A program made the position numbers and the translations under genes. From Candidatus Loosdrechtia aerotolerans (GTDB lineage Bacteria; Planctomycetota; Brocadiia; Brocadiales; Brocadiaceae): DNA of 64,000 bases. Within the stretch, counting starts at the first letter, position 1. Each line of letters starts with the position of its first letter. Below, piece after piece: positions 1 to 64,000 of this stretch. The notes below the pieces were generated by a model, which worked only from the letters and a program-made list of their open reading frames with translations, was not told where the DNA came from and made no database searches. The DNA lies in NCBI GenBank assembly GCA_021646405.1, contig SOER01000014.1, positions 1-64,000 on the forward strand. The letters are read 5' to 3'.

Positions 1-345
1 GGGCTTTGTTTGAAAATAGTAACGGCGTTTTTACCAGAAGTATGAAGATTTACCCACACAAAACTGAGAAGACCCGTATTTCTTACACCATAAAATATTG
101 TGCAAAAACTTACGGTCAGGTACTTATTACTCAGGGCCGTACTATTACTGAAATTATAGAGATAGCCCGGGATGTAGCACGAAAAATTATTGAATCCCCA
201 ATTACCCGCAAACGAACAGTCATTCCGAAATCGAATTCCCCTGGAAACCTTGATATTGCTGGATAAGCCAGATGAGATACGAATACATAAAAACAGCTAA
301 AAAAGGCTTAGAAATTTCCTGGTGAAATATCCCTGAATAGTCAGG
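1..345. other. Left-edge stretch without a convincing gene
   Basis: An 86-codon frame opens with TTG at position 6 on the + strand and ends at 266. It has no ribosome site in view and resembles no family I recognise. It could be the tail of a gene that enters from the left, or chance. I see no RNA gene or clear promoter here. The stretch ends where the first MITE-like element begins. Confidence 0.3.
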
Positions 346-639
346 ATAAAACCGACATTCAAGAGGTTTCCTGTTAAGTTCGCAAATTTCTTGTAAAGGC
401 GGAAAGCTCCGGAGGAGCGGCATATTGATAGAATAAGAATTTACCCACATGGTAAGCTCCAGAGGAGCGACATGTTAATTCCGTGCCTTCTATGCCGCTC
501 CTCTGGAGCTCAAGGGTGGTACCTATTGTTTTTCTATTAATATATCGCTCCTAACGGAGCTTTCTACGTTTTTCAAAAAACGAAATTATTACAATATTCT
601 TTCATTTACCGGTGAAAACCTCTTGAATATCAGATAAAA
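346..639. mobile_element. MITE-like element copy A, with target duplication
   Basis: The element spans 352-633. It starts CCGACATTCAAGAGGTTT and ends with the near reverse complement AACCTCTTGAATATCAG. It is flanked by a 6-bp direct repeat ATAAAA at 346-351 and 634-639. Inside are four GCTCC/GGAGC palindromes. The copy at 60668-60936 is nearly identical but lacks about 12 bases after the left TIR. There is no reading frame for a transposase, so it would be non-autonomous. Confidence 0.8.
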
Positions 640-741
640 CTTGATTATGTGGTGTTTTCTGTTAGACTTTTATTTTTAATGAACCCATTCGTTATTTCTC
701 ATTAAATTTGATTCTGTTTTCTAAAAGGATGGAAAAATGGT

Positions 742-1101
742 ATGAAGAAAAAGAGCTATTTCTGCACTATTGGAATACCTATCTTTTGTACTCTCCTTTT
801 TTTTGGTTGTTCCAGGGAACGTCCTTTATCTGAGAAAGGCGGCATTTGGACAGTATATGAAAAAGAATGCCAGGAATGCCATAAAGCTGATGGGAGAAGC
901 AGCCTTATAGGCCGATGGTTTTTTAAGGCCCCTGATTTTACTGATACAAAATGGCAGGATAACGCCTCAGATTCAAGATTAATCATCGCTGTGGCCAACG
1001 GTAAACGAAAGATGCCAGGCTTTAAAGGTAAATTAAAGGACGAAGAAATTGTAGACTTGGTTAAGGTATGTGTCCGAAGCTATTACCCTCCTGAAGAATG
1101 A
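742..1101 (+). CDS. Small class I-type cytochrome c lipoprotein
   Basis: This 119-residue protein has a lipoprotein signal: basic start, hydrophobic stretch, then LFFGC with the lipid-bearing Cys near residue 23. One haem c site, CQECH, follows near residues 43-47. KMPGF near residue 93 offers the probable axial methionine. It is likely a membrane-anchored periplasmic electron carrier. A ribosome site (AAGGATGG) lies about 10 bases before the ATG. The next gene, panD, is 90 bases downstream and functionally unrelated. The haem motif is seen directly; its redox partner cannot be told. Confidence 0.85.
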   Translation: MKKKSYFCTIGIPIFCTLLFFGCSRERPLSEKGGIWTVYEKECQECHKADGRSSLIGRWFFKAPDFTDTKWQDNASDSRLIIAVANGKRKMPGFKGKLKDEEIVDLVKVCVRSYYPPEE

Positions 1102-1191
1102 ATTTTTTGTTGCGCTTATGGCATGGTACGTTACAATTTGAATTATTGCGTTTTAGATACTTAATTTACAGTTTACAGCGTTGGAGAAACA

Positions 1192-1548
1192 ATGCTACGA
1201 GAGATGTGTAAATCCAAGATTCATGCTGCAAAGGTAACCGAGACAAATCTTAATTATCACGGCAGCATCACTATAGATAAGGCCCTTCTTGATGCAGTAG
1301 ACATTTTAGCGTATGAACGGGTGCAAGTTCTCAATATTAATAATGGAACACGAGTGGAGACCTACGTTATTGAAGGAGAACGTGACTCCGGTGTAATTTG
1401 TTTAAATGGGGCTGCGGCCCGATGGGCACAACCCGGTGACCGTGTTATTATCATCTCGTACTGTCTCATAGAGGACAAGAATGCAAAGAACTGGAAGCCA
1501 AAAATTGTCCTGATTGACGAAAATAACAGAGTGATGAAAACTCTTTAA
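1192..1548 (+). CDS. panD: Aspartate 1-decarboxylase
   Basis: PanD converts L-aspartate to beta-alanine for pantothenate and coenzyme A synthesis. It cleaves itself between Gly24 and Ser25 to make its pyruvoyl cofactor. Here YHGS places that Gly-Ser pair exactly at residues 24-25. The conserved NGAAAR segment (near residues 71-76) and GDRVIIISY follow. At 118 residues the length is normal. GGAG lies seven bases before the ATG. The stop codon is two bases from the start of lgt, so the two genes are probably co-transcribed. Confidence 0.96.
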
Positions 1549-1550
1549 TT

Positions 1551-2420
1551 ATGAGAAAAATCCTGTTTGAAATCCCCATACCTTTCCTCCAGGTAAGCCT
1601 TCCTATATATTCCTATGGATTTATGCTGATGGTTGCTTTTATCGCAGCCATCACTGTTGCACGCTGGAGGGCAAAAAGGGCAAATATAGATCCTAATAAG
1701 ATTACAGACCTCGGTATATATTTGGTCTGTGCAGGCATCTTCGGTGCAAGATTATTTTTTATTATCCAGTTCTTCGATAACTATAAAGATAATCTCCTCA
1801 GTATCTTTAAGATTTATGAAGGCGGTTTGGTTTATTACGGTGGATTATTTGCCGGTATTATTGCGGGGGTTTTTTTTATTAAGAAACATCGACTTCCTTT
1901 TCTCAAGGTCCTCGATATTGTTATTCCATCCGGGGCACTGGGTCTCGCCTTTGGCAGAATTGGATGCTTTTTAAATGGCTGCTGTTTTGGAAAGGTTGCG
2001 CATCATCTCCCATGGGCTGTACAATTTCCAAAAACGACTGATACGGCGGGCTTTATTGATGGCAGTCCGGCCTTTCTTCACCAATACGAACTCGGATTGG
2101 TGCAACTCTCTGATACACATTCCCTCCTTGTCCATCCGTCTCAATTATATTCGTTTCTCTCGAACGCTGCACTTTTCTTTATCCTCTGCGTATTCTCCAA
2201 ATATCGAAAAAAGGACGGCGAGGTATTTCTACTCTTTGGAATACTGTATCCCGTTATAAGATTCTTCATGGAGGCATTAAGAGGAGATAACCCGATACTT
2301 TTTCATTATTTTACTATAGCGCAAATTATCAGTATATTCATGTTCATCATATCATTAACCCTTTTCATAATCCTCCGTTTTAAGACAGCAGGAAGAGAAT
2401 TCAAAACCTATACAGCATAA
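1551..2420 (+). CDS. lgt: Prolipoprotein diacylglyceryl transferase
   Basis: Lgt moves a diacylglyceryl group from phosphatidylglycerol to the lipobox Cys of prelipoproteins in the inner membrane. The 289-residue protein has about seven membrane segments. The family signature GRIGCFLNGCCFG is near residues 134-146, and VHPSQLY is further on. It starts two bases after panD. Several lipoproteins in this window (the haem c protein, the 8.3-9.1 kb protein and the M48 protease) would be its substrates. Confidence 0.96.
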   Translation: MRKILFEIPIPFLQVSLPIYSYGFMLMVAFIAAITVARWRAKRANIDPNKITDLGIYLVCAGIFGARLFFIIQFFDNYKDNLLSIFKIYEGGLVYYGGLFAGIIAGVFFIKKHRLPFLKVLDIVIPSGALGLAFGRIGCFLNGCCFGKVAHHLPWAVQFPKTTDTAGFIDGSPAFLHQYELGLVQLSDTHSLLVHPSQLYSFLSNAALFFILCVFSKYRKKDGEVFLLFGILYPVIRFFMEALRGDNPILFHYFTIAQIISIFMFIISLTLFIILRFKTAGREFKTYTA

Positions 2421-2576
2421 AGGCGCAACCATAAGAATAAGGGTTGAGAACAATTCCAAAGTATGGCATCTTCTAAATAAGGATAAAATATCTTTTTTAC
2501 AGGGGATGCTACATTGTGAAGAGACCATACCTTTTCTCTTACAAATTCTTTTTCGCCATTCCCAGCAAGCCTTGAT

Positions 2577-2654
2577 TGGTCGGGGCGACTGGATTCGAAC
2601 CAGCGACCTCGACGTCCCGAACGTCGCGCTCTAGCCAAGCTGAGCCACGCCCCG
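2577..2654 (-). tRNA. tRNA-Pro, anticodon CGG
   Basis: On the minus strand the seven-base acceptor stem CGGGGCG pairs with CGCCCCG. The D-arm, a five-pair anticodon stem CGACG/CGTCG, and a T-arm with loop TTCGAAT are all present. The anticodon loop TTCGGGA reads CGG, for proline codon CCG. The discriminator base A and a genome-encoded CCA end follow. It lies between convergently placed lgt and the propeller gene. Confidence 0.95.
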
Positions 2655-2728
2655 AACCATTCATCTTCAGTATTTTTACCGGTTTTACTCTCTCATGTCA
2701 ATAAAATATCTTCTATTCCTTTACCGCT

Positions 2729-4948
2729 CTATTCTTTCTCTATCGTTACCTTCTCTGCCCCAATATTTCCCTCGCTGTCAAATACATTAATAATAAGGGT
2801 ATAATTGTCATGGGGAAGGGCCTTGGTAGTGATCTGAAAAGGCTCCTCTGTACTATCAAAAATACCATCCAATGGAAATGCCGAGATCCATTCCTGGCCG
2901 TCAATAGTATACTGGACCCTTGCTATATTGCTATAGGAATCTTTTGCTGTACCCGAGATAACATATCTATCATCAGGCTTGTTCACTACTTGTATGGATT
3001 CGATAACCGGCCTTGAATTATCAACCATGACAGGCTGTGTTATATCTTCTGTACGTAAGGCAGTTTCGGGAGGGTTATCGGGCTCATCACTGACAACCAG
3101 CCTGATGTGATACTCCCCATCGGGCAGACGCAATGTATCCCATATATAAAACCCCTTTTTTTCTGTATTCTTATCGAGCATCTTCCATGCCTTCTCATCT
3201 GTACCTTTATAATAAAGTACCAATTGCAGGGTATCATTATTAGGGTCCTTCACCTCCCAATGAATAGCCTTCTGTGCTATTTCATAATGCATCTTTTGCC
3301 CGGGAGACGTACGGAAACTTGATTCTGCTTTACTATCCTTCCTCGAAGACTTCTCCAATGAAGAATCTTTATCGATTACAAAGCTGATAATATCCGGTGG
3401 TTGGTTTTTGGGAAGATATGATATTGATACGGTATTTAATAAAGGGGTTGTAACTGCGTTTTCCGTTTGCAGGACTGCCTTATACTGTATAAAACGTGCC
3501 GGTCTGCTTGTTATTTTCGCACCGGATACTGTATAAGGCTCTGACCAGTTATCCCAGGTAATACCAGGTTTTTCACAGTTTCCGGAGCGGGTAGCAAGCG
3601 TTATTTTTGTACCATCAGGTTGTTCACCTGTCCAAAAAATACACCCCCAATTTGAAAGAGCATCTGTATCGAGTACATTCGAGATAAAGCTACCCTTATC
3701 TACAAATGATGGTGATATTTTATAAACTTTTCCATCATTACCCGTACCGACATATACCTCGTTATTACTTGTATGAAGGCAACAGAGGGCCTGTATTTCA
3801 TCCATCATATCTACCAGACTATTTGAGGTTTCATCATTATAGACTTTATGCACTCCCGAGTTATTTGCAGTAACTACATACAGATTGCGGTACTCGTCTA
3901 AGGACATGCCGATAATAAAAGCCTTATCAATCTCGAATATTTTTTTTACAAACCCATCCTGTGTAATTTTATAAACAAAATTCGGTATGCTAGGAACATT
4001 TGCAACCTTTTGAGGTGTTCCAATATACTTCGATTTATATTTTTGGTGTGATACGTTTGTGGACTGTGCTATAGATAATTCTTCCGGAATATTTAAATCC
4101 CACGCCAGTCCTTCTTGTAACAAGGGTGTAACCGTTCTTGCCTCTGAGAAAAGCTGCATAGTTGTAGCAGCCGGTACCCGTACTTGTGCACCTGCAGCCG
4201 TCCCGACATAAATATTACCGAGTGAATCCATGGTGAGACAGTGAATTTCACTTTCATGAGCATCGTACAACACCTGTGCTTGTCCTGTGGAGGAAACCTT
4301 GTATACCAGACCGTTTGGTTCTGTTCCTATGTAAATATTGTTATCCTGATCAATCAGAATGTCTAACAAATTCGTTTCCGGGGTATCAAAAAATACGTCT
4401 GCAGTACCATCCGGAGAGATCTTGAACAGAATGCCTTCATTGCCCGTTGCAGCATAAAGATTAGAGTTACCGTCTATTGCCATATCCCAAATATAATGTG
4501 CAGGTAAGCGACAGAATACCGTTGCCTCGCCCCGGCTGTTCACTTTATAAATAATACCTCTTGGAGAGGTTCCTACATAGAGATTACCCTGCTGGTCTGT
4601 GATAAGACTCTGAACATAGATTTCGGGTGGCCTGAAAAACTCTACAGCCTCGGAACCGTCTTTTATGCGATAAACAATTCCCGGATCACCGGTACCTATA
4701 TATATCTGATTTTGCTCGTCTATTGCCAGCGACCAGACAAAAGCACCCTGAATTCCTGCAATTGTTTCCACTCTCGGTGAAAGCCGTATTTCACCGGTAT
4801 TGTGAACAGATATATTGTGTGCGCTTCCTCTGTGAAACTCGGATTCCTCTGATTGTGTCCATACGGCAGTTGTTGTAGCACTGGCATATGGGGAGAGTAC
4901 TATAAGGGAAAATAATGTAAGGGTTTTTAGTAATAAAAAACTTCTCAT
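2729..4948 (-). CDS. Secreted beta-propeller protein, function unknown
   Basis: The 739-residue protein has an N-terminal signal peptide ending near ASA at residues 22-24. About eight to ten blade repeats follow, of the form 'L.D..GNIYVGT..G.VYKI...G', over roughly residues 65-425, as in NHL or two-component-regulator propellers. The C-terminal half carries Ig-like segments ('GTAKDSYSNIARVQYTIDG' near 655). It sits 17 bases downstream of the S55 protease gene on the same strand, so the two probably form an operon. Export and a binding or scaffold role are likely. No catalytic residues are evident. Confidence 0.75.
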   Translation of the reverse strand: MRSFLLLKTLTLFSLIVLSPYASATTTAVWTQSEESEFHRGSAHNISVHNTGEIRLSPRVETIAGIQGAFVWSLAIDEQNQIYIGTGDPGIVYRIKDGSEAVEFFRPPEIYVQSLITDQQGNLYVGTSPRGIIYKVNSRGEATVFCRLPAHYIWDMAIDGNSNLYAATGNEGILFKISPDGTADVFFDTPETNLLDILIDQDNNIYIGTEPNGLVYKVSSTGQAQVLYDAHESEIHCLTMDSLGNIYVGTAAGAQVRVPAATTMQLFSEARTVTPLLQEGLAWDLNIPEELSIAQSTNVSHQKYKSKYIGTPQKVANVPSIPNFVYKITQDGFVKKIFEIDKAFIIGMSLDEYRNLYVVTANNSGVHKVYNDETSNSLVDMMDEIQALCCLHTSNNEVYVGTGNDGKVYKISPSFVDKGSFISNVLDTDALSNWGCIFWTGEQPDGTKITLATRSGNCEKPGITWDNWSEPYTVSGAKITSRPARFIQYKAVLQTENAVTTPLLNTVSISYLPKNQPPDIISFVIDKDSSLEKSSRKDSKAESSFRTSPGQKMHYEIAQKAIHWEVKDPNNDTLQLVLYYKGTDEKAWKMLDKNTEKKGFYIWDTLRLPDGEYHIRLVVSDEPDNPPETALRTEDITQPVMVDNSRPVIESIQVVNKPDDRYVISGTAKDSYSNIARVQYTIDGQEWISAFPLDGIFDSTEEPFQITTKALPHDNYTLIINVFDSEGNIGAEKVTIEKE

Positions 4949-4965
4949 AATTATTCCTTCTGTCC

Positions 4966-6804
4966 TTATTTAACTGATATCGGAATACTTTGATTTCCTA
5001 TGAGTATATACGGCGTTGGTACCCGTGATATTACCTCATCGAAGAGCGGGCCGACTCCGCTTTGATTGGAAAAACTCATAATGGAGAGCACTGAAGACGG
5101 AAGCGAGGGAAACCCTTCACCTTTATACGTAAGCCCTTTCTTGGGCAACAAAATGCGCACCGTGAGATTATCATTTTGTTCCGTACTTTCTATAAAATGT
5201 AAGAGCTGGTCGAGATTGGTAGGGTGATACTTTCCGGCACATCTCCCCATATTCAAGGCCTGACTATAGGTAGCATCGCACGCAGTAACATTCAACGTAC
5301 TCCCGGGAAGGGTATCCTCAGGTATTTGCATGGTTACTGTCTGGTGAAAACATTCGCCGGTAAATGGCTTAAGGCATACATCTACCTGGAGAGTATCCCC
5401 CGGTTCCACTTGTTTTTTGTCTACCTTAACAGATTCAATATGTGCTGTTCTGAGGGTATCTAGTACCTTGATTTTTAAATCTATCTTATCCAAATGTACT
5501 TTCTGGAATTGGTTATTGGTAATCATAGATAACGGCTGGGCCATATGGGCAAGAGGACGCCACGATTGATCCAGCTCATAGAAAACGTTTTCTACGACAA
5601 CAGGCCTTTCATGTTCCTGAAGCTGAACTGAAAGTTTTACCTGCACGGACTTTTCCCCTAGCTTTCTTTCTGTAGATAATACGGCGCTTTGTGCAGCCAT
5701 GAGTACCAGGTTGGGCATTAAAACCTTGTCATCAACAATCTCAAAATCGTATGTTGTCTTCTGCAGGCCTTCGACTTCAATATGACATGGCACCATACGG
5801 GAATATTCACCAAGGATACCGGCAATGCCAGCCCTTCTATCCTGACTTATTCTACCAACAATCTCTGTCGGAGAGCCCATTTTTACTGAATTTGACTGAC
5901 TTGAAAGGATCGTGTAGATATAAGCAGTTGCCATAGGAAGATCTGTAACCCCTGTATGTAAGAACGGATGCCCAAACGCAAGAATCTTATCTCCTTCTAC
6001 ATATGTCACCGTTCCAACAACCGCCGCATTCAAATCTCCTTTAATCAGGATGGCCGCTACTGATGCCCCTGGTACAAGTTTTGTCTTATTCGGTACATCT
6101 GTTTGAAAAGAATACATTCCTCCCTGGACGGGATACAGGCCATAAGAACTAAAAAAGGGCTGCATGCTCTGTAAGGCTCCATTATCCAGACCTGATACCA
6201 CGAGAGGAGATTGAATTGGTGTAAGCTTCATCATATTTGCCATGCTTACCGAATCTAGACCGGTTATGTCCGATGGTGTTACGGAAGCTGTTTGCAAGCT
6301 TTTTCCTGAATCAGAAAAGGCTGGCAGATCCCAATCAAGAGCAATGGATGGAGTATAATCCCTTTGTTGAGGTACGTCATTCAGTAGAGTACTTCTCATC
6401 TCGTTAATCGGAATAACTCCAGCAATAGCTTCTTTCGTGAATGTCCATCCATAAGCAAGGGCACCTACCAGGCGATTGTCAATATAAATAGGGCTACCAC
6501 TCATACCAGCAACAACACCTGTTTTCTCTAAAGGTCCGCCGGATATCTTTATAAGGATCATATTACTCTTTGCCTCCCAGTTCTTCAGGACACCCAGCAC
6601 CTCAACATTGAAGATATTGATATGATCACCGAGAAAAACCGTTTTGCCGTACCCTTTCATGCCGGGCAAGACCTCGTCTATGTCCATAATTTTTTCCGTA
6701 ATTTTTTCAGCAGCAAAGAGTGATGTATTCCAGGATGGCGGGAAAGATGCAAAAACGTTGAAAAATGCAATTAAGCAGGGCAGATAAAATATTTTTAACT
6801 TCAT
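4966..6804 (-). CDS. SpoIVB-type (S55) peptidase domain protein
   Basis: After a signal peptide, the N-terminal third matches the SpoIVB/S55 serine peptidase family: 'EVLPGMKGYGKTVFLG' near residues 45-60, then VAGMSGSPI with the probable nucleophile Ser near residue 105. AFGHP, which carries a histidine, is further on near 273-277. It differs from sporulation SpoIVB by a long C-terminal part without PDZ, ending in repeated beta-rich segments. The ATG at 6804 is preferred over a TTG five codons earlier. Its partner is probably the propeller protein encoded directly downstream. The host is not a spore former by any other sign here, so the role is open. Confidence 0.75.
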   Translation of the reverse strand: MKLKIFYLPCLIAFFNVFASFPPSWNTSLFAAEKITEKIMDIDEVLPGMKGYGKTVFLGDHINIFNVEVLGVLKNWEAKSNMILIKISGGPLEKTGVVAGMSGSPIYIDNRLVGALAYGWTFTKEAIAGVIPINEMRSTLLNDVPQQRDYTPSIALDWDLPAFSDSGKSLQTASVTPSDITGLDSVSMANMMKLTPIQSPLVVSGLDNGALQSMQPFFSSYGLYPVQGGMYSFQTDVPNKTKLVPGASVAAILIKGDLNAAVVGTVTYVEGDKILAFGHPFLHTGVTDLPMATAYIYTILSSQSNSVKMGSPTEIVGRISQDRRAGIAGILGEYSRMVPCHIEVEGLQKTTYDFEIVDDKVLMPNLVLMAAQSAVLSTERKLGEKSVQVKLSVQLQEHERPVVVENVFYELDQSWRPLAHMAQPLSMITNNQFQKVHLDKIDLKIKVLDTLRTAHIESVKVDKKQVEPGDTLQVDVCLKPFTGECFHQTVTMQIPEDTLPGSTLNVTACDATYSQALNMGRCAGKYHPTNLDQLLHFIESTEQNDNLTVRILLPKKGLTYKGEGFPSLPSSVLSIMSFSNQSGVGPLFDEVISRVPTPYILIGNQSIPISVK

Positions 6805-7107
6805 ACTTATTAAAAACAAAAAGATAAGGGAAATAAAATATCTTTCACTTCAATTATGTTGAATGAAAACTGTAACAATTTGATTTTTTATTGTCAAGGC
6901 AGAAAAGATATTGAAATATCTTTTTTTACTACTTAGACTATTGCAAAATTCAAGAAAAGAATATTATTCGGAATTAAGGTGTGGAATTTTGCAGAAAAAT
7001 TCAGTATCTTATGATGTAAACTGGAAAGAGATACCCTGTACAGCAATTCGTAAATTCCTAATTCTGTTTTTCATTAAATTTAAATCAAATAGTTAAAAAA
7101 CGCGTGC

Positions 7108-7740
7108 ATGAAGACAAGAATTCTTAGCGTAAAAGATCAAGAACATTACTGGAACTATATAGAGGCGGCGGCGCAAGCATTGAGGGCAGGTAAACTGGTA
7201 GCATTCCCGACAGAAACAATCTATGGGTTAGGGGCAAACAGAGACGATGCAAAAGCGGTAGCTCGTATTTATGAAGTAAAACAGAGACCCGGAGAAAAGA
7301 GACTCACCCTCATGATCTCAGATTACGACGATCTGAAGAAATACGTTGATCATGTTTCTGCAGCGGCAGAAAAACTGATGGACGTTTTCTGGCCAGGGGC
7401 ATTGACAATTATTTTTCCTTTAAAAGACGGTTCAGATTTAAGTATCCGGTTTCCCGATAACCCTGTAGCGAGAGACTTAATTCGTACTGCAAAAGTTTCT
7501 GTTGTTACAACAAGTGCCAATATCTCCGGATATCCCCCTGCTACAGATGCACAGCAAGTATTTATGGATCTCGGAGGTAAGATCCCCATAATCCTTGATG
7601 GGGGATCAACACGATTTCGTTCTCCGTCTACTATAGTACTCGTGAAAGGCGATACTATTGAGATTGTTCGCCGTGGTATTATTTCAGAGACAAGTATACG
7701 AAGTTACCTTGAAAACAATTTCATAAAATGTAATATATGA
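7108..7740 (+). CDS. tsaC: L-threonylcarbamoyladenylate synthase (Sua5/YrdC/YciO)
   Basis: This enzyme makes threonylcarbamoyl-AMP from threonine, bicarbonate and ATP for t6A modification of ANN-decoding tRNAs. The KxR/SxN family marks are visible: 'FPTETIYGLGAN' near residues 32-43, KQRP near 58-61, TTSANISG near 134-141, and 'RSPSTIV' near 171-177. At 210 residues it is the short YrdC-type form without the Sua5 C-terminal domain. No strong ribosome site precedes the ATG. The stop is about 100 bases before rpiB. Confidence 0.92.
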   Translation: MKTRILSVKDQEHYWNYIEAAAQALRAGKLVAFPTETIYGLGANRDDAKAVARIYEVKQRPGEKRLTLMISDYDDLKKYVDHVSAAAEKLMDVFWPGALTIIFPLKDGSDLSIRFPDNPVARDLIRTAKVSVVTTSANISGYPPATDAQQVFMDLGGKIPIILDGGSTRFRSPSTIVLVKGDTIEIVRRGIISETSIRSYLENNFIKCNI

Positions 7741-7746
7741 GTATAC

Positions 7747-7775
7747 AAACACCCGGGGTGTTTTCCCCTTCGGGG
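7747..7775 (+). terminator. Hairpin pair between tsaC and rpiB
   Basis: AAACACC and GGTGTTT pair around a three-base loop, followed by TTTT and then a second small CCCC-TTCG-GGGG-type hairpin. It lies seven bases past the tsaC stop. It could be a weak intrinsic terminator or attenuator before rpiB. Confidence 0.4.
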
Positions 7776-7838
7776 TATTCCTGTATATCTCTTCCAGGAG
7801 TAAGGACTCTTAATTCAAAATATTTTCTAGAGAAAGAC

Positions 7839-8297
7839 ATGTACATGAAGATAGCATTGGCATCGGATCATAGAGGGTATGAGTTAAAAAAGCGCATAGC
7901 ATCCGTACTGACCCAAATGGGATACACGGTTATGGATTTCGGTACGATGAATGGAAATGAATCGGTAGATTATCCGGATTTTGGGATTAAGGCCGCCCGG
8001 GCTGTAAGCACAAACCAGTGCGACAGAGGCATTCTTATCTGCGGTACCGGAATAGGCATGTCCCTTATTGCCAATAAAGTAAAAGGTGTCCGGGCTGCTG
8101 TATGCCATAATCTTTACACAGTAGAAATGAGCAGAAGACACAATGATTCTAATATGTTGTGTATTGGTGCTGATATCGTGGACGAAGAGCTTTTAGAGCA
8201 AAAGATAAAGCTCTGGTTAGAGACACCTTTTGATGGTGGAAGGCATGCTCGCCGTGTAGAAAAGATTATGAATATTGAGAATGGAAGACATAGTTAG
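7839..8297 (+). CDS. rpiB: Ribose 5-phosphate isomerase B
   Basis: RpiB interconverts ribulose 5-phosphate and ribose 5-phosphate in the pentose phosphate pathway. Family marks are 'ASDHRGYELK', 'DYPDFG', 'GILICGTGIGMS' with the active-site Cys, and 'HNDSNMLCIGA'. The reading frame stays open for 34 codons upstream. The family begins at M.KIALASDH, and AGAGAAAG precedes the ATG at 7839, so I start there (152 residues). The 3' end overlaps the convergent lipoprotein gene by four bases. Confidence 0.93.
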   Translation: MYMKIALASDHRGYELKKRIASVLTQMGYTVMDFGTMNGNESVDYPDFGIKAARAVSTNQCDRGILICGTGIGMSLIANKVKGVRAAVCHNLYTVEMSRRHNDSNMLCIGADIVDEELLEQKIKLWLETPFDGGRHARRVEKIMNIENGRHS

Positions 8298-9145
8298 TGT
8301 AAATGAATTGTTTGTACCTTTTTTGATATTGTTGGTGTAAATACCTTTGGATCAAGCGAAATATTTACTGCGACCTCAGAAAAGGTTATGGTAAGGGTTG
8401 TTTCATAGCGCGGCCATCGAACATGAACCTCTTGCGGTATCCTGCATCCATCGTACGTTCCGTAGTCCGTAAATAAGGCTTGCAACCGGACAGAACCATC
8501 CGGATTAAATAAGTCATACCGGAATACCTCAGCATTTATCCTATCAAGTGATACATTTCCTTTCAGGTTTACAAACTTTGTATCCATATCGAGCAGGTGA
8601 ACTAACCAATAGGTAGGCCATGTTTCCAGGGCAAGCTTTTCTCCGATCAAGGTTTCTTTATAGTTAAAGAGGGTCGCTATATCCCCCGGAAAGATGTTGA
8701 TGCCAAGCGTCTCAATTCTATGAAAGGTATCAGATGAGCCGGTATACAGTTTCTTTTCCATGGGAATATATAACCAGAATTTATCACCGGTCGAAAGTAT
8801 ATCAAAGAGCGTTGCAGTAAACTTCGACCCTATTATTCGGAGATTCTCTGGTTTTTGATATACGATTAATCCTCTGCAACGAAGCGAACCTTTGATGTCC
8901 GGGGTATCAAGGACGATATCTGCATTCGCGCGAAATGAATTCAGGTTTGAATTCCTGGTAAGTAAAATCTGCCATATTTGTTGTAATGAAAGACTCTTTA
9001 CCTCCCCTTGAATATTCCCCAGAATAGGTGATGGGTCATCCCAAACCGATCTCTGTACAGCCGGGGCGCGATAGGTTGCACAACCAGATCCTAACAGTAT
9101 ACCAACAAGAGAAAGGCAGCAGGCTATATATTTATATTTCTTCAT
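8294..9145 (-). CDS. Outer-membrane-type lipoprotein with LolA-like fold
   Basis: From the ATG at 9145 the protein has a lipoprotein signal with GSGC, and the lipid Cys near residue 22. The body (about 283 residues) reads like the LolA/LolB or DUF4292 type. It is a beta-rich half-barrel with segments such as 'FRANADIVLDT', 'LRCRGLIVYQKPENLRI' and 'DKFWLYIP'. LolB-like proteins receive lipoproteins at the outer membrane, but the family call is by fold impression only. An upstream in-frame ATG at 9181 would add 12 residues and spoil the signal. Confidence 0.6.
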   Translation of the reverse strand: MKKYKYIACCLSLVGILLGSGCATYRAPAVQRSVWDDPSPILGNIQGEVKSLSLQQIWQILLTRNSNLNSFRANADIVLDTPDIKGSLRCRGLIVYQKPENLRIIGSKFTATLFDILSTGDKFWLYIPMEKKLYTGSSDTFHRIETLGINIFPGDIATLFNYKETLIGEKLALETWPTYWLVHLLDMDTKFVNLKGNVSLDRINAEVFRYDLFNPDGSVRLQALFTDYGTYDGCRIPQEVHVRWPRYETTLTITFSEVAVNISLDPKVFTPTISKKVQTIHLH

Positions 9146-9181
9146 GGATACAGGCCAAAAAGAGAGACCCTCTTTTTTCAT

Positions 9182-9569
9182 TCGACGGAGGATTACAGAG
9201 AGTTACTGCACGTTCCTGAAAGTCGTCGTACAAACCTTAAAAACGGTAGTAAAAGTTCTGGTGCATACATTGTAAGATATGCCTGCCCGTATTGCAAAGG
9301 AGAAAAGAAGTATTGCACCGGTTTGTAAAGGAAAAACCAGGTATAAGTGAATCTTTTAGAAATTTTACCTTCTAAGGTTGTGAAACAAACAGGGTTCTTT
9401 TTGTTCAAAAATAAAACATAAAAATATTGCCAAAAAAGTGCTTATTTTTGTAATATATGTCACATGTTTATGAGGAGCAAACCAAGGTAATTATTGAGAA
9501 TAATCTCGTGTAAAATTGTGTTATCAGTATATACCTTTGTCTTACTGAATCAGTATAGAGGAGTAAAAA
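9182..9569. other. Intergenic stretch with a possible gene remnant
   Basis: One + strand frame at about 9265-9326 reads GAYIVRYACPYCKGEKKYC before a stop. This looks like the end of a Cys-rich protein, but no start or full domain is present. It is otherwise AT-rich. A good ribosome site (GAGGAG) for the next gene lies at 9558-9563. Confidence 0.3.
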
Positions 9570-9845
9570 ATGTCAGATATAATTGAAAGACATGAGGAAC
9601 TTAGCAGAAGGGTTCTCAACCCAAACAAACCCATATCATCTGAACAAAAAGTATCCAGCCAAAGCAAGCTTGTACCTGCACCGTTCATCCGTGCATTCTC
9701 ACTCGGTGCAATCCTGGGATTCTCCCTTTTCATTCTCATTTGGATACTTGCTGGTTTTTCAAAAGCAGCACTTACCATACCATTGATAGGGGGGGCTTGC
9801 AGCACTGGTATTGAGGTGGTGCGCCAAAAGAATAAAAGTATTTAA
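9570..9845 (+). CDS. Small membrane protein of a GTPase gene cluster
   Basis: This protein has 91 residues. The first 40 are polar. Two hydrophobic segments follow near residues 42-62 and 67-80, and then a basic tail (RQKNKS). It probably anchors in the inner membrane with its N-terminus in the cytoplasm. GAGGAG precedes the ATG by seven bases. The GTPase gene begins 75 bases downstream, so it may be the membrane partner of that GTPase. I do not recognise the family. Confidence 0.6.
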   Translation: MSDIIERHEELSRRVLNPNKPISSEQKVSSQSKLVPAPFIRAFSLGAILGFSLFILIWILAGFSKAALTIPLIGGACSTGIEVVRQKNKSI

Positions 9846-9920
9846 GTTTTGCCATTTTGTGATACAATCAATACCAGAACTTCTCAATTTTTTCAAATGT
9901 TTTACGAAAGGTGATGAAAT

Positions 9921-10994
9921 ATGAAAGTAACCATGGTGGGAGTATCTGGTTCTGGAAAAACAGCATACATGTCTTCATTATATGAAGCATTGGGAGATGC
10001 AGGCCAGAATGATTCAGGTTTTTACATTGCCCCCCGTTCATTACAACAATTCGATAAAGCCATCCTCAGTGTTGGTGATTTTAGCAGGTTTTCACTTGCC
10101 GATAAATTCAAATGGCCTGATGGCACACAGCAAACTACGGTATGGCCATTTACTGTCTACTATAATTCAAAACCAATAACCTATTTCGATTGGATAGATT
10201 ATCGCGGAGGTATTTTAACGGAAATTACCGATGCTGCAGACTCAAGTGACATCTCGGATGCGACAAAATCTGAGATTCGGGGGCTCGCATCTCATATCGA
10301 ACTCAGTAATGCCGTTATCCTTGTTGCCGATGCCTTTGTCATGACATATTACCCGAATATTAAAGAAGCAAGACACCGGTCAGGGGCCAGGAGAATCCAT
10401 GAAATATTTACAACCTACAGCAGAATTTATCCCAACAGGAATTTAACATTTGTCATAATACTCACAAAAGCAGATACCGTTGACGCCCAATGGAAAAAAG
10501 ATAATTACGCTCCATTAATAGAAAGAGGACTTGAAGTATTTAATCAGATGGTAGCCTTATGTAAAGAAAATCCGGCCTGGGAGGGCAGCATCGTTCCTGT
10601 CTCTGCAGTAGGAGAGGGTAATGTAAAGAGGACTATTACCCCGACAGGTGATATAATGCATCCTTTCAAATCAGAAGATAAAATTGTGGGTTTCCCTGTA
10701 CCTATGAATGCAGAACATGTTCTGTTTTATTGTTTAGGCCAAACATTAAAACAAATGCGATCAGAGGCACATAAGAGTTTAAGGCAGCGGGAAGAAGAAC
10801 TCGCAGAGATTCTGAGAAAAGCAGGGTTAGTAAACAAAATTTGGTCTTTAATTACCCGCAAACCAGACGCAGAGAGCATTGCCAGGGCTATCCTCGAAGA
10901 AAAAAATAAGGATTATGAAGCTTTAAGCCAGTTTGAACTGTATATAGAACCGTTACTGACTAAATCACTGGAAAGGGTGAGACAAATCAAATGA
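9921..10994 (+). CDS. P-loop GTPase, double-GTPase-like
   Basis: This 357-residue protein carries a full G-domain. Walker A GVSGSGKT is at residues 7-14, DYRGG at 93-97 is the G3 site, TKAD at 182-185 is the G4 site, and VPVSAVGEG near 225-233 is the G5 region. The C-terminal third is a charged helical stretch. G4 points to GTP rather than ATP. Related stand-alone GTPases of bacterial conflict systems ('DO-GTPase' group) have this style of N-terminus. That link is an inference. It overlaps the next gene by four bases (ATGA), implying coupled translation. Confidence 0.75.
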   Translation: MKVTMVGVSGSGKTAYMSSLYEALGDAGQNDSGFYIAPRSLQQFDKAILSVGDFSRFSLADKFKWPDGTQQTTVWPFTVYYNSKPITYFDWIDYRGGILTEITDAADSSDISDATKSEIRGLASHIELSNAVILVADAFVMTYYPNIKEARHRSGARRIHEIFTTYSRIYPNRNLTFVIILTKADTVDAQWKKDNYAPLIERGLEVFNQMVALCKENPAWEGSIVPVSAVGEGNVKRTITPTGDIMHPFKSEDKIVGFPVPMNAEHVLFYCLGQTLKQMRSEAHKSLRQREEELAEILRKAGLVNKIWSLITRKPDAESIARAILEEKNKDYEALSQFELYIEPLLTKSLERVRQIK

Positions 10995-11935
10995 TATACC
11001 AGGAGCTCTTATACTCCCGTTCTTTATCCAAGGATTACCGGTGGATGCTTATCCCATCTAAAATTTCAGTAGAGACTCTCAAGACATTAAATCAACTTTA
11101 CAATATGTATGATAAGTACAAAAACACTTTTAACAAATCACCTGTTTCACCTCTCTACTGCTTAAATCATCCGGAAACAACGTCACTGGTAAACTGTTGT
11201 TTATCAGAACACAAAGACAAGGATGGCCGGGGCATTTACTGTTTACAGGGAATTAGTGTTGCACGAAAGTACAGGAGACATTTTTGGTTTATCCTTCCCT
11301 GGATACTGGACGGTTATAATAAACAAGGGGTGTTAAATACCTGGCAAAAAATAGATTTCTCTCATGCAGATGAGATAGTGCACCACGTATCGGAAGAGTG
11401 TTCCTTAAAACTTGACCAACTGGGCGAATCAATTGCAGAACTAACAAAAACAAGGGCGTCTGGGTCTGCCCGTGAGAGAGTACCGACGCATGAGTTAGTT
11501 TATATTCCATATAATAATGAAGGTTTAAAGGAATTATCTCATTTGATATCATCCTCATATCATAATTGTACGAATTTTGCCTTTGGTGCCACACCGGAAA
11601 TGATAAAGACCTTTGATTTTAAGGTCATCGCAAGGGTAGGAAACCGCTCCCCTGTTAAAACAAGCGTACAGGGAACAGGCACAACCAATACAATTTCTTC
11701 CCCTCCCTTTGAAAATCAACACGAAGAAGTGATAACCGAACCTTTAGAAGATCCTGTAGACCGTTTTGATCCGAGAAAGAAAAAAAGCGGGTTACATGAT
11801 AAGAACAACCTGTTGCGCAACAGGCATAAGCTATTAAGGGGAAACACTCCTTCGTGTCTGCTTGATCAGGTTTTACCCCGCATTCTGTCAATATTCAAGA
11901 TAGGCAAAAAACTGAGGCAGCGGTTCAAAGATTGA
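10991..11935 (+). CDS. Uncharacterised partner of the GTPase
   Basis: A 314-residue protein, translationally coupled to the GTPase. I recognise no family. The N-terminal 200 residues look globular, with a hydrophobic patch (FWFILPWILDGY near residues 96-107). A Pro/Thr/Ser-rich linker follows near 220-245, and a basic C-terminus rich in Arg and Lys ends in RQRFKD. There is no signal peptide. The coupling suggests a regulator or effector of the GTPase. Confidence 0.6.
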   Translation: MIYQELLYSRSLSKDYRWMLIPSKISVETLKTLNQLYNMYDKYKNTFNKSPVSPLYCLNHPETTSLVNCCLSEHKDKDGRGIYCLQGISVARKYRRHFWFILPWILDGYNKQGVLNTWQKIDFSHADEIVHHVSEECSLKLDQLGESIAELTKTRASGSARERVPTHELVYIPYNNEGLKELSHLISSSYHNCTNFAFGATPEMIKTFDFKVIARVGNRSPVKTSVQGTGTTNTISSPPFENQHEEVITEPLEDPVDRFDPRKKKSGLHDKNNLLRNRHKLLRGNTPSCLLDQVLPRILSIFKIGKKLRQRFKD

Positions 11936-12008
11936 AGGATAATGAAGGCACAAATTGTATATACCTGACTGATAAAAGGATTTTTTTGAATAGACCTCTA
12001 TTTTTTCC

Positions 12009-12218
12009 TTATGTATTTTCTTCTGATGCAGCTTTATTCAGCGCCTTTAATAATGCATCGACATCTACTCCACCCATCCATGCTGTCTTTTCGATACTAA
12101 AGCCGCCTCCACAACATGAATCAACCTTAAAATTGCTAAAAACTGTAATTGTTTTTGGATATTTTTTTATAACATCATTAATAACCATATCCTTTGTAAT
12201 TAATGCTTCTTCTGCCAT
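12009..12218 (-). CDS. DUF542/ScdA-N-type small protein
   Basis: From the ATG at 12218, with GGAGGT a few bases upstream, this is about 69 residues. It matches the N-terminal domain of ScdA/RIC iron-sulfur repair proteins: 'MVINDVIKKYPKTITVFSNF', then the DSCCGGG signature with paired Cys. ScdA proteins repair iron centres after nitric oxide or peroxide damage. Stand-alone copies of this domain are known. It is encoded apart from the large di-iron hemerythrin domain. Position near nitrite-type channels fits nitrosative stress, by inference. Confidence 0.8.
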   Translation of the reverse strand: MAEEALITKDMVINDVIKKYPKTITVFSNFKVDSCCGGGFSIEKTAWMGGVDVDALLKALNKAASEENT

Positions 12219-12230
12219 TTTTACCTCCAA

Positions 12231-12604
12231 AATTTACATGCGTAAATATAAAATAACCTATCAATGAAAGCCCATTTATAATTATGATAACGAACAAAAT
12301 AACTAAAAACAATACATTTATTTTTGTATAGCATTAACAGTGTACATTTAAATCAAAAAATAAATTGAATTTTGAAATGAACATATCAGTTTTGAAATAC
12401 TACACCTATTTTTTTCAGGACAGCAAAAAATATTAATTTCACAAATATAATATTTATATATAGTTATACCAACAAACAAAATATAAAATTAATTATTTAA
12501 TTGGAATGACAATTGTAAGTTACCATTCGTTATCATTATAGAATATTGGTTGGGGTTTAAAAACAGGCATGTGTTATACTAAGTGGTTTCTTTAATGGAG
12601 AAGT
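12231..12604. other. AT-rich divergent intergenic region
   Basis: The region separates the minus-strand DUF542 gene from the plus-strand TDT transporter gene, so it should hold both promoters. The best candidate for the transporter is TATACT at 12575-12580, with a weak TTGGTT or TTGGGG box upstream. GGAG at 12597-12600 serves the transporter start. I see no strong operator. Confidence 0.4.
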
Positions 12605-12610
12605 TTGGCT

Positions 12611-13744
12611 ATGGGTGTTATCAAAAATACAATCAAGACGGTTCATCCGGCTTATTTTGCAATGGTAATGTCTACAGGCATTATTTCCATTGCATCCCAG
12701 CTTCTTGGTTTTACGAGTATTGGATATGGGCTCTTTTGCCTAAACATCGTTGCTTACGCAGTTATTCTATCATTACAGGTGCTCCGGATACACATGTTCT
12801 GGGATAATTTCTATAGTGACCTTTCTAATCCGAAACTCAGTCTTGTCTTTTTTACTACTGTCGCAGCCACAAATGTGCTCGGTGCCCAGTTTATTACGAT
12901 AGTCAACCAACCAGAAATTGCCAAAGGGTTCTGGTATTTCGGTATATTTTTATGGACACTCGTTTCGCTGTCTGCATTTAGTATCCTCTTTATAAAATGT
13001 GATCAGAGAGTTGAGGTCGTACTCCACGGCGGCTGGCTGATATCCGCGGTAGGAACACAATCTGTAGCGGTTTTGGGTGCACTGCTTGCCCCTAAATTTG
13101 GCAGCACAAGTAACTTTGTCATGTTCTCTTCCTTTGCATGGTGGATGACCGGCTCATTCCTTTATATGATACTCATTACCCTTATAATCTACAGATTAGT
13201 GTTTTTTAAGGTATCTCCTGATGCGCTGGTACCTCCTTACTGGATTAATATGGGTGCGCTTGCCATAACAACCCTGGCAGGCTCAATCCTGTGTATCAAT
13301 ATTCCAAAGGTAGGAGGCCCTTATAACGACTTCTTGGGATTTACGAAGGGACTTACCCTGTTTTTCTGGTCATTTGGTACGTGGTGGATACCATTTTTAG
13401 TTATTATTGGCGTATGGAAATATGCTATTAACAAAACACAATTTAAATATACTCCGCTTTATTGGGGGATGGTCTTCCCTTTAGGCATGTATACGGTGTG
13501 TACCTTCAGACTTTCGCAGGCTATCCAGATCCCGTTTCTTGTTAATATATCGAAATATTTTATCTATGCCGCATATATAGCATGGACTTTTATATTCATC
13601 AGTATGATTCGATCGATGATAAAGGTTGCTATTTCAAAGGAAATTGTTTCTTCAAATAAGATCATTAAGGCTCCGGAAACTACCCAAAGAGAGGAAGGGA
13701 GGATTGCTCCTCAATCACAAACTACCACCATTATAAAAAGGTAA
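12611..13744 (+). CDS. TDT-family membrane transporter
   Basis: The protein has about 377 residues and roughly ten membrane segments. It opens with 'HPAYFAMVMSTGIISI', the typical start of the tellurite-resistance/dicarboxylate transporter (TDT) family, which includes Mae1, TehA and SLAC1 channels. Substrates in the family are anions (dicarboxylates, sulfite, nitrate or chloride). ATG at 12611 is preferred over TTG at 12605, because GGAG sits ten bases upstream. The C-terminal 25 residues are polar and cytoplasmic. Its position just upstream of the FNT pair suggests inorganic anion transport, by inference. Confidence 0.85.
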   Translation: MGVIKNTIKTVHPAYFAMVMSTGIISIASQLLGFTSIGYGLFCLNIVAYAVILSLQVLRIHMFWDNFYSDLSNPKLSLVFFTTVAATNVLGAQFITIVNQPEIAKGFWYFGIFLWTLVSLSAFSILFIKCDQRVEVVLHGGWLISAVGTQSVAVLGALLAPKFGSTSNFVMFSSFAWWMTGSFLYMILITLIIYRLVFFKVSPDALVPPYWINMGALAITTLAGSILCINIPKVGGPYNDFLGFTKGLTLFFWSFGTWWIPFLVIIGVWKYAINKTQFKYTPLYWGMVFPLGMYTVCTFRLSQAIQIPFLVNISKYFIYAAYIAWTFIFISMIRSMIKVAISKEIVSSNKIIKAPETTQREEGRIAPQSQTTTIIKR

Positions 13745-14113
13745 AATCTTTCAAACCGGAGTAGTTTTGGAGTAGTTATAGTAACCCAGAAATGAAACTG
13801 AACACAATGAATCAGAATTGATTCCATAATCCCGTCCAAGGCATACAGGGATATGGTTTATCAGTACCACCCTATCTCAGTAGTATCCGGTTTTATCATT
13901 TGAAAATTATAATACTCTTTCATAAGAGAATCTCATAATTTAATTAATTTTCTGAAAAAAGTGCTAATTTCTTTTTAATATACTTATAAAAGAGGGGGGA
14001 GTTGTGAAATAGAATTTCAGTAAAAATAAATTAATTAGTCTTAATAAAATTTAGCTGTATACGTAATTTAGTACTTATCTTTAATAATTTTTGATGAATG
14101 AAAGGAGGGGTTT
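13745..14113. other. Intergenic region upstream of the FNT pair
   Basis: This AT-rich stretch should carry the promoter of the channel pair. A strong ribosome site AAGGAGG lies at 14102-14108. No clear -35/-10 pair, hairpin or repeat stands out. Confidence 0.3.
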
Positions 14114-15022
14114 ATGCCTGGTAGGCAGGACATTGATAGTAGTAGTAATCAAGAATATGCAATACCAGTTATAGAAGTCGATGCCTATGCACCGGCAAAA
14201 ATGGCTGACAGGGTGGGAATGGTCGGGGTCTCAAAATCGAAACTCAGTACCTTAACACTGTTTGCACTCAGCATCCTCGCTGGTGTTTTTATTGCACTAG
14301 GCACACAACTCTATATGCTCGTAACTCATACCGCAACCTCTAATTATGGTCTGAATCAGCTAGTAGGGGGGGCAGCGTTTACTCTGGCATTGGTTCTTAT
14401 CGTCATCGCCGGTGCAGAGCTTTTTACAGGAAACTGTCTTATTGCAATGTCATTTATGGCCCGAAAGATTACGGGCAGGGATCTTGCGAGAAATTTGATT
14501 ATTGCATTTATTGGTAATTTTTTTGGAGCATTAACCCTCGTACTATGGATATATAACTCTGAACAGTGGACACTGAATAATCATTTACTCGGCGCTAAAA
14601 TAGTACTTGCTGCCAACGAGAAAGTAAATATTCCATTTATCGCCGCCTTCTCAAGAGGAGTACTCTGCAATGCCTTAGTATGTTTGGGCATATGGATCGC
14701 ATATAGCGGAAGGAGCAATATCGATAAGATATTGGCATTACTCTGGCCTATATCCTGCTTAATAGCCTCAGGATTCGAGCACTGTGTTGTAAATATGTGG
14801 CTTATTCCGATGGGACTTGTTTTGAAAGGTAATAGCTCGGTACTTGCAGCAATAGAAAAGATATCTGGCGGAAGTCCGGATCTTTCAAATCTTACCTTTT
14901 TTAAAGGGTTCTTAATTGATAACATGATCCCCGTTGTTTTTGGAAATCTCTTTGGTGGTATTGTGCTCGTTGCAGGGGTTTACTGGTATATTTATTTACG
15001 ACCATCAGGGAAGACATTATAA
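14114..15022 (+). CDS. Formate/nitrite transporter family channel, copy 1
   Basis: The 302-residue FNT protein has a polar N-terminus of about 45 residues and six membrane helices. Family marks are AGAELFTGN near residues 101-109, SRGVLCNALVC near 180-190, and FEHCVVNM near 219-226 with the pore histidine. FNT pentamers carry formate, nitrite or hydrosulfide. In an anammox setting nitrite is the likely substrate, but the residues seen do not decide this. It is followed after 18 bases by a second copy. Confidence 0.9.
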   Translation: MPGRQDIDSSSNQEYAIPVIEVDAYAPAKMADRVGMVGVSKSKLSTLTLFALSILAGVFIALGTQLYMLVTHTATSNYGLNQLVGGAAFTLALVLIVIAGAELFTGNCLIAMSFMARKITGRDLARNLIIAFIGNFFGALTLVLWIYNSEQWTLNNHLLGAKIVLAANEKVNIPFIAAFSRGVLCNALVCLGIWIAYSGRSNIDKILALLWPISCLIASGFEHCVVNMWLIPMGLVLKGNSSVLAAIEKISGGSPDLSNLTFFKGFLIDNMIPVVFGNLFGGIVLVAGVYWYIYLRPSGKTL

Positions 15023-15040
15023 AAAAAGGAGAGGAAAAAT

Positions 15041-15961
15041 ATGGCGGAACATAATGTCCCAAAACCTGTTAAGGTTATAGATATAGACGCATATGCACCA
15101 CCTCAGATCGCTGCACGGATAGATAAAGTGGCCGCAGTAAAAGCAAAGTTAAGTTTTTCACAAACCCTTTTACTCGGTATCTTAGCCGGGGCCTATATTG
15201 GTATAGGTGCACAATTTGCCACGCTGGTAATAAGCGATTCAACGCTACACTTTGGGCTTACATCAGTACTATCAGGTATCGTTTTCTCCCTCGGCCTCAT
15301 CCTTGTAGTCGTTGCCGGTGCCGAGCTTTTTACCGGAAATACCCTTATTATTATGGGATATGTCGGCAAGAGGATTACGACTCGTGAAATGTTCAATAAC
15401 TGGACTATTTCATATATTGGGAATTTCATAGGTAGTATCACCATGGTTCTCTGGGTAAACAGTAGCCATCAGTGGGAATTCTTCGATCATATGGTCGGCG
15501 CAAAGGCGCTCCTCATAGCCAATGCAAAAGTTAATCTGCCATTTAAAACGGCCCTGGCAAGAGGTGTTCTCTGTAATTCAATGGTATGCCTTGCTATATG
15601 GTTATGTTTTAGTGGGAGGAGTGTGGCCGATAAGGTTCTTTCAATTATTTTCCCAATAGGCGGTTTCGTTGCCAGCGGCTTCGAACACTGTGTTGCAAAT
15701 ATGTATTTTATTCCCAGGGGGGTCATATTAAAAGGGAATCCTGAGGTAGTTGCCGCAGCAGAAAAAATGGCAGGAAAAACCCTTGATCTTTTTCAATTAA
15801 CATGGGGAGGATTCATTGTAAATAATCTTATACCTGTCACTCTGGGAAATATAGTAGGTGGTGTTGTCCTGGTCGGTATCGTATTCTGGTTTGTCTATTT
15901 ACGGCCCCATATAAGTTTGTCTCTTAGTGTGAAACAAGACATATTCGAGGAGGATAGATAA
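15041..15961 (+). CDS. Formate/nitrite transporter family channel, copy 2
   Basis: This 306-residue paralog of the preceding gene has the same N-terminal segment ('DIDAYAPPQIAARID'), AGAELFTGN, SRGVLCN-type (ARGVLCNSMVC) and FEHCVANM motifs. The copies differ enough to be an old tandem duplication, so they may differ in affinity, direction or substrate. A GGAGAGG ribosome site lies before the ATG. A strong terminator follows the gene, closing the pair as one transcript. Confidence 0.9.
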   Translation: MAEHNVPKPVKVIDIDAYAPPQIAARIDKVAAVKAKLSFSQTLLLGILAGAYIGIGAQFATLVISDSTLHFGLTSVLSGIVFSLGLILVVVAGAELFTGNTLIIMGYVGKRITTREMFNNWTISYIGNFIGSITMVLWVNSSHQWEFFDHMVGAKALLIANAKVNLPFKTALARGVLCNSMVCLAIWLCFSGRSVADKVLSIIFPIGGFVASGFEHCVANMYFIPRGVILKGNPEVVAAAEKMAGKTLDLFQLTWGGFIVNNLIPVTLGNIVGGVVLVGIVFWFVYLRPHISLSLSVKQDIFEEDR

Positions 15962-15994
15962 GTAAAGTCTCTTAAAACCAGATATTTACCTTGA

Positions 15995-16043
15995 AAAAAT
16001 CCCAGTATGAAATAAACTATACATTCATATTGGGATTTTTTTT
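15995..16043 (+). terminator. Intrinsic terminator after the FNT pair
   Basis: AAAAATCCCAGTATGA at 15995-16010 pairs with TCATATTGGGATTTTT at 16025-16040. The stem is about 16 base pairs with one mismatch and is followed by a T run. It lies 34 bases past the second FNT stop. Confidence 0.85.
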
Positions 16044-16219
16044 AGGATCTTGTCTGTACCGTAAAGTTGCCACACTTGGACGATCCTCTGAATAGACATA
16101 CCACACCAGTCGATATAGCTTTTTACTGGAAACAATCCATGCACAATTCAGTTCTGTAATTATAAACTCAACGCGGGAATAAGCGATAATTATTTGTTTG
16201 AATGAGGTAAGAAATTAAC

Positions 16220-16570
16220 GTGCTTCTCCTTCTATTGATGATAACAGCCTTTGTATTTTTTGTATCATCTGCCGTAAGCTACTTTTTTGCAAAGGTGAAA
16301 ATCCTCTCATGTTCCCTCTTTGCGTTCTATGTATGTAACTCTTTTCTTTCTTACGTGTTATTTTACCATTCACACAGTATTTTCTTTATTACGCTCATAC
16401 TGTTCTGTATTACCTTTCCTGTCGGTTGTTTAATAACCTTTGTTCTTGATAAACAATATGCATTGTTTTGTACAGACACTTCCTTTGTTTTTGTAATTGT
16501 TTGGTTACTTATCCCCGTATTGCTTGTAATAAACCTTATATCGTATGTAGTGAGGATAATACATGCCTGA
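16220..16570 (+). CDS. Small hydrophobic membrane protein upstream of lpxB
   Basis: This 116-residue protein has four membrane segments and almost no polar loops. It starts at GTG and overlaps lpxB by eight bases, which argues for a real coupled gene. I do not recognise a family. By position it may act in the envelope, perhaps in lipid A or membrane assembly. Confidence 0.55.
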   Translation: MLLLLLMITAFVFFVSSAVSYFFAKVKILSCSLFAFYVCNSFLSYVLFYHSHSIFFITLILFCITFPVGCLITFVLDKQYALFCTDTSFVFVIVWLLIPVLLVINLISYVVRIIHA

Positions 16571-17702
16571 GGTACTCAAAAAATTATTTATAAGTGCCGG
16601 TGAACCTTCCGGGGATATTCACGGTGCAAATCTTATGCACCGTATACGTGAAAAAAATCCCTATGTGGAATTTTATGGTCTTGGGAAAGAGCATATGAGA
16701 AAGGCTGGTTTACATTGTTTGTACGACATGTCTCATGGCTCATTAATGTGGCTTCACGTATTGACAGAGTTATTAACATTCTTTGAAATAAAGAAAAAAT
16801 GTATCGATTTCTTTCTCCGGGAAAGACCCGATGGAATCGTTCTCATTGACTATTGTGGCTTCAATTTTCATCTCGCCAAAGCCGCAAAAAAATATAAAAT
16901 CCCGGTAATATACTATATTAGTCCCCAGGTCTGGGCACATGCCCCGTGGCGTGTAAAGAAGATGAAAAAGCTTGTTGATAAAGTAATCGTTATTTATCCC
17001 TTCGAAAAAGACCTTTATGAGAATGCCGGTGTTCCTGCTGCCTATGTGGGACATCCCCTGTTTGATGAAATCAATACCCTGGGTGTTGATGAAAATATTG
17101 TTTCAGAATTACAAAAACTGATGGGAAAAAATATCGTTTCTTTCATTCCGGGCAGCCGCAGGCAAGAAATCATTCGTTTATTACCAATGCTCCTTCGCTG
17201 TGCACCGCAGATACAACAGGCGATTCCTTCTTCACAATTTCTTATCTCTTGTAATGACGAGCGGAATTTTAATCTTGTAAACAGTATTGTAGAAGAATCA
17301 AGGGTATCCTGCAAGGTTGTTATAGGGAACATCCATGAAATCATTAAGGCATCCGAGCTCTGCATAGCAAGTGCTGGTACCGTAACACTACAAATTGCTT
17401 ATTTCCTTAAGCCGATGATTATTGTTTACCGGATATCACCTTTTGCCTATTTTATAGCAAAACCATTCCTTACCACCCCGTATATCGGGTTAGTAAATAA
17501 ACTTGCAAATAAAATGATCGTTCCCGAATTCCTTATCTACAGAGAAAATGATAGTTGGTTGGCAGAAGAGGCAATTCAATTATTACAGAATAATCAAAAA
17601 AGGCAAGCCTGTATCGATGAACTGGCTGTACTTATGGATACTATTGCAAAGCCGGGAGCATCTGAGAATGCAGCAAACGAAGTACTAAAGTTGATACCTT
17701 AA
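16563..17702 (+). CDS. lpxB: Lipid-A-disaccharide synthase
   Basis: LpxB joins UDP-2,3-diacylglucosamine and lipid X to give the lipid A disaccharide at the inner membrane. The 379-residue protein begins with the family motif 'SAGEPSGDIHGANL' (residues 11-24). It continues with 'YYISPQVWAHAPWR', 'VGHPLFDE' and 'FIPGSRRQEI', and the GT19 nucleotide-sugar site 'ASAGTVTLQIAY' near 269-280. Its presence implies an outer membrane with lipid A. Confidence 0.96.
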   Translation: MPEVLKKLFISAGEPSGDIHGANLMHRIREKNPYVEFYGLGKEHMRKAGLHCLYDMSHGSLMWLHVLTELLTFFEIKKKCIDFFLRERPDGIVLIDYCGFNFHLAKAAKKYKIPVIYYISPQVWAHAPWRVKKMKKLVDKVIVIYPFEKDLYENAGVPAAYVGHPLFDEINTLGVDENIVSELQKLMGKNIVSFIPGSRRQEIIRLLPMLLRCAPQIQQAIPSSQFLISCNDERNFNLVNSIVEESRVSCKVVIGNIHEIIKASELCIASAGTVTLQIAYFLKPMIIVYRISPFAYFIAKPFLTTPYIGLVNKLANKMIVPEFLIYRENDSWLAEEAIQLLQNNQKRQACIDELAVLMDTIAKPGASENAANEVLKLIP

Positions 17703-17836
17703 TCCAATACAACAGGTTCTTCAGGTTAGTCTCTACACACTTGTTAGTAGATAATATAGAATATGTTAATTACTGAATATTTCACTGTTTTTTTCGGACC
17801 TCCTTTCATCATTTATTTTACCAAAAATGTTCTTGA

Positions 17837-18841
17837 TTACTGGTCCGAAAAACCCAGTCCATTATAGTTATAAAGATATTTATGAATCATTTCCGGATGG
17901 AAGATCATCTGACTGGGGCGTTCATAATGCCAATGTTGCCCATCGGGAACATGGTGATCCAGATAAGGCCATTTGCGAAAAGGGTCAGTTCCGAGTGCCT
18001 GAATAAGTTTTTTATTACTCATGGTAACATTCCCCGCCCGGGGCGGCATGGGCCCTGCCTCCTTCCGCATACACCCCTTAAGTAAATGGGGATCATATCC
18101 TCCTATCTTATTTACAATCTGCCCAATCTGATACAAACTGAGATGCCGGTGTGAACCGAGATGAAAAATACCAGCCATCGTATTCTCAAGGGTAAGCTCC
18201 ATAATCCTGTTAAAATCCTCACAATAGAACGGCGATCTTACTTCATCGAAATAGAGTGTTGCCGGATTATTCTTTTTAAAACGGGACAATATCCAGTCAA
18301 TTGCCCCGGCATGTCCATTTACACTTATTCCCATAGGGAGTGATATACGAAAAATTGCCGCAGAGGGATACCGGAACATGGTGACCTCCTCTGCAATAGC
18401 CATAGTCTTACCATACACAGTAACCGGGGCCACCGGACATTCTTCCGTATAGAGTCCCGATAATCTTCCCGGAAATACCAGGTCTGTTGAAAGGAAGATA
18501 AACCGAATCGTACGATCCCCGATCACCTCAAGCATATTCAGAACTGATTGTACATTTACCCGGTATGCCAGTACCGGATTCATCTCACACGACTTCAGGG
18601 CACAAGACCCGGCTCCGTGTAAAACAGAATTGAACCGCTTTTTCTTCATCAACGCAGCCAATCCTTTACGGTCCTCTATATCTAACGGAATAATGCCCTC
18701 ATCTCGCAACGGCCAATATCGAACAGGACGAATACCGGTAACATAGCCAGGATACTTTGTATGAAAATACTGAAAGGCGCTATACCCCGGAACACCTGTT
18801 ACACCTGTTATTAAAAGGGGTAAAAAAGATGGTAAAGACAT
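17837..18841 (-). CDS. RmlD-like NAD(P)-dependent sugar reductase or epimerase
   Basis: This 334-residue short-chain dehydrogenase of the extended type begins with GVTGVPGY near residues 13-20 as the dinucleotide loop. It has 'FLSTDLVFPG' near 115-124 and YGKTMA near 143-148, giving the Tyr-x3-Lys pair in the form YGKT. This resembles dTDP-4-dehydrorhamnose reductase (RmlD) and related enzymes that act on nucleotide sugars. No other rhamnose gene is nearby, so the substrate is unknown. Confidence 0.75.
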   Translation of the reverse strand: MSLPSFLPLLITGVTGVPGYSAFQYFHTKYPGYVTGIRPVRYWPLRDEGIIPLDIEDRKGLAALMKKKRFNSVLHGAGSCALKSCEMNPVLAYRVNVQSVLNMLEVIGDRTIRFIFLSTDLVFPGRLSGLYTEECPVAPVTVYGKTMAIAEEVTMFRYPSAAIFRISLPMGISVNGHAGAIDWILSRFKKNNPATLYFDEVRSPFYCEDFNRIMELTLENTMAGIFHLGSHRHLSLYQIGQIVNKIGGYDPHLLKGCMRKEAGPMPPRAGNVTMSNKKLIQALGTDPFRKWPYLDHHVPDGQHWHYERPSQMIFHPEMIHKYLYNYNGLGFSDQ

Positions 18842-18974
18842 AGGTAGAGAAAATATGAGATTATAAAGATAAATAAAAAGAGTATTTTACCCTATTCTCA
18901 AATTTTTGTAAATTTGAGTTTTTGCTTATCTCTGTATCCCTTTATTCTCTCAATATCTTTTCCTTACAAAATGG

Positions 18975-19002
18975 AAAAGGGACGCTTTTCGGCGTCCCTT
19001 TT
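18975..19002 (-). terminator. Intrinsic terminator after the ferritin-like gene
   Basis: AAAAGGGACGC and GCGTCCCTTTT form a perfect 11-pair stem around a six-base loop. On the minus strand it ends in TTTT, 58 bases past the ferritin-like stop. The symmetric A and T flanks would let it act in both directions. Confidence 0.85.
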
Positions 19003-19059
19003 CATTCAGTAAATAAAACCCGCTAACGGGAATAGTACCCGCAAATTTTCCTTACACTC

Positions 19060-20280
19060 TTATCTTGCAAAAACCTTCTCTCTGTACTCCTCAACAGGAT
19101 GCGGCCCTCCTACCTCCTGTCTGTAATCCTGCCCTTCCTTATCAATCACTCTCTCTATAACTTCTACACTGGGAACACCTCCCGCATTCACTAGTTCCTG
19201 GTGTCTGAAATACCGATAATCATCAGGTACCTGTCTTGCGGGTACAAACTCGGTGTCCATGGCATTGTAATTATATTGAGTTTTCAGTATGTTCCTTACA
19301 TAATCTATATTGGACTTAAACCGAAAGAGATGAGAAAAACCGTCAGGGATAAGTTCTGCCGGGTCGCGCTTTTCGTATTGCTTCATCATGTCTGCCACTA
19401 TCCTCAGGTGTTCAATCTCCATTGCAAGATTATCTTCCCAGACTTTTTTCGCATTGTTATTCGATTCACTCTGCATGAGCGAGTAGTACAGCCAGCATTC
19501 ATTTAATTCATGATAAAATAACTGTTCAAACCAGCTCATTCTCGGATCAAGTAAAGACTCGTAATGGGTTACATGCTGTTCCTCAATCTGGGCTATTTCA
19601 AGATAAAGCCCTCTTCCTAAGCTCCCCTCTATCCTGTCACCTACATTCATATAAAAATTCATTGTCTGCTGTTCTGCTGAAATAATTGTGAGGGTATGGA
19701 GGATAGTCATCAGATCTGCAGTATTCTTATCAGCATATTTCCTTACATCATCAAGAGGATGACGGTGTTCCAATGCCGTTGGTCTTCCTACCGTTATCTC
19801 GGTATACTGTTTCGTTACCGATGATGCATCCTTTCCCATTGTAAGCCTCATAAGGTTTGCATAACGATAGAGATGATCAAAATCTTCTAAGAGTGCAAAA
19901 TCAAGCGCCTGTTTTACATATGGATCTTTTTCATTTTCAGCCAGGAATGCAGTCAGGTCGACAGCGACCTGTTCATACCCTATCGTAACCTCAAGGTTTG
20001 ACTCATCTGCGGGTATCATCCAGTTTATCACTTTCTGCTGGGACTGCTCTATCCTCCTTATCAATGCCAGCTTTTTCTTCAATTCCATATCATCTGTGTG
20101 CCTGGCAAAGTTATGGGAAAACAGGGCACCCTCCACCTCTACTCCGTTCATTAATATGCCGGCTGTTCTCGTATAAGGATGAATCGCATCCTTATCGTAA
20201 GGCTGAGAGTTCAATTCGCTCCAACTTTTAAACTGTTTTTCAATTGGTATACCTTTTTCTTTCAGGGGATTAAAAGCCAT
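19060..20280 (-). CDS. Ferritin-like di-iron protein, function unknown
   Basis: About 406 residues from the ATG at 20280, where AAAGGAG stands eight bases upstream. The sequence is almost all helical. It holds metal-ligand-like acidic/His pairs: 'LLEDFDHLYRY', 'IEEQHVTHYE', 'HELNECWLYY' and 'MEIEHLRIV', spaced as in ferritin-like four-helix bundles. The total length suggests two bundles. It may store iron or act as an oxidase or peroxidase. It is unlike classic ferritins or rubrerythrins in size, with no rubredoxin CxxC at the end. Confidence 0.65.
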   Translation of the reverse strand: MAFNPLKEKGIPIEKQFKSWSELNSQPYDKDAIHPYTRTAGILMNGVEVEGALFSHNFARHTDDMELKKKLALIRRIEQSQQKVINWMIPADESNLEVTIGYEQVAVDLTAFLAENEKDPYVKQALDFALLEDFDHLYRYANLMRLTMGKDASSVTKQYTEITVGRPTALEHRHPLDDVRKYADKNTADLMTILHTLTIISAEQQTMNFYMNVGDRIEGSLGRGLYLEIAQIEEQHVTHYESLLDPRMSWFEQLFYHELNECWLYYSLMQSESNNNAKKVWEDNLAMEIEHLRIVADMMKQYEKRDPAELIPDGFSHLFRFKSNIDYVRNILKTQYNYNAMDTEFVPARQVPDDYRYFRHQELVNAGGVPSVEVIERVIDKEGQDYRQEVGGPHPVEEYREKVFAR

Positions 20281-20908
20281 AACACAACTCCTTTCTAAAA
20301 TAATACAAAACAAAAAAACTTTTTAAAATTATTGATTAATCTCGATAGAAAATAATCAAAAACCAGGAAAGATTGTTTCCAAGATATGCCTGGATGGATG
20401 AAATAGAGAGGACTTTCACCTCTGTATGTATAAACGGGTGATTAGTGTTTTCGTGTAAACAACCTGAAACTGATCACCGGGGAATTCAAAACAAAATGAA
20501 TATGATTGAAAGAACATATCTCAATCTCATGGTATGAAAATAACTTCTGTTATTTGGTATGCTGTTGAGAATTATCTTTGAACACAGAGAAAAATCAGAA
20601 TTTTTCTCTGTACCGGAAATATTAGAAAAATACATGCCAAACTACAGGAGAAAGACACGATATCATACAGGGAAGACTTCTGAAAAACATTTCTTGATAA
20701 CTTACTATAGCATCTGAGTTTAATCCTGTAACCACCGAGGCAACTAACCTATAGCAACAAAAAGGCTTACAAATATTTAATATTTAAGCGTTGCCGGGAT
20801 AATGAGAATAAAGAAAGGAAAATGCGCTCTCCCTTTTAATAAAAAAGTTTAAAAAAGAGTATATTTTTTTAAAAATGTACTCGACCCATAAAATAACTAA
20901 CAGCAGAA
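20281..20908. other. Long divergent intergenic region
   Basis: No gene or convincing reading frame is visible in this AT-rich stretch between the ferritin-like and glycosylase genes. A run of T and A with short imperfect hairpins is present. It should hold the promoter of the ferritin-like gene near 20300-20340. The next part, 20909-21039, holds direct repeats and a clear promoter listed separately. Confidence 0.4.
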
Positions 20909-20950
20909 GTGACATGGCACGGTAACGTGACATGGCAAAATGTGACATGA
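20909..20950. promoter_or_regulatory. Three direct repeats GTGACATG
   Basis: GTGACATGGCA occurs at 20909-20919 and 20927-20937, and GTGACATGA at 20942-20950. Start-to-start spacings are 18 and 15 bases. They lie about 60 bases upstream of a strong promoter and could be activator or repressor sites. The regulator is unknown. Confidence 0.45.
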
Positions 20951-21009
20951 TACATGAATATCTTCTTCATTATTAGACACAAAATACCTTGACGAAAGGA
21001 AGGAAGGTT

Positions 21010-21039
21010 TTGACATACAGAGTGTATACCTTTTATAAT
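21010..21039 (+). promoter_or_regulatory. Consensus sigma-70-type promoter with spacer palindrome
   Basis: TTGACA at 21010-21015 and TATAAT at 21034-21039 are perfect consensus boxes 18 bases apart. ATACA-GAG-TGTAT, a perfect inverted repeat, fills 21015-21027 between them, as a repressor operator would. The glycosylase start is about 100 bases downstream. Confidence 0.75.
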
Positions 21040-21142
21040 TACTAAGTAATGAATAACTCTATAAGCAAGATGTATGAGAAAAAGATTTGAATATTGATTA
21101 ATTCCTCGTAAAAATCTGCATTATCATTTTCACAGGTGCATT

Positions 21143-22018
21143 GTGCCAAAAATCCGGATACAAGATTTTCACCTTGAGCATACCCTATTATGCGGGCAGC
21201 TATTTCGGGTAACAAGACAAGATGATTGGTACCATATTATCGTAAGGGACCGTATCTTGAAAATTCGCCAACGTTTTGATTGTTTAGAATTTCATGGAGT
21301 TAGCAAGGAGTTTCTGCTTCATTATTTTGCCCTTGACGAACCCTACATAGCGATCCTCACTCAAATAAACAAGGACCCGTACATCGATAATGCTATTAAG
21401 AAATACCATGGCTTAAGGATTATCCGGCAAGATCCGTGGGAGTGTGTAATATCGTTTTTGTGTTCCTCGGCAGCAAATATCCCGAAGATAACATTAAACC
21501 TTGAGCTTTTATCAAGCCTTTTTGGAAAAAGGATTCGTCTGAACAAATTTGAAGGATATGCATTCCCAAATCCAGGTGATCTGAACAGCTATCAAGGTAT
21601 CTTGATGGCAAAAACCGGCTTTCGGGCAGGATACATTAAAACTGCAAATGAGCTTGTTACTGAGGAATTCTTACAATCCTTACGGAAGCTCTCTTACTCA
21701 GAGGCAAAAAAGGCCCTGAAAAATATTCCGGGAATCGGAGATAAGATTGCTGATTGTATCCTGTTGTTTTCCCTTGGCTTTAGTGAGGCATTTCCCATTG
21801 ATATCTGGATACGAAGAGTCCTTCAAGAAGTTTACTTCAAAAATAGGCTGATATCAGATAAGCATCTGAGGGACTTTGGAACAAATTATTTTGGTAAGTA
21901 TGCAGGGTATGCGCAGCAGTTTCTCTACATGTTTGTACGCAACTCCATTCTTAAATCAGATAGAAGGACTCAGGAAGGCCTGGGAAAAGTCATATCCAAA
22001 GATAGAACACTTTTTTAA
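21143..22018 (+). CDS. OGG1-like 8-oxoguanine DNA glycosylase
   Basis: The 291-residue protein has the OGG N-terminal domain ('TLLCGQLFRV', where OGG1 family members read GQ.FRW). It then has the HhH-GPD region 'LKNIPGIGDKIADCILLFSL' near residues 192-211, with the catalytic Lys of OGG1-type enzymes (GDK). The matching Asp follows in PIDIWIRR. It should excise 8-oxoguanine and nick the strand by its lyase activity. The start is GTG. Its last 63 bases overlap the end of the convergent flavodiiron gene. Confidence 0.85.
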   Translation: MPKIRIQDFHLEHTLLCGQLFRVTRQDDWYHIIVRDRILKIRQRFDCLEFHGVSKEFLLHYFALDEPYIAILTQINKDPYIDNAIKKYHGLRIIRQDPWECVISFLCSSAANIPKITLNLELLSSLFGKRIRLNKFEGYAFPNPGDLNSYQGILMAKTGFRAGYIKTANELVTEEFLQSLRKLSYSEAKKALKNIPGIGDKIADCILLFSLGFSEAFPIDIWIRRVLQEVYFKNRLISDKHLRDFGTNYFGKYAGYAQQFLYMFVRNSILKSDRRTQEGLGKVISKDRTLF

Positions 22019-23149
22019 ATCCTCTTCAGAAGGAGTAAGGATAACCTTCAATGCAGGTTGCACAATCTTGAGTTTGAGCCCTTTTAACCGGTCTTCCATA
22101 AGTCTTGTTGCCTCTCCGCTCCAGCCGTAGGTACCAAATGTTGCGAATTTTTTGTTTTTTGCATTAACACTATAGATAATATCAATGATATCCCAGATCG
22201 GCCGTATTGCGTCACCATTTAATGTTGAAGAACCAAAGAGAAGGCCATCGGCAGATTCAATTTCACATCGCATAACTTCCGGAGAGACAGCAGCTGCATC
22301 ATAGAGCTTCACCTCGGTATTCACCGTAGACACCCCTTTAGCTATTGCCTCCGCCATTCTTTTCGTGTTTCCGTACATCGAGGCGTAAAATATTACAATC
22401 TGCTTTTTATTCGGGTCCTTTCGGGGGGTACTCCAGTCCTTGTATGCCCTGATATATTTCCATGGATCAGTTCGAAGAATAGGACCATGGCTCGGTGCAA
22501 TTAGTTGAATATCGAGATCTTTAATCTTTTCTATCGCCTCGAGCATCTTTTTCCTGTAAGGACCCATTACATGTTCAAAATAATCCTGAAAATCTTCAGA
22601 AAAGTCATCCACCCTGTCGTTATAAAGGCGTTCATCGCAAAAGTGAGTTGCAAACCCGTCACAAGGAAAGAGTACACGGTCCTCTTCCAGATAGGTAAAC
22701 ATCGTATCAGGCCAGTGCCAGTACGGGGCATGGATAAACCTTAATTGTTTGTTACCCAGGCTGATAATTTCACCATCTTCAACGGTCTTTCCATTGTAAT
22801 CCTTATGGAGGATATTTTTCAGAAAAAACGCTGCAGTTCGTGTAGATAAAACCTGGGCATTTATCGCCTCGTTCAATAATGCCCCCAATGCCCCGGAATG
22901 ATCCATCTCTGTATGATGAACAACAATGTATTGAATATCCTTCGGGTCTATTAATGATTTCAGTTTGGCAAGATATTCTTCGGTAAATTTTGCATGAACT
23001 GTATCCACAAGGGTAGGTTTATCTGCCTTGATAAGATACGAATTGTAGGTCGTACCAAAACGTGTCTTATAAACGACATCGAATACCCTGAGGGTTGCAT
23101 TCAGCACCCCTACCCAATGAATATCTTTTTTGATTTCTAAGGTTTGCAT
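21956..23149 (-). CDS. Flavodiiron protein (A-type flavoprotein)
   Basis: Such proteins reduce NO to N2O or O2 to water in the cytoplasm. The beta-lactamase-like domain carries the di-iron ligands HTEMDH near residues 80-85, then a His in 'HAPYWHWPDTM', an Asp in FPCDGFATH, and a His in APSHGPI. The C-terminal flavodoxin domain starts at 'VIFYASMYGNTKRMAEAIAKG' near 250. No rubredoxin tail is present, so this is the simple class A form of about 397 residues. NO detoxification fits a nitrogen-cycling host. Confidence 0.93.
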   Translation of the reverse strand: MQTLEIKKDIHWVGVLNATLRVFDVVYKTRFGTTYNSYLIKADKPTLVDTVHAKFTEEYLAKLKSLIDPKDIQYIVVHHTEMDHSGALGALLNEAINAQVLSTRTAAFFLKNILHKDYNGKTVEDGEIISLGNKQLRFIHAPYWHWPDTMFTYLEEDRVLFPCDGFATHFCDERLYNDRVDDFSEDFQDYFEHVMGPYRKKMLEAIEKIKDLDIQLIAPSHGPILRTDPWKYIRAYKDWSTPRKDPNKKQIVIFYASMYGNTKRMAEAIAKGVSTVNTEVKLYDAAAVSPEVMRCEIESADGLLFGSSTLNGDAIRPIWDIIDIIYSVNAKNKKFATFGTYGWSGEATRLMEDRLKGLKLKIVQPALKVILTPSEEDLKKCSIFGYDFSQAFLSPSI

Positions 23150-23287
23150 ACTAACCACCCCGAAGTAAATGAAATACTTTTATCTCACTACAAAAACTTT
23201 GTTATATTTTTTACAAAAAAGGTTTTACTCAGGCCTGTTTATTGAATAGTATCATGTCTCACCTCTATTTGACAAGGCCAAACCTTT

Positions 23288-23776
23288 TTACTGTTCTCTC
23301 CTTTTTTTTACAAAATTCATCAAACCACCCACTTGAATGATTTCCTGCATTTCTTGTGGAAAGGGTTCGAATCTGAATCTTTTTTTTGAAGTATGATCTA
23401 TAATCTCCGCATGCGCAAGATCGATCTCCACTTCATCACCTTCCTGGATTTGTTCCGCAGCTTCAGGACTTTCAAAGATAGGCAAACCAATATTGATGGC
23501 ATTTCTAAAGAAAATACGGGCAAAGGATTTTGCAATGACACCTGAAATCCCGGCAGCCTTAATTGCTATTGGCGCATGTTCCCGGGAGGAACCACACCCA
23601 AAATTGTCCCCTGCCACAATCACATCACCTTTTTGTGCTTTTTTCATGAAATCCGGATCAGCATCTTCCATACAATGAGCTGCTAATTCTTTTGTGTCTG
23701 TAGTATTCAAATAACGTGCCGGAATAATTTCATCCGTATTAATATTATCCCAAAACTTCCAACATTTTCCTCTCAT
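23288..23776 (-). CDS. leuD: 3-isopropylmalate dehydratase small subunit
   Basis: This is the swivel domain of the isopropylmalate isomerase for leucine synthesis. At about 162 residues it is the short archaeal-like LeuD form. Motifs are 'DNINTDEIIPARYL', 'AGDNFGCGSSREHAP' and 'FRNAINIGLP'. ATG at 23776 has GAGGCGA upstream and matches the family start; an upstream ATG would add 12 unlikely residues. It lies 56 bases downstream of a giant activase gene, which separates it from leuC. Homoaconitase or another isomerase of the family cannot be ruled out. Confidence 0.9.
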   Translation of the reverse strand: MRGKCWKFWDNINTDEIIPARYLNTTDTKELAAHCMEDADPDFMKKAQKGDVIVAGDNFGCGSSREHAPIAIKAAGISGVIAKSFARIFFRNAINIGLPIFESPEAAEQIQEGDEVEIDLAHAEIIDHTSKKRFRFEPFPQEMQEIIQVGGLMNFVKKRREQ

Positions 23777-23832
23777 TCTCGCCTCAATGATAAATCTCAA
23801 AAACAAAAGCAATAATCTTCATATACAAAAAT

Positions 23833-26800
23833 CTATTCTGAAAAAACCTTCTTTTTGGGAGCAGTTTTTACCTCTTTATCCTTACCGGAGGCATGGAACG
23901 GGGAAATGGATGCTATCCGGTTTTTGGCTGAGGGCCTTTGTTTCTTAAGCCGTAATCTGCTTTCCATCCTCTGGTAAGCCTGATGCATAAATGCCTCTAG
24001 CCGTGTCTCTTCATTACTCTGCTCCTGGCCATCAAAAGACAGCTTCAAACAGGGTATACCACCATGTTCCTTTTGCAATCGTTCCAGTACGCCGTTTACG
24101 ACGGTTCCGGGCATGCAGTGAAATGGAAGCACATTGATAATCCCATCGAATCCATTCTCTACATATTCAACTGCTTTCCCCATACTGAGCACCGGATCAC
24201 CTTTATAAGAATCATCGATATAGGGTTTTCCTTTTTTGATGAGTTCTTTGATAGAAGCATCTTTTAAGAAATGTCTGACACTGCCTTTGAATACGTTTAT
24301 GAGCCTGTTAGCATCGTGTCTTTGGACAATATCGGAAATAAACTCGCCAAAGAAACCTTTATAATTCTTTTCAAAGAGACAGGTTTCCCTGCGGCAGTGT
24401 GCAATATAATTAATCCATTCAGAAAAAGGCGGAACAAATGCCTCTCCACCCAGCCGTTCTATATTCCTTACAAGGAAATTATTAGCAAACTCATTGCACC
24501 GGACATAGGTTTCTCCGATAATACCAATCAAAGGTCTCGGTTTGCTTCTGTCAACCTTTATATTCGAAAATGCGTCACGTGCTTCTCTGGCAAGCCCGAC
24601 CAAATCCCCGTGCTTTTCAAGCGTCATCTCTGCTTTTTTCACATAATCCTCGTAAACGGCATCTGCATCACCGCTCGTTACCTCATAAGGTCTTATCTCT
24701 CTTTGCAGCTTTTGCAGGAGGTCAATATACATAATACCATTCCATGCTAATTTGCGGAAATGGGTACCGAGTCTTTTTGTATCTTCACCATAATTTTCAC
24801 CCTGATCCATCGTATAGATAGATACCTTAGAAAACCCAAGTTCATCTAATACCATACGGTGAAACTTGTTATATTGACCAAACCGGCAGGGACCGGATGC
24901 TGTAGCCATGAAGAAGGCACTTGCTTCAGGATCGAAATCAGGGCTTAATGCTTTTTTCACAATATCTCCGGTTGTCAGGATCGCAGGATAGCACTCTTTC
25001 CCCGAAGTAAATCTTCGCCCGATAGTAATAGATTCCGTATCCGCCATGGGTAAAGCCTCTGCCTTTACCCCGTTTGCATTCATGGAGGCGGCAATCATCT
25101 TGCCATGATCACACATATATGGGATATAGAGTACCCGCTTCTTTTTTTCTGTAACATTCCAGGAAGGAGTCTCTTCATGTGTCTTTTCCCTGCCATAGTC
25201 TGACTTAACGTTTTTTAGACTGTCAATAAATGCCTCACACCGGGTGATTGCACCTACATCGGAACTGTGCTCGTCAATCTCTATCGTTAAACAGGGTTTC
25301 CCCGATAATTCTTTTGTAAAGAATTTCGTGATAAACGAATCAGGACCGCAGCCAAAATTGGTAATGTAAAGAGGGTAGAGTCTCTTGTCTCTGGCAATTA
25401 ATCGGGCAGCAGCAAGAAATCTCTGCCCTGTTTTCCAGTACATATTTGAATAGTCATGGACGATTTCTTCAAGATTAAGCGTCAGGAAATCAAGGGGAAT
25501 CGTTATAACTCCCAGATCACGGAGTTTTTCAGGAAGGCCGAGATTCATCCCCGTATCGCATCCGTTATACGAACGACTTATAAGAACAAAGGCCTTATCG
25601 TTCTCTCCCAGGGTTTCCAAAACCTCTTTTCCCCGCATCTCTAAGGTTGCATGAAAGGCATCCTGCGCCTCAAGTGCTGTTCGGATAGCTGACGTAACAA
25701 CCTTTCCGGTCTTCCCTAAATCCTTTGCAATCTGACGCAGCGTTCCCTTCAGATATTCCTCTCCGTACTCAAAACGAATAATCGGCGATAATACCTTAAA
25801 GTTCTTTTCCTTGAAATTAATCGCCGAACGGACAAGATAGGGGATGCACTGTACATAAGGACATGCAAACGAATGGGTAAATTTCTCACTGGCATGGCTT
25901 AGATTGATAATACTGGGGAGAAACAAATAATCAATATCCCTGTCCAGAATATCAATTACATGCCCGTGTGCAACCTTAATGGGGAAGCATGTCTCCGCAG
26001 TAATCACTTCTACTCCATTGTAAACAATATCTTTATTTGTATCGCTTGAGGTTATTACATCGAAGCCCAGTTCTATAAAAAACGCCTTCCAGAGGGGAAA
26101 AAAATCATGAAAAAGAGAAGATGCCTGTGGTATGCCGATCTTTTTCCCTATGGGGTGATCAGGTTTATTGTTCTTATACGAATTCAGGAGTGCTTCTTTT
26201 CGTTCCCGGAAGAGTCTCGGCAGGTGCCTTCCTTTCTTCAGAGATCTTTCATCATCAAATTTACCACAGCGGCTTCCATAGTGCAGCGGATTCTCCCCTT
26301 CAATGGTAACCTTTCGGATCTCACAAATATTCGAGCAGTCTTTGCATACAAAAGAAGAAAGTTCATACCGTTTATGGCGAAGGTCGAACCCTCTGAATCT
26401 TGATTTTTCCCAGGTCTTTTCTTCCATTGCAAGAACAGCAGAGCCAATAGCACCCATAATGTCATGATGAGGGGGAACGGTAACCTTTTTCCCTGTTACT
26501 TTTTCGAATGCCGCCTTTACACCGCGGTTTGCAGCAACTCCTCCCTGAAAGAAAATGGTATCACCAATCTTTCTATCCTCAACAACCCTATTGATAAAAT
26601 TCAGTACAACAGAATAGCTAAGGCCTGCAAGTAAATCATCTTTCTCCGTTCCGCGCTGCTGATGATGGTTAAGGTCCGATTCCATAAAGACAGTGCACCG
26701 CTCTCCAAGATGAGAGGGACAACATGACGAAAGGGCCTGCTTACTAAATTCTGCTTTAATATTAACGCTGAGCTTTTCCGCCTGTTCCTCCAAAAACGAT

Positions 26801-28149
26801 CCGGTTCCAGCCGCACAAACTTTATTCATGGCAAAATCAACGATCGCACCATTTTCCAGTTGTATAAATTTTGAATCCTGTCCGCCGATTTCAAAAATGG
26901 TATCCACGTTTTTATCTACATGTGCAGCGGCAGTAGCATGAGCAGTAATTTCATTCTTTACAATATCAGCACCAATAAAGTCTCCTGTCAGATAGCGGCC
27001 AGACCCTGTAGTTCCCGCTCCACAGACAATTACTTTGTCCCCTACTTCCAAACCTACTTCGTAGAGACCCTGCTTTACCGCCTCAAGCGGCCTTCCTGCC
27101 GTCATAAGGTAACGTCTTGCTAAAACATTTTTCTGCGTATCAATAACAACAATATTTGTGCTGATCGATCCAACATCAATACCGACATATGCCTCGATCT
27201 TTTCATCTCCCGTAATAGGATGGGTTTCCTGAACGATTGTATAATTGTCTGATTGAAGAGGTGCCAGGTTTGATGTTTTCGCGCTCCGGGTTCTCAGGTA
27301 TTCCTCAACTTCTTTTAAACCGCGAAAAGGTGAGTGAATACCTTTGTCCATGATGGTAAATACCGTACCAATTGCACCCATTACTTTAAAATATTTCGGT
27401 ATGATCAGTTCTTCGGGCTTCAGTTCCAGGATATCCTCAAAGGCTTTCACCATCCCGGCATTTGCTGCAACGCCGCCCTGGAAAACAATGGGTTTACTAA
27501 ATTCTTTTCCCTTACCGATATTGCTCTTAAAATTCCTTGCCATCGCATAGCAGAGACCAGCAACAATATCATGTACCGGTGTACCCTCCTGTTGCAGATG
27601 AATCATATCCGTTTTGGCAAACACACTGCATCGGCCTGCTATACGCGGTGGATTTTTCGATTGTAATGCCAGTGTACCAAATTCTTTCTCGATAGCAATA
27701 CCAAGCCGCGTTGCCTGTTGATCCAGAAATGAACCAGTACCTGCAGCACACATGGTATTCATTGAGAAATCGGAAACCTTCATTTGCTGTGTTGCTGCGT
27801 CATGCTCGATCAGCATAAGTTTCGAATCCTCTCCACCAATTTCTATAATGGTACGCGCCTCCGGGCAGAGGGTTGTCGTAGCTTTGCTGTGTGCTACAAC
27901 CTCATTTACGAACGCAATGTTCATTAATTCAGAGACAAATTTACCACCGGTTCCTGTAATAGCTATACCATCAAGATCATCGATATGGATTCTGTTGAAT
28001 ATATCTTTGAGAACAAGGAGGAATGTTTCCACTGGCTGACCATGCGAACGGATATAGTGGTCTTCTAAGATTTCCTTACGCTCATTGATTAACACTGCTT
28101 TTACGCTAACTGAACCAATATCCAATCCTATATATTTTTTCCGGGACAT
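23833..28149 (-). CDS. Giant acyl-CoA dehydratase activase-related protein
   Basis: About 1438 residues. Two tandem BadF/BadG-type ASKHA ATPase domains come first: 'GLDIGSVSVKAVLI' near residue 8 with CAAGTGSFLDQQA near 138, and 'GIDVGSISTNIVVID' near 320 with CAAGTGSFLEEQA near 445. The Cys of each would bind a shared [4Fe-4S] cluster. The rest (from about 670) resembles DUF2229 and an HgdB-like dehydratase fold, with many Cys. Related activators push one electron into 2-hydroxyacyl-CoA dehydratases. Fused proteins like this have no proven reaction. The start is ATG at 28149; a GTG four codons earlier is possible. Confidence 0.85.
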   Translation of the reverse strand: MSRKKYIGLDIGSVSVKAVLINERKEILEDHYIRSHGQPVETFLLVLKDIFNRIHIDDLDGIAITGTGGKFVSELMNIAFVNEVVAHSKATTTLCPEARTIIEIGGEDSKLMLIEHDAATQQMKVSDFSMNTMCAAGTGSFLDQQATRLGIAIEKEFGTLALQSKNPPRIAGRCSVFAKTDMIHLQQEGTPVHDIVAGLCYAMARNFKSNIGKGKEFSKPIVFQGGVAANAGMVKAFEDILELKPEELIIPKYFKVMGAIGTVFTIMDKGIHSPFRGLKEVEEYLRTRSAKTSNLAPLQSDNYTIVQETHPITGDEKIEAYVGIDVGSISTNIVVIDTQKNVLARRYLMTAGRPLEAVKQGLYEVGLEVGDKVIVCGAGTTGSGRYLTGDFIGADIVKNEITAHATAAAHVDKNVDTIFEIGGQDSKFIQLENGAIVDFAMNKVCAAGTGSFLEEQAEKLSVNIKAEFSKQALSSCCPSHLGERCTVFMESDLNHHQQRGTEKDDLLAGLSYSVVLNFINRVVEDRKIGDTIFFQGGVAANRGVKAAFEKVTGKKVTVPPHHDIMGAIGSAVLAMEEKTWEKSRFRGFDLRHKRYELSSFVCKDCSNICEIRKVTIEGENPLHYGSRCGKFDDERSLKKGRHLPRLFRERKEALLNSYKNNKPDHPIGKKIGIPQASSLFHDFFPLWKAFFIELGFDVITSSDTNKDIVYNGVEVITAETCFPIKVAHGHVIDILDRDIDYLFLPSIINLSHASEKFTHSFACPYVQCIPYLVRSAINFKEKNFKVLSPIIRFEYGEEYLKGTLRQIAKDLGKTGKVVTSAIRTALEAQDAFHATLEMRGKEVLETLGENDKAFVLISRSYNGCDTGMNLGLPEKLRDLGVITIPLDFLTLNLEEIVHDYSNMYWKTGQRFLAAARLIARDKRLYPLYITNFGCGPDSFITKFFTKELSGKPCLTIEIDEHSSDVGAITRCEAFIDSLKNVKSDYGREKTHEETPSWNVTEKKKRVLYIPYMCDHGKMIAASMNANGVKAEALPMADTESITIGRRFTSGKECYPAILTTGDIVKKALSPDFDPEASAFFMATASGPCRFGQYNKFHRMVLDELGFSKVSIYTMDQGENYGEDTKRLGTHFRKLAWNGIMYIDLLQKLQREIRPYEVTSGDADAVYEDYVKKAEMTLEKHGDLVGLAREARDAFSNIKVDRSKPRPLIGIIGETYVRCNEFANNFLVRNIERLGGEAFVPPFSEWINYIAHCRRETCLFEKNYKGFFGEFISDIVQRHDANRLINVFKGSVRHFLKDASIKELIKKGKPYIDDSYKGDPVLSMGKAVEYVENGFDGIINVLPFHCMPGTVVNGVLERLQKEHGGIPCLKLSFDGQEQSNEETRLEAFMHQAYQRMESRLRLKKQRPSAKNRIASISPFHASGKDKEVKTAPKKKVFSE

Positions 28150-28345
28150 AGTTTTACTCACTCTCTAGACTTTATTAGATATCAGATATTCTGAACAAAC
28201 TGAAAAACCAAGGTAACAAGAGGCAGATTTTTCGTTTCGGTCAGATGATCGTACGGGATAATCTCATCATCTGAAAAGCGGCGAGGCGATTTGTATCTAC
28301 CAACCACAGGTGTTCAGGGATCTTATGTACAAAATCCCTTAAGTC

Positions 28346-29617
28346 CTATTCCTTCTTTGCTACTTCATCAGGTGGTGTAATCTCACCGGTAATAGCAGAT
28401 GTCGCTGCAACGGCGGGGCCACAAAGGTATATTTCGCTTTTGGGATGACCCATACGACCAACAAAATTACGATTTGTCGTTGATAATGCCCGTTCTCCTT
28501 CTGCCAGAATTCCCATATGCCCCCCTAAACAGGGACCACATGTCGGGGTAGAAACGACTGCTTCGGCCTCGATAAATGTCTCAATCAGGCCCTCTTTTAT
28601 CGCTTGCTTATAGATGTCCTGCGTTGCCGGTATAATAATAAGCCGAATAGACGGATGTCTTTTCTTTCCTTTAAGAATGTGAGCTGCTATTCGGAGATCT
28701 GAAATTCTTCCGTTTGTACAAGAACCAATAACTACCTGATCTATCTTAATTCCCGCTACGTCCGTTACTGGTTTTGTATTTTCTGGTAGGCTAGGGAGAG
28801 CTACCTGAGGGGAGATTTCATCGGTATTAAACTCGTATATTTTCGCATAAGTACAATCGGAATCGCTCTGATGCAATACATATTTTTTTTCTCCTCTGCC
28901 CTGCATATAATCCGTAGTATTCTTATCAGGGGAAATAATCCCGTTCTTGGCACCTGCCTCAATTGCCATATTGCATATAGCAAAACGATCATCCATAGAT
29001 AAATGGGTAATAGCGCTGCCGGTAAATTCCATTGCCTTATACAGGGCACCGTCAACACCAATCTTTCCTATTGTATAGAGGATCAAATCCTTTCCCGAAG
29101 TCCAGTTCCTCGCCCTGCCGTGAAAAACAAATTGTATTGATTCAGGTACTTTTAGCCATACTTTCCCTGTAGCAAAACATGCGGCAAGATCTGTGCTTCC
29201 AACACCTGTTGAGAATGCACCGAGTGCACCGTAGGTACACGTATGGGAGTCGGCACCGATTATAAGATCACCAGGGGCTACAACTCCCTGTTCCGGAAGG
29301 AGGGCATGTTCAATACCCATTCGACCAATTTCAAAATAATACTTTAATGCGTGCTTTGTGGCAAATTCACGAAGAGACTTTGACTGCTGGGCGGATTTAA
29401 TATCTTTATTCGGGGTGAAATGATCAGGTACCAAAACAATCTTTTCGGGATCAAAGACCTGTTCAATTCCCGCCTTTTCAAACTCCTCAATAGCGATAGG
29501 GGCAGTGATATCATTTCCCAGGCATATATCTACATCCGCGTAAACAAATTGTCCGGGGTGGACTTCTCTCAGGTTTGTATGTGCGGCAATAATCTTCTCT
29601 GTTATTGTCATTCCCAT
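28346..29617 (-). CDS. leuC: 3-isopropylmalate dehydratase large subunit
   Basis: The aconitase-fold subunit holds the [4Fe-4S] cluster and isomerises 2- and 3-isopropylmalate in leucine synthesis. It is 423 residues, the short archaeal-like LeuC type. '[21 protein letters not shown]' supplies one Cys. 'VIGSCTNGR' and '[13 protein letters not shown]' supply the other two. It is the first gene of a minus-strand run: leuC, activase, leuD. Homoaconitase of the same subfamily remains possible. Confidence 0.92.
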
Positions 29618-29715
29618 AGGTTATCTTTTATCGTATCATACGTACTCCAATTGTTTTTAAGATATCAATAAATAATGGTACCCGTCCTGATGAACCAAAG
29701 ATATGGATACAGATC

Positions 29716-30009
29716 TTAATTTTCCGAGAATCGTATCCGGTGCCACGGCTTTAAGAACAGGGGGTCCTGCAGATATTTTTTATGGCATTTGGTGCACAGA
29801 TCAAAACGGAAGGTCCGGTAATCATCATCTTTTATTGATTCAGAGGAATCCGTAAAATTTTCGTAGCTCTCATCATCATCCTCCATAACCTCTTCCAGAT
29901 CACCGTCCATAGTATCGCATGCAGTATAAACCTCAATTTTTACTACATATCGGATATCCTCATCTGCTACCAGTGACTTTCCGCACATATCACACGTATA
30001 GTGCACCAT
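29716..30009 (-). CDS. Small two-CxxC zinc-ribbon protein with acidic middle
   Basis: 97 residues. 'YTCDMCGKSL' opens it, and 'FDLCTKCHKKYL' near residues 70-81 closes a probable zinc site. The middle is very acidic (EEVMEDDDESYENFTD). GGGAGGAA sits before the ATG. It is possibly a small DNA, RNA or protein-binding factor. No assignment beyond that is justified. Confidence 0.65.
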   Translation of the reverse strand: MVHYTCDMCGKSLVADEDIRYVVKIEVYTACDTMDGDLEEVMEDDDESYENFTDSSESIKDDDYRTFRFDLCTKCHKKYLQDPLFLKPWHRIRFSEN

Positions 30010-30169
30010 TCACATTCCTCCCTGTAATTTACTTTTTAAAAATATTTTTATTTCCGCCCATAGTTATAACATCAAATACGAAGGTAGTATGAGGTTGTCG
30101 GGGATTAAAAACCCGTATTCAGATGGCTTATATTCTCAACGTATTGATCTGTTATTCAAAATATTGTAT

Positions 30170-31015
30170 TTAAGCCATTGCCCTGAGTCTCTTAATCCGT
30201 TCTTCAATTGGTGGATGAGTACTAAAGAGGGTGGCAAATGAGCGGCCACTTAATGGATTCACAATAAATAAATGCGCCGTAGATTGACTGGCATCTATGG
30301 GCCTGGCTGCCGCTCCTCTGTGCAATTTTTCAAGGGCGCCAGCTAATCCCAGCGGATTATTTGTTAAGGATGCACCACCTCTGTCAGCAGCATACTCCCG
30401 TGAACGGGAAATTGCCATTTGAATCAAAAGTGCAGCAATAGGGGCCAAAATAGCCATTACCAGGAGTCCAAGACCTCCACCCCTGTCCCCTTCATCATCC
30501 CTTCCGCCAAAACCGCCAAAAATCGCTGCCCAGCGGGCCATATTGGCTAAAAGCATGATAGCACCGGCAATGGTTGCAACAATAGTAGATATAAGGATAT
30601 CGCGATTTTTTATATGGCTTAATTCATGTCCCAGAACCCCTTTCAATTCTTCACGCGTTAAAGCGCTCAGCAATCCATCAGTAACTGCTACCGCAGCATG
30701 ACTGGGGTTTCTCCCTGTTGCAAATGCGTTCATGGCATTAGTAGGAATAACATATATCTTTGGCATGGGCATTCCCGCATTCATCGTTAATTCCTTTACA
30801 ATGCCGGAATATGTTGGTAAATCACGTTCGGATACTTCCCGGGCACCGTACATCTTCAGAACGATCTTATCGCTAAACCAGTAGCTGAAGAAATTCATAC
30901 CCAATGCCATAATAAAAGCAAAGATTGCACCTTGACGCCCACCAACCATCGTCCCTACAAAGATAAATAAAGCCGTCAGCACAATCAACAATAATGCTGT
31001 TTTAAAGTAATTCAT
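30170..31015 (-). CDS. htpX: Zinc metalloprotease HtpX
   Basis: An inner-membrane M48B protease that removes damaged membrane proteins. '[11 protein letters not shown]' supplies the HExxH zinc site near residues 131-141, and [11 protein letters not shown] gives the third ligand. Two N-terminal membrane helices and two more after the zinc site match the family. About 281 residues. ATG at 31015 follows GGAGAA; a TTG five codons earlier is less likely. Confidence 0.95.
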
Positions 31016-31466
31016 ACCGAACTTCTCCAAATTTCAACTTAAAAGCTTATGGTTAGGCACTTTGAAGAAAACTCCCGGAGAAAAAATTTCTTTTTTTTAC
31101 GTTTTCTTATACCTAACAAAATTATTATAAGTATAGCTTATCTTTTGTCAAGGAATTTAATCTGCACACTTTTTGGGAAAAGAGAGATAAGAAGTTTTAA
31201 CAATTGGTAATTATTTAGCCAGGTGAGCCTTCTTCGTATAAACGCCAAAGTATTAAGCATACTTTCTCCCTGTCACCCTGAGTGGAACGAAGGGTCTCGT
31301 TTTTTAGGAGTGAAAGTTCTTCGCTGCCAAGATCCTTCGTGGAGTTTATCTTAGGCAATAAAAGAGATTCTTCGCTTCGCTCAGAATGACAAAAGTGAAG
31401 GGCTCAGAATAACAGTAAAGCCTCACTATCGCTCAACAATTACGACAGTTGAAGCTTTCAAGAGAT
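31016..31466. repeat. Intergenic region with dispersed palindromic repeat fragments
   Basis: Segment 31270-31392 carries 'CCTGAGTGGAACGAAGGGTC' and 'GATTCTTCGCTTCGCTCAG' modules. Related modules occur at 38050-38190 and 63220-63520. The part before it (31016-31250) is plain AT-rich DNA with the htpX promoter, and no gene is visible. Confidence 0.7.
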
Positions 31467-32804
31467 TTATACAGGCACTTTTTCAAGTCTCTTATCAATC
31501 GCTTCCATCACCACATCGTACCTAGGCGGGACCTCTACGGGGAGGTTAGCAAACCGTGAAGTTACCTCTTCCAGCCTGCTCTCGTGATATCGTATTTTAA
31601 ATTCAGGAAATTTTAATCCGTGTGCCGTAGAAATAACAACAACCTTTTCATGAGGCAGTATTTCTTTTTTCTGAATAAGTTTCATTAATGCTGCAAGGGC
31701 CACCCCGGTATGGGGACAACTAAACAAGCCCGTTCTGTCTGCCTGGCCGGAGGCATTCGCTAATTCGTCTTCTGTCGCCTGTTCTACAATACCATGAAAG
31801 ATTTCCAGCACCCTGATTGCTTTTTTGTAACTAACAGGATCACCTATCTGGATGGCATTGGCAAGGGTCTTTTGCGCCTTTACAGGCTTAAACTCTTCAA
31901 AATTATTCAAATAACTCAGATAAAGAGGATTTGCCTTTGCTGCTTGTGCACATACGATACGAGGCAGTTTATTTACAATACCTAACTCCTTCATCATAAG
32001 GAACCCCTTCCCCAGAGCAGCAGTGTTACCCAGATTTCCTCCCGGTATAACGATAACATCGGGCACTTCCCAGTCAAATTGCTGAATTATCTCAATACTT
32101 ACCGTTTTCTGCCCTTCAACACGGAGGGAATTCATCGAATTAGCAAGATAGATATTGTTCTTACTGCATATCTCTCTGACAAGTTTCATACACCCGTCAA
32201 AATCTGTATCCAGCGACAGGGTAAGCGCTCCGTTTGCAATAGGCTGAATAAGCTGCGCAAGGGATACTTTGTCCTTCGGCAAGAATACGATTGCCGGAAT
32301 GCCCGCTGCAGCACAGTACGCAGCAAGCGCAGCAGAAGTATCGCCGGTAGAAGCACATGCAACAGCCGGAATACTTTTTCCTTCTGCAATCATTTGCTTA
32401 ACCATAGAGACGAGAACAGTCATTCCCAGATCTTTAAAGGATCCTGTATGGGAATTTCCACACTGTTTAATCCACAAATCTTCGAGACCGATCTCCCTTC
32501 CCAATCGTTCAGCCCAGAAAAGGTTACTCCCGCCCTCATAGAGCGAAACGACATTTTTATTATCTACATTCGGACAAACGAGTTCCTTCTTACCCCAGAC
32601 AGAACTCCCGTAAGGCCATTCAGTGCGCCGGTACCGCTCGTCAAATAACCGTTTCCAATATTCAGGAGGGTGTTTGCGAAGCTCATCCATATCATGCTTT
32701 ACTTCCAGCAGGTCACCGCACCTTTTACACTGGTAGATAACCTCATTCAGCTCATATTTTTCCCTGCAGCCAGAAATACACTGAAACCACGCCCGATATG
32801 GCAT
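31467..32804 (-). CDS. thrC: Threonine synthase
   Basis: ThrC converts O-phosphohomoserine to threonine with PLP. The 445-residue protein has an N-terminal zinc ribbon (C9, C13 and the CKRC pair near 26-29). PLP-Lys lies in '[10 protein letters not shown]' near residues 118-127, and the phosphate-binding loop in '[16 protein letters not shown]'. This is the ribbon-bearing long form found in plants, archaea and many bacteria. GGAGAG lies before the ATG. Confidence 0.95.
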
Positions 32805-32971
32805 GACTCACACTCTCCTCATATATCTGTAAATGCCCTGTTACTTAGTAATAATAAATAGTTTAATTATAGGAAGTCATAGAGAGAATTACAAGCAAAT
32901 TACCCACTATTGTCGTGGAATTATTTTGGTTTTGACAAACATATCATGGTTTTGATAAGATTTTGAACATT

Positions 32972-33343
32972 ATGTACTTACAAGGTTTTTTATCAAGAAT
33001 ATTTTCATATTTTCAAAAAATAAACAAGCAATCCATTCTGCGGGAATTGAAACATGCCTTTAGTACGGGTGCATCACGAAAAAGTATGGCATTAAGTGAG
33101 CAGGAGCTGGCATTGATTTCAAAGCTTGTTAGCATAGTTCAAAAAAGAAAGCTTACCGTTCCGGCGCTCCTGTTTCTGGAAAGCACACAACCATTAAATT
33201 ATATTGGAAGTCAAATAATGGTATTCTTCAGACCATTTTTAACCTTCATCTTCTCACCCAGGGAGTACGATCTCCTCCAGGACGTTGTAGAGAAAAGGGA
33301 GGGTATCGAAAAGATTATTGAGGAGTTAGAAAAAAGTAAATAG
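32972..33343 (+). CDS. Uncharacterised protein upstream of the GlmL-like gene
   Basis: About 123 residues from ATG at 32972; a TTG at 32963 is an alternative. It is helical, with one hydrophobic stretch near residues 77-90 ('IMVFFRPFLTFIF') and a charged C-terminus. Hence it may be membrane-associated. It ends nine bases before the GlmL-like ATPase gene, so the two are probably co-transcribed. No family recognised. Confidence 0.6.
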   Translation: MYLQGFLSRIFSYFQKINKQSILRELKHAFSTGASRKSMALSEQELALISKLVSIVQKRKLTVPALLFLESTQPLNYIGSQIMVFFRPFLTFIFSPREYDLLQDVVEKREGIEKIIEELEKSK

Positions 33344-33352
33344 GGGAATGAT

Positions 33353-35143
33353 TTGAATATTATTATCGCTACCGATTGTGGCAGTACCACAACAAAGGCT
33401 ATTTTAATTGAAAAAAAGGATGGTGTGTACCGGCAAACCTTTCGCGGAGAGGCACCTACCACGGTTGAGGCACCATTCGAAGATGTAGCTCGTGGTGTAT
33501 TAAACGCATTTGCAGAGGTAGAAGAACTCTCCGGCAGAAAAATACTGGATGGAGAAAAGATTATTACGCCGGCACAGGGAAATATCGGGGTGGATATTTA
33601 CGTATCCACGAGCAGCGCCGGTGGCGGATTGCAAATGATGGTTGCCGGAGCCGTACGGGCTATGACTGCTGAAAGTGCCCAGCGTGCAGCACTTGGAGCA
33701 GGTGCAATCGTAATGGATGTCATCGCATCCAACGACAAGCGGCTTCCCCATGAAAAGATCGAGAGAATCCGGCAACTCCGGCCCGATATGATCCTCCTCT
33801 CCGGCGGTACTGACGGTGGTACCGTTACCCATGTAGTGGAACTGGCCGAATATATTGCAGCCGCCAATCCAAAACCCCGGCTCGGTATCACGTTTGAACT
33901 TCCGGTTATTTACGCAGGGAACAAAGATGCCAGGGACAAGATTGAAGCGATTTTAAGTAAAAAAACATCACTCCATATTACAGAAAATATTAGACCTACA
34001 CTCGAACGGGAAAATCTCTTTCCGGCACGGCAGGAGATCCAAAAACTCTTTCTTGAACACGTCATGGCCCAGGCCCCTGGTTACAAAAATCTCATGTCAT
34101 GGACAGGAGCACCTATTATGCCCACGCCCGGAGCGGTTGGCCTTATTATGCAAACGATAGCAAAAAAACATGGTATTAATGTAGTCGGGGTAGATATCGG
34201 TGGTGCTACAACAGATGTTTTCTCTGTATATGGGGATATCTTTAACCGTACGGTAAGTGCGAATTTGGGAATGAGTTACAGTATCTCTAATGTACTTGCA
34301 GAGGCCGGACTCGAGAATATCTTACGCTGGGTCCCTTTTGATATTGATGAATCTGATCTGAGGAATAGAATTAAGAACAAAATGATCCGCCCCACAACAA
34401 TCCCTCAAACATTAAAAGAATTAAAGATTGAGCAGGCAATAGCACGCGAGGCGTTACGGGTATCCTTCAACCAGCACAAGGCCCTTGCAGTCGGGCTCAA
34501 AGGGGTACAAAAGGAACGTGACATATCAGAAGCATTCCGGCAAGAGGCTGAAGGTGAAACCATCGTAGATATGCAAAAACTTGATCTGTTGGTAGGAAGC
34601 GGAGGTGTGCTTTCCCATGCACCCCGCAGATCACAGGCTATGCTTATGATGATTGACGCTTTCCTCCCCGAAGGGATAACGAGGGTCGCCGTCGATAGTA
34701 TTTTCATGATGCCGCACCTTGGCGTCCTTTCAACGGTAAATGAAAAGGCTGCCACGGAAGTTTTTGAAAAAGACTGCCTGATCTATTTAGGAACGTGTAT
34801 TTCTCTCGTGAAAGGAAATGCCGGGAAACAGAAGGGGGGAATATGCATTTCCTATAAAATAACCATGCCTGATGGTACCGTACGGGAGGATTCGCTTCCT
34901 TACGGGAACTTGCAGGTTATACCGCTCGGCAGTGATCAGGTAGCAGAGATCGAAATTATTCCTGCAAAGAATTTTGATGTCGGCGAGGGAAAAGGCAAAC
35001 CTGTCAGAAAGCAGGTTGCCGGGGGGGTTGTGGGTATCGTTATTGATACCAGAGGAAGACCCATTACGTTAGCAAAAGAGAAGGCATCACGGGTAGAACA
35101 GCTCCGCCAATGGACTGAAGCTATTGATGCGTATCCGGAGTAA
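33353..35143 (+). CDS. GlmL/MutL-family ASKHA ATPase
   Basis: 596 residues, related to MutL/GlmL of adenosylcobalamin glutamate mutase operons. Phosphate loops are 'ATDCGSTTTKAILI' near residues 6-19 and 'VVGVDIGGATTDVFSVYG' near 278-295, with 'LLSGGTDGGTVTH' between. GlmL is a suspected chaperone or reactivating factor of the mutase. No mutase subunit is encoded here, so this may serve another enzyme. The start is TTG with AGGGGA six bases upstream. The next gene, with a lipoyl-like domain, is 468 bases away. Confidence 0.8.
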   Translation: MNIIIATDCGSTTTKAILIEKKDGVYRQTFRGEAPTTVEAPFEDVARGVLNAFAEVEELSGRKILDGEKIITPAQGNIGVDIYVSTSSAGGGLQMMVAGAVRAMTAESAQRAALGAGAIVMDVIASNDKRLPHEKIERIRQLRPDMILLSGGTDGGTVTHVVELAEYIAAANPKPRLGITFELPVIYAGNKDARDKIEAILSKKTSLHITENIRPTLERENLFPARQEIQKLFLEHVMAQAPGYKNLMSWTGAPIMPTPGAVGLIMQTIAKKHGINVVGVDIGGATTDVFSVYGDIFNRTVSANLGMSYSISNVLAEAGLENILRWVPFDIDESDLRNRIKNKMIRPTTIPQTLKELKIEQAIAREALRVSFNQHKALAVGLKGVQKERDISEAFRQEAEGETIVDMQKLDLLVGSGGVLSHAPRRSQAMLMMIDAFLPEGITRVAVDSIFMMPHLGVLSTVNEKAATEVFEKDCLIYLGTCISLVKGNAGKQKGGICISYKITMPDGTVREDSLPYGNLQVIPLGSDQVAEIEIIPAKNFDVGEGKGKPVRKQVAGGVVGIVIDTRGRPITLAKEKASRVEQLRQWTEAIDAYPE

Positions 35144-35611
35144 AAAGGTATACGTGTAAATACCCAGGTTAAGGGTTTAAGGTTCAAGGTTCTGGGTTCT
35201 GGGTTAAAAGCGTTAACAAAAGAACCGATTGAAGATTATGTAGAGCACAGGGCAAATCAGCCTTGCCCCCATATGCATCAGGCTAAGCCTTATTAGCCTG
35301 CTGGCCTGCCACAGGCTTGTTCCCAAACTCTGTTTGGGAACACAATGGGCATCGAAACTCTGTTTCGATGATAAAATACGAAACAAAATTTCGTTTGAAA
35401 TGGTGTTCCCAAAAAGATGCTTCGGCAGGAATAGTGCTGTACTTTTTTTGGTATTTGAACGTGAGTGTGGCGCAGGCTGAAGCCGTGCTGCTACCTGTCG
35501 TTGGATTATTGGAACTTGTTTGGGATTTATCCGGAAGCGCCAGATCCTGATAAACAAACCCCAAGTAGTAACATTACAACTATAAACTATTTTAGAAGGA
35601 TTTTAACGATA
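35144..35611. other. Intergenic region with hairpins and micro-repeats
   Basis: It opens with a run of GGTTCAAGGTTCTGGGTT-type micro-repeats at about 35170-35205. Two near-perfect hairpins follow at 35319-35370. A degenerate copy of the GCAGGCTAAAGACCTGC family is at about 35470-35500. AGAAGGA at 35594-35600 is the likely ribosome site of the next gene. No gene is supported. Confidence 0.6.
35319..35370. repeat. Two perfect hairpins with the same three-base loop
   Basis: GTTCCCAAAC and GTTTGGGAAC pair around TCT at 35319-35341. CATCGAAAC and GTTTCGATG pair around TCT at 35350-35370. The stems differ but keep the AAAC-TCT-GTTT core, so compensatory change has kept the shape. Confidence 0.7.
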
Positions 35612-36742
35612 ATGGCTCATGCATATACACCCGGTTTGCGTATAGCAGAAAAAACACTTGTTACGAGCAAGCGCACATTACCTCTCCTGGGCGAGGTTAT
35701 GGTTAAAAAAGGTGCAGTTTTAACGGCAGAAGATATAGTAGCAAAGACATATCTGCCCGGTAGGGTACACGCCATCAATGCTGTAAACCGATTGGGTATC
35801 CAGCCAAAGGATCTTAAAGAATATATGCTCAAGAAAGAAGGCGATCCCGTCCAGAAGGACGAAATCATTGCTGAGACAAAGCCATGGATTAAATTATTAA
35901 AGGCTGTTCTCCTTTCACCTATTACAGGTACCATCGAAACAATATCAACGATAACGGGACAGATCCTCTTGCGGGAACCCCCGAAACCAATCGAAGTACA
36001 TGCATACATCGATGGCCGGGTAGTAGAAGTGAGAGAAAAGGAGGGTGTCGTTATGGAAACGGCAGCTACCTTTATTCAGGGTATTTTCGGTGTAGGGGGT
36101 GAGACGGTAGGCCAGCTTCATGTTACTGTTGAAAAGCCGGATGATGTGCTTACAGCAGATCACATACAACCTGCTTGCAAGGACAAGATCATCGTTGGCG
36201 GCGCTTTTATCCAGTACGATGCCCTCGATAAAGCGAGAAAGACCGGCGTTAAGGGAATTATTGTTGGCGGGTTTAATGATGAAGACCTCAGGAAACTCCT
36301 TGGCTATGATTTAGGGGTAGCCATTACAGGAACAGAAAATATCGGTATTACCCTCGTTATTACCGAAGGATTTGGCAGGATACAAATGGCGCAAAGAACA
36401 TTTGAATTACTGCAATCACGTTCCGGTGCCAAAACATCCATAAATGGTGCAACTCAAATACGCGCCGGCGTAGTAAGACCCGAGATTATTATACCATATG
36501 ATATCATAACTACGGCAACGGGTGAAGAGATGAATAAACCTATTGAAAGAGGTATGGAAGTCGGAGATCCGGTAAGAGTTATCCGGGTACCTTACTTTGG
36601 AAAGATTGGCAAAATTAGATCGCTTCCCTTCGCTCCCCGGAAGATCGAAACAGAAGCAACCGTGCGTATCCTTGAGGTTGAATTTTCTGATGGTACTACA
36701 GCCGTCGTCCCACGCGCAAATATCGAAATGATTGAGGTTTAA
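35612..36742 (+). CDS. Uncharacterised protein with lipoyl-like domain
   Basis: 376 residues from ATG at 35612; the frame is open for 49 codons upstream, but those read as repeat DNA. Residues 90-150 ('LLSPITGTIETISTITG', then 'IEVHAYIDGRVVEVREKEG') resemble a lipoyl/biotinyl-type barrel without the usual MKM lysine. The second half holds Gly-rich Rossmann-like strands ('GVKGIIVGGFNDEDLRKLLGY'). It ends with a KOW-like segment. It follows the GlmL-like ATPase on the same strand, and a functional tie is plausible. Confidence 0.6.
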   Translation: MAHAYTPGLRIAEKTLVTSKRTLPLLGEVMVKKGAVLTAEDIVAKTYLPGRVHAINAVNRLGIQPKDLKEYMLKKEGDPVQKDEIIAETKPWIKLLKAVLLSPITGTIETISTITGQILLREPPKPIEVHAYIDGRVVEVREKEGVVMETAATFIQGIFGVGGETVGQLHVTVEKPDDVLTADHIQPACKDKIIVGGAFIQYDALDKARKTGVKGIIVGGFNDEDLRKLLGYDLGVAITGTENIGITLVITEGFGRIQMAQRTFELLQSRSGAKTSINGATQIRAGVVRPEIIIPYDIITTATGEEMNKPIERGMEVGDPVRVIRVPYFGKIGKIRSLPFAPRKIETEATVRILEVEFSDGTTAVVPRANIEMIEV

Positions 36743-37074
36743 AACTGCAAAAAAGTCGCCTCCTTTACCGGTCCGGGCAAGATATTCATATCTTCCTGTT
36801 TATTGAAAAATGCCTTAAAATACACACACGAAAGGGTGCGGCAACAGGTTGCCAAAGGCAACCACAGGTTAGTTACAGGTCTTTAGTCTGCGCACACTCA
36901 CGCTCAAACACTCAAAAAGTGCAGCATTATTCCGCACTCTGGCATAAAAACACCTACTAAGGAGACATAGGCGTTAACTGAATAAAAATCCTGAGTACCA
37001 TGTACAGACCATATCCCCTATGCCTTGAACTCATCCATACCCGCATCTTTAAAATACCGTAAAACAGAGTACAG

Positions 37075-37625
37075 GTCGCTCCTCCGGAGCTCTCTTTGTG
37101 TTGTGATTTTTCTTCTACAAACAGATCGCTCCTAACGAAGCTGTATTAACAGAGGAAAACGTATAGCGATCCCGAAACAAAATGTCATATAGTATAATGA
37201 GATTTCCCGGAAAATAAGACACCTCTAAAGGGTGTAAAAGTAATATTGTGTTTTTACAGAACTATAGATCTCCACAGCGGGTTCAGGTTTGTAACCCTGA
37301 ACCCATACGTTTTAAGTACCTGGCCATAAGTCATTGTACCTTTCTCTTTATCAGTGAAAAAAACCCGAAAAGCTCCGTTAGGAGCGATAGAGTAATAGAA
37401 AAATACTGTATACCCACTATCAAGCTCCGGAGGAGCGGCAGAGAAGGTACGAAAACAATCGATGCTAATCGTACCGAATCCCTTATAACCTCCCAACAGT
37501 CCTTTTCCTAACGCTTTTAACCCTGAACCTTGAACCCTGAGGTTACCAACATGTCGCTCCTCTGGAGCTTATCATGGAGGTACATTCTCGTTCTATTAAC
37601 ATCCCGCTCCTAACGGAGCTCTCTT
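37075..37625. repeat. REP-like GCTCC/GGAGC palindrome cluster
   Basis: At least six copies of a 14-base palindrome, in the forms GCTCCGGAGGAGC, CGCTCCTCTGGAGC and CGCTCCTAACGGAGC, occur here. They tend to come in pairs, with 'TCCGGAGG' and 'TAACGG' types about 40-50 bases apart. The same pairs fill the inside of MITE copies A and D. Confidence 0.75.
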
Positions 37626-37662
37626 CTTATGTCCCGCTTCCGTTATTCATAAGTACCTGTAC

Positions 37663-37798
37663 ATAAATCCGACATTCAAGAAGTCCAATTTTTAAGTTAT
37701 TGTTATTTAATGGCTTAATTAATTGAGCAATAGGATATCAGTTTCATAAGCCTTTGAAATTACAAGAGATATAAAAACCTCTTGAATGTCGGATAAAT
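37663..37798. mobile_element. MITE-like element copy B, with target duplication
   Basis: Spans 37669-37792. The ends CCGACATTCAAGA and TCTTGAATGTCGG are inverted repeats. A 6-bp direct repeat ATAAAT flanks it at 37663-37668 and 37793-37798. The 124-base body is AT-rich, has no REP palindromes and is unlike copies A and D inside. Confidence 0.8.
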
Positions 37799-38019
37799 AG
37801 TTGCATATTGAGACTTCTTATGAATAAAAATGTACAAAAATTTGTGGTCAGGTACTTATTGTATAATGGCACTCTCTGTAATCAACGGCTATATAAACAA
37901 CAGAAAACATGGAGTTGAACTTACCGCCTTCGGCGGACTTTTACTCAACACACTCCATGGTAGAGTTGTACACCCCGGACATCCGGTTTTTAGCATATAC
38001 CCTATGACAATACATGGAT

Positions 38020-38210
38020 TACTCTCTGGTGCAGGAATGAATCTCTTTCATCAGGGATGAGACCCTTCGCTCCACTCAGGGTGACAGAATACAGGGTGTC
38101 ATCCTGAAATCCTTCATTCCACTCTGGATGATATGTCAGCAGGGAATTTGTCATTCTGAGCGGCAGCGAAGAATCTCGTCTTTTCACGGTGTTAAGAGAG
38201 CATCTTATAC
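38020..38210 (-). repeat. Dispersed repeat, inverted copy of the one near 63.3 kb
   Basis: The reverse complement carries 'GAAAAGACGAGATTCTTCGC', 'CAGAATGACAAATTCC', 'CTGTATTCTGTCACCCTGAG' and 'GATGAAAGAGATTCATTC' in the same order as 63217-63400. The two copies differ by small gaps and substitutions. Confidence 0.8.
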
Positions 38211-38387
38211 GAAACAAATGAAAATTCCTATACAATCAAGTTACAAACTTGAACCCACGGAAACAACCGAAGAAACTACGTAACCCCATCAAGAATCTCA
38301 ATAAATGGTATACTCTTTGCGATATTCTGCAGCTATCATTACTTCTATGAAAGATACCGCAACAGAAAAATTGAAAAAGATATACCC

Positions 38388-39545
38388 ATGGACAAAAAAA
38401 ACCAACAAGAGACAACCTCTCTACTAACAAAGGCATCCGACACCATCACCATCTTCATGTGCGGCGATGTAATGACAGGAAGAGGTATTGATCAAATACT
38501 ACCCTATCCTGGCGACCCTATCCTCCATGAGTCTTACATGAAAAATGCCAAAGGATACGTGGAACTCGCAGAGGAGGCAAGTGGCCGGATCCAGCAGCCC
38601 GTCAGCTTCTCCTACATCTGGGGCGATGCCCTTGATGAACTTGAACGGATCACACCAGACGTAAGAATAATTAACCTGGAAACGAGTATAACAACGAGTG
38701 ATGATTGTTGGAAGGGTAAGCCGGTTCATTACCGGATGCACCCAAAAAACATTCCCTGTATAACAGCAGCAAGGATAGGATACTGTTCCCTTGCAAATAA
38801 CCATACCCTCGACTGGGGATATTCAGGCCTCACAGAAACAGTCGAAACACTACAGAGGGCAGGTATAGCATATGCCGGGGCTGGTCAAAACCTGAGAGAA
38901 GCAGAAACCCCGGCAATAGTAGAAATTGCAGGAAAAGGAAGGGTAATTATATTCTCATGCGGATCAGAAACGAGCGGAATACCTTCTCAATGGGCTGCTA
39001 CAGAAAACAGACCTGGTGTAAATTTGTTAAAAGACCTGTCAGACAAAACGGTCTGGTATATCAGTGAAAAAGTAAAGGAGATAAAACAACAGAGGGATAT
39101 CATCATTGCCTCAATTCACTGGGGAAGCAACTGGGGTTTTGAAATTCCCCAGGAACAAATACGGTTCGCCCATAAGCTTATTGATCATGCGGGAATCGAC
39201 ATCATCCACGGCCATTCTTCTCATCATGTAAAGGGCATAGAGGTTTATAAAGACAAACCCATCCTCTACGGCTGCGGCGATTTCCTTAACGACTACGAAG
39301 GTATTAATGGATATGAAAACTTTAGAGGCGACCTGGGCCTGATGTATTTCGCATACATGGATCCGTCAAGCAGGAAATTCATTCATATGCAAATGATACC
39401 AACGCAGGTTAAGCGTTGCAAAATAAACCGGGCATCGACATATGATGCCATCTGGCTGAGAGACATCCTGAACAGGGAGGGAAAAAGGTTTGCAACCCGG
39501 GTGGAATTACATGAGGACAATACCTTAACACTCCAATGGGGGTAG
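38388..39545 (+). CDS. CapA-like metallophosphatase-fold protein
   Basis: 385 residues, CapA/PgsA family (poly-gamma-glutamate synthesis-type). Family marks are 'FMCGDVMTGRGID' near residues 23-35, 'NLETSITT' near 97-104, LANNHTLDWG near 130-139, and a histidine pair in 'IIHGHSSHHVKGIEVY'. There is no signal peptide. Other polyglutamate genes (capB, capC) are absent, so the protein may act on another substrate. ATG at 38388 has only a weak upstream purine stretch. Confidence 0.85.
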   Translation: MDKKNQQETTSLLTKASDTITIFMCGDVMTGRGIDQILPYPGDPILHESYMKNAKGYVELAEEASGRIQQPVSFSYIWGDALDELERITPDVRIINLETSITTSDDCWKGKPVHYRMHPKNIPCITAARIGYCSLANNHTLDWGYSGLTETVETLQRAGIAYAGAGQNLREAETPAIVEIAGKGRVIIFSCGSETSGIPSQWAATENRPGVNLLKDLSDKTVWYISEKVKEIKQQRDIIIASIHWGSNWGFEIPQEQIRFAHKLIDHAGIDIIHGHSSHHVKGIEVYKDKPILYGCGDFLNDYEGINGYENFRGDLGLMYFAYMDPSSRKFIHMQMIPTQVKRCKINRASTYDAIWLRDILNREGKRFATRVELHEDNTLTLQWG

Positions 39546-40215
39546 TCTCCACATGCATCAAGCTAAGGTATCTTCATCGCACAAAGACACGGAGGCACAG
39601 AGAATAAAGAATGATGAAGAATAGTGTGTCAAGAATGGGGACATGCCATATACCTGACATTCAAGAGGTTTTCAGATGAAGAGGTTCTCAAAAATATACC
39701 TGCAAGAAATTTCTCCAACGTGACAGGAAACCTTTTGGATGTCAGATATATCTTGGTGACTTTGTGACTTTGTGTGAGGACCAGAAAAAGTACAGCATTG
39801 TTCCTTAACTTGATGCGTATGGGGTAGTCTCCCATAAGCGCCCGGTTGTTTTTCCCGCCTCATGATTATCCTTGATTCCTTTGATGAGAATATTTAAAAC
39901 AAAATCAAGAGTAATCGTGAAGAGATCACAAAACCAATAAAAATCTGCGTTTATCTGCGCCAATCTGCGTCCTATTCCTGGTTTTTGAACTCTATATCCT
40001 TTTCTTCTCACTCTTTGTTCGCTTCCCAACCCCGATGGTGCTTGCAATCCCGTGCCGGGTATGCTAAACTCTCTCTCACTTATAACTCCTTATCAACAAA
40101 AAATATCAGGTAGGAGCCAACGCCTGTTGGCGATTTTTAAGGGCTTACTCTGATTGCAAATCGCCACCGGAATACCGCCCTACCGGAAATTCATATATCC
40201 TTTTACGAATTGGTT
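39546..40215. other. Intergenic region with a MITE copy and hairpins
   Basis: MITE copy C lies at 39654-39745. The segment 39940-39970 holds three near repeats of 'ATCTGCGT'. The segment 40110-40185 can fold through GGCGATTT and AAATCGCC. No gene is supported. Confidence 0.6.
39648..39751. mobile_element. MITE-like element copy C
   Basis: Spans 39654-39745. It starts CTGACATTCAAGAGGTTTTC and ends GGAAACCTTTTGGATGTCAG, an imperfect inverted repeat. It is flanked by ATATAC (39648-39653) and ATATAT (39746-39751), five of six matching. At 92 bases it is the smallest copy and the most diverged. Confidence 0.65.
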
Positions 40216-42288
40216 ATGAACAAGCAGGTTTCAATAGCGTTCGTCTGCTGCATCCTTAGTCAGCCGTTATTCTATCCATATCAAAAGGCCTTCTCCCAGT
40301 CCGGAAAGAATACCCCAGGCCTTACCATAAACATGAATAACCACCCGGATCCTGCTTATATCACCTTTCAGGAAGTTTTTGGTCAATTTGACAATAACGC
40401 AGAACGGCTGTATCAGCGGTACGGCATCTTTGCCCTTGAATTCTTAAAGGAATATGGAATCGAAGGACTCGTTCTCCTGGAAAAATACGGTAAAGAAATG
40501 GCCGGTCTCTATCCGCTCCTCGATTTACGGGACATCCTCCGCCTCTACAAAAACCCCGAAAACATGACTGATAATCTTCAGATATTTTCCCGGAAAACCA
40601 TTGCCGGGTTTTATAAGACCTTTGGGGATGGTGGAATACAATACATCGCCAATGATCCCGAAAATTTTTTTCTCATCAATGGAGATAAGGACACAGGCAC
40701 TGAACTTATCAACCTTGCCAAAGAGAAGGGTGATATTGTATTCCCCCTCGCACGGAAACACGGGATTGCATTTGCAAAGCTCTATGACCGGGAGGTATTG
40801 AATATTGTCATAAAATTTCAGGAGGACGGGCTTCTCGCCTTAAAAGAATACGGAGAAAAAGCCAAACTCCTTTTCTCGCTCTTTATCAATGACGATACCT
40901 TTTACCATGTAATAAAAACATATGGACATAAACAAACGATTCCGGTCATCTACCTTTTCTATGAGAACAAAGATTTCAACAGCCAGGTTTACCAGTATCT
41001 GGTAACGACAAATGCCTATAAATGGCTTTCCGGCTGGTGGTGCGATGCGGATTTCTCTTCATCAGATGCCCAAAGCGATTCAGTCATACGGTATGAAAAT
41101 GCGAGAAGGGCAGTTGATCTCATCTTTGAACTGGGAAACGATTTCATTGACAGGTTTGAAATCCTTGATATCAACAATGTCAGGGAAGAGGCTGTCACTA
41201 CCATTACCAATAAACTCAGGAATTTCTTTTTGTCCGATATAGAGAAGGTAAGTCGCAAGAGAATCCGGCACGAAGACATCACCTTTCAGGATAAACTCTT
41301 TGCCGGATTGGACATCCTTGGATTTATTCCCGTCGGTGCTGGTGTATCAAAGGTAGCAAAACTTGCAGCAAAAGGGACACAGCTTGCCAAAACCACGAAA
41401 GGGTTTAAAGGCATCATTCATCTGAGCGATGATCTTGTTACACGCTATGGTGATGATGTTGTTCCGTTTGTGGCCAGGCATGGAGACGAAGGCATCAGGG
41501 TATTGAAAGCAACCGATGGCAAGATTCTTACGTTATCACAAAAGTATGGAGATGTTATGATTCGTTATATGAAAAAATATGGCACAGGTGCAGGAACTGT
41601 GATTGAAAAATACGGTGAAGAACTATTACAGCTTGCACAGCAGTACGGCGACGATGTTATTAAATACACTATGCTCTATGGCGATGATGGATTCAGGATC
41701 ATTCAGAAGCATGGTAGGGATATCGTCCTCTTGAGTTCTGTCTATGGAGACGATGTTATCAAACTGTCGGCCCTTCATGGAGATGATATTATTAAATACG
41801 TATCCAAATACGGCTCAAACGGTATCTATGTTATCAAGAAATATGGAAACGATGTACTATCCCTGGCAAAGATCCACGGCGATGATGTTATCAGGTATGT
41901 CAGCATATACGGCGATGACGGACTCAAGCTAGCGAGTAAAGGGAAAATAGGATTACGGATAATGCAGTTCATGCCGATGGGAGCCTTCTCAAAAAGTATA
42001 AAACTTATCAAATACGGTTTGATTGCAGCCGTCCTTTTTACCATTGTTACCAATCCGCTTGCATTTCTCATAGGGCTGGTAAGTGCCCTCTCGTGGCTGT
42101 TAAATATGAATCCTTTGATCGTAATAGTCCTGTTAGGTCTCGTCATATCTTTTTTTCTGATACGGTTCCTGAGAAAATATAAAATCGTTCTCAAGCCTCT
42201 ATCCCTGCTTTTACGCATAATCCGGAGTTCCGAGAAGACAAAAAAACACCAGGAACCACGGAGAAACAGAAAGACAGAACAGACATGA
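40216..42288 (+). CDS. Large YGDD-repeat membrane or secreted protein
   Basis: About 690 residues from ATG at 40216. A signal-like N-terminus ends near residue 28. Residues 40-260 already hold 'YG..ALEFLKEYGIEGLVLLEKYG'-type units. Residues 405-580 are a near-continuous array of about 13-residue units of the form (Y/H)GDD(V/I)I(K/R)x5-6, for instance 'QYGDDVIKYTMLYGDDGFRI'. Two or three membrane helices follow near 600-650, then a basic tail. I know no family like this. The array may be a solenoid or a metal-binding acidic surface. Confidence 0.75.
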   Translation: MNKQVSIAFVCCILSQPLFYPYQKAFSQSGKNTPGLTINMNNHPDPAYITFQEVFGQFDNNAERLYQRYGIFALEFLKEYGIEGLVLLEKYGKEMAGLYPLLDLRDILRLYKNPENMTDNLQIFSRKTIAGFYKTFGDGGIQYIANDPENFFLINGDKDTGTELINLAKEKGDIVFPLARKHGIAFAKLYDREVLNIVIKFQEDGLLALKEYGEKAKLLFSLFINDDTFYHVIKTYGHKQTIPVIYLFYENKDFNSQVYQYLVTTNAYKWLSGWWCDADFSSSDAQSDSVIRYENARRAVDLIFELGNDFIDRFEILDINNVREEAVTTITNKLRNFFLSDIEKVSRKRIRHEDITFQDKLFAGLDILGFIPVGAGVSKVAKLAAKGTQLAKTTKGFKGIIHLSDDLVTRYGDDVVPFVARHGDEGIRVLKATDGKILTLSQKYGDVMIRYMKKYGTGAGTVIEKYGEELLQLAQQYGDDVIKYTMLYGDDGFRIIQKHGRDIVLLSSVYGDDVIKLSALHGDDIIKYVSKYGSNGIYVIKKYGNDVLSLAKIHGDDVIRYVSIYGDDGLKLASKGKIGLRIMQFMPMGAFSKSIKLIKYGLIAAVLFTIVTNPLAFLIGLVSALSWLLNMNPLIVIVLLGLVISFFLIRFLRKYKIVLKPLSLLLRIIRSSEKTKKHQEPRRNRKTEQT

Positions 42289-42379
42289 GTACAGCCCTGA
42301 TCTTCTCTCTTATATCCTGTTATTTTATAAACGATATCTTTACCTTAACCATTTAAACCTATCATATTGGAGGCCTACT

Positions 42380-43183
42380 ATGTTACAGTCAAGGTTTTTC
42401 GCATTCGTACTTGTGGTCATTCTCTTTGCCGGCTGTGCAACAGTACCGATAACCGGGAGAAGACAGCTCTCTTTCGTACCGCAGTCACAGCTTTTTACTC
42501 TCAGTGAGGAAGGTTATCGCCAGTTGATATCCGAATCAAAACTTTCGGACGATCCTCAAAAAATGGAGATGGTGGTAACCGCAGGTAAGAAAATAGCGCA
42601 GGCAGCAGAGGAATTTATGCGCGAGAATGATATGGAGGAAGAGATAAAAAATTATGAGTGGGAATTTAATCTTATTGAAGACGGCGCAACAGTAAATGCC
42701 TTCTGTATGCCCGGGGGGAAGATAGCCGTATATACAGGCATCCTTCCTGTTACTCAGGACGAAACAGGACTTGCCGTCGTCCTGGGTCATGAAGTTGCGC
42801 ATGCAATAGCAAACCATGGAGGAGAGAGAATGAGCCATCTTTTAATGGTGCAATTAGGCGCAACCGGCTTATCGGTTGCGGCCAGTCAACATTCAGAACA
42901 GACGAAGCAGATATTACTGCAGGCCTATGGGGCAGGTACCAACGTAGGATTCATTTTACCGTACAGCCGCAAACACGAACTCGAGGCCGACCATATTGGC
43001 CTCATCCTCATGGCACGGGCAGGTTACAACCCGAAAAAGGCTATCCCGTTCTGGCGGAGGATGGATACCATGGGAGGAGAGCGTCCGCCCGAATTCCTTT
43101 CCACCCATCCGGAACCGGCAAAGAGGATTGAGGACATTAAGAAGGCACTTCCTGCAGCCATGAAGTATTACAAAAAACAGTAG
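42380..43183 (+). CDS. M48-family metalloprotease lipoprotein
   Basis: 267 residues. A lipobox LFAGC puts the lipid Cys near residue 19. VLGHEVAHAIANHGGE near residues 134-149 is the zinc site, and 'HELEADHIGLILMARAGY' gives the third ligand. It resembles LoiP/YcaL/BepA-like periplasmic proteases without TPR repeats, which act in outer-membrane protein quality control. GGAGG lies before the ATG. Confidence 0.92.
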   Translation: MLQSRFFAFVLVVILFAGCATVPITGRRQLSFVPQSQLFTLSEEGYRQLISESKLSDDPQKMEMVVTAGKKIAQAAEEFMRENDMEEEIKNYEWEFNLIEDGATVNAFCMPGGKIAVYTGILPVTQDETGLAVVLGHEVAHAIANHGGERMSHLLMVQLGATGLSVAASQHSEQTKQILLQAYGAGTNVGFILPYSRKHELEADHIGLILMARAGYNPKKAIPFWRRMDTMGGERPPEFLSTHPEPAKRIEDIKKALPAAMKYYKKQ

Positions 43184-43460
43184 AAAATGTAGTCGCAGGT
43201 CTTTAGCCTGCGCACACTCACATTAAACCAAAAGCAGAACACAGATTTTTTTGATTTAGCTTCTCGATTACTTCACGATTATTCATGATCGTGTTTTTTA
43301 TAGAAATCGTGAGGTAATCATGAGGCCTATTTTTTGTTTTTTAGCTTCTTAAACAGTTTCAAGTTTAAACCCAGAAAACACTCCCAAAGATTTTTATAGA
43401 CTTTTCGAATCAGGTTATATATACTCCCGTTCAAAATAAAAACGCAAAATTTTAGGAGGA
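43184..43460. other. Intergenic region with repeat and hairpin
   Basis: A copy of the GCAGGTCTTTAGCCTGC family begins at about 43196. A 15-pair hairpin with one wobble joins 43266-43280 to 43305-43319 around a 24-base loop. It might act as a terminator-like structure. There is no gene. Confidence 0.5.
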
Positions 43461-43680
43461 AGTATTTGAGAACCCCAACGAACCTATACAAAAGGTACTC
43501 TGCCTCTTTCCTGAGTTATCCAACAAAGTGTCCCGGTACCTGCCTGTCAAATTCAGTCATTTTTAGTACAATTATAATGGTGGAATTAATATGGACACTT
43601 TCATCAATATTACCGATTACCAAATGCAAATGCAGAAATAGTACCTCAGCAGGTATTCGAAAGTAAGATATTCATTATAA
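43461..43680 (+). pseudogene. Remnant of a second PIN-toxin gene
   Basis: A stretch at 43577-43650 matches the PIN gene that follows at 43930-44000: both encode VELIWTL/AELIWTL. In the remnant a frame jump then yields 'SYYRLPNANAEI' in place of 'SYYRVPKADVIE'. Start and end regions are lost. A frame before it reads 'VFENPNEPIQKVLCLFPEL' and may be a lost antitoxin or partner. It shows duplication and decay. Confidence 0.55.
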
Positions 43681-43801
43681 GTAACTATTGAATCTTTTGA
43701 AAATATTTGCACGAATGGTATTTATTGTAGGGGCAGGTTTGAAACCTGCCCTTATGCGGCATGTTACATTATCACTGTTGGAAATTTTTCAAAAAACTTA
43801 A

Positions 43802-44217
43802 ATGAAAACATTCTTCGGTACTAATATATTCCTCAGGTATCTCACCAAAGATGATCCTTCAAAATATGAAAAATGCAAAGATATTTGCAGAAAGGCATTA
43901 GAGGGTAAAGTAACACTTGCCACTTCCGGAATAGTAGTCGCGGAATTAATATGGACACTTTTATCATATTACAGGGTACCAAAGGCTGATGTTATTGAAT
44001 TGATTTCTATCATAGTGAGAACTGAGAACCTGTATATCCCCGATAAAGACATTATTACAGACGCCCTGGTCCTTTACAGCAGGAAAAACATCGATTACAT
44101 AGACGCTTATAATGCGGTTTGCATGAAGTGCCAGGGACTGAATGAAATTATTCTTATGACACGGATTTTGATGTAGTTGAAAACATTAGTGGAATAAAAA
44201 AGGCTATAGGGAGATAA
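43802..44217 (+). pseudogene. VapC-type PIN domain gene, frameshifted and active-site mutated
   Basis: The frame MKTFFGTNIFLRYL is a PIN start in which the first metal-binding Asp (normally DTN) is Gly. The body 'VAELIWTLLSYYRVPKADV' and 'YIDAYNAVCMK' fits PIN RNases. The frame stops at 44176. From 44155 the +2 frame reads 'YDTDFDVVENISGIKKAIG' and ends at 44217, just before cas8b. This is the true PIN C-terminus. Both damage signs suggest a dead toxin. No intact antitoxin gene is adjacent. Confidence 0.8.
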
Positions 44218-44218
44218 T

Positions 44219-45934
44219 ATGCTTTCAGCAATAAAAGATATTGGTTACCTGGTTTCTAAAAAAGCCTGGTCAAGTGAAAGACCTATAGAGGGAAAGGTTT
44301 TATCGGTTATTATTGACGCGGTTAATTCATCATTTTCTGGTATAGACATTGAAGATTTTGATACTAAAAAGATAGATCTATATCTCTTTAGTTCCGGTTC
44401 TTCAAAAGGCAACGTACCTTCTCCTTTTGCTCCTATTACAGAACCTGAAAAAACATATAAAAAGATTGAAAAGTGGATGAAAGATTGTGAAAAAATAACC
44501 GGTATTGAAAATGATACTAGAGAATTTTTAAGTAGGATTAATAAAGTATTAGCAGAAAATAAAGATTTAATTATGAATTTACTGAAATACAAGATTGAAG
44601 GACTACCGAAAAAGAAAGGCGAAGGGCGATATTTTACATTAGGATTTGAGGGAAACAAAAGATATCTGGGTGAATATGAAATTTTTAAACGAGGCGTTGA
44701 AGACTTTGCGGCCGCAAAGTTAAAAAAATCAGCCGGTAAAAACCAGGTATGTTCTGTTTGTGGATTAGTGAGAGAAGAAGTATCAGGCAAAGTTGATGTT
44801 TTTAAGTTTTATACAATTGATAAACCTGGTTTTATCTCAGGTGGATTTAAAGAAATCAGTGCATGGAAAAATTTCCCTGTCTGTGTAGAATGTAAAGCGC
44901 TGTTGGAAAGTGGTAAAAAATACATTGATGTAAAACTTAATTTCAAATTTTATGGGTTGAATTATTACTTAACTCCTAGATTGCTGGTAGGTGGTGAAGA
45001 TATCCTGGAAGACATCCTTAATATCCTATCGGATACCACAAAGGCAATTGATTTAAAAGAACGTACAAAAAAGAGAATTACCAATGATGAAAACGAAATA
45101 TTGGAATTCCTTTCTGGAATAAAAGACGTTCTCACCCTTAATTTTCTCTTTTTAAGAAAAGAACAGAGCGCAGAGAGGATTTTACTATTGATCGAAGACG
45201 TATTTCCATCAAGAATTCGAAGAATCTTTAAGGCTAAGGATTGTGTCGATGCAATTTTTGAGGATGAATTCAACTTTGGCAAGATAAGGAATTTTTATTC
45301 TAAGTCTGATGAAGGTAAGAGGGAAAGTGACCTGAATAAATATTTTCTTGAAATAGTTGATAGTATTTTCAAGGAAAGAAAACTCGACTTCGCCTTTCTT
45401 TTAAAATTCTTTATGGCAGTCATTCGCAGAGAATTTATCAATGAAGGCTATTTTGGCTTTAGGATTAAAGATGCCCTCATGAATATAATGTTTTTTGAGA
45501 ATCTTGGTCTCATAACCTTTGAGGAGGCAAGTATGGTTGAAAGCATGTTCAACGGTATATTTACTCAATATGGAAAATCATTCGGAAACCCTGCAAAACG
45601 TGGGGTGTTTTTATTAGGTGCGCTGACCCAGCTACTTCTCAATAAACAGTGGAATGAAAGGAATGCAAGGCCTTTTATGAAAAAACTGAAAGGTTTGAAG
45701 ATGGACGAAAAAGATATAAGGGCACTCCTGCCAGAAATTCAAAACAAACTTGAAGAATATGATTCTTTTGACAAGGGCAAAAGGCTAATTGCGTCCGAGG
45801 CTTCAAAATATCTGCTTGAGGCTGGAGAAGGATGGAAGATGCCGGTCGATGAAATAAACTTCTACTTTTCTTGTGGAATGAATCTTGTTGAGAACGTTGC
45901 AAATATTGTTTATCCAAAAGAAAATATTGGCTGA
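44219..45934 (+). CDS. cas8b: Type I-B Cascade large subunit Cas8b (Csh1)
   Basis: 571 residues, TM1802/Csh1 family. The Cas8b zinc-ribbon is visible as CSVCGL near residues 178-183, then 'PVCVECKAL' near 220-228. Cas8b recognises the PAM and helps recruit Cas3 in the Cascade complex. AGGGAGA stands four bases before the ATG. It starts only one base after the decayed PIN gene. cas7 follows after 13 bases. It is the first gene of the cas operon, and a promoter may lie in the PIN remnant. Confidence 0.88.
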   Translation: MLSAIKDIGYLVSKKAWSSERPIEGKVLSVIIDAVNSSFSGIDIEDFDTKKIDLYLFSSGSSKGNVPSPFAPITEPEKTYKKIEKWMKDCEKITGIENDTREFLSRINKVLAENKDLIMNLLKYKIEGLPKKKGEGRYFTLGFEGNKRYLGEYEIFKRGVEDFAAAKLKKSAGKNQVCSVCGLVREEVSGKVDVFKFYTIDKPGFISGGFKEISAWKNFPVCVECKALLESGKKYIDVKLNFKFYGLNYYLTPRLLVGGEDILEDILNILSDTTKAIDLKERTKKRITNDENEILEFLSGIKDVLTLNFLFLRKEQSAERILLLIEDVFPSRIRRIFKAKDCVDAIFEDEFNFGKIRNFYSKSDEGKRESDLNKYFLEIVDSIFKERKLDFAFLLKFFMAVIRREFINEGYFGFRIKDALMNIMFFENLGLITFEEASMVESMFNGIFTQYGKSFGNPAKRGVFLLGALTQLLLNKQWNERNARPFMKKLKGLKMDEKDIRALLPEIQNKLEEYDSFDKGKRLIASEASKYLLEAGEGWKMPVDEINFYFSCGMNLVENVANIVYPKENIG

Positions 45935-45947
45935 AGGAGGAATACGA

Positions 45948-46862
45948 ATGTCGGAATTAGTAAAAAATCGTCAGGAAATCTTGTTCCTTTATGATGTTAC
46001 AAATGCAAACCCTAATGGTGATCCTGTGGATGAAAACAAACCGAGGATAGATGAAGAAACGGGAATAAACATTGTCACCGATGTCCGTTTAAAAAGGACA
46101 ATAAGGGATTATCTTTCTGAATACAAGAAAAAAGATGTCTTTATTCGTGAGATACGAGATAACAATGGTAATTTAAAAACAAAAGAAGATAGATTAAAGG
46201 ATTTTAAAAATAATCCTGAAAACGTCTTAAATGCTTGCATTGATATTCGATTGTTTGGTGCAACAACAGCCGTTGAAAATCAGACAATGGCTTTAACAGG
46301 ACCGGTTCAGTTTAAATACGGGAAATCTCTTCACAAGGTCGACGTTACTTACGTAAAGGGAACAACTGTTATGCCATCCGCTGCAGATAGAAAACAAGGA
46401 ACTTTCACAGAACGGTATGTTCTACCCTATTCATTAATAACCTTCTATGGTATAGTTAATGAAAATGCAGCAATAACACAAAATATTAAATTAACTGATG
46501 AGGATATTTCTTTCATGCTTGAAGGTATCTGGAATGGAACGAAAAATCTTATATCTGGTTCCAAATTTGGGCAGATGCCAAGACTTCTTGTACAAGTAAT
46601 CTATAAAGAAGGAAATTTTTATCTGGGAGAGTTGGATAAACGCATATCCTTAAAGTCGGAAAAAATTGAGGAAAAAATACGGGATATTTCAGAAGTGAAA
46701 GTTGATATAACAAATCTCGTTAAAGCATTTATTAATAATAAAAACAAGATTGAAAAAATACAACTCAAGGTAGATGAAAGGATTTCTTTTACCAAGGATG
46801 GGTCAGACGTTTCTTTAAAAGATACATTAACTGGCTTAACAGTTGAAAACTTCATTTTCTAA
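45948..46862 (+). CDS. cas7: Type I-B Cascade backbone Cas7 (Csh2)
   Basis: 304 residues from ATG at 45948, with GAAGGAGG upstream. Csh2 family marks are 'FLYDVTNANPNGDPVDENKPR' near the N-terminus, 'TDVRLKRTIRDYL', and 'DIRLFGATTAVENQT' near 100-115. Cas7 copies coat the crRNA spacer. The next gene is cmr1 rather than the expected cas5, which marks the entry point of the type III-B cassette. Confidence 0.92.
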   Translation: MSELVKNRQEILFLYDVTNANPNGDPVDENKPRIDEETGINIVTDVRLKRTIRDYLSEYKKKDVFIREIRDNNGNLKTKEDRLKDFKNNPENVLNACIDIRLFGATTAVENQTMALTGPVQFKYGKSLHKVDVTYVKGTTVMPSAADRKQGTFTERYVLPYSLITFYGIVNENAAITQNIKLTDEDISFMLEGIWNGTKNLISGSKFGQMPRLLVQVIYKEGNFYLGELDKRISLKSEKIEEKIRDISEVKVDITNLVKAFINNKNKIEKIQLKVDERISFTKDGSDVSLKDTLTGLTVENFIF

Positions 46863-46938
46863 TTTTTTAAAAATTCCTATGCAAAATGTAGAAATCACAA
46901 ATTGTGATAACCAATAAAGAGAGAATGGGATCATAAAA

Positions 46939-47856
46939 ATGAATTCAGTAACTTTTGAATGTGAAATCATAACGCCGATGTTTCTGGCAGGGGCCGATGG
47001 AAAAACCCCGGAACTCCGCCCTCCTTCTATAAAAGGGATTATGCGGTTCTGGTGGCGGGCAATTAAGGGAGAAAATAATCCAGAAACTCTAAGAATTGAA
47101 GATATTTTACTATTTGGAGGTAGTGATGAAAAGATTGGAAGATCAAAATGTTCTTTAAGAATTTTAAACAAAACGTTCAATAAGGGCTTTATCAATCAAA
47201 AACCCCTTCCACATCATACTGGTGATAGTAAATGTACTTTTTTACCGTCTTGTAAATCGAAAAATAATAATAATAAATGTAATAAAGGATTTGAGATCCC
47301 TTCAATAGCTAATCACAGTCAATTCAAAATAGAATTGAAATCTTTAAATATGGTGCAGCAAAATTATTTCTCTAATATCTTACAATTATCTCTTATCTTA
47401 GGTGGTCTGGGGAAAAGAAGTCGCAGAGGTTTTGGAAGTGTTCACTGTAAAAGCTGGAACTTCACAAACAATAATGAATTAGTTCAATTTATACTTAGTA
47501 AACTTAACGCAATACAAAATGATTTTGATGTCAAAGATATGGAAATTTATAGAAATTCTTCCTCTGGAGCAAATTATCCATTTATAAAGGAAATTGCTCT
47601 AGGTAAGCCAGAAAAAGATCCATTTGATTTATTAAAAAAAATCGGACAGGCATCTCATCTATTTAATGACCCATCTCTTGGCTATGCAGGGAAATTCAAT
47701 AATAACACAATCAGAATGGCTTCCCCTATTTATGTAACCATTGCTAAAATTGGAAATGAATTTATACCCATTATTACAACTTTAAATTCAGCTTTTCCTC
47801 CATCCTATCCTTTTTACGATTTACAAAAACAGCAACAATTTAGAGGTTCATTATGA
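46939..47856 (+). CDS. cmr1: Type III-B RAMP protein Cmr1
   Basis: 305 residues. Cmr1 caps the 3' end of the Cmr backbone near the target RNA 5' end. 'FECEIITPMFLAGADGKTPELRPPSIKGIMRFWWRA' carries the family start. GLGKRSRRGFGSV near 160-172 is the RAMP Gly-rich loop. An Asn-rich, Cys-bearing loop (CKSKNNNNKCNKG) near residue 110 is unusual low-complexity sequence. The stop overlaps the cmr2 start by four bases. Confidence 0.88.
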   Translation: MNSVTFECEIITPMFLAGADGKTPELRPPSIKGIMRFWWRAIKGENNPETLRIEDILLFGGSDEKIGRSKCSLRILNKTFNKGFINQKPLPHHTGDSKCTFLPSCKSKNNNNKCNKGFEIPSIANHSQFKIELKSLNMVQQNYFSNILQLSLILGGLGKRSRRGFGSVHCKSWNFTNNNELVQFILSKLNAIQNDFDVKDMEIYRNSSSGANYPFIKEIALGKPEKDPFDLLKKIGQASHLFNDPSLGYAGKFNNNTIRMASPIYVTIAKIGNEFIPIITTLNSAFPPSYPFYDLQKQQQFRGSL

Positions 47857-50567
47857 CTAATGAGATTTTCTCAAAAAAACTTGCAGTTTTTTTGCACGAC
47901 CCAATAGACAAACCCTTTATCCTCATGCAAGGCGAAAGCCACGAGCAGAGAGCAAGAGAGCTTGCGGATAAATTAGGCGCTGTGCTTGAAAAAGAACCCG
48001 CGTCGGATCATATCGCTTCTGCAATGGAAAGGACATTTTTACCAAAGGGCGCCTCACAAAACAAAGACCTTCAAATAAAATTCCTGGAAAATCCCTGTAT
48101 CAAGCATCCTCTTTCAGGCAATGATTTTGAAGGTGTCATGAGATGGAAGGATTTATCAAAGGACACATTTAAGCAAATAGCCAATAAGACCTTTCTGGAA
48201 ATAGCGACAAGGTCATTTAAAGACGATAAGGAGCGGTTTCTTTATCTCTGGCGTAATCTTAATCCGTTGTTGAAGAAAAATTCAGACGAAAAAACCAAAA
48301 TATTGTGGTCGCTTGCACCGGCAGATACTAGGATTCCTGATCACTCTATCCTTGAGCATTTGAAAATCTCTTCTGCATGTTACAATGCCACGTATGCAAA
48401 CGAAATGCTCTTAAACAATTGCTCACTGTTCCTATTTGCTATTGGGCCGATACAATCTTTTATTGCGCAGGCGAGGAAGACCCAGGACCTGTACTGGAGC
48501 AGTTTTATCCTGTCATATCTCAATTGGAAGGCAATTGAATATATCTCCGATAGGTACGGTCCAGATGGTATAATATTTCCGGATATTCACAGCCAACCAT
48601 TTGCCGACTGGTGGCTTGAGAAAAAAGGAATTTATGTTGAAGGCAGTAATTCCAACAAGGTTAGGATTCCTACTATTCCAAATAGGTTTTTATCTATTCT
48701 TCCCGTAAACGACAAAGAAACATTATGTAAGCTCGGGAATGAAATAGGAAACAATATCAAAAATGAATTAACCAATATTGCGACATCAGTAATCAGCAAC
48801 TTAAATATTTCTAAACCTTATGGTTTTGATAAACAAATAGAGAATTTTCTGCAAATTTATTGGACGTTTATTCCATGGCTTCGGGATAAAAACAACAAGC
48901 AAGATTGGGAGGATACCATAGAGGGAACAAGATCATATTTTACCGAAGATGTCCTAAAAAGGCATAATGATCTCCTTACATTTGTAAAGAATAGCGGTGA
49001 ATACAGACCCAATATAGGCAACGCCTATCCTCTTTTGTTTTCCTTTGCCGAAAAGGTTTTAGGGGCAAGGAAAAATATGAGGATTTTCGAGCAGTTAGGG
49101 GAAGGGGATGGAGAAACGGGGAGGAAATGCGCATTGTGCGGTGAAAGAAATATTCTTTTTTATAAGAAAAAAGATAAAGATGCCAAACTCTTTAATAGTG
49201 ATGTCGTTATCTTTGTCGCAGGTGAAAAACAAATTTCACCAAAATATCTACAGAATGGCGAGGGTCTTTGCGGGGTTTGTTTTACGAAAAGATGCGCAGA
49301 AAAATATTTCAAGGGCGTATTTGGAGATATGGGAAACAATGAATTCCCATCTACCGCTAAAATTGCCCAGATTAAGTTTTTACAAAAGATAAATCCGGAA
49401 GAATTGAAGAAATTTAAGGGTCTTTTCGGTAATTCCTTTGATGAGCAACTGTTATATGAAGAGAATCTTACGGAAAAATATTTTAAAAAATACGGCTTAA
49501 AGCTGGAAATATTTAATAAAGCAAAAGAACTTCAGAAGAAGATTTTAGAATGTGCAAAGGCGAACAAGGTAAAACAGACAAGATATTACGCTGCAATTAT
49601 GCTCGATGGCGATTCGATGGGAAAGTGGCTATCCGGAGATTTGGCTCCTACGTTTGAAAAGGTTTACCATCCCGACGTGTGGAAAAATCTGCCTGATAAC
49701 TTTAAAGAAAAATTAAAAGACAAACAAAGACCAATGACGCCAGCCTTGCATGCAGCCATAAGTGCTGCCTTGCGGGATTATTCATTGAAATTTATAGTGA
49801 ACATCGTTGAAGAAAAATACGACGGCGAGGTTGTCTATGCAGGAGGCGATGATGTCCTCGCCTTTGTAAATCTAAAAGACCTTTTTGATATCATGATAAG
49901 ACTCAGAGCGGCATTTTCCGGTCATATTGATAAAGATATGAAAACTGATTTTACAAAGGAGGTGTCAGGATTTGTAGAATCAGATGATGAAATCGTCCTT
50001 ACAATGGGACCTCTTGCTACAGCATCTATGGGTGTTTGTATCGCCCACTATAAAATGCCCTTGCGGGTAGTAGTACAAACTGCAAGAGAGATGGAGCAGA
50101 AGGCAAAAGGAATCGAAGGCAAAAATGCCTTTGCAATCGCCGTCATGAAGCGTTCAGGTGAAACAGTAGAAACAATATCCAAATGGTTTGATAAACAGCA
50201 GCCTGTCGGGGAGGGAATTATTTCTGTACTACAAGATATTGTAGAAGAACTAATAAAAGGAAAACAGAAACAAGACGAAGGTTTTTCGGATACATTTGTT
50301 TGCAAGCTAAGAGAAGAATTTAACAGATTATGTGGAGGTGCTAAGGCAAAGATTGACGATCAAATAGTAAAAACAGAAATCAAAAGATTACTTTTGCGTT
50401 CCTGTCAGATGAAAAATAGAACAGATGAAGATAAAAAGAGAAAAAAACAAAGAGTCGAGAAACTGGCAAGCGATCTCTATCAGGTATTTCTTGAAGCGGA
50501 AAATATAAAAAATTTCATCTCATTTCTCGAAACAGCCGTTTTTCTTGCAAGGGAGGTCTCCGTATGA
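47853..50567 (+). CDS. cmr2: Type III-B Cas10/Cmr2, cyclic oligoadenylate synthase
   Basis: 904 residues. 'LAVFLHDPIDKPFIL' gives a remnant or intact HD-type start (H15-D16). A zinc site follows: CALCGERN and 'GLCGVCFTKRC' at about 428-475. The palm cyclase motif GGDD lies near residues 664-667, so synthesis of cyclic oligoadenylates from ATP is expected on target RNA binding. GAGG precedes the ATG, which overlaps the cmr1 stop. The CARF protein two genes downstream is the natural receptor. Confidence 0.9.
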   Translation: MTNEIFSKKLAVFLHDPIDKPFILMQGESHEQRARELADKLGAVLEKEPASDHIASAMERTFLPKGASQNKDLQIKFLENPCIKHPLSGNDFEGVMRWKDLSKDTFKQIANKTFLEIATRSFKDDKERFLYLWRNLNPLLKKNSDEKTKILWSLAPADTRIPDHSILEHLKISSACYNATYANEMLLNNCSLFLFAIGPIQSFIAQARKTQDLYWSSFILSYLNWKAIEYISDRYGPDGIIFPDIHSQPFADWWLEKKGIYVEGSNSNKVRIPTIPNRFLSILPVNDKETLCKLGNEIGNNIKNELTNIATSVISNLNISKPYGFDKQIENFLQIYWTFIPWLRDKNNKQDWEDTIEGTRSYFTEDVLKRHNDLLTFVKNSGEYRPNIGNAYPLLFSFAEKVLGARKNMRIFEQLGEGDGETGRKCALCGERNILFYKKKDKDAKLFNSDVVIFVAGEKQISPKYLQNGEGLCGVCFTKRCAEKYFKGVFGDMGNNEFPSTAKIAQIKFLQKINPEELKKFKGLFGNSFDEQLLYEENLTEKYFKKYGLKLEIFNKAKELQKKILECAKANKVKQTRYYAAIMLDGDSMGKWLSGDLAPTFEKVYHPDVWKNLPDNFKEKLKDKQRPMTPALHAAISAALRDYSLKFIVNIVEEKYDGEVVYAGGDDVLAFVNLKDLFDIMIRLRAAFSGHIDKDMKTDFTKEVSGFVESDDEIVLTMGPLATASMGVCIAHYKMPLRVVVQTAREMEQKAKGIEGKNAFAIAVMKRSGETVETISKWFDKQQPVGEGIISVLQDIVEELIKGKQKQDEGFSDTFVCKLREEFNRLCGGAKAKIDDQIVKTEIKRLLLRSCQMKNRTDEDKKRKKQRVEKLASDLYQVFLEAENIKNFISFLETAVFLAREVSV

Positions 50568-51697
50568 TGATAGCAATAACGCCCCTTGATACATTGTTCT
50601 TTCGCGATGGTAGGCCATTCTCAATGGGTGATGATACATGGGCAGACGGAATATTTCCACCTTTACCCTTCACGATATACGGTGCAATGAGAAGCGTCTA
50701 TATTGCCTATAAGGGAGATTTGAGAAAATTTAAAAACGGGGGAATGAAGAATTCAATCGGCGCCGAAGATGAGCATGGTAGCTTTAAGATCAAAGGTATT
50801 TTTATACAAAGGGGAAGTGACATCTTTTATCCTTTGCCATGTGATCAGGCAAAGGATAAAGATTCAAAAAATAATGATAGTAAAAATAAAGCACACGCCA
50901 TGCAAATGGAGACAGTAGAAAGCCTGTTTTTTACGAATGCTGTAACTAAGAATCTCATTTTCCCCAAAAATATCGAAAACGCCAAATCTGTTGATGGAGG
51001 TTTTTTAGATGAAATAACGCTTGGAGAATATTTGAATGCTGAGGATAATGTTTATTTGTACAACTATATGTGTGATTTCGTTTTAAATGAGCCGAAAACA
51101 GGAATAAAGAGATCAAATGATACGCATACCACAGAAGAAGGGTATCTCTATCGTGTAGGAATGGACAGGCTGGCCCAACTAAATCCTGACAGATCGATAA
51201 ACGAGGTTTCGATTTTAGTTGATTACGAAGGCTTAGATGATTTTCCTGACAATTGCATGTTAAGGCTTGGTGGCGAGGCAAAATCCGCAGTTGTAAAAAG
51301 GGTAGACACCTTCAAAACTCCAGAACTTTTACCCAAATCTAAGGCAAGGATCAATAAGAACAAAAAATTTAAACTGTATTTTGCAACGCCAGCAATATTC
51401 AAATATGGATGGCTACCTGGCGGAATGGATAGCAAAACATTAATATGGGAAAAGAATGGTTGTAAGCTCAAATTATTAACAGTGGTAATAGGCAAACCTG
51501 TAATGGTTGGTGGATGGGACTTAGCGAATAATAAACCAAAACCCATGAGAAAGGCTGTACCTGCGGGTAGTGTATATTACTTTGAGATTCTTGAGGGTGA
51601 TGCAGAGAATATAGCAAGTACTTTTCATTACAAAAACATATCAGACTTTGGCGCTCAGGAAGGATTTGGTTTGAGCCTTGCAGGAGTAATATCATGA
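50564..51697 (+). CDS. cmr3: Type III-B RAMP protein Cmr3
   Basis: 377 residues. The family opening 'ITPLDTLFFRDGRPFSMGDDTWADG' is clear, as is the Gly-rich C-terminus 'GAQEGFGLSLAGVIS'. Cmr3 pairs with Cmr2 and holds the crRNA 5' tag. GGGAGG lies before the ATG. The start overlaps the cmr2 stop, and the stop overlaps the CARF gene start, so translation is coupled through the cassette. Confidence 0.88.
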   Translation: MMIAITPLDTLFFRDGRPFSMGDDTWADGIFPPLPFTIYGAMRSVYIAYKGDLRKFKNGGMKNSIGAEDEHGSFKIKGIFIQRGSDIFYPLPCDQAKDKDSKNNDSKNKAHAMQMETVESLFFTNAVTKNLIFPKNIENAKSVDGGFLDEITLGEYLNAEDNVYLYNYMCDFVLNEPKTGIKRSNDTHTTEEGYLYRVGMDRLAQLNPDRSINEVSILVDYEGLDDFPDNCMLRLGGEAKSAVVKRVDTFKTPELLPKSKARINKNKKFKLYFATPAIFKYGWLPGGMDSKTLIWEKNGCKLKLLTVVIGKPVMVGGWDLANNKPKPMRKAVPAGSVYYFEILEGDAENIASTFHYKNISDFGAQEGFGLSLAGVIS

Positions 51698-52893
51698 AGA
51701 CTGTTATAACAACTGTTGGAACATCATTATTTACTAATTACCTGAAGGAAAAGAATGACATCCGAGATCATTATAAAAGTATAAAGGACAAGATCGCAGC
51801 TGACTATGAAAGATGTAAGGGTAGGATTGATAGGTTAAGACCTGCGATTATGGACTTCCTGAAGAAAAACAATAATGATGCCTCTGCCGAGATTAAAAGC
51901 ATTCTGAAACTAAAGGACGAATTAAAAGATGATATAGAAGTCCGATTAATTGCTTCCGATTCATTGGAGTCTATTGTGGCAGCAGAAATACTTACTAAAA
52001 ATAAATTTACAGAAGGAATTAATATTAGTTTTAATAAAGAGACGGACGTTATCAAAGGATTGCAAGTAGTAGATCCCAAGAACTTTGCCAGAGAAGGGAT
52101 GACAAACCTTATTAATCGGGTCTACTCTATTGCTAACGGATATTTTGGGAATATGATTCTAAATATGACTGGTGGATTTAAAGCAACTGTTCCATTCCTG
52201 ACAATATTTGGACAGGTAAACAACATACCACTTTATTATATATTTGAAAAGACAGAAACATTAATAAAGATACCTCAGGTTCCAATAAATATTGATTGGA
52301 AGATATTCGATAATAATAGTGATTTATTCAGTCAGATTGAAAGGGAAGGATTAAAAGAAATACCCCATTTTGATAATCCTCAGATAGAGGCAATACTTGA
52401 AAGGATTGACAGTCTCATCTGTTTCAATCCTCTTGGTGTTATTCTTTGGGAAAGGTATAAGACCAGATATGAACTCTTTTATCTAATTAATGAAACAAAA
52501 AAAAGATTTGAAAAGCTAACCGATGCAGATAGAAAAACCATACGCAAATCATTTCTTGAATTATCAAAAAGATTGTGTTCAAATCCGGCCGATCGCGATT
52601 TAAAACATAGTTTGACAAATTGCAATTTACCAGATGGTTTTTATTGTTTCAGACATAAAGAGGATGATAAACAGGTAAGGATTTTATGGCATAAAGAAGA
52701 TAGAACAACTACTTATGATTTTCAAACTTGTGACATTTATATAGCCTCGTTTTGGTTGGGTAAAGAGGTTCATAATGCTGAAGCAGAATACGTGGATGAG
52801 ATAAACAGATTTTCACAAGAGTATAGCAATTTAATGAACAAACTAAATGAATTTAAGACCATCTCAATAGAGAAGGAGGTAACCCATGTTTAA
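51694..52893 (+). CDS. CARF protein with RelE-like C-terminal domain
   Basis: 399 residues. Residues 1-190 form a CARF sensor of the Csm6/TIGR02619 kind: 'TTVGTSLFTNY' at the start and MTGGFKATVPFL at 158-169. A linker follows. Residues 265-375 read like RelE: 'KKRFEKLTDADRKTIRKSF', 'DGFYCFRHKEDDKQVRILWH', 'IYIASFWLGKEVHNA' and a Tyr near 366. HEPN RxxxxH and PD-D/ExK marks are not seen. A cyclic oligoadenylate-activated CARF-RelE ribosome-dependent RNase (Cami1) is known from another bacterium. The family call is by motif reading. The gene sits between cmr3 and cmr4. Confidence 0.65.
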   Translation: MKTVITTVGTSLFTNYLKEKNDIRDHYKSIKDKIAADYERCKGRIDRLRPAIMDFLKKNNNDASAEIKSILKLKDELKDDIEVRLIASDSLESIVAAEILTKNKFTEGINISFNKETDVIKGLQVVDPKNFAREGMTNLINRVYSIANGYFGNMILNMTGGFKATVPFLTIFGQVNNIPLYYIFEKTETLIKIPQVPINIDWKIFDNNSDLFSQIEREGLKEIPHFDNPQIEAILERIDSLICFNPLGVILWERYKTRYELFYLINETKKRFEKLTDADRKTIRKSFLELSKRLCSNPADRDLKHSLTNCNLPDGFYCFRHKEDDKQVRILWHKEDRTTTYDFQTCDIYIASFWLGKEVHNAEAEYVDEINRFSQEYSNLMNKLNEFKTISIEKEVTHV

Positions 52894-53963
52894 AAAGGCA
52901 TTGCCATTCTTTATGATTGTCGAGACCCCTCTTCATGCAGGCAGCAGTGACGCTTTGGGAGTCGTGGACTTACCCATCCAGCGTGAAAGGCACACGGGGT
53001 TTCCAAAGATTGAATCTTCAGGACTAAAGGGGAGCATAAGGGAGGTATTTGAGGATTTAAGGGATATAAAAAGTAATAAATGGATATTTGATAGTGTCGG
53101 GAAAAAGTTTGCTCAATTTCCACAAATTAGTGAAAAGTGGGAAGTAGAGAAAAACGGGGAAAAAGAAGTAAAATCTAAAAGTATTAATGGAATAACATAT
53201 GAACTTACAAGATTCGAAGAGTCTGTGTTTCTTGCCTTTGGCCCGGAAGAAGGCGATGCACATGCAGGGGCGCTTGGGTTCACCGATGCCCGATTACTAC
53301 TATTCCCGGTCAAATCCATGAAGGGTGTATTTGCATGGATTACCTGCCCCCACATCCTGGAAAAGTTGAAAAAAGAAATGGAGCTGGCGGGGATATCAAA
53401 TCTGCCATCACTACCTAATGAAAATACAGTTCCTCATAACTGCTCATTAGTTATTTCAAGCAATAATATTGTCCTTGAGGAATATACCTTTCAGGTAAAC
53501 CGCGATGAAAATAAAAATGGAAATTGTTCAAAGTTTGCTGAATGGCTGGCAAATAATGTCTTTCCAAAAACAAATGGGGGAAAAGACCCATACAAGTACT
53601 GGCGTGAAAAGATGGAAAAAGACATTGTTACGCTAACGGATAACGACTTCAGGGATTTTGTAAACCTCTCAACGGAGGTTGTTGCACGCACAAAAATCAA
53701 TAACGAAACCGGAACGGTTCAATCAGGCGCTTTATTTTATGAGGAATACCTGCCGCAGGAGAGTATTTTGTATTCACTTGCTTTAGCTTCTCCTATATTC
53801 AAAGAAAAAGATTCTGAGAAGGGTATTTTCAAACAAAATGGAAAAAACGAGGAAGATTTAGTTCTGGAATTTTTTAAAGCTGGCTTACCTGAGGTTATAC
53901 AAATAGGCGGCAATGCCACTATCGGCAAGGGGATTGTACGAACTAGGGTTTTGGAGGTAAAAA

Positions 53964-53971
<8 letters not shown>
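52886..53971 (+). CDS. cmr4: Type III-B backbone RNase Cmr4
   Basis: 361 residues. Cmr4 copies form the backbone and cut the target RNA at six-base steps using an Asp in the thumb loop. The start 'PFFMIVETPLHAGSSDALGVVDLPIQRERHTGFPKI' holds Asp22 and Asp28 as candidates. 'SSGLKGSIREVFE' follows, and the C-terminus has the GGNATIGKGIVRT Gly-rich segment. AAGGAGG precedes the ATG. It overlaps both neighbours. Confidence 0.9.
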
Positions 53972-55530
<1,559 letters not shown>

Positions 55531-55605
55531 GAATTTAAAATTACATAAGTAACACGAACAAACTTGTTTGCCTGTGTCTAATATTACGAGAGGGAATAAA
55601 AACTC

Positions 55606-56334
55606 ATGAAAGTTCTTGCTTTTGATATCTGGGCTGATTATGCCCATTTCCGTAAGTTTTATACGACCAGTTCTCCTCTTACCTTTTCTTTCCCTCCGCC
55701 TTCTGCAATTGCCGGAATTTTGGGTGCTATTTGTGGCTTAGATAAAAACAAGAATGAATACCTGAAGGTTTTTGGGGGTGAGATGTGTAAGGTTGCTCTG
55801 CGGATTTTAAGACCAGTCAGGAAAGTAAGGGTGGGTATTAATCTTCTGGAAACGAAGGGAACAAATTTCAGGCTACCCATGAGTGACAAAAATCTCGCCC
55901 CACACACACAGATAAGAACAGAATTTATTAAGAATCCTGCATTCCGGATATATATTGCTCATCAGGATCCTAATATCTTTAATCACCTTTACAAACATAT
56001 CATCGAGCATAAAAGTATCTATACAGTCTCACTTGGCTTAAGTGAACTATTGGCAGACTTCAGATATATCGGGATTTATAGTTTAGAGACAAAATTTGAG
56101 GGCAAACCTGCTGAGATAAATACCCCTGTTACTGCGGATAATATAATTCCGGATACCCTTGAGATTGAAACAGGAAAGAAGTATTTCAAGGAAAAGTTAC
56201 CGGTACGTATGAATCACGATAGGATTGTAGAAAAATATGATGATGTGATTTTTGAGCCTGAGGGAAATACGATAAAGGCACAATTAAAAACATATTATAC
56301 ATTAGAAAATGGAGATAACATTGCCTTCTTCTAA
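55606..56334 (+). CDS. cas5: Type I-B Cas5
   Basis: 242 residues. 'AFDIWADYAHFRKFYTTSSPLTFSFPPPSAIAGILGAICGL' is the classic Cas5 start. Cas5 binds the 5' handle of crRNA in Cascade. GAGAGGG lies 13 bases before the ATG. The gene restarts the type I-B order after the Cmr block. Its 3' end overlaps cas3 by 26 bases. Confidence 0.9.
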   Translation: MKVLAFDIWADYAHFRKFYTTSSPLTFSFPPPSAIAGILGAICGLDKNKNEYLKVFGGEMCKVALRILRPVRKVRVGINLLETKGTNFRLPMSDKNLAPHTQIRTEFIKNPAFRIYIAHQDPNIFNHLYKHIIEHKSIYTVSLGLSELLADFRYIGIYSLETKFEGKPAEINTPVTADNIIPDTLEIETGKKYFKEKLPVRMNHDRIVEKYDDVIFEPEGNTIKAQLKTYYTLENGDNIAFF

Positions 56335-58645
56335 TCTTTATTCTCATCCTGGCAGGTTTTTAGAGGAACATTTAATTGGCGTTGCTCACCTCTCTGAACT
56401 ATTTCTTAATGAAAAACCTGCAAAAATAAAAGAACAATTTCATCATATAAGCCGTATTATCGCTTTGACCCATGATATCGGCAAGGCTACGAGTTATTTT
56501 CAAAAATATCTCATCGCCGGTGAGGAAGAAAAAAAAAGTCTTAAAAATAAAAAAGAAACAAACCACAGTCTCTTCTCATCGGTATGTACATATTATTTAA
56601 CAAAAGAGTTGAAATCAGCCGAGATATACCCCTTTTTTGCCTTTCTTACTGTGAGGAGACATCATGGAAATCTCAGGGATGTAATGGATGATGCAATATT
56701 TGACGAAGAGGACCGTAAATTATTATACAAACAGCTCGAAAGCATAAACACTGGAAGCCTGAGCATACTTGGTAAAAGGCTTTTTGAGGCTGGATTGCCT
56801 ATGGTGTTAAATAACAAAATTATATCTCTCTGGATTGATGATTTTGTTCATGAATCAGGGTATATCAGGAAATACCTCAGGAAAATGAATGATGAGGTTT
56901 CTCATTACATAAACATCAATTTTCTCTATTCCCTCCTCCTCGATGCAGATAAAAGCGATGTTGTCATAAGAGATACTACTCTGTTTGAACGGCAGGTAAT
57001 AAAAAATGATACTTGGGTTGATAATTATAAGGTAAAAACTGTTTTTCCTATATCCCAAATAAATAATCTCAGAGAAAAGGCATATTACGAGGTCACAGAG
57101 AACGATATTAATCTGGATAATAGGATTTATTCTTTAAATCTACCCACAGGACTGGGTAAGACATTAACTTCACTTTCTTTCGTTCTGAAGCTCAGAGAAA
57201 CTATAAAATCTCAAAGTAATGTAAACCCACGGATCGTATATGCACTGCCCTTCTTGAGCATAATCGACCAGAATGCACAAGTGTTTGAGTCTGTGATTAG
57301 GGCAAATAATACAGAACCTGATACAAACATCCTCCTCAAGCACCATCACCTTTCAGAGATGTTTTATAAAAAAGATGAGAGCGAATTCGAAACGGACGAA
57401 GTAAAAATACTTATTGAAGGGTGGAATGCTGAAATAATAGTAACTACGTTTGTGCAATTATTTCATACCTTGATTTCCAATAGAAATAAGGCAATCAGAA
57501 AGTTTCACAGACTCGCAAATGCAATTATTATCCTTGATGAAGTCCAGTCTATTCCTATTAAATACTGGTCTCTTCTAAGAACTGTTTTCACAAAGTTTTT
57601 AGAACTATTCAATTGTTACATAATGTTCGTAACAGCAACAGAACCGTTAATATTTGAAAGAGAAGAAATGAAAAAACTCATAAATAGAGATTTTTATTTC
57701 AATTCTTTAGATAGGGTTTCCATGAAACCTTTGCTGAATAAGAGCATGACGATAAATGACCTGCGTGAATATTTTGATATAACAAATGGGAAAACGTATC
57801 TTTTTATATTTAATACGATAACCTCTGCAAAGGATTTTTATAATTTGGTTAAAGGGCAAGAAGGGGTATCTTCAACGTATTTATCAACCCATGTAACACC
57901 AAAAGAACGGCTGCAACGCATACAAGAGATTAAAACAGGAGAATATACGGTAGTAGTGTCAACACAGCTTGTAGAGGCAGGTGTTGATATAGATTTCGAT
58001 ATTGCCGTACGGGATATTGCCCCGTTGGATTCAATCAATCAGGCATCGGGAAGATGCAATAGAAATGGAAACAATAAGGGTAGTGTCTATATTGTCGACT
58101 TAAAAGACTCACGTGGACGACGATATGCCTCGTATATCTATGATAGTGTTTTACTTGATATTACACAAAAGATATTGGCTAATCGCGAAGAAATACAGGA
58201 AAAAATATTTTTAGAATTGATTGAAAGTTATTATAAGGAAACAAAAATTAAAAAGACGCAGGATGTTTCAAAGTGTCTTTTAGAAGCAATAACGAAATTG
58301 AAATATGACAGCGAAGATGATTCTGTATCCATATCAGATTTTAAGTTGATAGAGGAAGATTACATCAAGAGAGATGTTTTTATAGAAATTGATGAAGAAG
58401 CGCGTGCGATATGGCAAAGATACATAAACCTAAAAAATATTGATGACCTGTTTTTAAGGAAAAATACCTTTGACTCTTTCAAAGCAGACTTTTATCAATA
58501 TGTCATTTCAATCCCTGTAAATGTAAAAAACACGCCACCTATGTTTGGAGAAATGGGATACATAAAGCAACCTGTCTTAGCTGGCTTTTATGATAAGGAA
58601 ACGGGCTTTATAACAAAAGACACAAAATCTGTGGTAATATGGTGA
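56309..58645 (+). CDS. cas3: Type I-B Cas3 helicase-nuclease
   Basis: 778 residues. The N-terminal HD nuclease shows H21 region 'EEHLIGVAHLSELF', THDIGKATSYFQKYL near 52-66, and RRHHGN near 113-118. The helicase follows: Walker A LPTGLGKTLTS near 274-284, 'IILDEVQSIPIKYW' near 410-423, FVTATEP near 444-450, and 'QASGRCNRNG' near 575-584. It unwinds and degrades target DNA after Cascade binding. All catalytic motifs look intact. Confidence 0.93.
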   Translation: MEITLPSSNLYSHPGRFLEEHLIGVAHLSELFLNEKPAKIKEQFHHISRIIALTHDIGKATSYFQKYLIAGEEEKKSLKNKKETNHSLFSSVCTYYLTKELKSAEIYPFFAFLTVRRHHGNLRDVMDDAIFDEEDRKLLYKQLESINTGSLSILGKRLFEAGLPMVLNNKIISLWIDDFVHESGYIRKYLRKMNDEVSHYININFLYSLLLDADKSDVVIRDTTLFERQVIKNDTWVDNYKVKTVFPISQINNLREKAYYEVTENDINLDNRIYSLNLPTGLGKTLTSLSFVLKLRETIKSQSNVNPRIVYALPFLSIIDQNAQVFESVIRANNTEPDTNILLKHHHLSEMFYKKDESEFETDEVKILIEGWNAEIIVTTFVQLFHTLISNRNKAIRKFHRLANAIIILDEVQSIPIKYWSLLRTVFTKFLELFNCYIMFVTATEPLIFEREEMKKLINRDFYFNSLDRVSMKPLLNKSMTINDLREYFDITNGKTYLFIFNTITSAKDFYNLVKGQEGVSSTYLSTHVTPKERLQRIQEIKTGEYTVVVSTQLVEAGVDIDFDIAVRDIAPLDSINQASGRCNRNGNNKGSVYIVDLKDSRGRRYASYIYDSVLLDITQKILANREEIQEKIFLELIESYYKETKIKKTQDVSKCLLEAITKLKYDSEDDSVSISDFKLIEEDYIKRDVFIEIDEEARAIWQRYINLKNIDDLFLRKNTFDSFKADFYQYVISIPVNVKNTPPMFGEMGYIKQPVLAGFYDKETGFITKDTKSVVIW

Positions 58646-58648
58646 AAC

Positions 58649-59326
58649 GTGAAGTTAGAAATTTTATTGCTCAAATTGATGGTTGATACAAATTTAGATA
58701 AAAGCGATGCCAGGAAATTAAGGGGTTATCTTGGTAACCTTTTCTGGGATAATCCGTATGCACACCAGCATAATTCTGATGGCACTTTTATCTATCGATA
58801 TCCTTGTGTTCAGTATAAGGTAATTAATGGTTTATGTTTGCTGATTGGTTTTAATGAAGGAACTGAGGTTATTAAAAAAACATTCAATGATTTGAAGGCA
58901 ATAAATCTGGATGGCAAATGGGAAGAAGTATTGAGTAAAGGGTTAGAGAGCTATACAATGTCTTTTTCCATGTCATCTGAGCAGAAACATTATTCCTTCC
59001 TCACCCCCTGGCTAGCCCTCAATGAAAGGAATTATGAACAATACAAGAAGTTTGAAAGCTGGAAAAGAAGAAAGGAATTTCTGGAAAAGATATTAATTGG
59101 TAATATTATCTCTATGTCAAAAGGGCTTGGTTACACAGTACCTGAACCTATTAAAACAAATATATTAAAAATAAGGGAAGTTCAGACATCGCTTAAAGGC
59201 ACCCCCATGCTTGGCTTTCTCGGTACATTCTCCGTCAACTTTGAAATTCCTGACTATTGGGGAATCGGAAAATCGGTGTCGAGGGGGTTTGGAACAATCA
59301 AACGAGTTGGAGAGTTAGAGAATTGA
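58649..59326 (+). CDS. cas6: Cas6 crRNA endoribonuclease
   Basis: 225 residues, starting at GTG three bases after the cas3 stop. The C-terminus 'FLGTFSVNFEIPDYWGIGKSVSRGFGTIKR' is the Cas6 Gly-rich loop. An N-terminal ferredoxin-like half precedes it. It processes crRNA for Cascade and presumably for the Cmr complex, as no second Cas6 is seen. The last codons are formed by a GAGTTRGAGAATTGAAGAGTT-like micro-repeat tract that runs to 59370. Confidence 0.85.
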   Translation: MKLEILLLKLMVDTNLDKSDARKLRGYLGNLFWDNPYAHQHNSDGTFIYRYPCVQYKVINGLCLLIGFNEGTEVIKKTFNDLKAINLDGKWEEVLSKGLESYTMSFSMSSEQKHYSFLTPWLALNERNYEQYKKFESWKRRKEFLEKILIGNIISMSKGLGYTVPEPIKTNILKIREVQTSLKGTPMLGFLGTFSVNFEIPDYWGIGKSVSRGFGTIKRVGELEN

Positions 59327-59376
59327 AGAGTTAGGGAGTTGGGGAGTTAAAAGTTGTGCTGTAGTTTAGGAGGTTA

Positions 59377-60172
59377 GAGCGTGTTATGCACTTTTGTGGG
59401 TAAAACTGTTATAATTAGGGTATGGAAACTAATAAAAACAAAAGAAAACCGTACCCAAGCGATGTTAGTGATGCTGAATGGGCATTTGTCGCCCCTTACC
59501 TGTCCTTGATGAAAGAGGATGCACCCCAAAGAGATCATGCTTTGCGAGAAGTCTTCAATGGGCTGAGATGGATGGTCAGAGGGGGAACCACCTGGAGGAT
59601 GATCCCTCATGATCTTCGAGAGATCCTGAGGCTGGCCGAAGGAAAGAAAAAGAAGCCTTCTGCAGCGATTATCGATAGCCAGACTATTCAGTCTACACCT
59701 GAGAGCGGGGGAAGAGCCGGATACGATGGACACAAGAAGAAGAAAGGGAGCAAGATCCATATGGCTGTTGATACTCTTGGACATCTTCTGGCTCTGCAGG
59801 TAACTCCTGCCAATGAGCAGGAACGAGCCCAGGTGAAGAGGCTTTGTCAAGAGATTCAGGAAGTAACGGGAGAATCCGTCGAGATAGCCTTTGTGGATCA
59901 AGGTTACACAGGTGATCAGGCAAAAGAGGATGCCAAAGAGCATGGAATAGAGCTTCAGGTGGTGAAGCTCCCTCAGGCAAAGAGAGGATTTGTACTTCTC
60001 CCCAAAAGATGGGTCGTTGAGAGATCCTTCGCCTGGAAGAGCAGGTTCAGAAGACTCGTAAGGGATTATGAGCGATTGCCTGAAGTATTGTCTGGCCTTC
60101 ATTTCCTTGCTTTCGCCATACTCATGCTCAGAAGATTTGCTGAGGTGATATTTCAAAGTGCATAACACGCTC
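59377..60172 (+). mobile_element. IS5-family insertion sequence (IS427-like)
   Basis: Perfect 18-base inverted ends GAGCGTGTTATGCACTTT (59377-59394) and AAAGTGCATAACACGCTC (60155-60172) enclose one transposase gene. Outer flanks are TTA and TAG, so a TA target duplication fits. Size 796 bp. It inserted between cas6 and the toxin-antitoxin-like genes. Confidence 0.88.
59422..60165 (+). CDS. IS5-family transposase with internal deletion
   Basis: 247 residues. DDE residues lie in IIDSQTIQ near 84-91, 'AFVDQGYTG' near 152-160, and '[17 protein letters not shown]' near 197-213. Between 'WRMIPHD' near residue 63 and '[10 protein letters not shown]', family members carry about 45 more residues (a Trp- and Tyr-rich segment). 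These are missing in frame here. The element may thus be inactive, although the DDE triad is kept. Confidence 0.85.
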
Positions 60173-60196
60173 TAGATATGACGGTTATCGATACGA

Positions 60197-60421
60197 TTGC
60201 AAAAGAACTTCATAAAGACTTATCTTGAAAAAAGGCTTTCCAAAGTAGAAGCAGATCTCTTTCTGTTAGCCAAAAAATATGGTGTTAAAGATGTGTTTGA
60301 ATTCGATTCCAAAGTGAAAGCTGGATTTATCAGGGAATCTGATGCCTATGATGACTATTTTAATTATGATAATCTTGAGGCAGAACGTGAAAAGATTAAG
60401 AAAATCTTAGAGAATCTTTAA
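60197..60421 (+). CDS. Small antitoxin-like protein 1
   Basis: 74 residues, charged and helical: 'AKKYGVKDVFEFDSKVKAG' then 'DAYDDYFNYDNLEAEREKIKKIL'. The pattern KYG..F..F..........DDY..W/Y..LE matches the 88-residue protein at 60941. The start TTG is odd; a stop at 60179 limits the frame, and the IS ends at 60172, so the true start may have been lost to the insertion. It overlaps the next gene by one base (TAATG). Confidence 0.55.
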   Translation: MQKNFIKTYLEKRLSKVEADLFLLAKKYGVKDVFEFDSKVKAGFIRESDAYDDYFNYDNLEAEREKIKKILENL

Positions 60422-60642
60422 TGCCCACAATAGAAGATATCTCAAGAATAGCTGAAATTGAATTCTCAGATATTGTTAAAACTACGTCTTACGTTGATTT
60501 TAAGATGAGAATTATCCTTATGAATAACAGTTTTATAGATGTTCACCTGTCTCAAAAACTGCCTGATAGATTTGGCTTCCATAGTAAAGAAGATTTTGAA
60601 AGACTTTATTCGATGACTGATGAAGTTTCAAAAATGATATAA
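60421..60642 (+). CDS. Small toxin-like protein (DUF6516-like), possibly truncated
   Basis: 73 residues. 'SDIVKTTSYVDFKMRIILMNNSFIDVHLSQKLPDRFGFH' looks like the beta-sheet start of a DUF6516-type toxin partner. The C-terminus 'SKEDFERLYSMTDEVSKMI' is short, and the usual Trp/His-rich end is absent. The stop codon lies 26 bases from a MITE copy. Co-translation with the 74-residue protein suggests a toxin-antitoxin pair. Confidence 0.5.
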   Translation: MPTIEDISRIAEIEFSDIVKTTSYVDFKMRIILMNNSFIDVHLSQKLPDRFGFHSKEDFERLYSMTDEVSKMI

Positions 60643-60661
60643 TTGCTTAAAAGGAAGTATT

Positions 60662-60942
60662 TTAAATCCGACATTTAAGAGGTTTCCTGTTTCTTGTAAA
60701 GGCGGAAAGCTCCGGAGGAGCGGCATATTAATAGAATGAGAATTTACTCACATGGTAAGCTCCAGAGGAGCGACATGTTAATTCCGTGCCTTCTATGCCG
60801 CTCCTCCGGAGCTCAAGAGTGGTATCTATTGTTTTTCTATTAATATATCGCTCCTAACGGAGCTTTCTACGTTTTTCAAAAAACGAAATTATTACAATAT
60901 TCTTTCATTTTCCGGTGAAAACCTCTTGAATATCAGTTAAAT
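60662..60942. mobile_element. MITE-like element copy D, with target duplication
   Basis: Spans 60668-60936 and nearly matches copy A. Ends are CCGACATTTAAGAGGTTTC and AACCTCTTGAATATCAG. TTAAAT flanks it at 60662-60667 and 60937-60942. The right duplication contains part of the ATG of the next gene. GGAAGTATTT at 60653-60662 would be the ribosome site of that gene if the element were absent. Confidence 0.82.
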
Positions 60943-61207
60943 GACAATAATTAGCCAAAAAAAATTGAAAGATATGTATTACGCCAATCTGATGTATGAA
61001 TACCACAGAATTACGGAGAAGATAAGGCTTTTCGAGAATAAATACGGAATGGTTTTCATAGATTTTGAAAGGGCAGTAAAAAATATGGAAAAAGAAGATA
61101 TAGAGAAATGGGATGATTACATGGAATGGAAGGGATATGAAAAAGTCCTTCAAGGGCTGATTAAAGAGAAGAAGGAACTGGAAAGTGGAAATTATACGCT
61201 ATCTTGA
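60941..61207 (+). CDS. Small antitoxin-like protein 2
   Basis: 88 residues: 'ENKYGMVFIDFERAVKNME', then 'EKWDDYMEWKGYEKVLQGLIKEK'. Same pattern as the protein at 60197. Its ATG touches the MITE copy D target duplication. Its natural ribosome site has been moved 270 bases upstream, so expression may be impaired. The partner gene starting at 61185 is cut short. Confidence 0.55.
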   Translation: MTIISQKKLKDMYYANLMYEYHRITEKIRLFENKYGMVFIDFERAVKNMEKEDIEKWDDYMEWKGYEKVLQGLIKEKKELESGNYTLS

Positions 61208-61259
61208 AGAAAGCCGTATAGTTAAAAGATACGATATCTTTGCCTTACTTTTTGTTTGA
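61185..61259 (+). pseudogene. Truncated toxin-like gene
   Basis: GTG at 61185 opens VEIIRYLEESRIVKRYDIFALLFV, which stops at 61257. It overlaps the end of the 88-residue antitoxin-like gene and has the look of a DUF6516-type toxin start. The rest is missing; unrelated repeat DNA follows. Confidence 0.45.
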
Positions 61260-61524
61260 TAGCTACATCCCTTCAAGGCTCGTTTCCTGCTAGAGCGTGA
61301 AATAGTACTGTACTCTTTTCTGATATATGAACGTGGGTGTGCGCAGGCTAAAGACCTGCGGCTACATGGTCAGAAATCTCGTTGCCTTTGGCAACTATTG
61401 ATCGCTATATTCCTTTATATTCTGTTCGGTTCCAGCTATTAGGTGTTATAAGAGGATTTGAAGGAGTAGAGGATTGAAAAGTCAGGAAGTTGAAGAGTTT
61501 GAGTACCCATAAAGGATTTTGCCG
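61260..61524. repeat. Intergenic region with the GCAGGCTAAAGACCTGC repeat
   Basis: 61325-61370 carries GAACGTGGGTGTGCGCAGG followed by CTAAAGACCTGC, inverted relative to copies near 36.9 and 43.2 kb. Micro-repeats of GAAGAGTT-like sequence are near 61465-61503, like those after cas6. Confidence 0.6.
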
Positions 61525-62043
61525 ATGAGAGATTTTTTTCCAATTATCCATATTATCGGTTTACCCGGTGCGGGAAAGACCACTCTGGGAAAACGTCTTT
61601 CTAAGCACCTAAACATCCCCGTCTATCGCATTGGTGAATATCGCTCAAGATTCCCTGTATCTCCGCTGGGTGAGGCAGATGCATGGACTGCCCTCTTTCA
61701 TGATCTGTCCAAACAGAAATGGAGAAATTGTATCCTCGAAACCACTGGTCTGAATTGCAGGGAATCGTTTTTGAAAGCGGCTGTTCCTATACCGCAAAGG
61801 GTCACTATTAAATTAGAAGCACAGAGAAAGGTGCTCTACGAAAGGATTGAAAGGAAAAAGAAGGATGAACAGGGCGGCAATTGGCTGTTTAGCAAAGATT
61901 ACCATAATAAATATGAATTTGTAAGAAAACTATTTCGACACTTTAAAATAATACCGGCGGATATCCGGATTGACACAACAAAATTGAAACAGAAAGAAGT
62001 GTATATCCTGGCTTTAGAAAAGATAAAGATTTTTATATCATAA
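61525..62043 (+). CDS. P-loop kinase of the shikimate/adenylate-kinase fold
   Basis: About 172 residues from ATG at 61525, with AAAGGA eight bases upstream; TTG at 61519 is open too. Walker A GLPGAGKTTLG is near residues 12-22. 'ILETTGLNC' holds the second acidic site. A lid-like 'RIERKKKDEQGGNW' segment follows. It may phosphorylate a nucleotide or small molecule. It lies between the antitoxin-like genes and cas1, and this family is not a standard cas gene. Confidence 0.65.
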   Translation: MRDFFPIIHIIGLPGAGKTTLGKRLSKHLNIPVYRIGEYRSRFPVSPLGEADAWTALFHDLSKQKWRNCILETTGLNCRESFLKAAVPIPQRVTIKLEAQRKVLYERIERKKKDEQGGNWLFSKDYHNKYEFVRKLFRHFKIIPADIRIDTTKLKQKEVYILALEKIKIFIS

Positions 62044-62112
62044 CAGCAAGCCCTGCTTTCTCAATGCTTTTTGTGAATTATCTTAATAACTCTTTAATTC
62101 TCTAACTCAGCC

Positions 62113-63099
62113 ATGCAACTCGTCATCAATACCTACGGTTCATACCTCCAAAAAAATGGAGATTGTTTCAAGATTAAAAAGGACGATCAGGTCTTTGAGG
62201 TATCTGTGAAAAAGGTAAGTGGCATTATGATCACCACGGCTGCCTATATCACTACCGACGCTATTAAGCTGGCTATGGATAACAATATCGATATTATCTT
62301 CCTTGATGAATTCGGAGACCCTTTCGGCAGGGTATGGCATAGTAAGCTGGGCAGCACAACCCTTATCCGCCGCAGACAACTGGAGATCGCCAATACCCCT
62401 GAAGGCGTGAACCTTGCCCTGGAATGGGTCACAAGAAAGTTCGATAACCAGATCGACCTTTTAACACGGCTTCGTGAGAGCCGTTCACAAAAATCTGCAG
62501 AGATTACCGCATACATCGAAAAATTACGCACCAGCAGGAGTAGCCTGGAACAGCTTGTTCAGCAGAATACCTGCAGCTCTGGAATTGATGCATTACGGGG
62601 CTCGATTATGGGAATAGAAGGAAGCGGAGGACGTACCTATTTTGAGGCAATCAACTTCATCATGCCCGACCGGTATAAATTTGAAGGACGCAGCCGGAAC
62701 CCGGCCAGGGACGAATTTAATGCACTACTCAATTATACCTATGGTATTCTTTACTCAAAAGTGGAAAAGGCCTGCATTATCGCAGGCCTCGATCCCTATG
62801 TCGGGATCATCCATACCGATCATTATAATAAGAAATCCCTGGTCTTCGACCTGATTGAAAACTTCCGTATCTGGGCAGATGAAACGGTAATAAAACTCTT
62901 TGCGGGAAGGGATGTGAAACAGGAACATCTTGATAAACTTGAGAATGGATTTACCCTGAACAAGGAAGGCAAGGCGCTGCTTATTAACGCCTTCAATGCC
63001 TTCCTGGATGAGTCAATTCGTTATGGCGGCAGAAATATTAAACGAGGGGACATCATACAGTTTGAGTGTCATAAGATAGCGAATAGTTTAATCGTATAG
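62113..63099 (+). CDS. cas1: CRISPR integrase Cas1
   Basis: 328 residues. Catalytic residues lie at E169 (GIEGSGGRTYFE), H234 (VGIIHTDH) and D246 (VFDLIE). The N-terminal beta domain 'LVINTYGSYLQKNGDCFKI' is typical. It integrates new spacers with Cas2. The gap to cas2 is 641 bases and holds a dispersed repeat, which is unusual because the pair is normally adjacent. Confidence 0.95.
   Translation: MQLVINTYGSYLQKNGDCFKIKKDDQVFEVSVKKVSGIMITTAAYITTDAIKLAMDNNIDIIFLDEFGDPFGRVWHSKLGSTTLIRRRQLEIANTPEGVNLALEWVTRKFDNQIDLLTRLRESRSQKSAEITAYIEKLRTSRSSLEQLVQQNTCSSGIDALRGSIMGIEGSGGRTYFEAINFIMPDRYKFEGRSRNPARDEFNALLNYTYGILYSKVEKACIIAGLDPYVGIIHTDHYNKKSLVFDLIENFRIWADETVIKLFAGRDVKQEHLDKLENGFTLNKEGKALLINAFNAFLDESIRYGGRNIKRGDIIQFECHKIANSLIV

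Positions 63100-64000
<901 letters not shown>

Follow-up and report, generated by a model that had tools for sequence, protein, structure and literature searches.

The 64,000-nucleotide stretch of DNA analysed here (the window) carries on its + strand, at 40216..42288, a gene for a 690-residue protein (from ATG at 40216 to stop at 42288) built around fifteen consecutive repeats of exactly 11 residues. We read the product as an exported scaffold with an alpha-solenoid fold and a C-terminal membrane anchor, putting the chances of this whole reading at about even, with most of our confidence resting on fold and location rather than on the process that the scaffold would serve. The repeats, their conservation and the gene order are observations, fold and topology are predictions, and the scaffold role and its client process are inferences. 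The window comes from an anammox planctomycete whose genome encodes hydrazine synthase alpha.

An indel-free array of 11-residue units

When the protein was compared with itself, self-similarity peaked at lags of 11, 22, 33 and 44 residues, the best lag scoring 1.67, whereas none of 500 shuffles exceeded -0.22. The [Y/H/F]G starts fall at residues 411, 422, 444, 455, 466, 477, 488, 499, 510, 521, 532, 543, 554 and 565, and with a degenerate third unit (TDGKILTLSQK, residues 433-443) they make up an indel-free array of fifteen units at residues 411-575 (41446..41940, + strand), also picked out by a unit profile, with the consensus Y-G-D-D-V-I-K-L-A-x-K. The original prediction had counted more than ten YGDD/HGDD-like units over residues 405-580, which the array bears out far above shuffles, but had put the repeat length at about 13 residues, which both the lags and the [Y/H/F]G positions correct to 11. 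Its weaker units in the N-terminal half were likewise recovered as degenerate 11-residue units at residues 46-260 (40351..40995, + strand): the unit profile gives four above-threshold matches at residues 80-190 (shuffle mean 0.16, maximum 3), four in-phase units can be picked out by eye at residues 58-101, and a profile of the N-terminal part finds an orthologue's repeat block (E=4e-5).

The number of repeat units is fixed across 20 orthologues, with a lone one-residue gap in one of them. Orthologous units are 74% identical, versus 34% among units within one protein, so the array is old, with each position held separately. The best-conserved stretches of the protein are nevertheless residues 166-260 and 291-375 (82-83% mean identity) rather than the repeats. 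The second of these (83% identity; 41086-41340 in the window), which ends in the hydrophobic turn GLDILGFIPVG, forms the highly conserved core of a non-repetitive region at residues 261-400 (40996..41415, + strand). In a phylum-wide planctomycete sample, relatives of residues 46-400 were found only within the protein's own family.

Predicted fold, acidic pair and membrane topology

In the AlphaFold2 model of residues 396-592, built from an alignment of three natural sequences, the block is an all-helical solenoid (mean pLDDT 87.9, pTM 0.75), and these values are to be read with the caution that AlphaFold2 may over-predict solenoids or be over-confident for repeats (PMC11795689). The full-length model has similar repeat helices and is poor elsewhere, with residues 46-110 helical at a pLDDT of about 80 and the remainder of the N-terminal half at low values. 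The modelled helices stop at the Y/H-G step and resume at D-D; some of them span two units, in which case position 5 is often Gly, and the resulting long-short groupings fit a superperiod of 33-44 residues. A Foldseek search of the PDB, solved ankyrin, TPR, HEAT and Sel1 members included, returned no fold match at E<=0.001, the best by TM-score being a TAL effector (TMq 0.33, E 1.1, not significant). On the strength of the model, the repeat block is probably an alpha-solenoid, and the solenoid first proposed from the regular spacing of the units thus gains support as a predicted structure.

Sequence searches gave no curated counterpart. The repeat protein matched nothing in Pfam, NCBIfam or PADLOC, the ankyrin, TPR, HEAT and Sel1 models of the first two included, and nothing in the PDB by sequence; a profile gave only DARPin matches, too weak (E 0.0009 at best) for homology to be accepted. 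A single short match in PHROGs, to a family of unknown function, was also weak (E=1e-4, 31 residues), and a literature search for 11-residue or hendecad repeats, whether in planctomycetes or in bacterial membranes, found nothing. No significant match to a known repeat family of defined role therefore emerged from Pfam, NCBIfam or the PDB fold search, and the earlier statement that no family is like it holds for the curated libraries (Pfam, NCBIfam, PADLOC and PDB) but not for uncurated proteins, among which relatives occur across Planctomycetota.

The acidic pairs had also been suggested to bind metal. As in a Ca2+-type repeat, the spaced D-D pairs would chelate ions and stiffen the array, and both their regular spacing and the resemblance of the GD motifs to Ca-binding repeats speak for this. 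However, no other part of the motif is conserved as poorly as the pair: among 299 units scored, both acidic positions are kept in 59%, compared with 92% for Gly-2 and 93% for the aromatic residue, and S, N, T, K, G and A also occur at position 3. In sister families (see below) Pro, Ala or Glu often stands in for the first Asp, at position 3, with Gly-Pro at the equivalent point. The EF-hand, dockerin and RTX models of Pfam found no match in the repeat protein, and in the predicted helical fold the Asp residues sit at helix N-termini. An Asp, Asn, Ser, Thr or Pro followed by Asp or Glu directly after Gly is the pattern of a helix N-cap with a capping box, and because Pro, Ala or Glu replace the first Asp in sister families, we read the pair as helix N-cap and N1 rather than as ligand. 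From sequence and model, the D-D pair looks like helix capping, and metal binding is very improbable.

Long amphipathic hendecad helices on membranes, of which alpha-synuclein is an example, also have an 11-residue period, and the repeats might instead form such an 11/3 helix lying on or bending a membrane, possibly that of the anammoxosome. The period is exactly 11, hydrophobic residues at positions 1, 5, 8 and 12 would form a single stripe on a continuous helix, D3 and K7 stand at salt-bridge spacing, and some of the modelled helices do continue over two units. Yet Gly-2, together with Pro-3 in relatives, would interrupt a continuous helix, the predicted helices are separate in a model with a pTM of 0.75, and three anammox genera do without the repeat gene, all of which makes a membrane-active helix improbable to our minds.

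In the alpha-solenoid that we prefer, the 11-residue units would be short helices, with the aromatic residue and Gly closing one and D/N/S/P-D/E opening the next, and with V/I/L/A at unit positions 5, 6, 8 and 9 forming the core. These helices, usually grouped as a long one accompanied by one or two short ones, would stack into a rigid periplasmic superhelix that could offer other envelope proteins a docking surface of fixed length. Protein binding is the usual role of solenoid scaffolds (reviewed in PMC11514114), and we consider it moderately likely that this protein is a protein-binding scaffold.

The superhelix would reach the periplasm by way of a signal peptide that moves the chain through the cytoplasmic membrane. 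The predicted signal peptide covers residues 1-27 (40216..40296, + strand), with cleavage between AFS and Q; a hydrophobic h-region and A/V-x-S/T/A before Q/E recur in most orthologues, despite an identity of only 33% in this segment. Near the C-terminus follow hydrophobic segment 1 (residues 600-630, 42013..42105), identified by hydropathy and containing an N-P-L-A-F-L-I-G-L motif common to a sister family in profile alignment, hydrophobic segment 2 (residues 632-654, 42109..42177), a probable transmembrane helix by hydropathy, and a poorly conserved basic tail (residues 655-690, 42178..42285), all on the + strand. The export and C-terminal anchoring of the original prediction are plausible on these features, while the topology stands as a prediction: the hydrophobic segments would be the membrane anchor, with the basic tail probably inside. 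Since a cleaved signal peptide and a cytoplasmic basic tail need an odd number of crossings, one hydrophobic segment may be re-entrant, most likely the first, which contains N-P. Taken together, these features make a membrane-anchored, periplasmic protein probable.

Distribution and gene neighbourhood

The GTDB family comprises 33 genomes, and 23 of them, from 7 of its 11 genera, have an orthologue, with a full-length identity of 60-69%. Searching genome contigs with the full-length protein gave two loci, labelled Ca. Brocadia and Planctomycetota, and none was found on plasmids or phages; other families of the order had no match. A search for paralogues, as originally advised, found no second copy in the protein's own genome, where the gene is single-copy, and the survey of planctomycetes proposed alongside it confined the long protein to one family, only shorter relatives being spread across the phylum. 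Within the family, the gene is missing from three anammox genera (three near-complete genomes of g7, as well as g9 and g10). Hydrazine synthase alpha was found in g7 (2 of 3 genomes), g9 and g10, all without the repeat gene, which places the gene outside the core anammox machinery: the protein is dispensable for anammox itself, though carried by most anammox genera.

Upstream sequence was usable in 21 genomes. In 11 of them, spread over six genera (g1, g2, g3, g5, g6 and g11), a glycosyltransferase gene of ArnT/PMT type clearly precedes the repeat gene on its strand, at a distance of 0 to about 1,050 bp; a twelfth case, G028, is a weak match (24%). Genomes of g1 and g6 have only about 2-5 PMT_2 genes each, so the linkage is not due to crowding. 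In G015 the ArnT/PMT-type gene directly abuts the repeat gene, and at three loci (L130, L043 and L044, from g2, g5 and g11) two or three different genes of this type precede it. The linkage has been lost in most g3 genomes, and in the host genome the ArnT_A orthologue is found on a different contig, the place upstream of the repeat gene being taken by an unrelated gene, CapA-like. ArnT_A is also kept in genomes lacking the repeat gene (G008, G014, G019-G021 and G024) and is therefore independent of it, and the phylogenetic profiles of the two show no dependence.

Downstream, starting about 95 bp after the repeat gene, lies a gene for an M48 metallopeptidase lipoprotein (42380..43183, + strand), whose protease domain is BepA/LoiP-like and without TPRs by Pfam and NCBIfam. 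Eight genomes from 3 genera have an M48 gene within about 2.2 kb of the repeat gene, in varying orientation. BepA itself holds a TPR solenoid and an M48 domain in a single chain; papers on BepA include PMC7950410 and PMC8423444. The repeat protein and the neighbouring protease could together be an unfused equivalent of BepA, the former serving as chaperone or substrate-binding subunit, and the 267-residue M48 protein, which matches BepA at E=1e-25, is indeed too short for a TPR half, and the genes are adjacent in g6 as well as here. That match is, however, far below the family cut-off, in g3 the M48 gene runs the opposite way and other genes intervene, and in the remaining genera it is not nearby, so that we think a protease subunit unlikely.

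We return to the protein-binding scaffold, for which the ArnT/PMT-type genes upstream in six genera and the M48 quality-control protease nearby in three make cell-envelope (glyco)protein biogenesis the likeliest client process, with the superhelix docking or organising its components. One account of Kuenenia (PMC5088730) describes its S-layer as heavily O-glycosylated, so glycosylation machinery of this sort exists in these bacteria. The link to envelope glycosylation or biogenesis is tentative.

A CRISPR-associated-looking operon, recognized by eye, begins about 2 kb downstream of the repeat gene (44219-50564 in the window, with a Cas7-like gene at 45885). A similar-looking locus follows the orthologue in G016, where one BLAST match joins the Cas7-like proteins at 28% identity and the rest was judged by eye.

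Relatives and comparison with known systems

The uncurated relatives include a sister family, A2, first met as repeat fragments in other planctomycetes. Its members are planctomycete proteins of about 260-315 residues that begin with a signal peptide, carry YGDD/HGDD/GP units and an F-L-x-x-P-x-x-F/Y-x-x-G segment, and have a hydrophobic helix and a basic tail at the C-terminus; for example, WP_044148304.1 from plasmid pSINAC03 of Singulisphaera acidiphila is annotated as 'hypothetical protein'. None of the relatives tested against Pfam matched. In hhalign, the anammox profile aligned with A2 at a probability of 97.5 (E=7e-12) with the C-terminal hydrophobic motif inside the alignment, and judged by sequence the anammox protein would belong with A2, sharing its repeats and this motif.

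A4, an unannotated membrane protein, is present in 14 of 392 genomes of the phylum, and in 12 of these 14 it is adjacent to A2 (at least 12 genomes). Modules of A4 and a short YGDD-repeat protein lie at L027:4835-7076, L030:3783-5896, L032:3734-5422, L033:4743-6810, L052:1480-3384 and L054:1477-3064. Five elements combine the A2-A4 pair with a coupling protein of the VirD4/TraG kind and ParB: two in G134, one in G324, pSINAC03 and one IMG/VR contig. Such ParB-VirD4/TraG cassettes span L095 (pSINAC03) 5824-11074, L094:1106-5840, L033:2045-6810, L030:3783-8660 and L106:9400-13000. The annotation of the conjugative plasmid pSINAC03 lists VirD4, relaxase, ParA and ParB as transfer and partition genes and names no VirB set. 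A fusion of A4 into the N-terminal half of the anammox protein was considered and ruled out (hhalign probability 0.1).

These pairs raise another origin for the anammox protein, as a chromosomal offshoot of a conjugation-associated envelope module, in which the short sister proteins and A4 would act in or around the conjugation apparatus and the anammox lineage would have kept the scaffold and lost the partner. The recurrent adjacency of A2 and A4, the five cassettes and the profile link between the two repeat families agree with it, but that link's scores may be inflated by repeats, A4 had no match in the anammox genomes searched, and most A2-A4 pairs have no VirD4 within the flanks searched (up to about 9 kb per side); we regard such an origin as unlikely. 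A broader proposal, which we would call possible but doubtful, is that the 11-residue YG-D/P-D/E unit defines an undescribed short-helix class of alpha-solenoid in Planctomycetota, exported and membrane-anchored, which anammox bacteria would use as an envelope scaffold of fixed length and which, paired with a dedicated membrane protein, would be a new part of planctomycete conjugative elements. The anammox protein itself contributes a repeat family that is in no curated library and whose unit is very short and free of indels, a good test of the minimal size of a helical solenoid unit; it also marks a probable envelope component of most anammox genera that anammox itself can do without, and leads to a membrane module of two unannotated genes that turns up repeatedly in conjugation cassettes of planctomycetes.

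Closest to the anammox protein is A2, which has the same signal peptide, 11-residue-like units, hydrophobic segment, C-terminal helix and basic tail but is shorter (about 260-315 versus 690 residues), with less regular repeats, no counterpart of the N-terminal 400 residues and A4 as an adjacent partner. Small HGPE proteins (in G176, G204, G050 and G162) share the 11-residue spacing, exact in the one measured, and an H-G-P/A-E motif; they differ in being about 80-150 residues long and cytosolic-looking, with no evident signal peptide or membrane segment and with Pro in place of Asp. Unannotated HGPE proteins of planctomycete family f24, small and without an export signal, lie at L026:4817-5101, L025:5129-5400, L023:820-1130 and L028:4892-5340. 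The likeness to BepA is that of a periplasmic solenoid beside an M48 protease, here by adjacency and predicted fold only, whereas the two are separate chains, the repeat protein has no TPRs and the linkage is not conserved. Alpha-solenoids built of 33-34-residue repeats (ankyrin/DARPin, TAL effector and mTERF) resemble the anammox array in the superperiod of 33 found in much of it, but its basic unit is 11 residues, without a Pfam match and with a fold match that is not significant. Finally, unlike slippage-prone surface repeats, the anammox array is fixed in number and position-specific.
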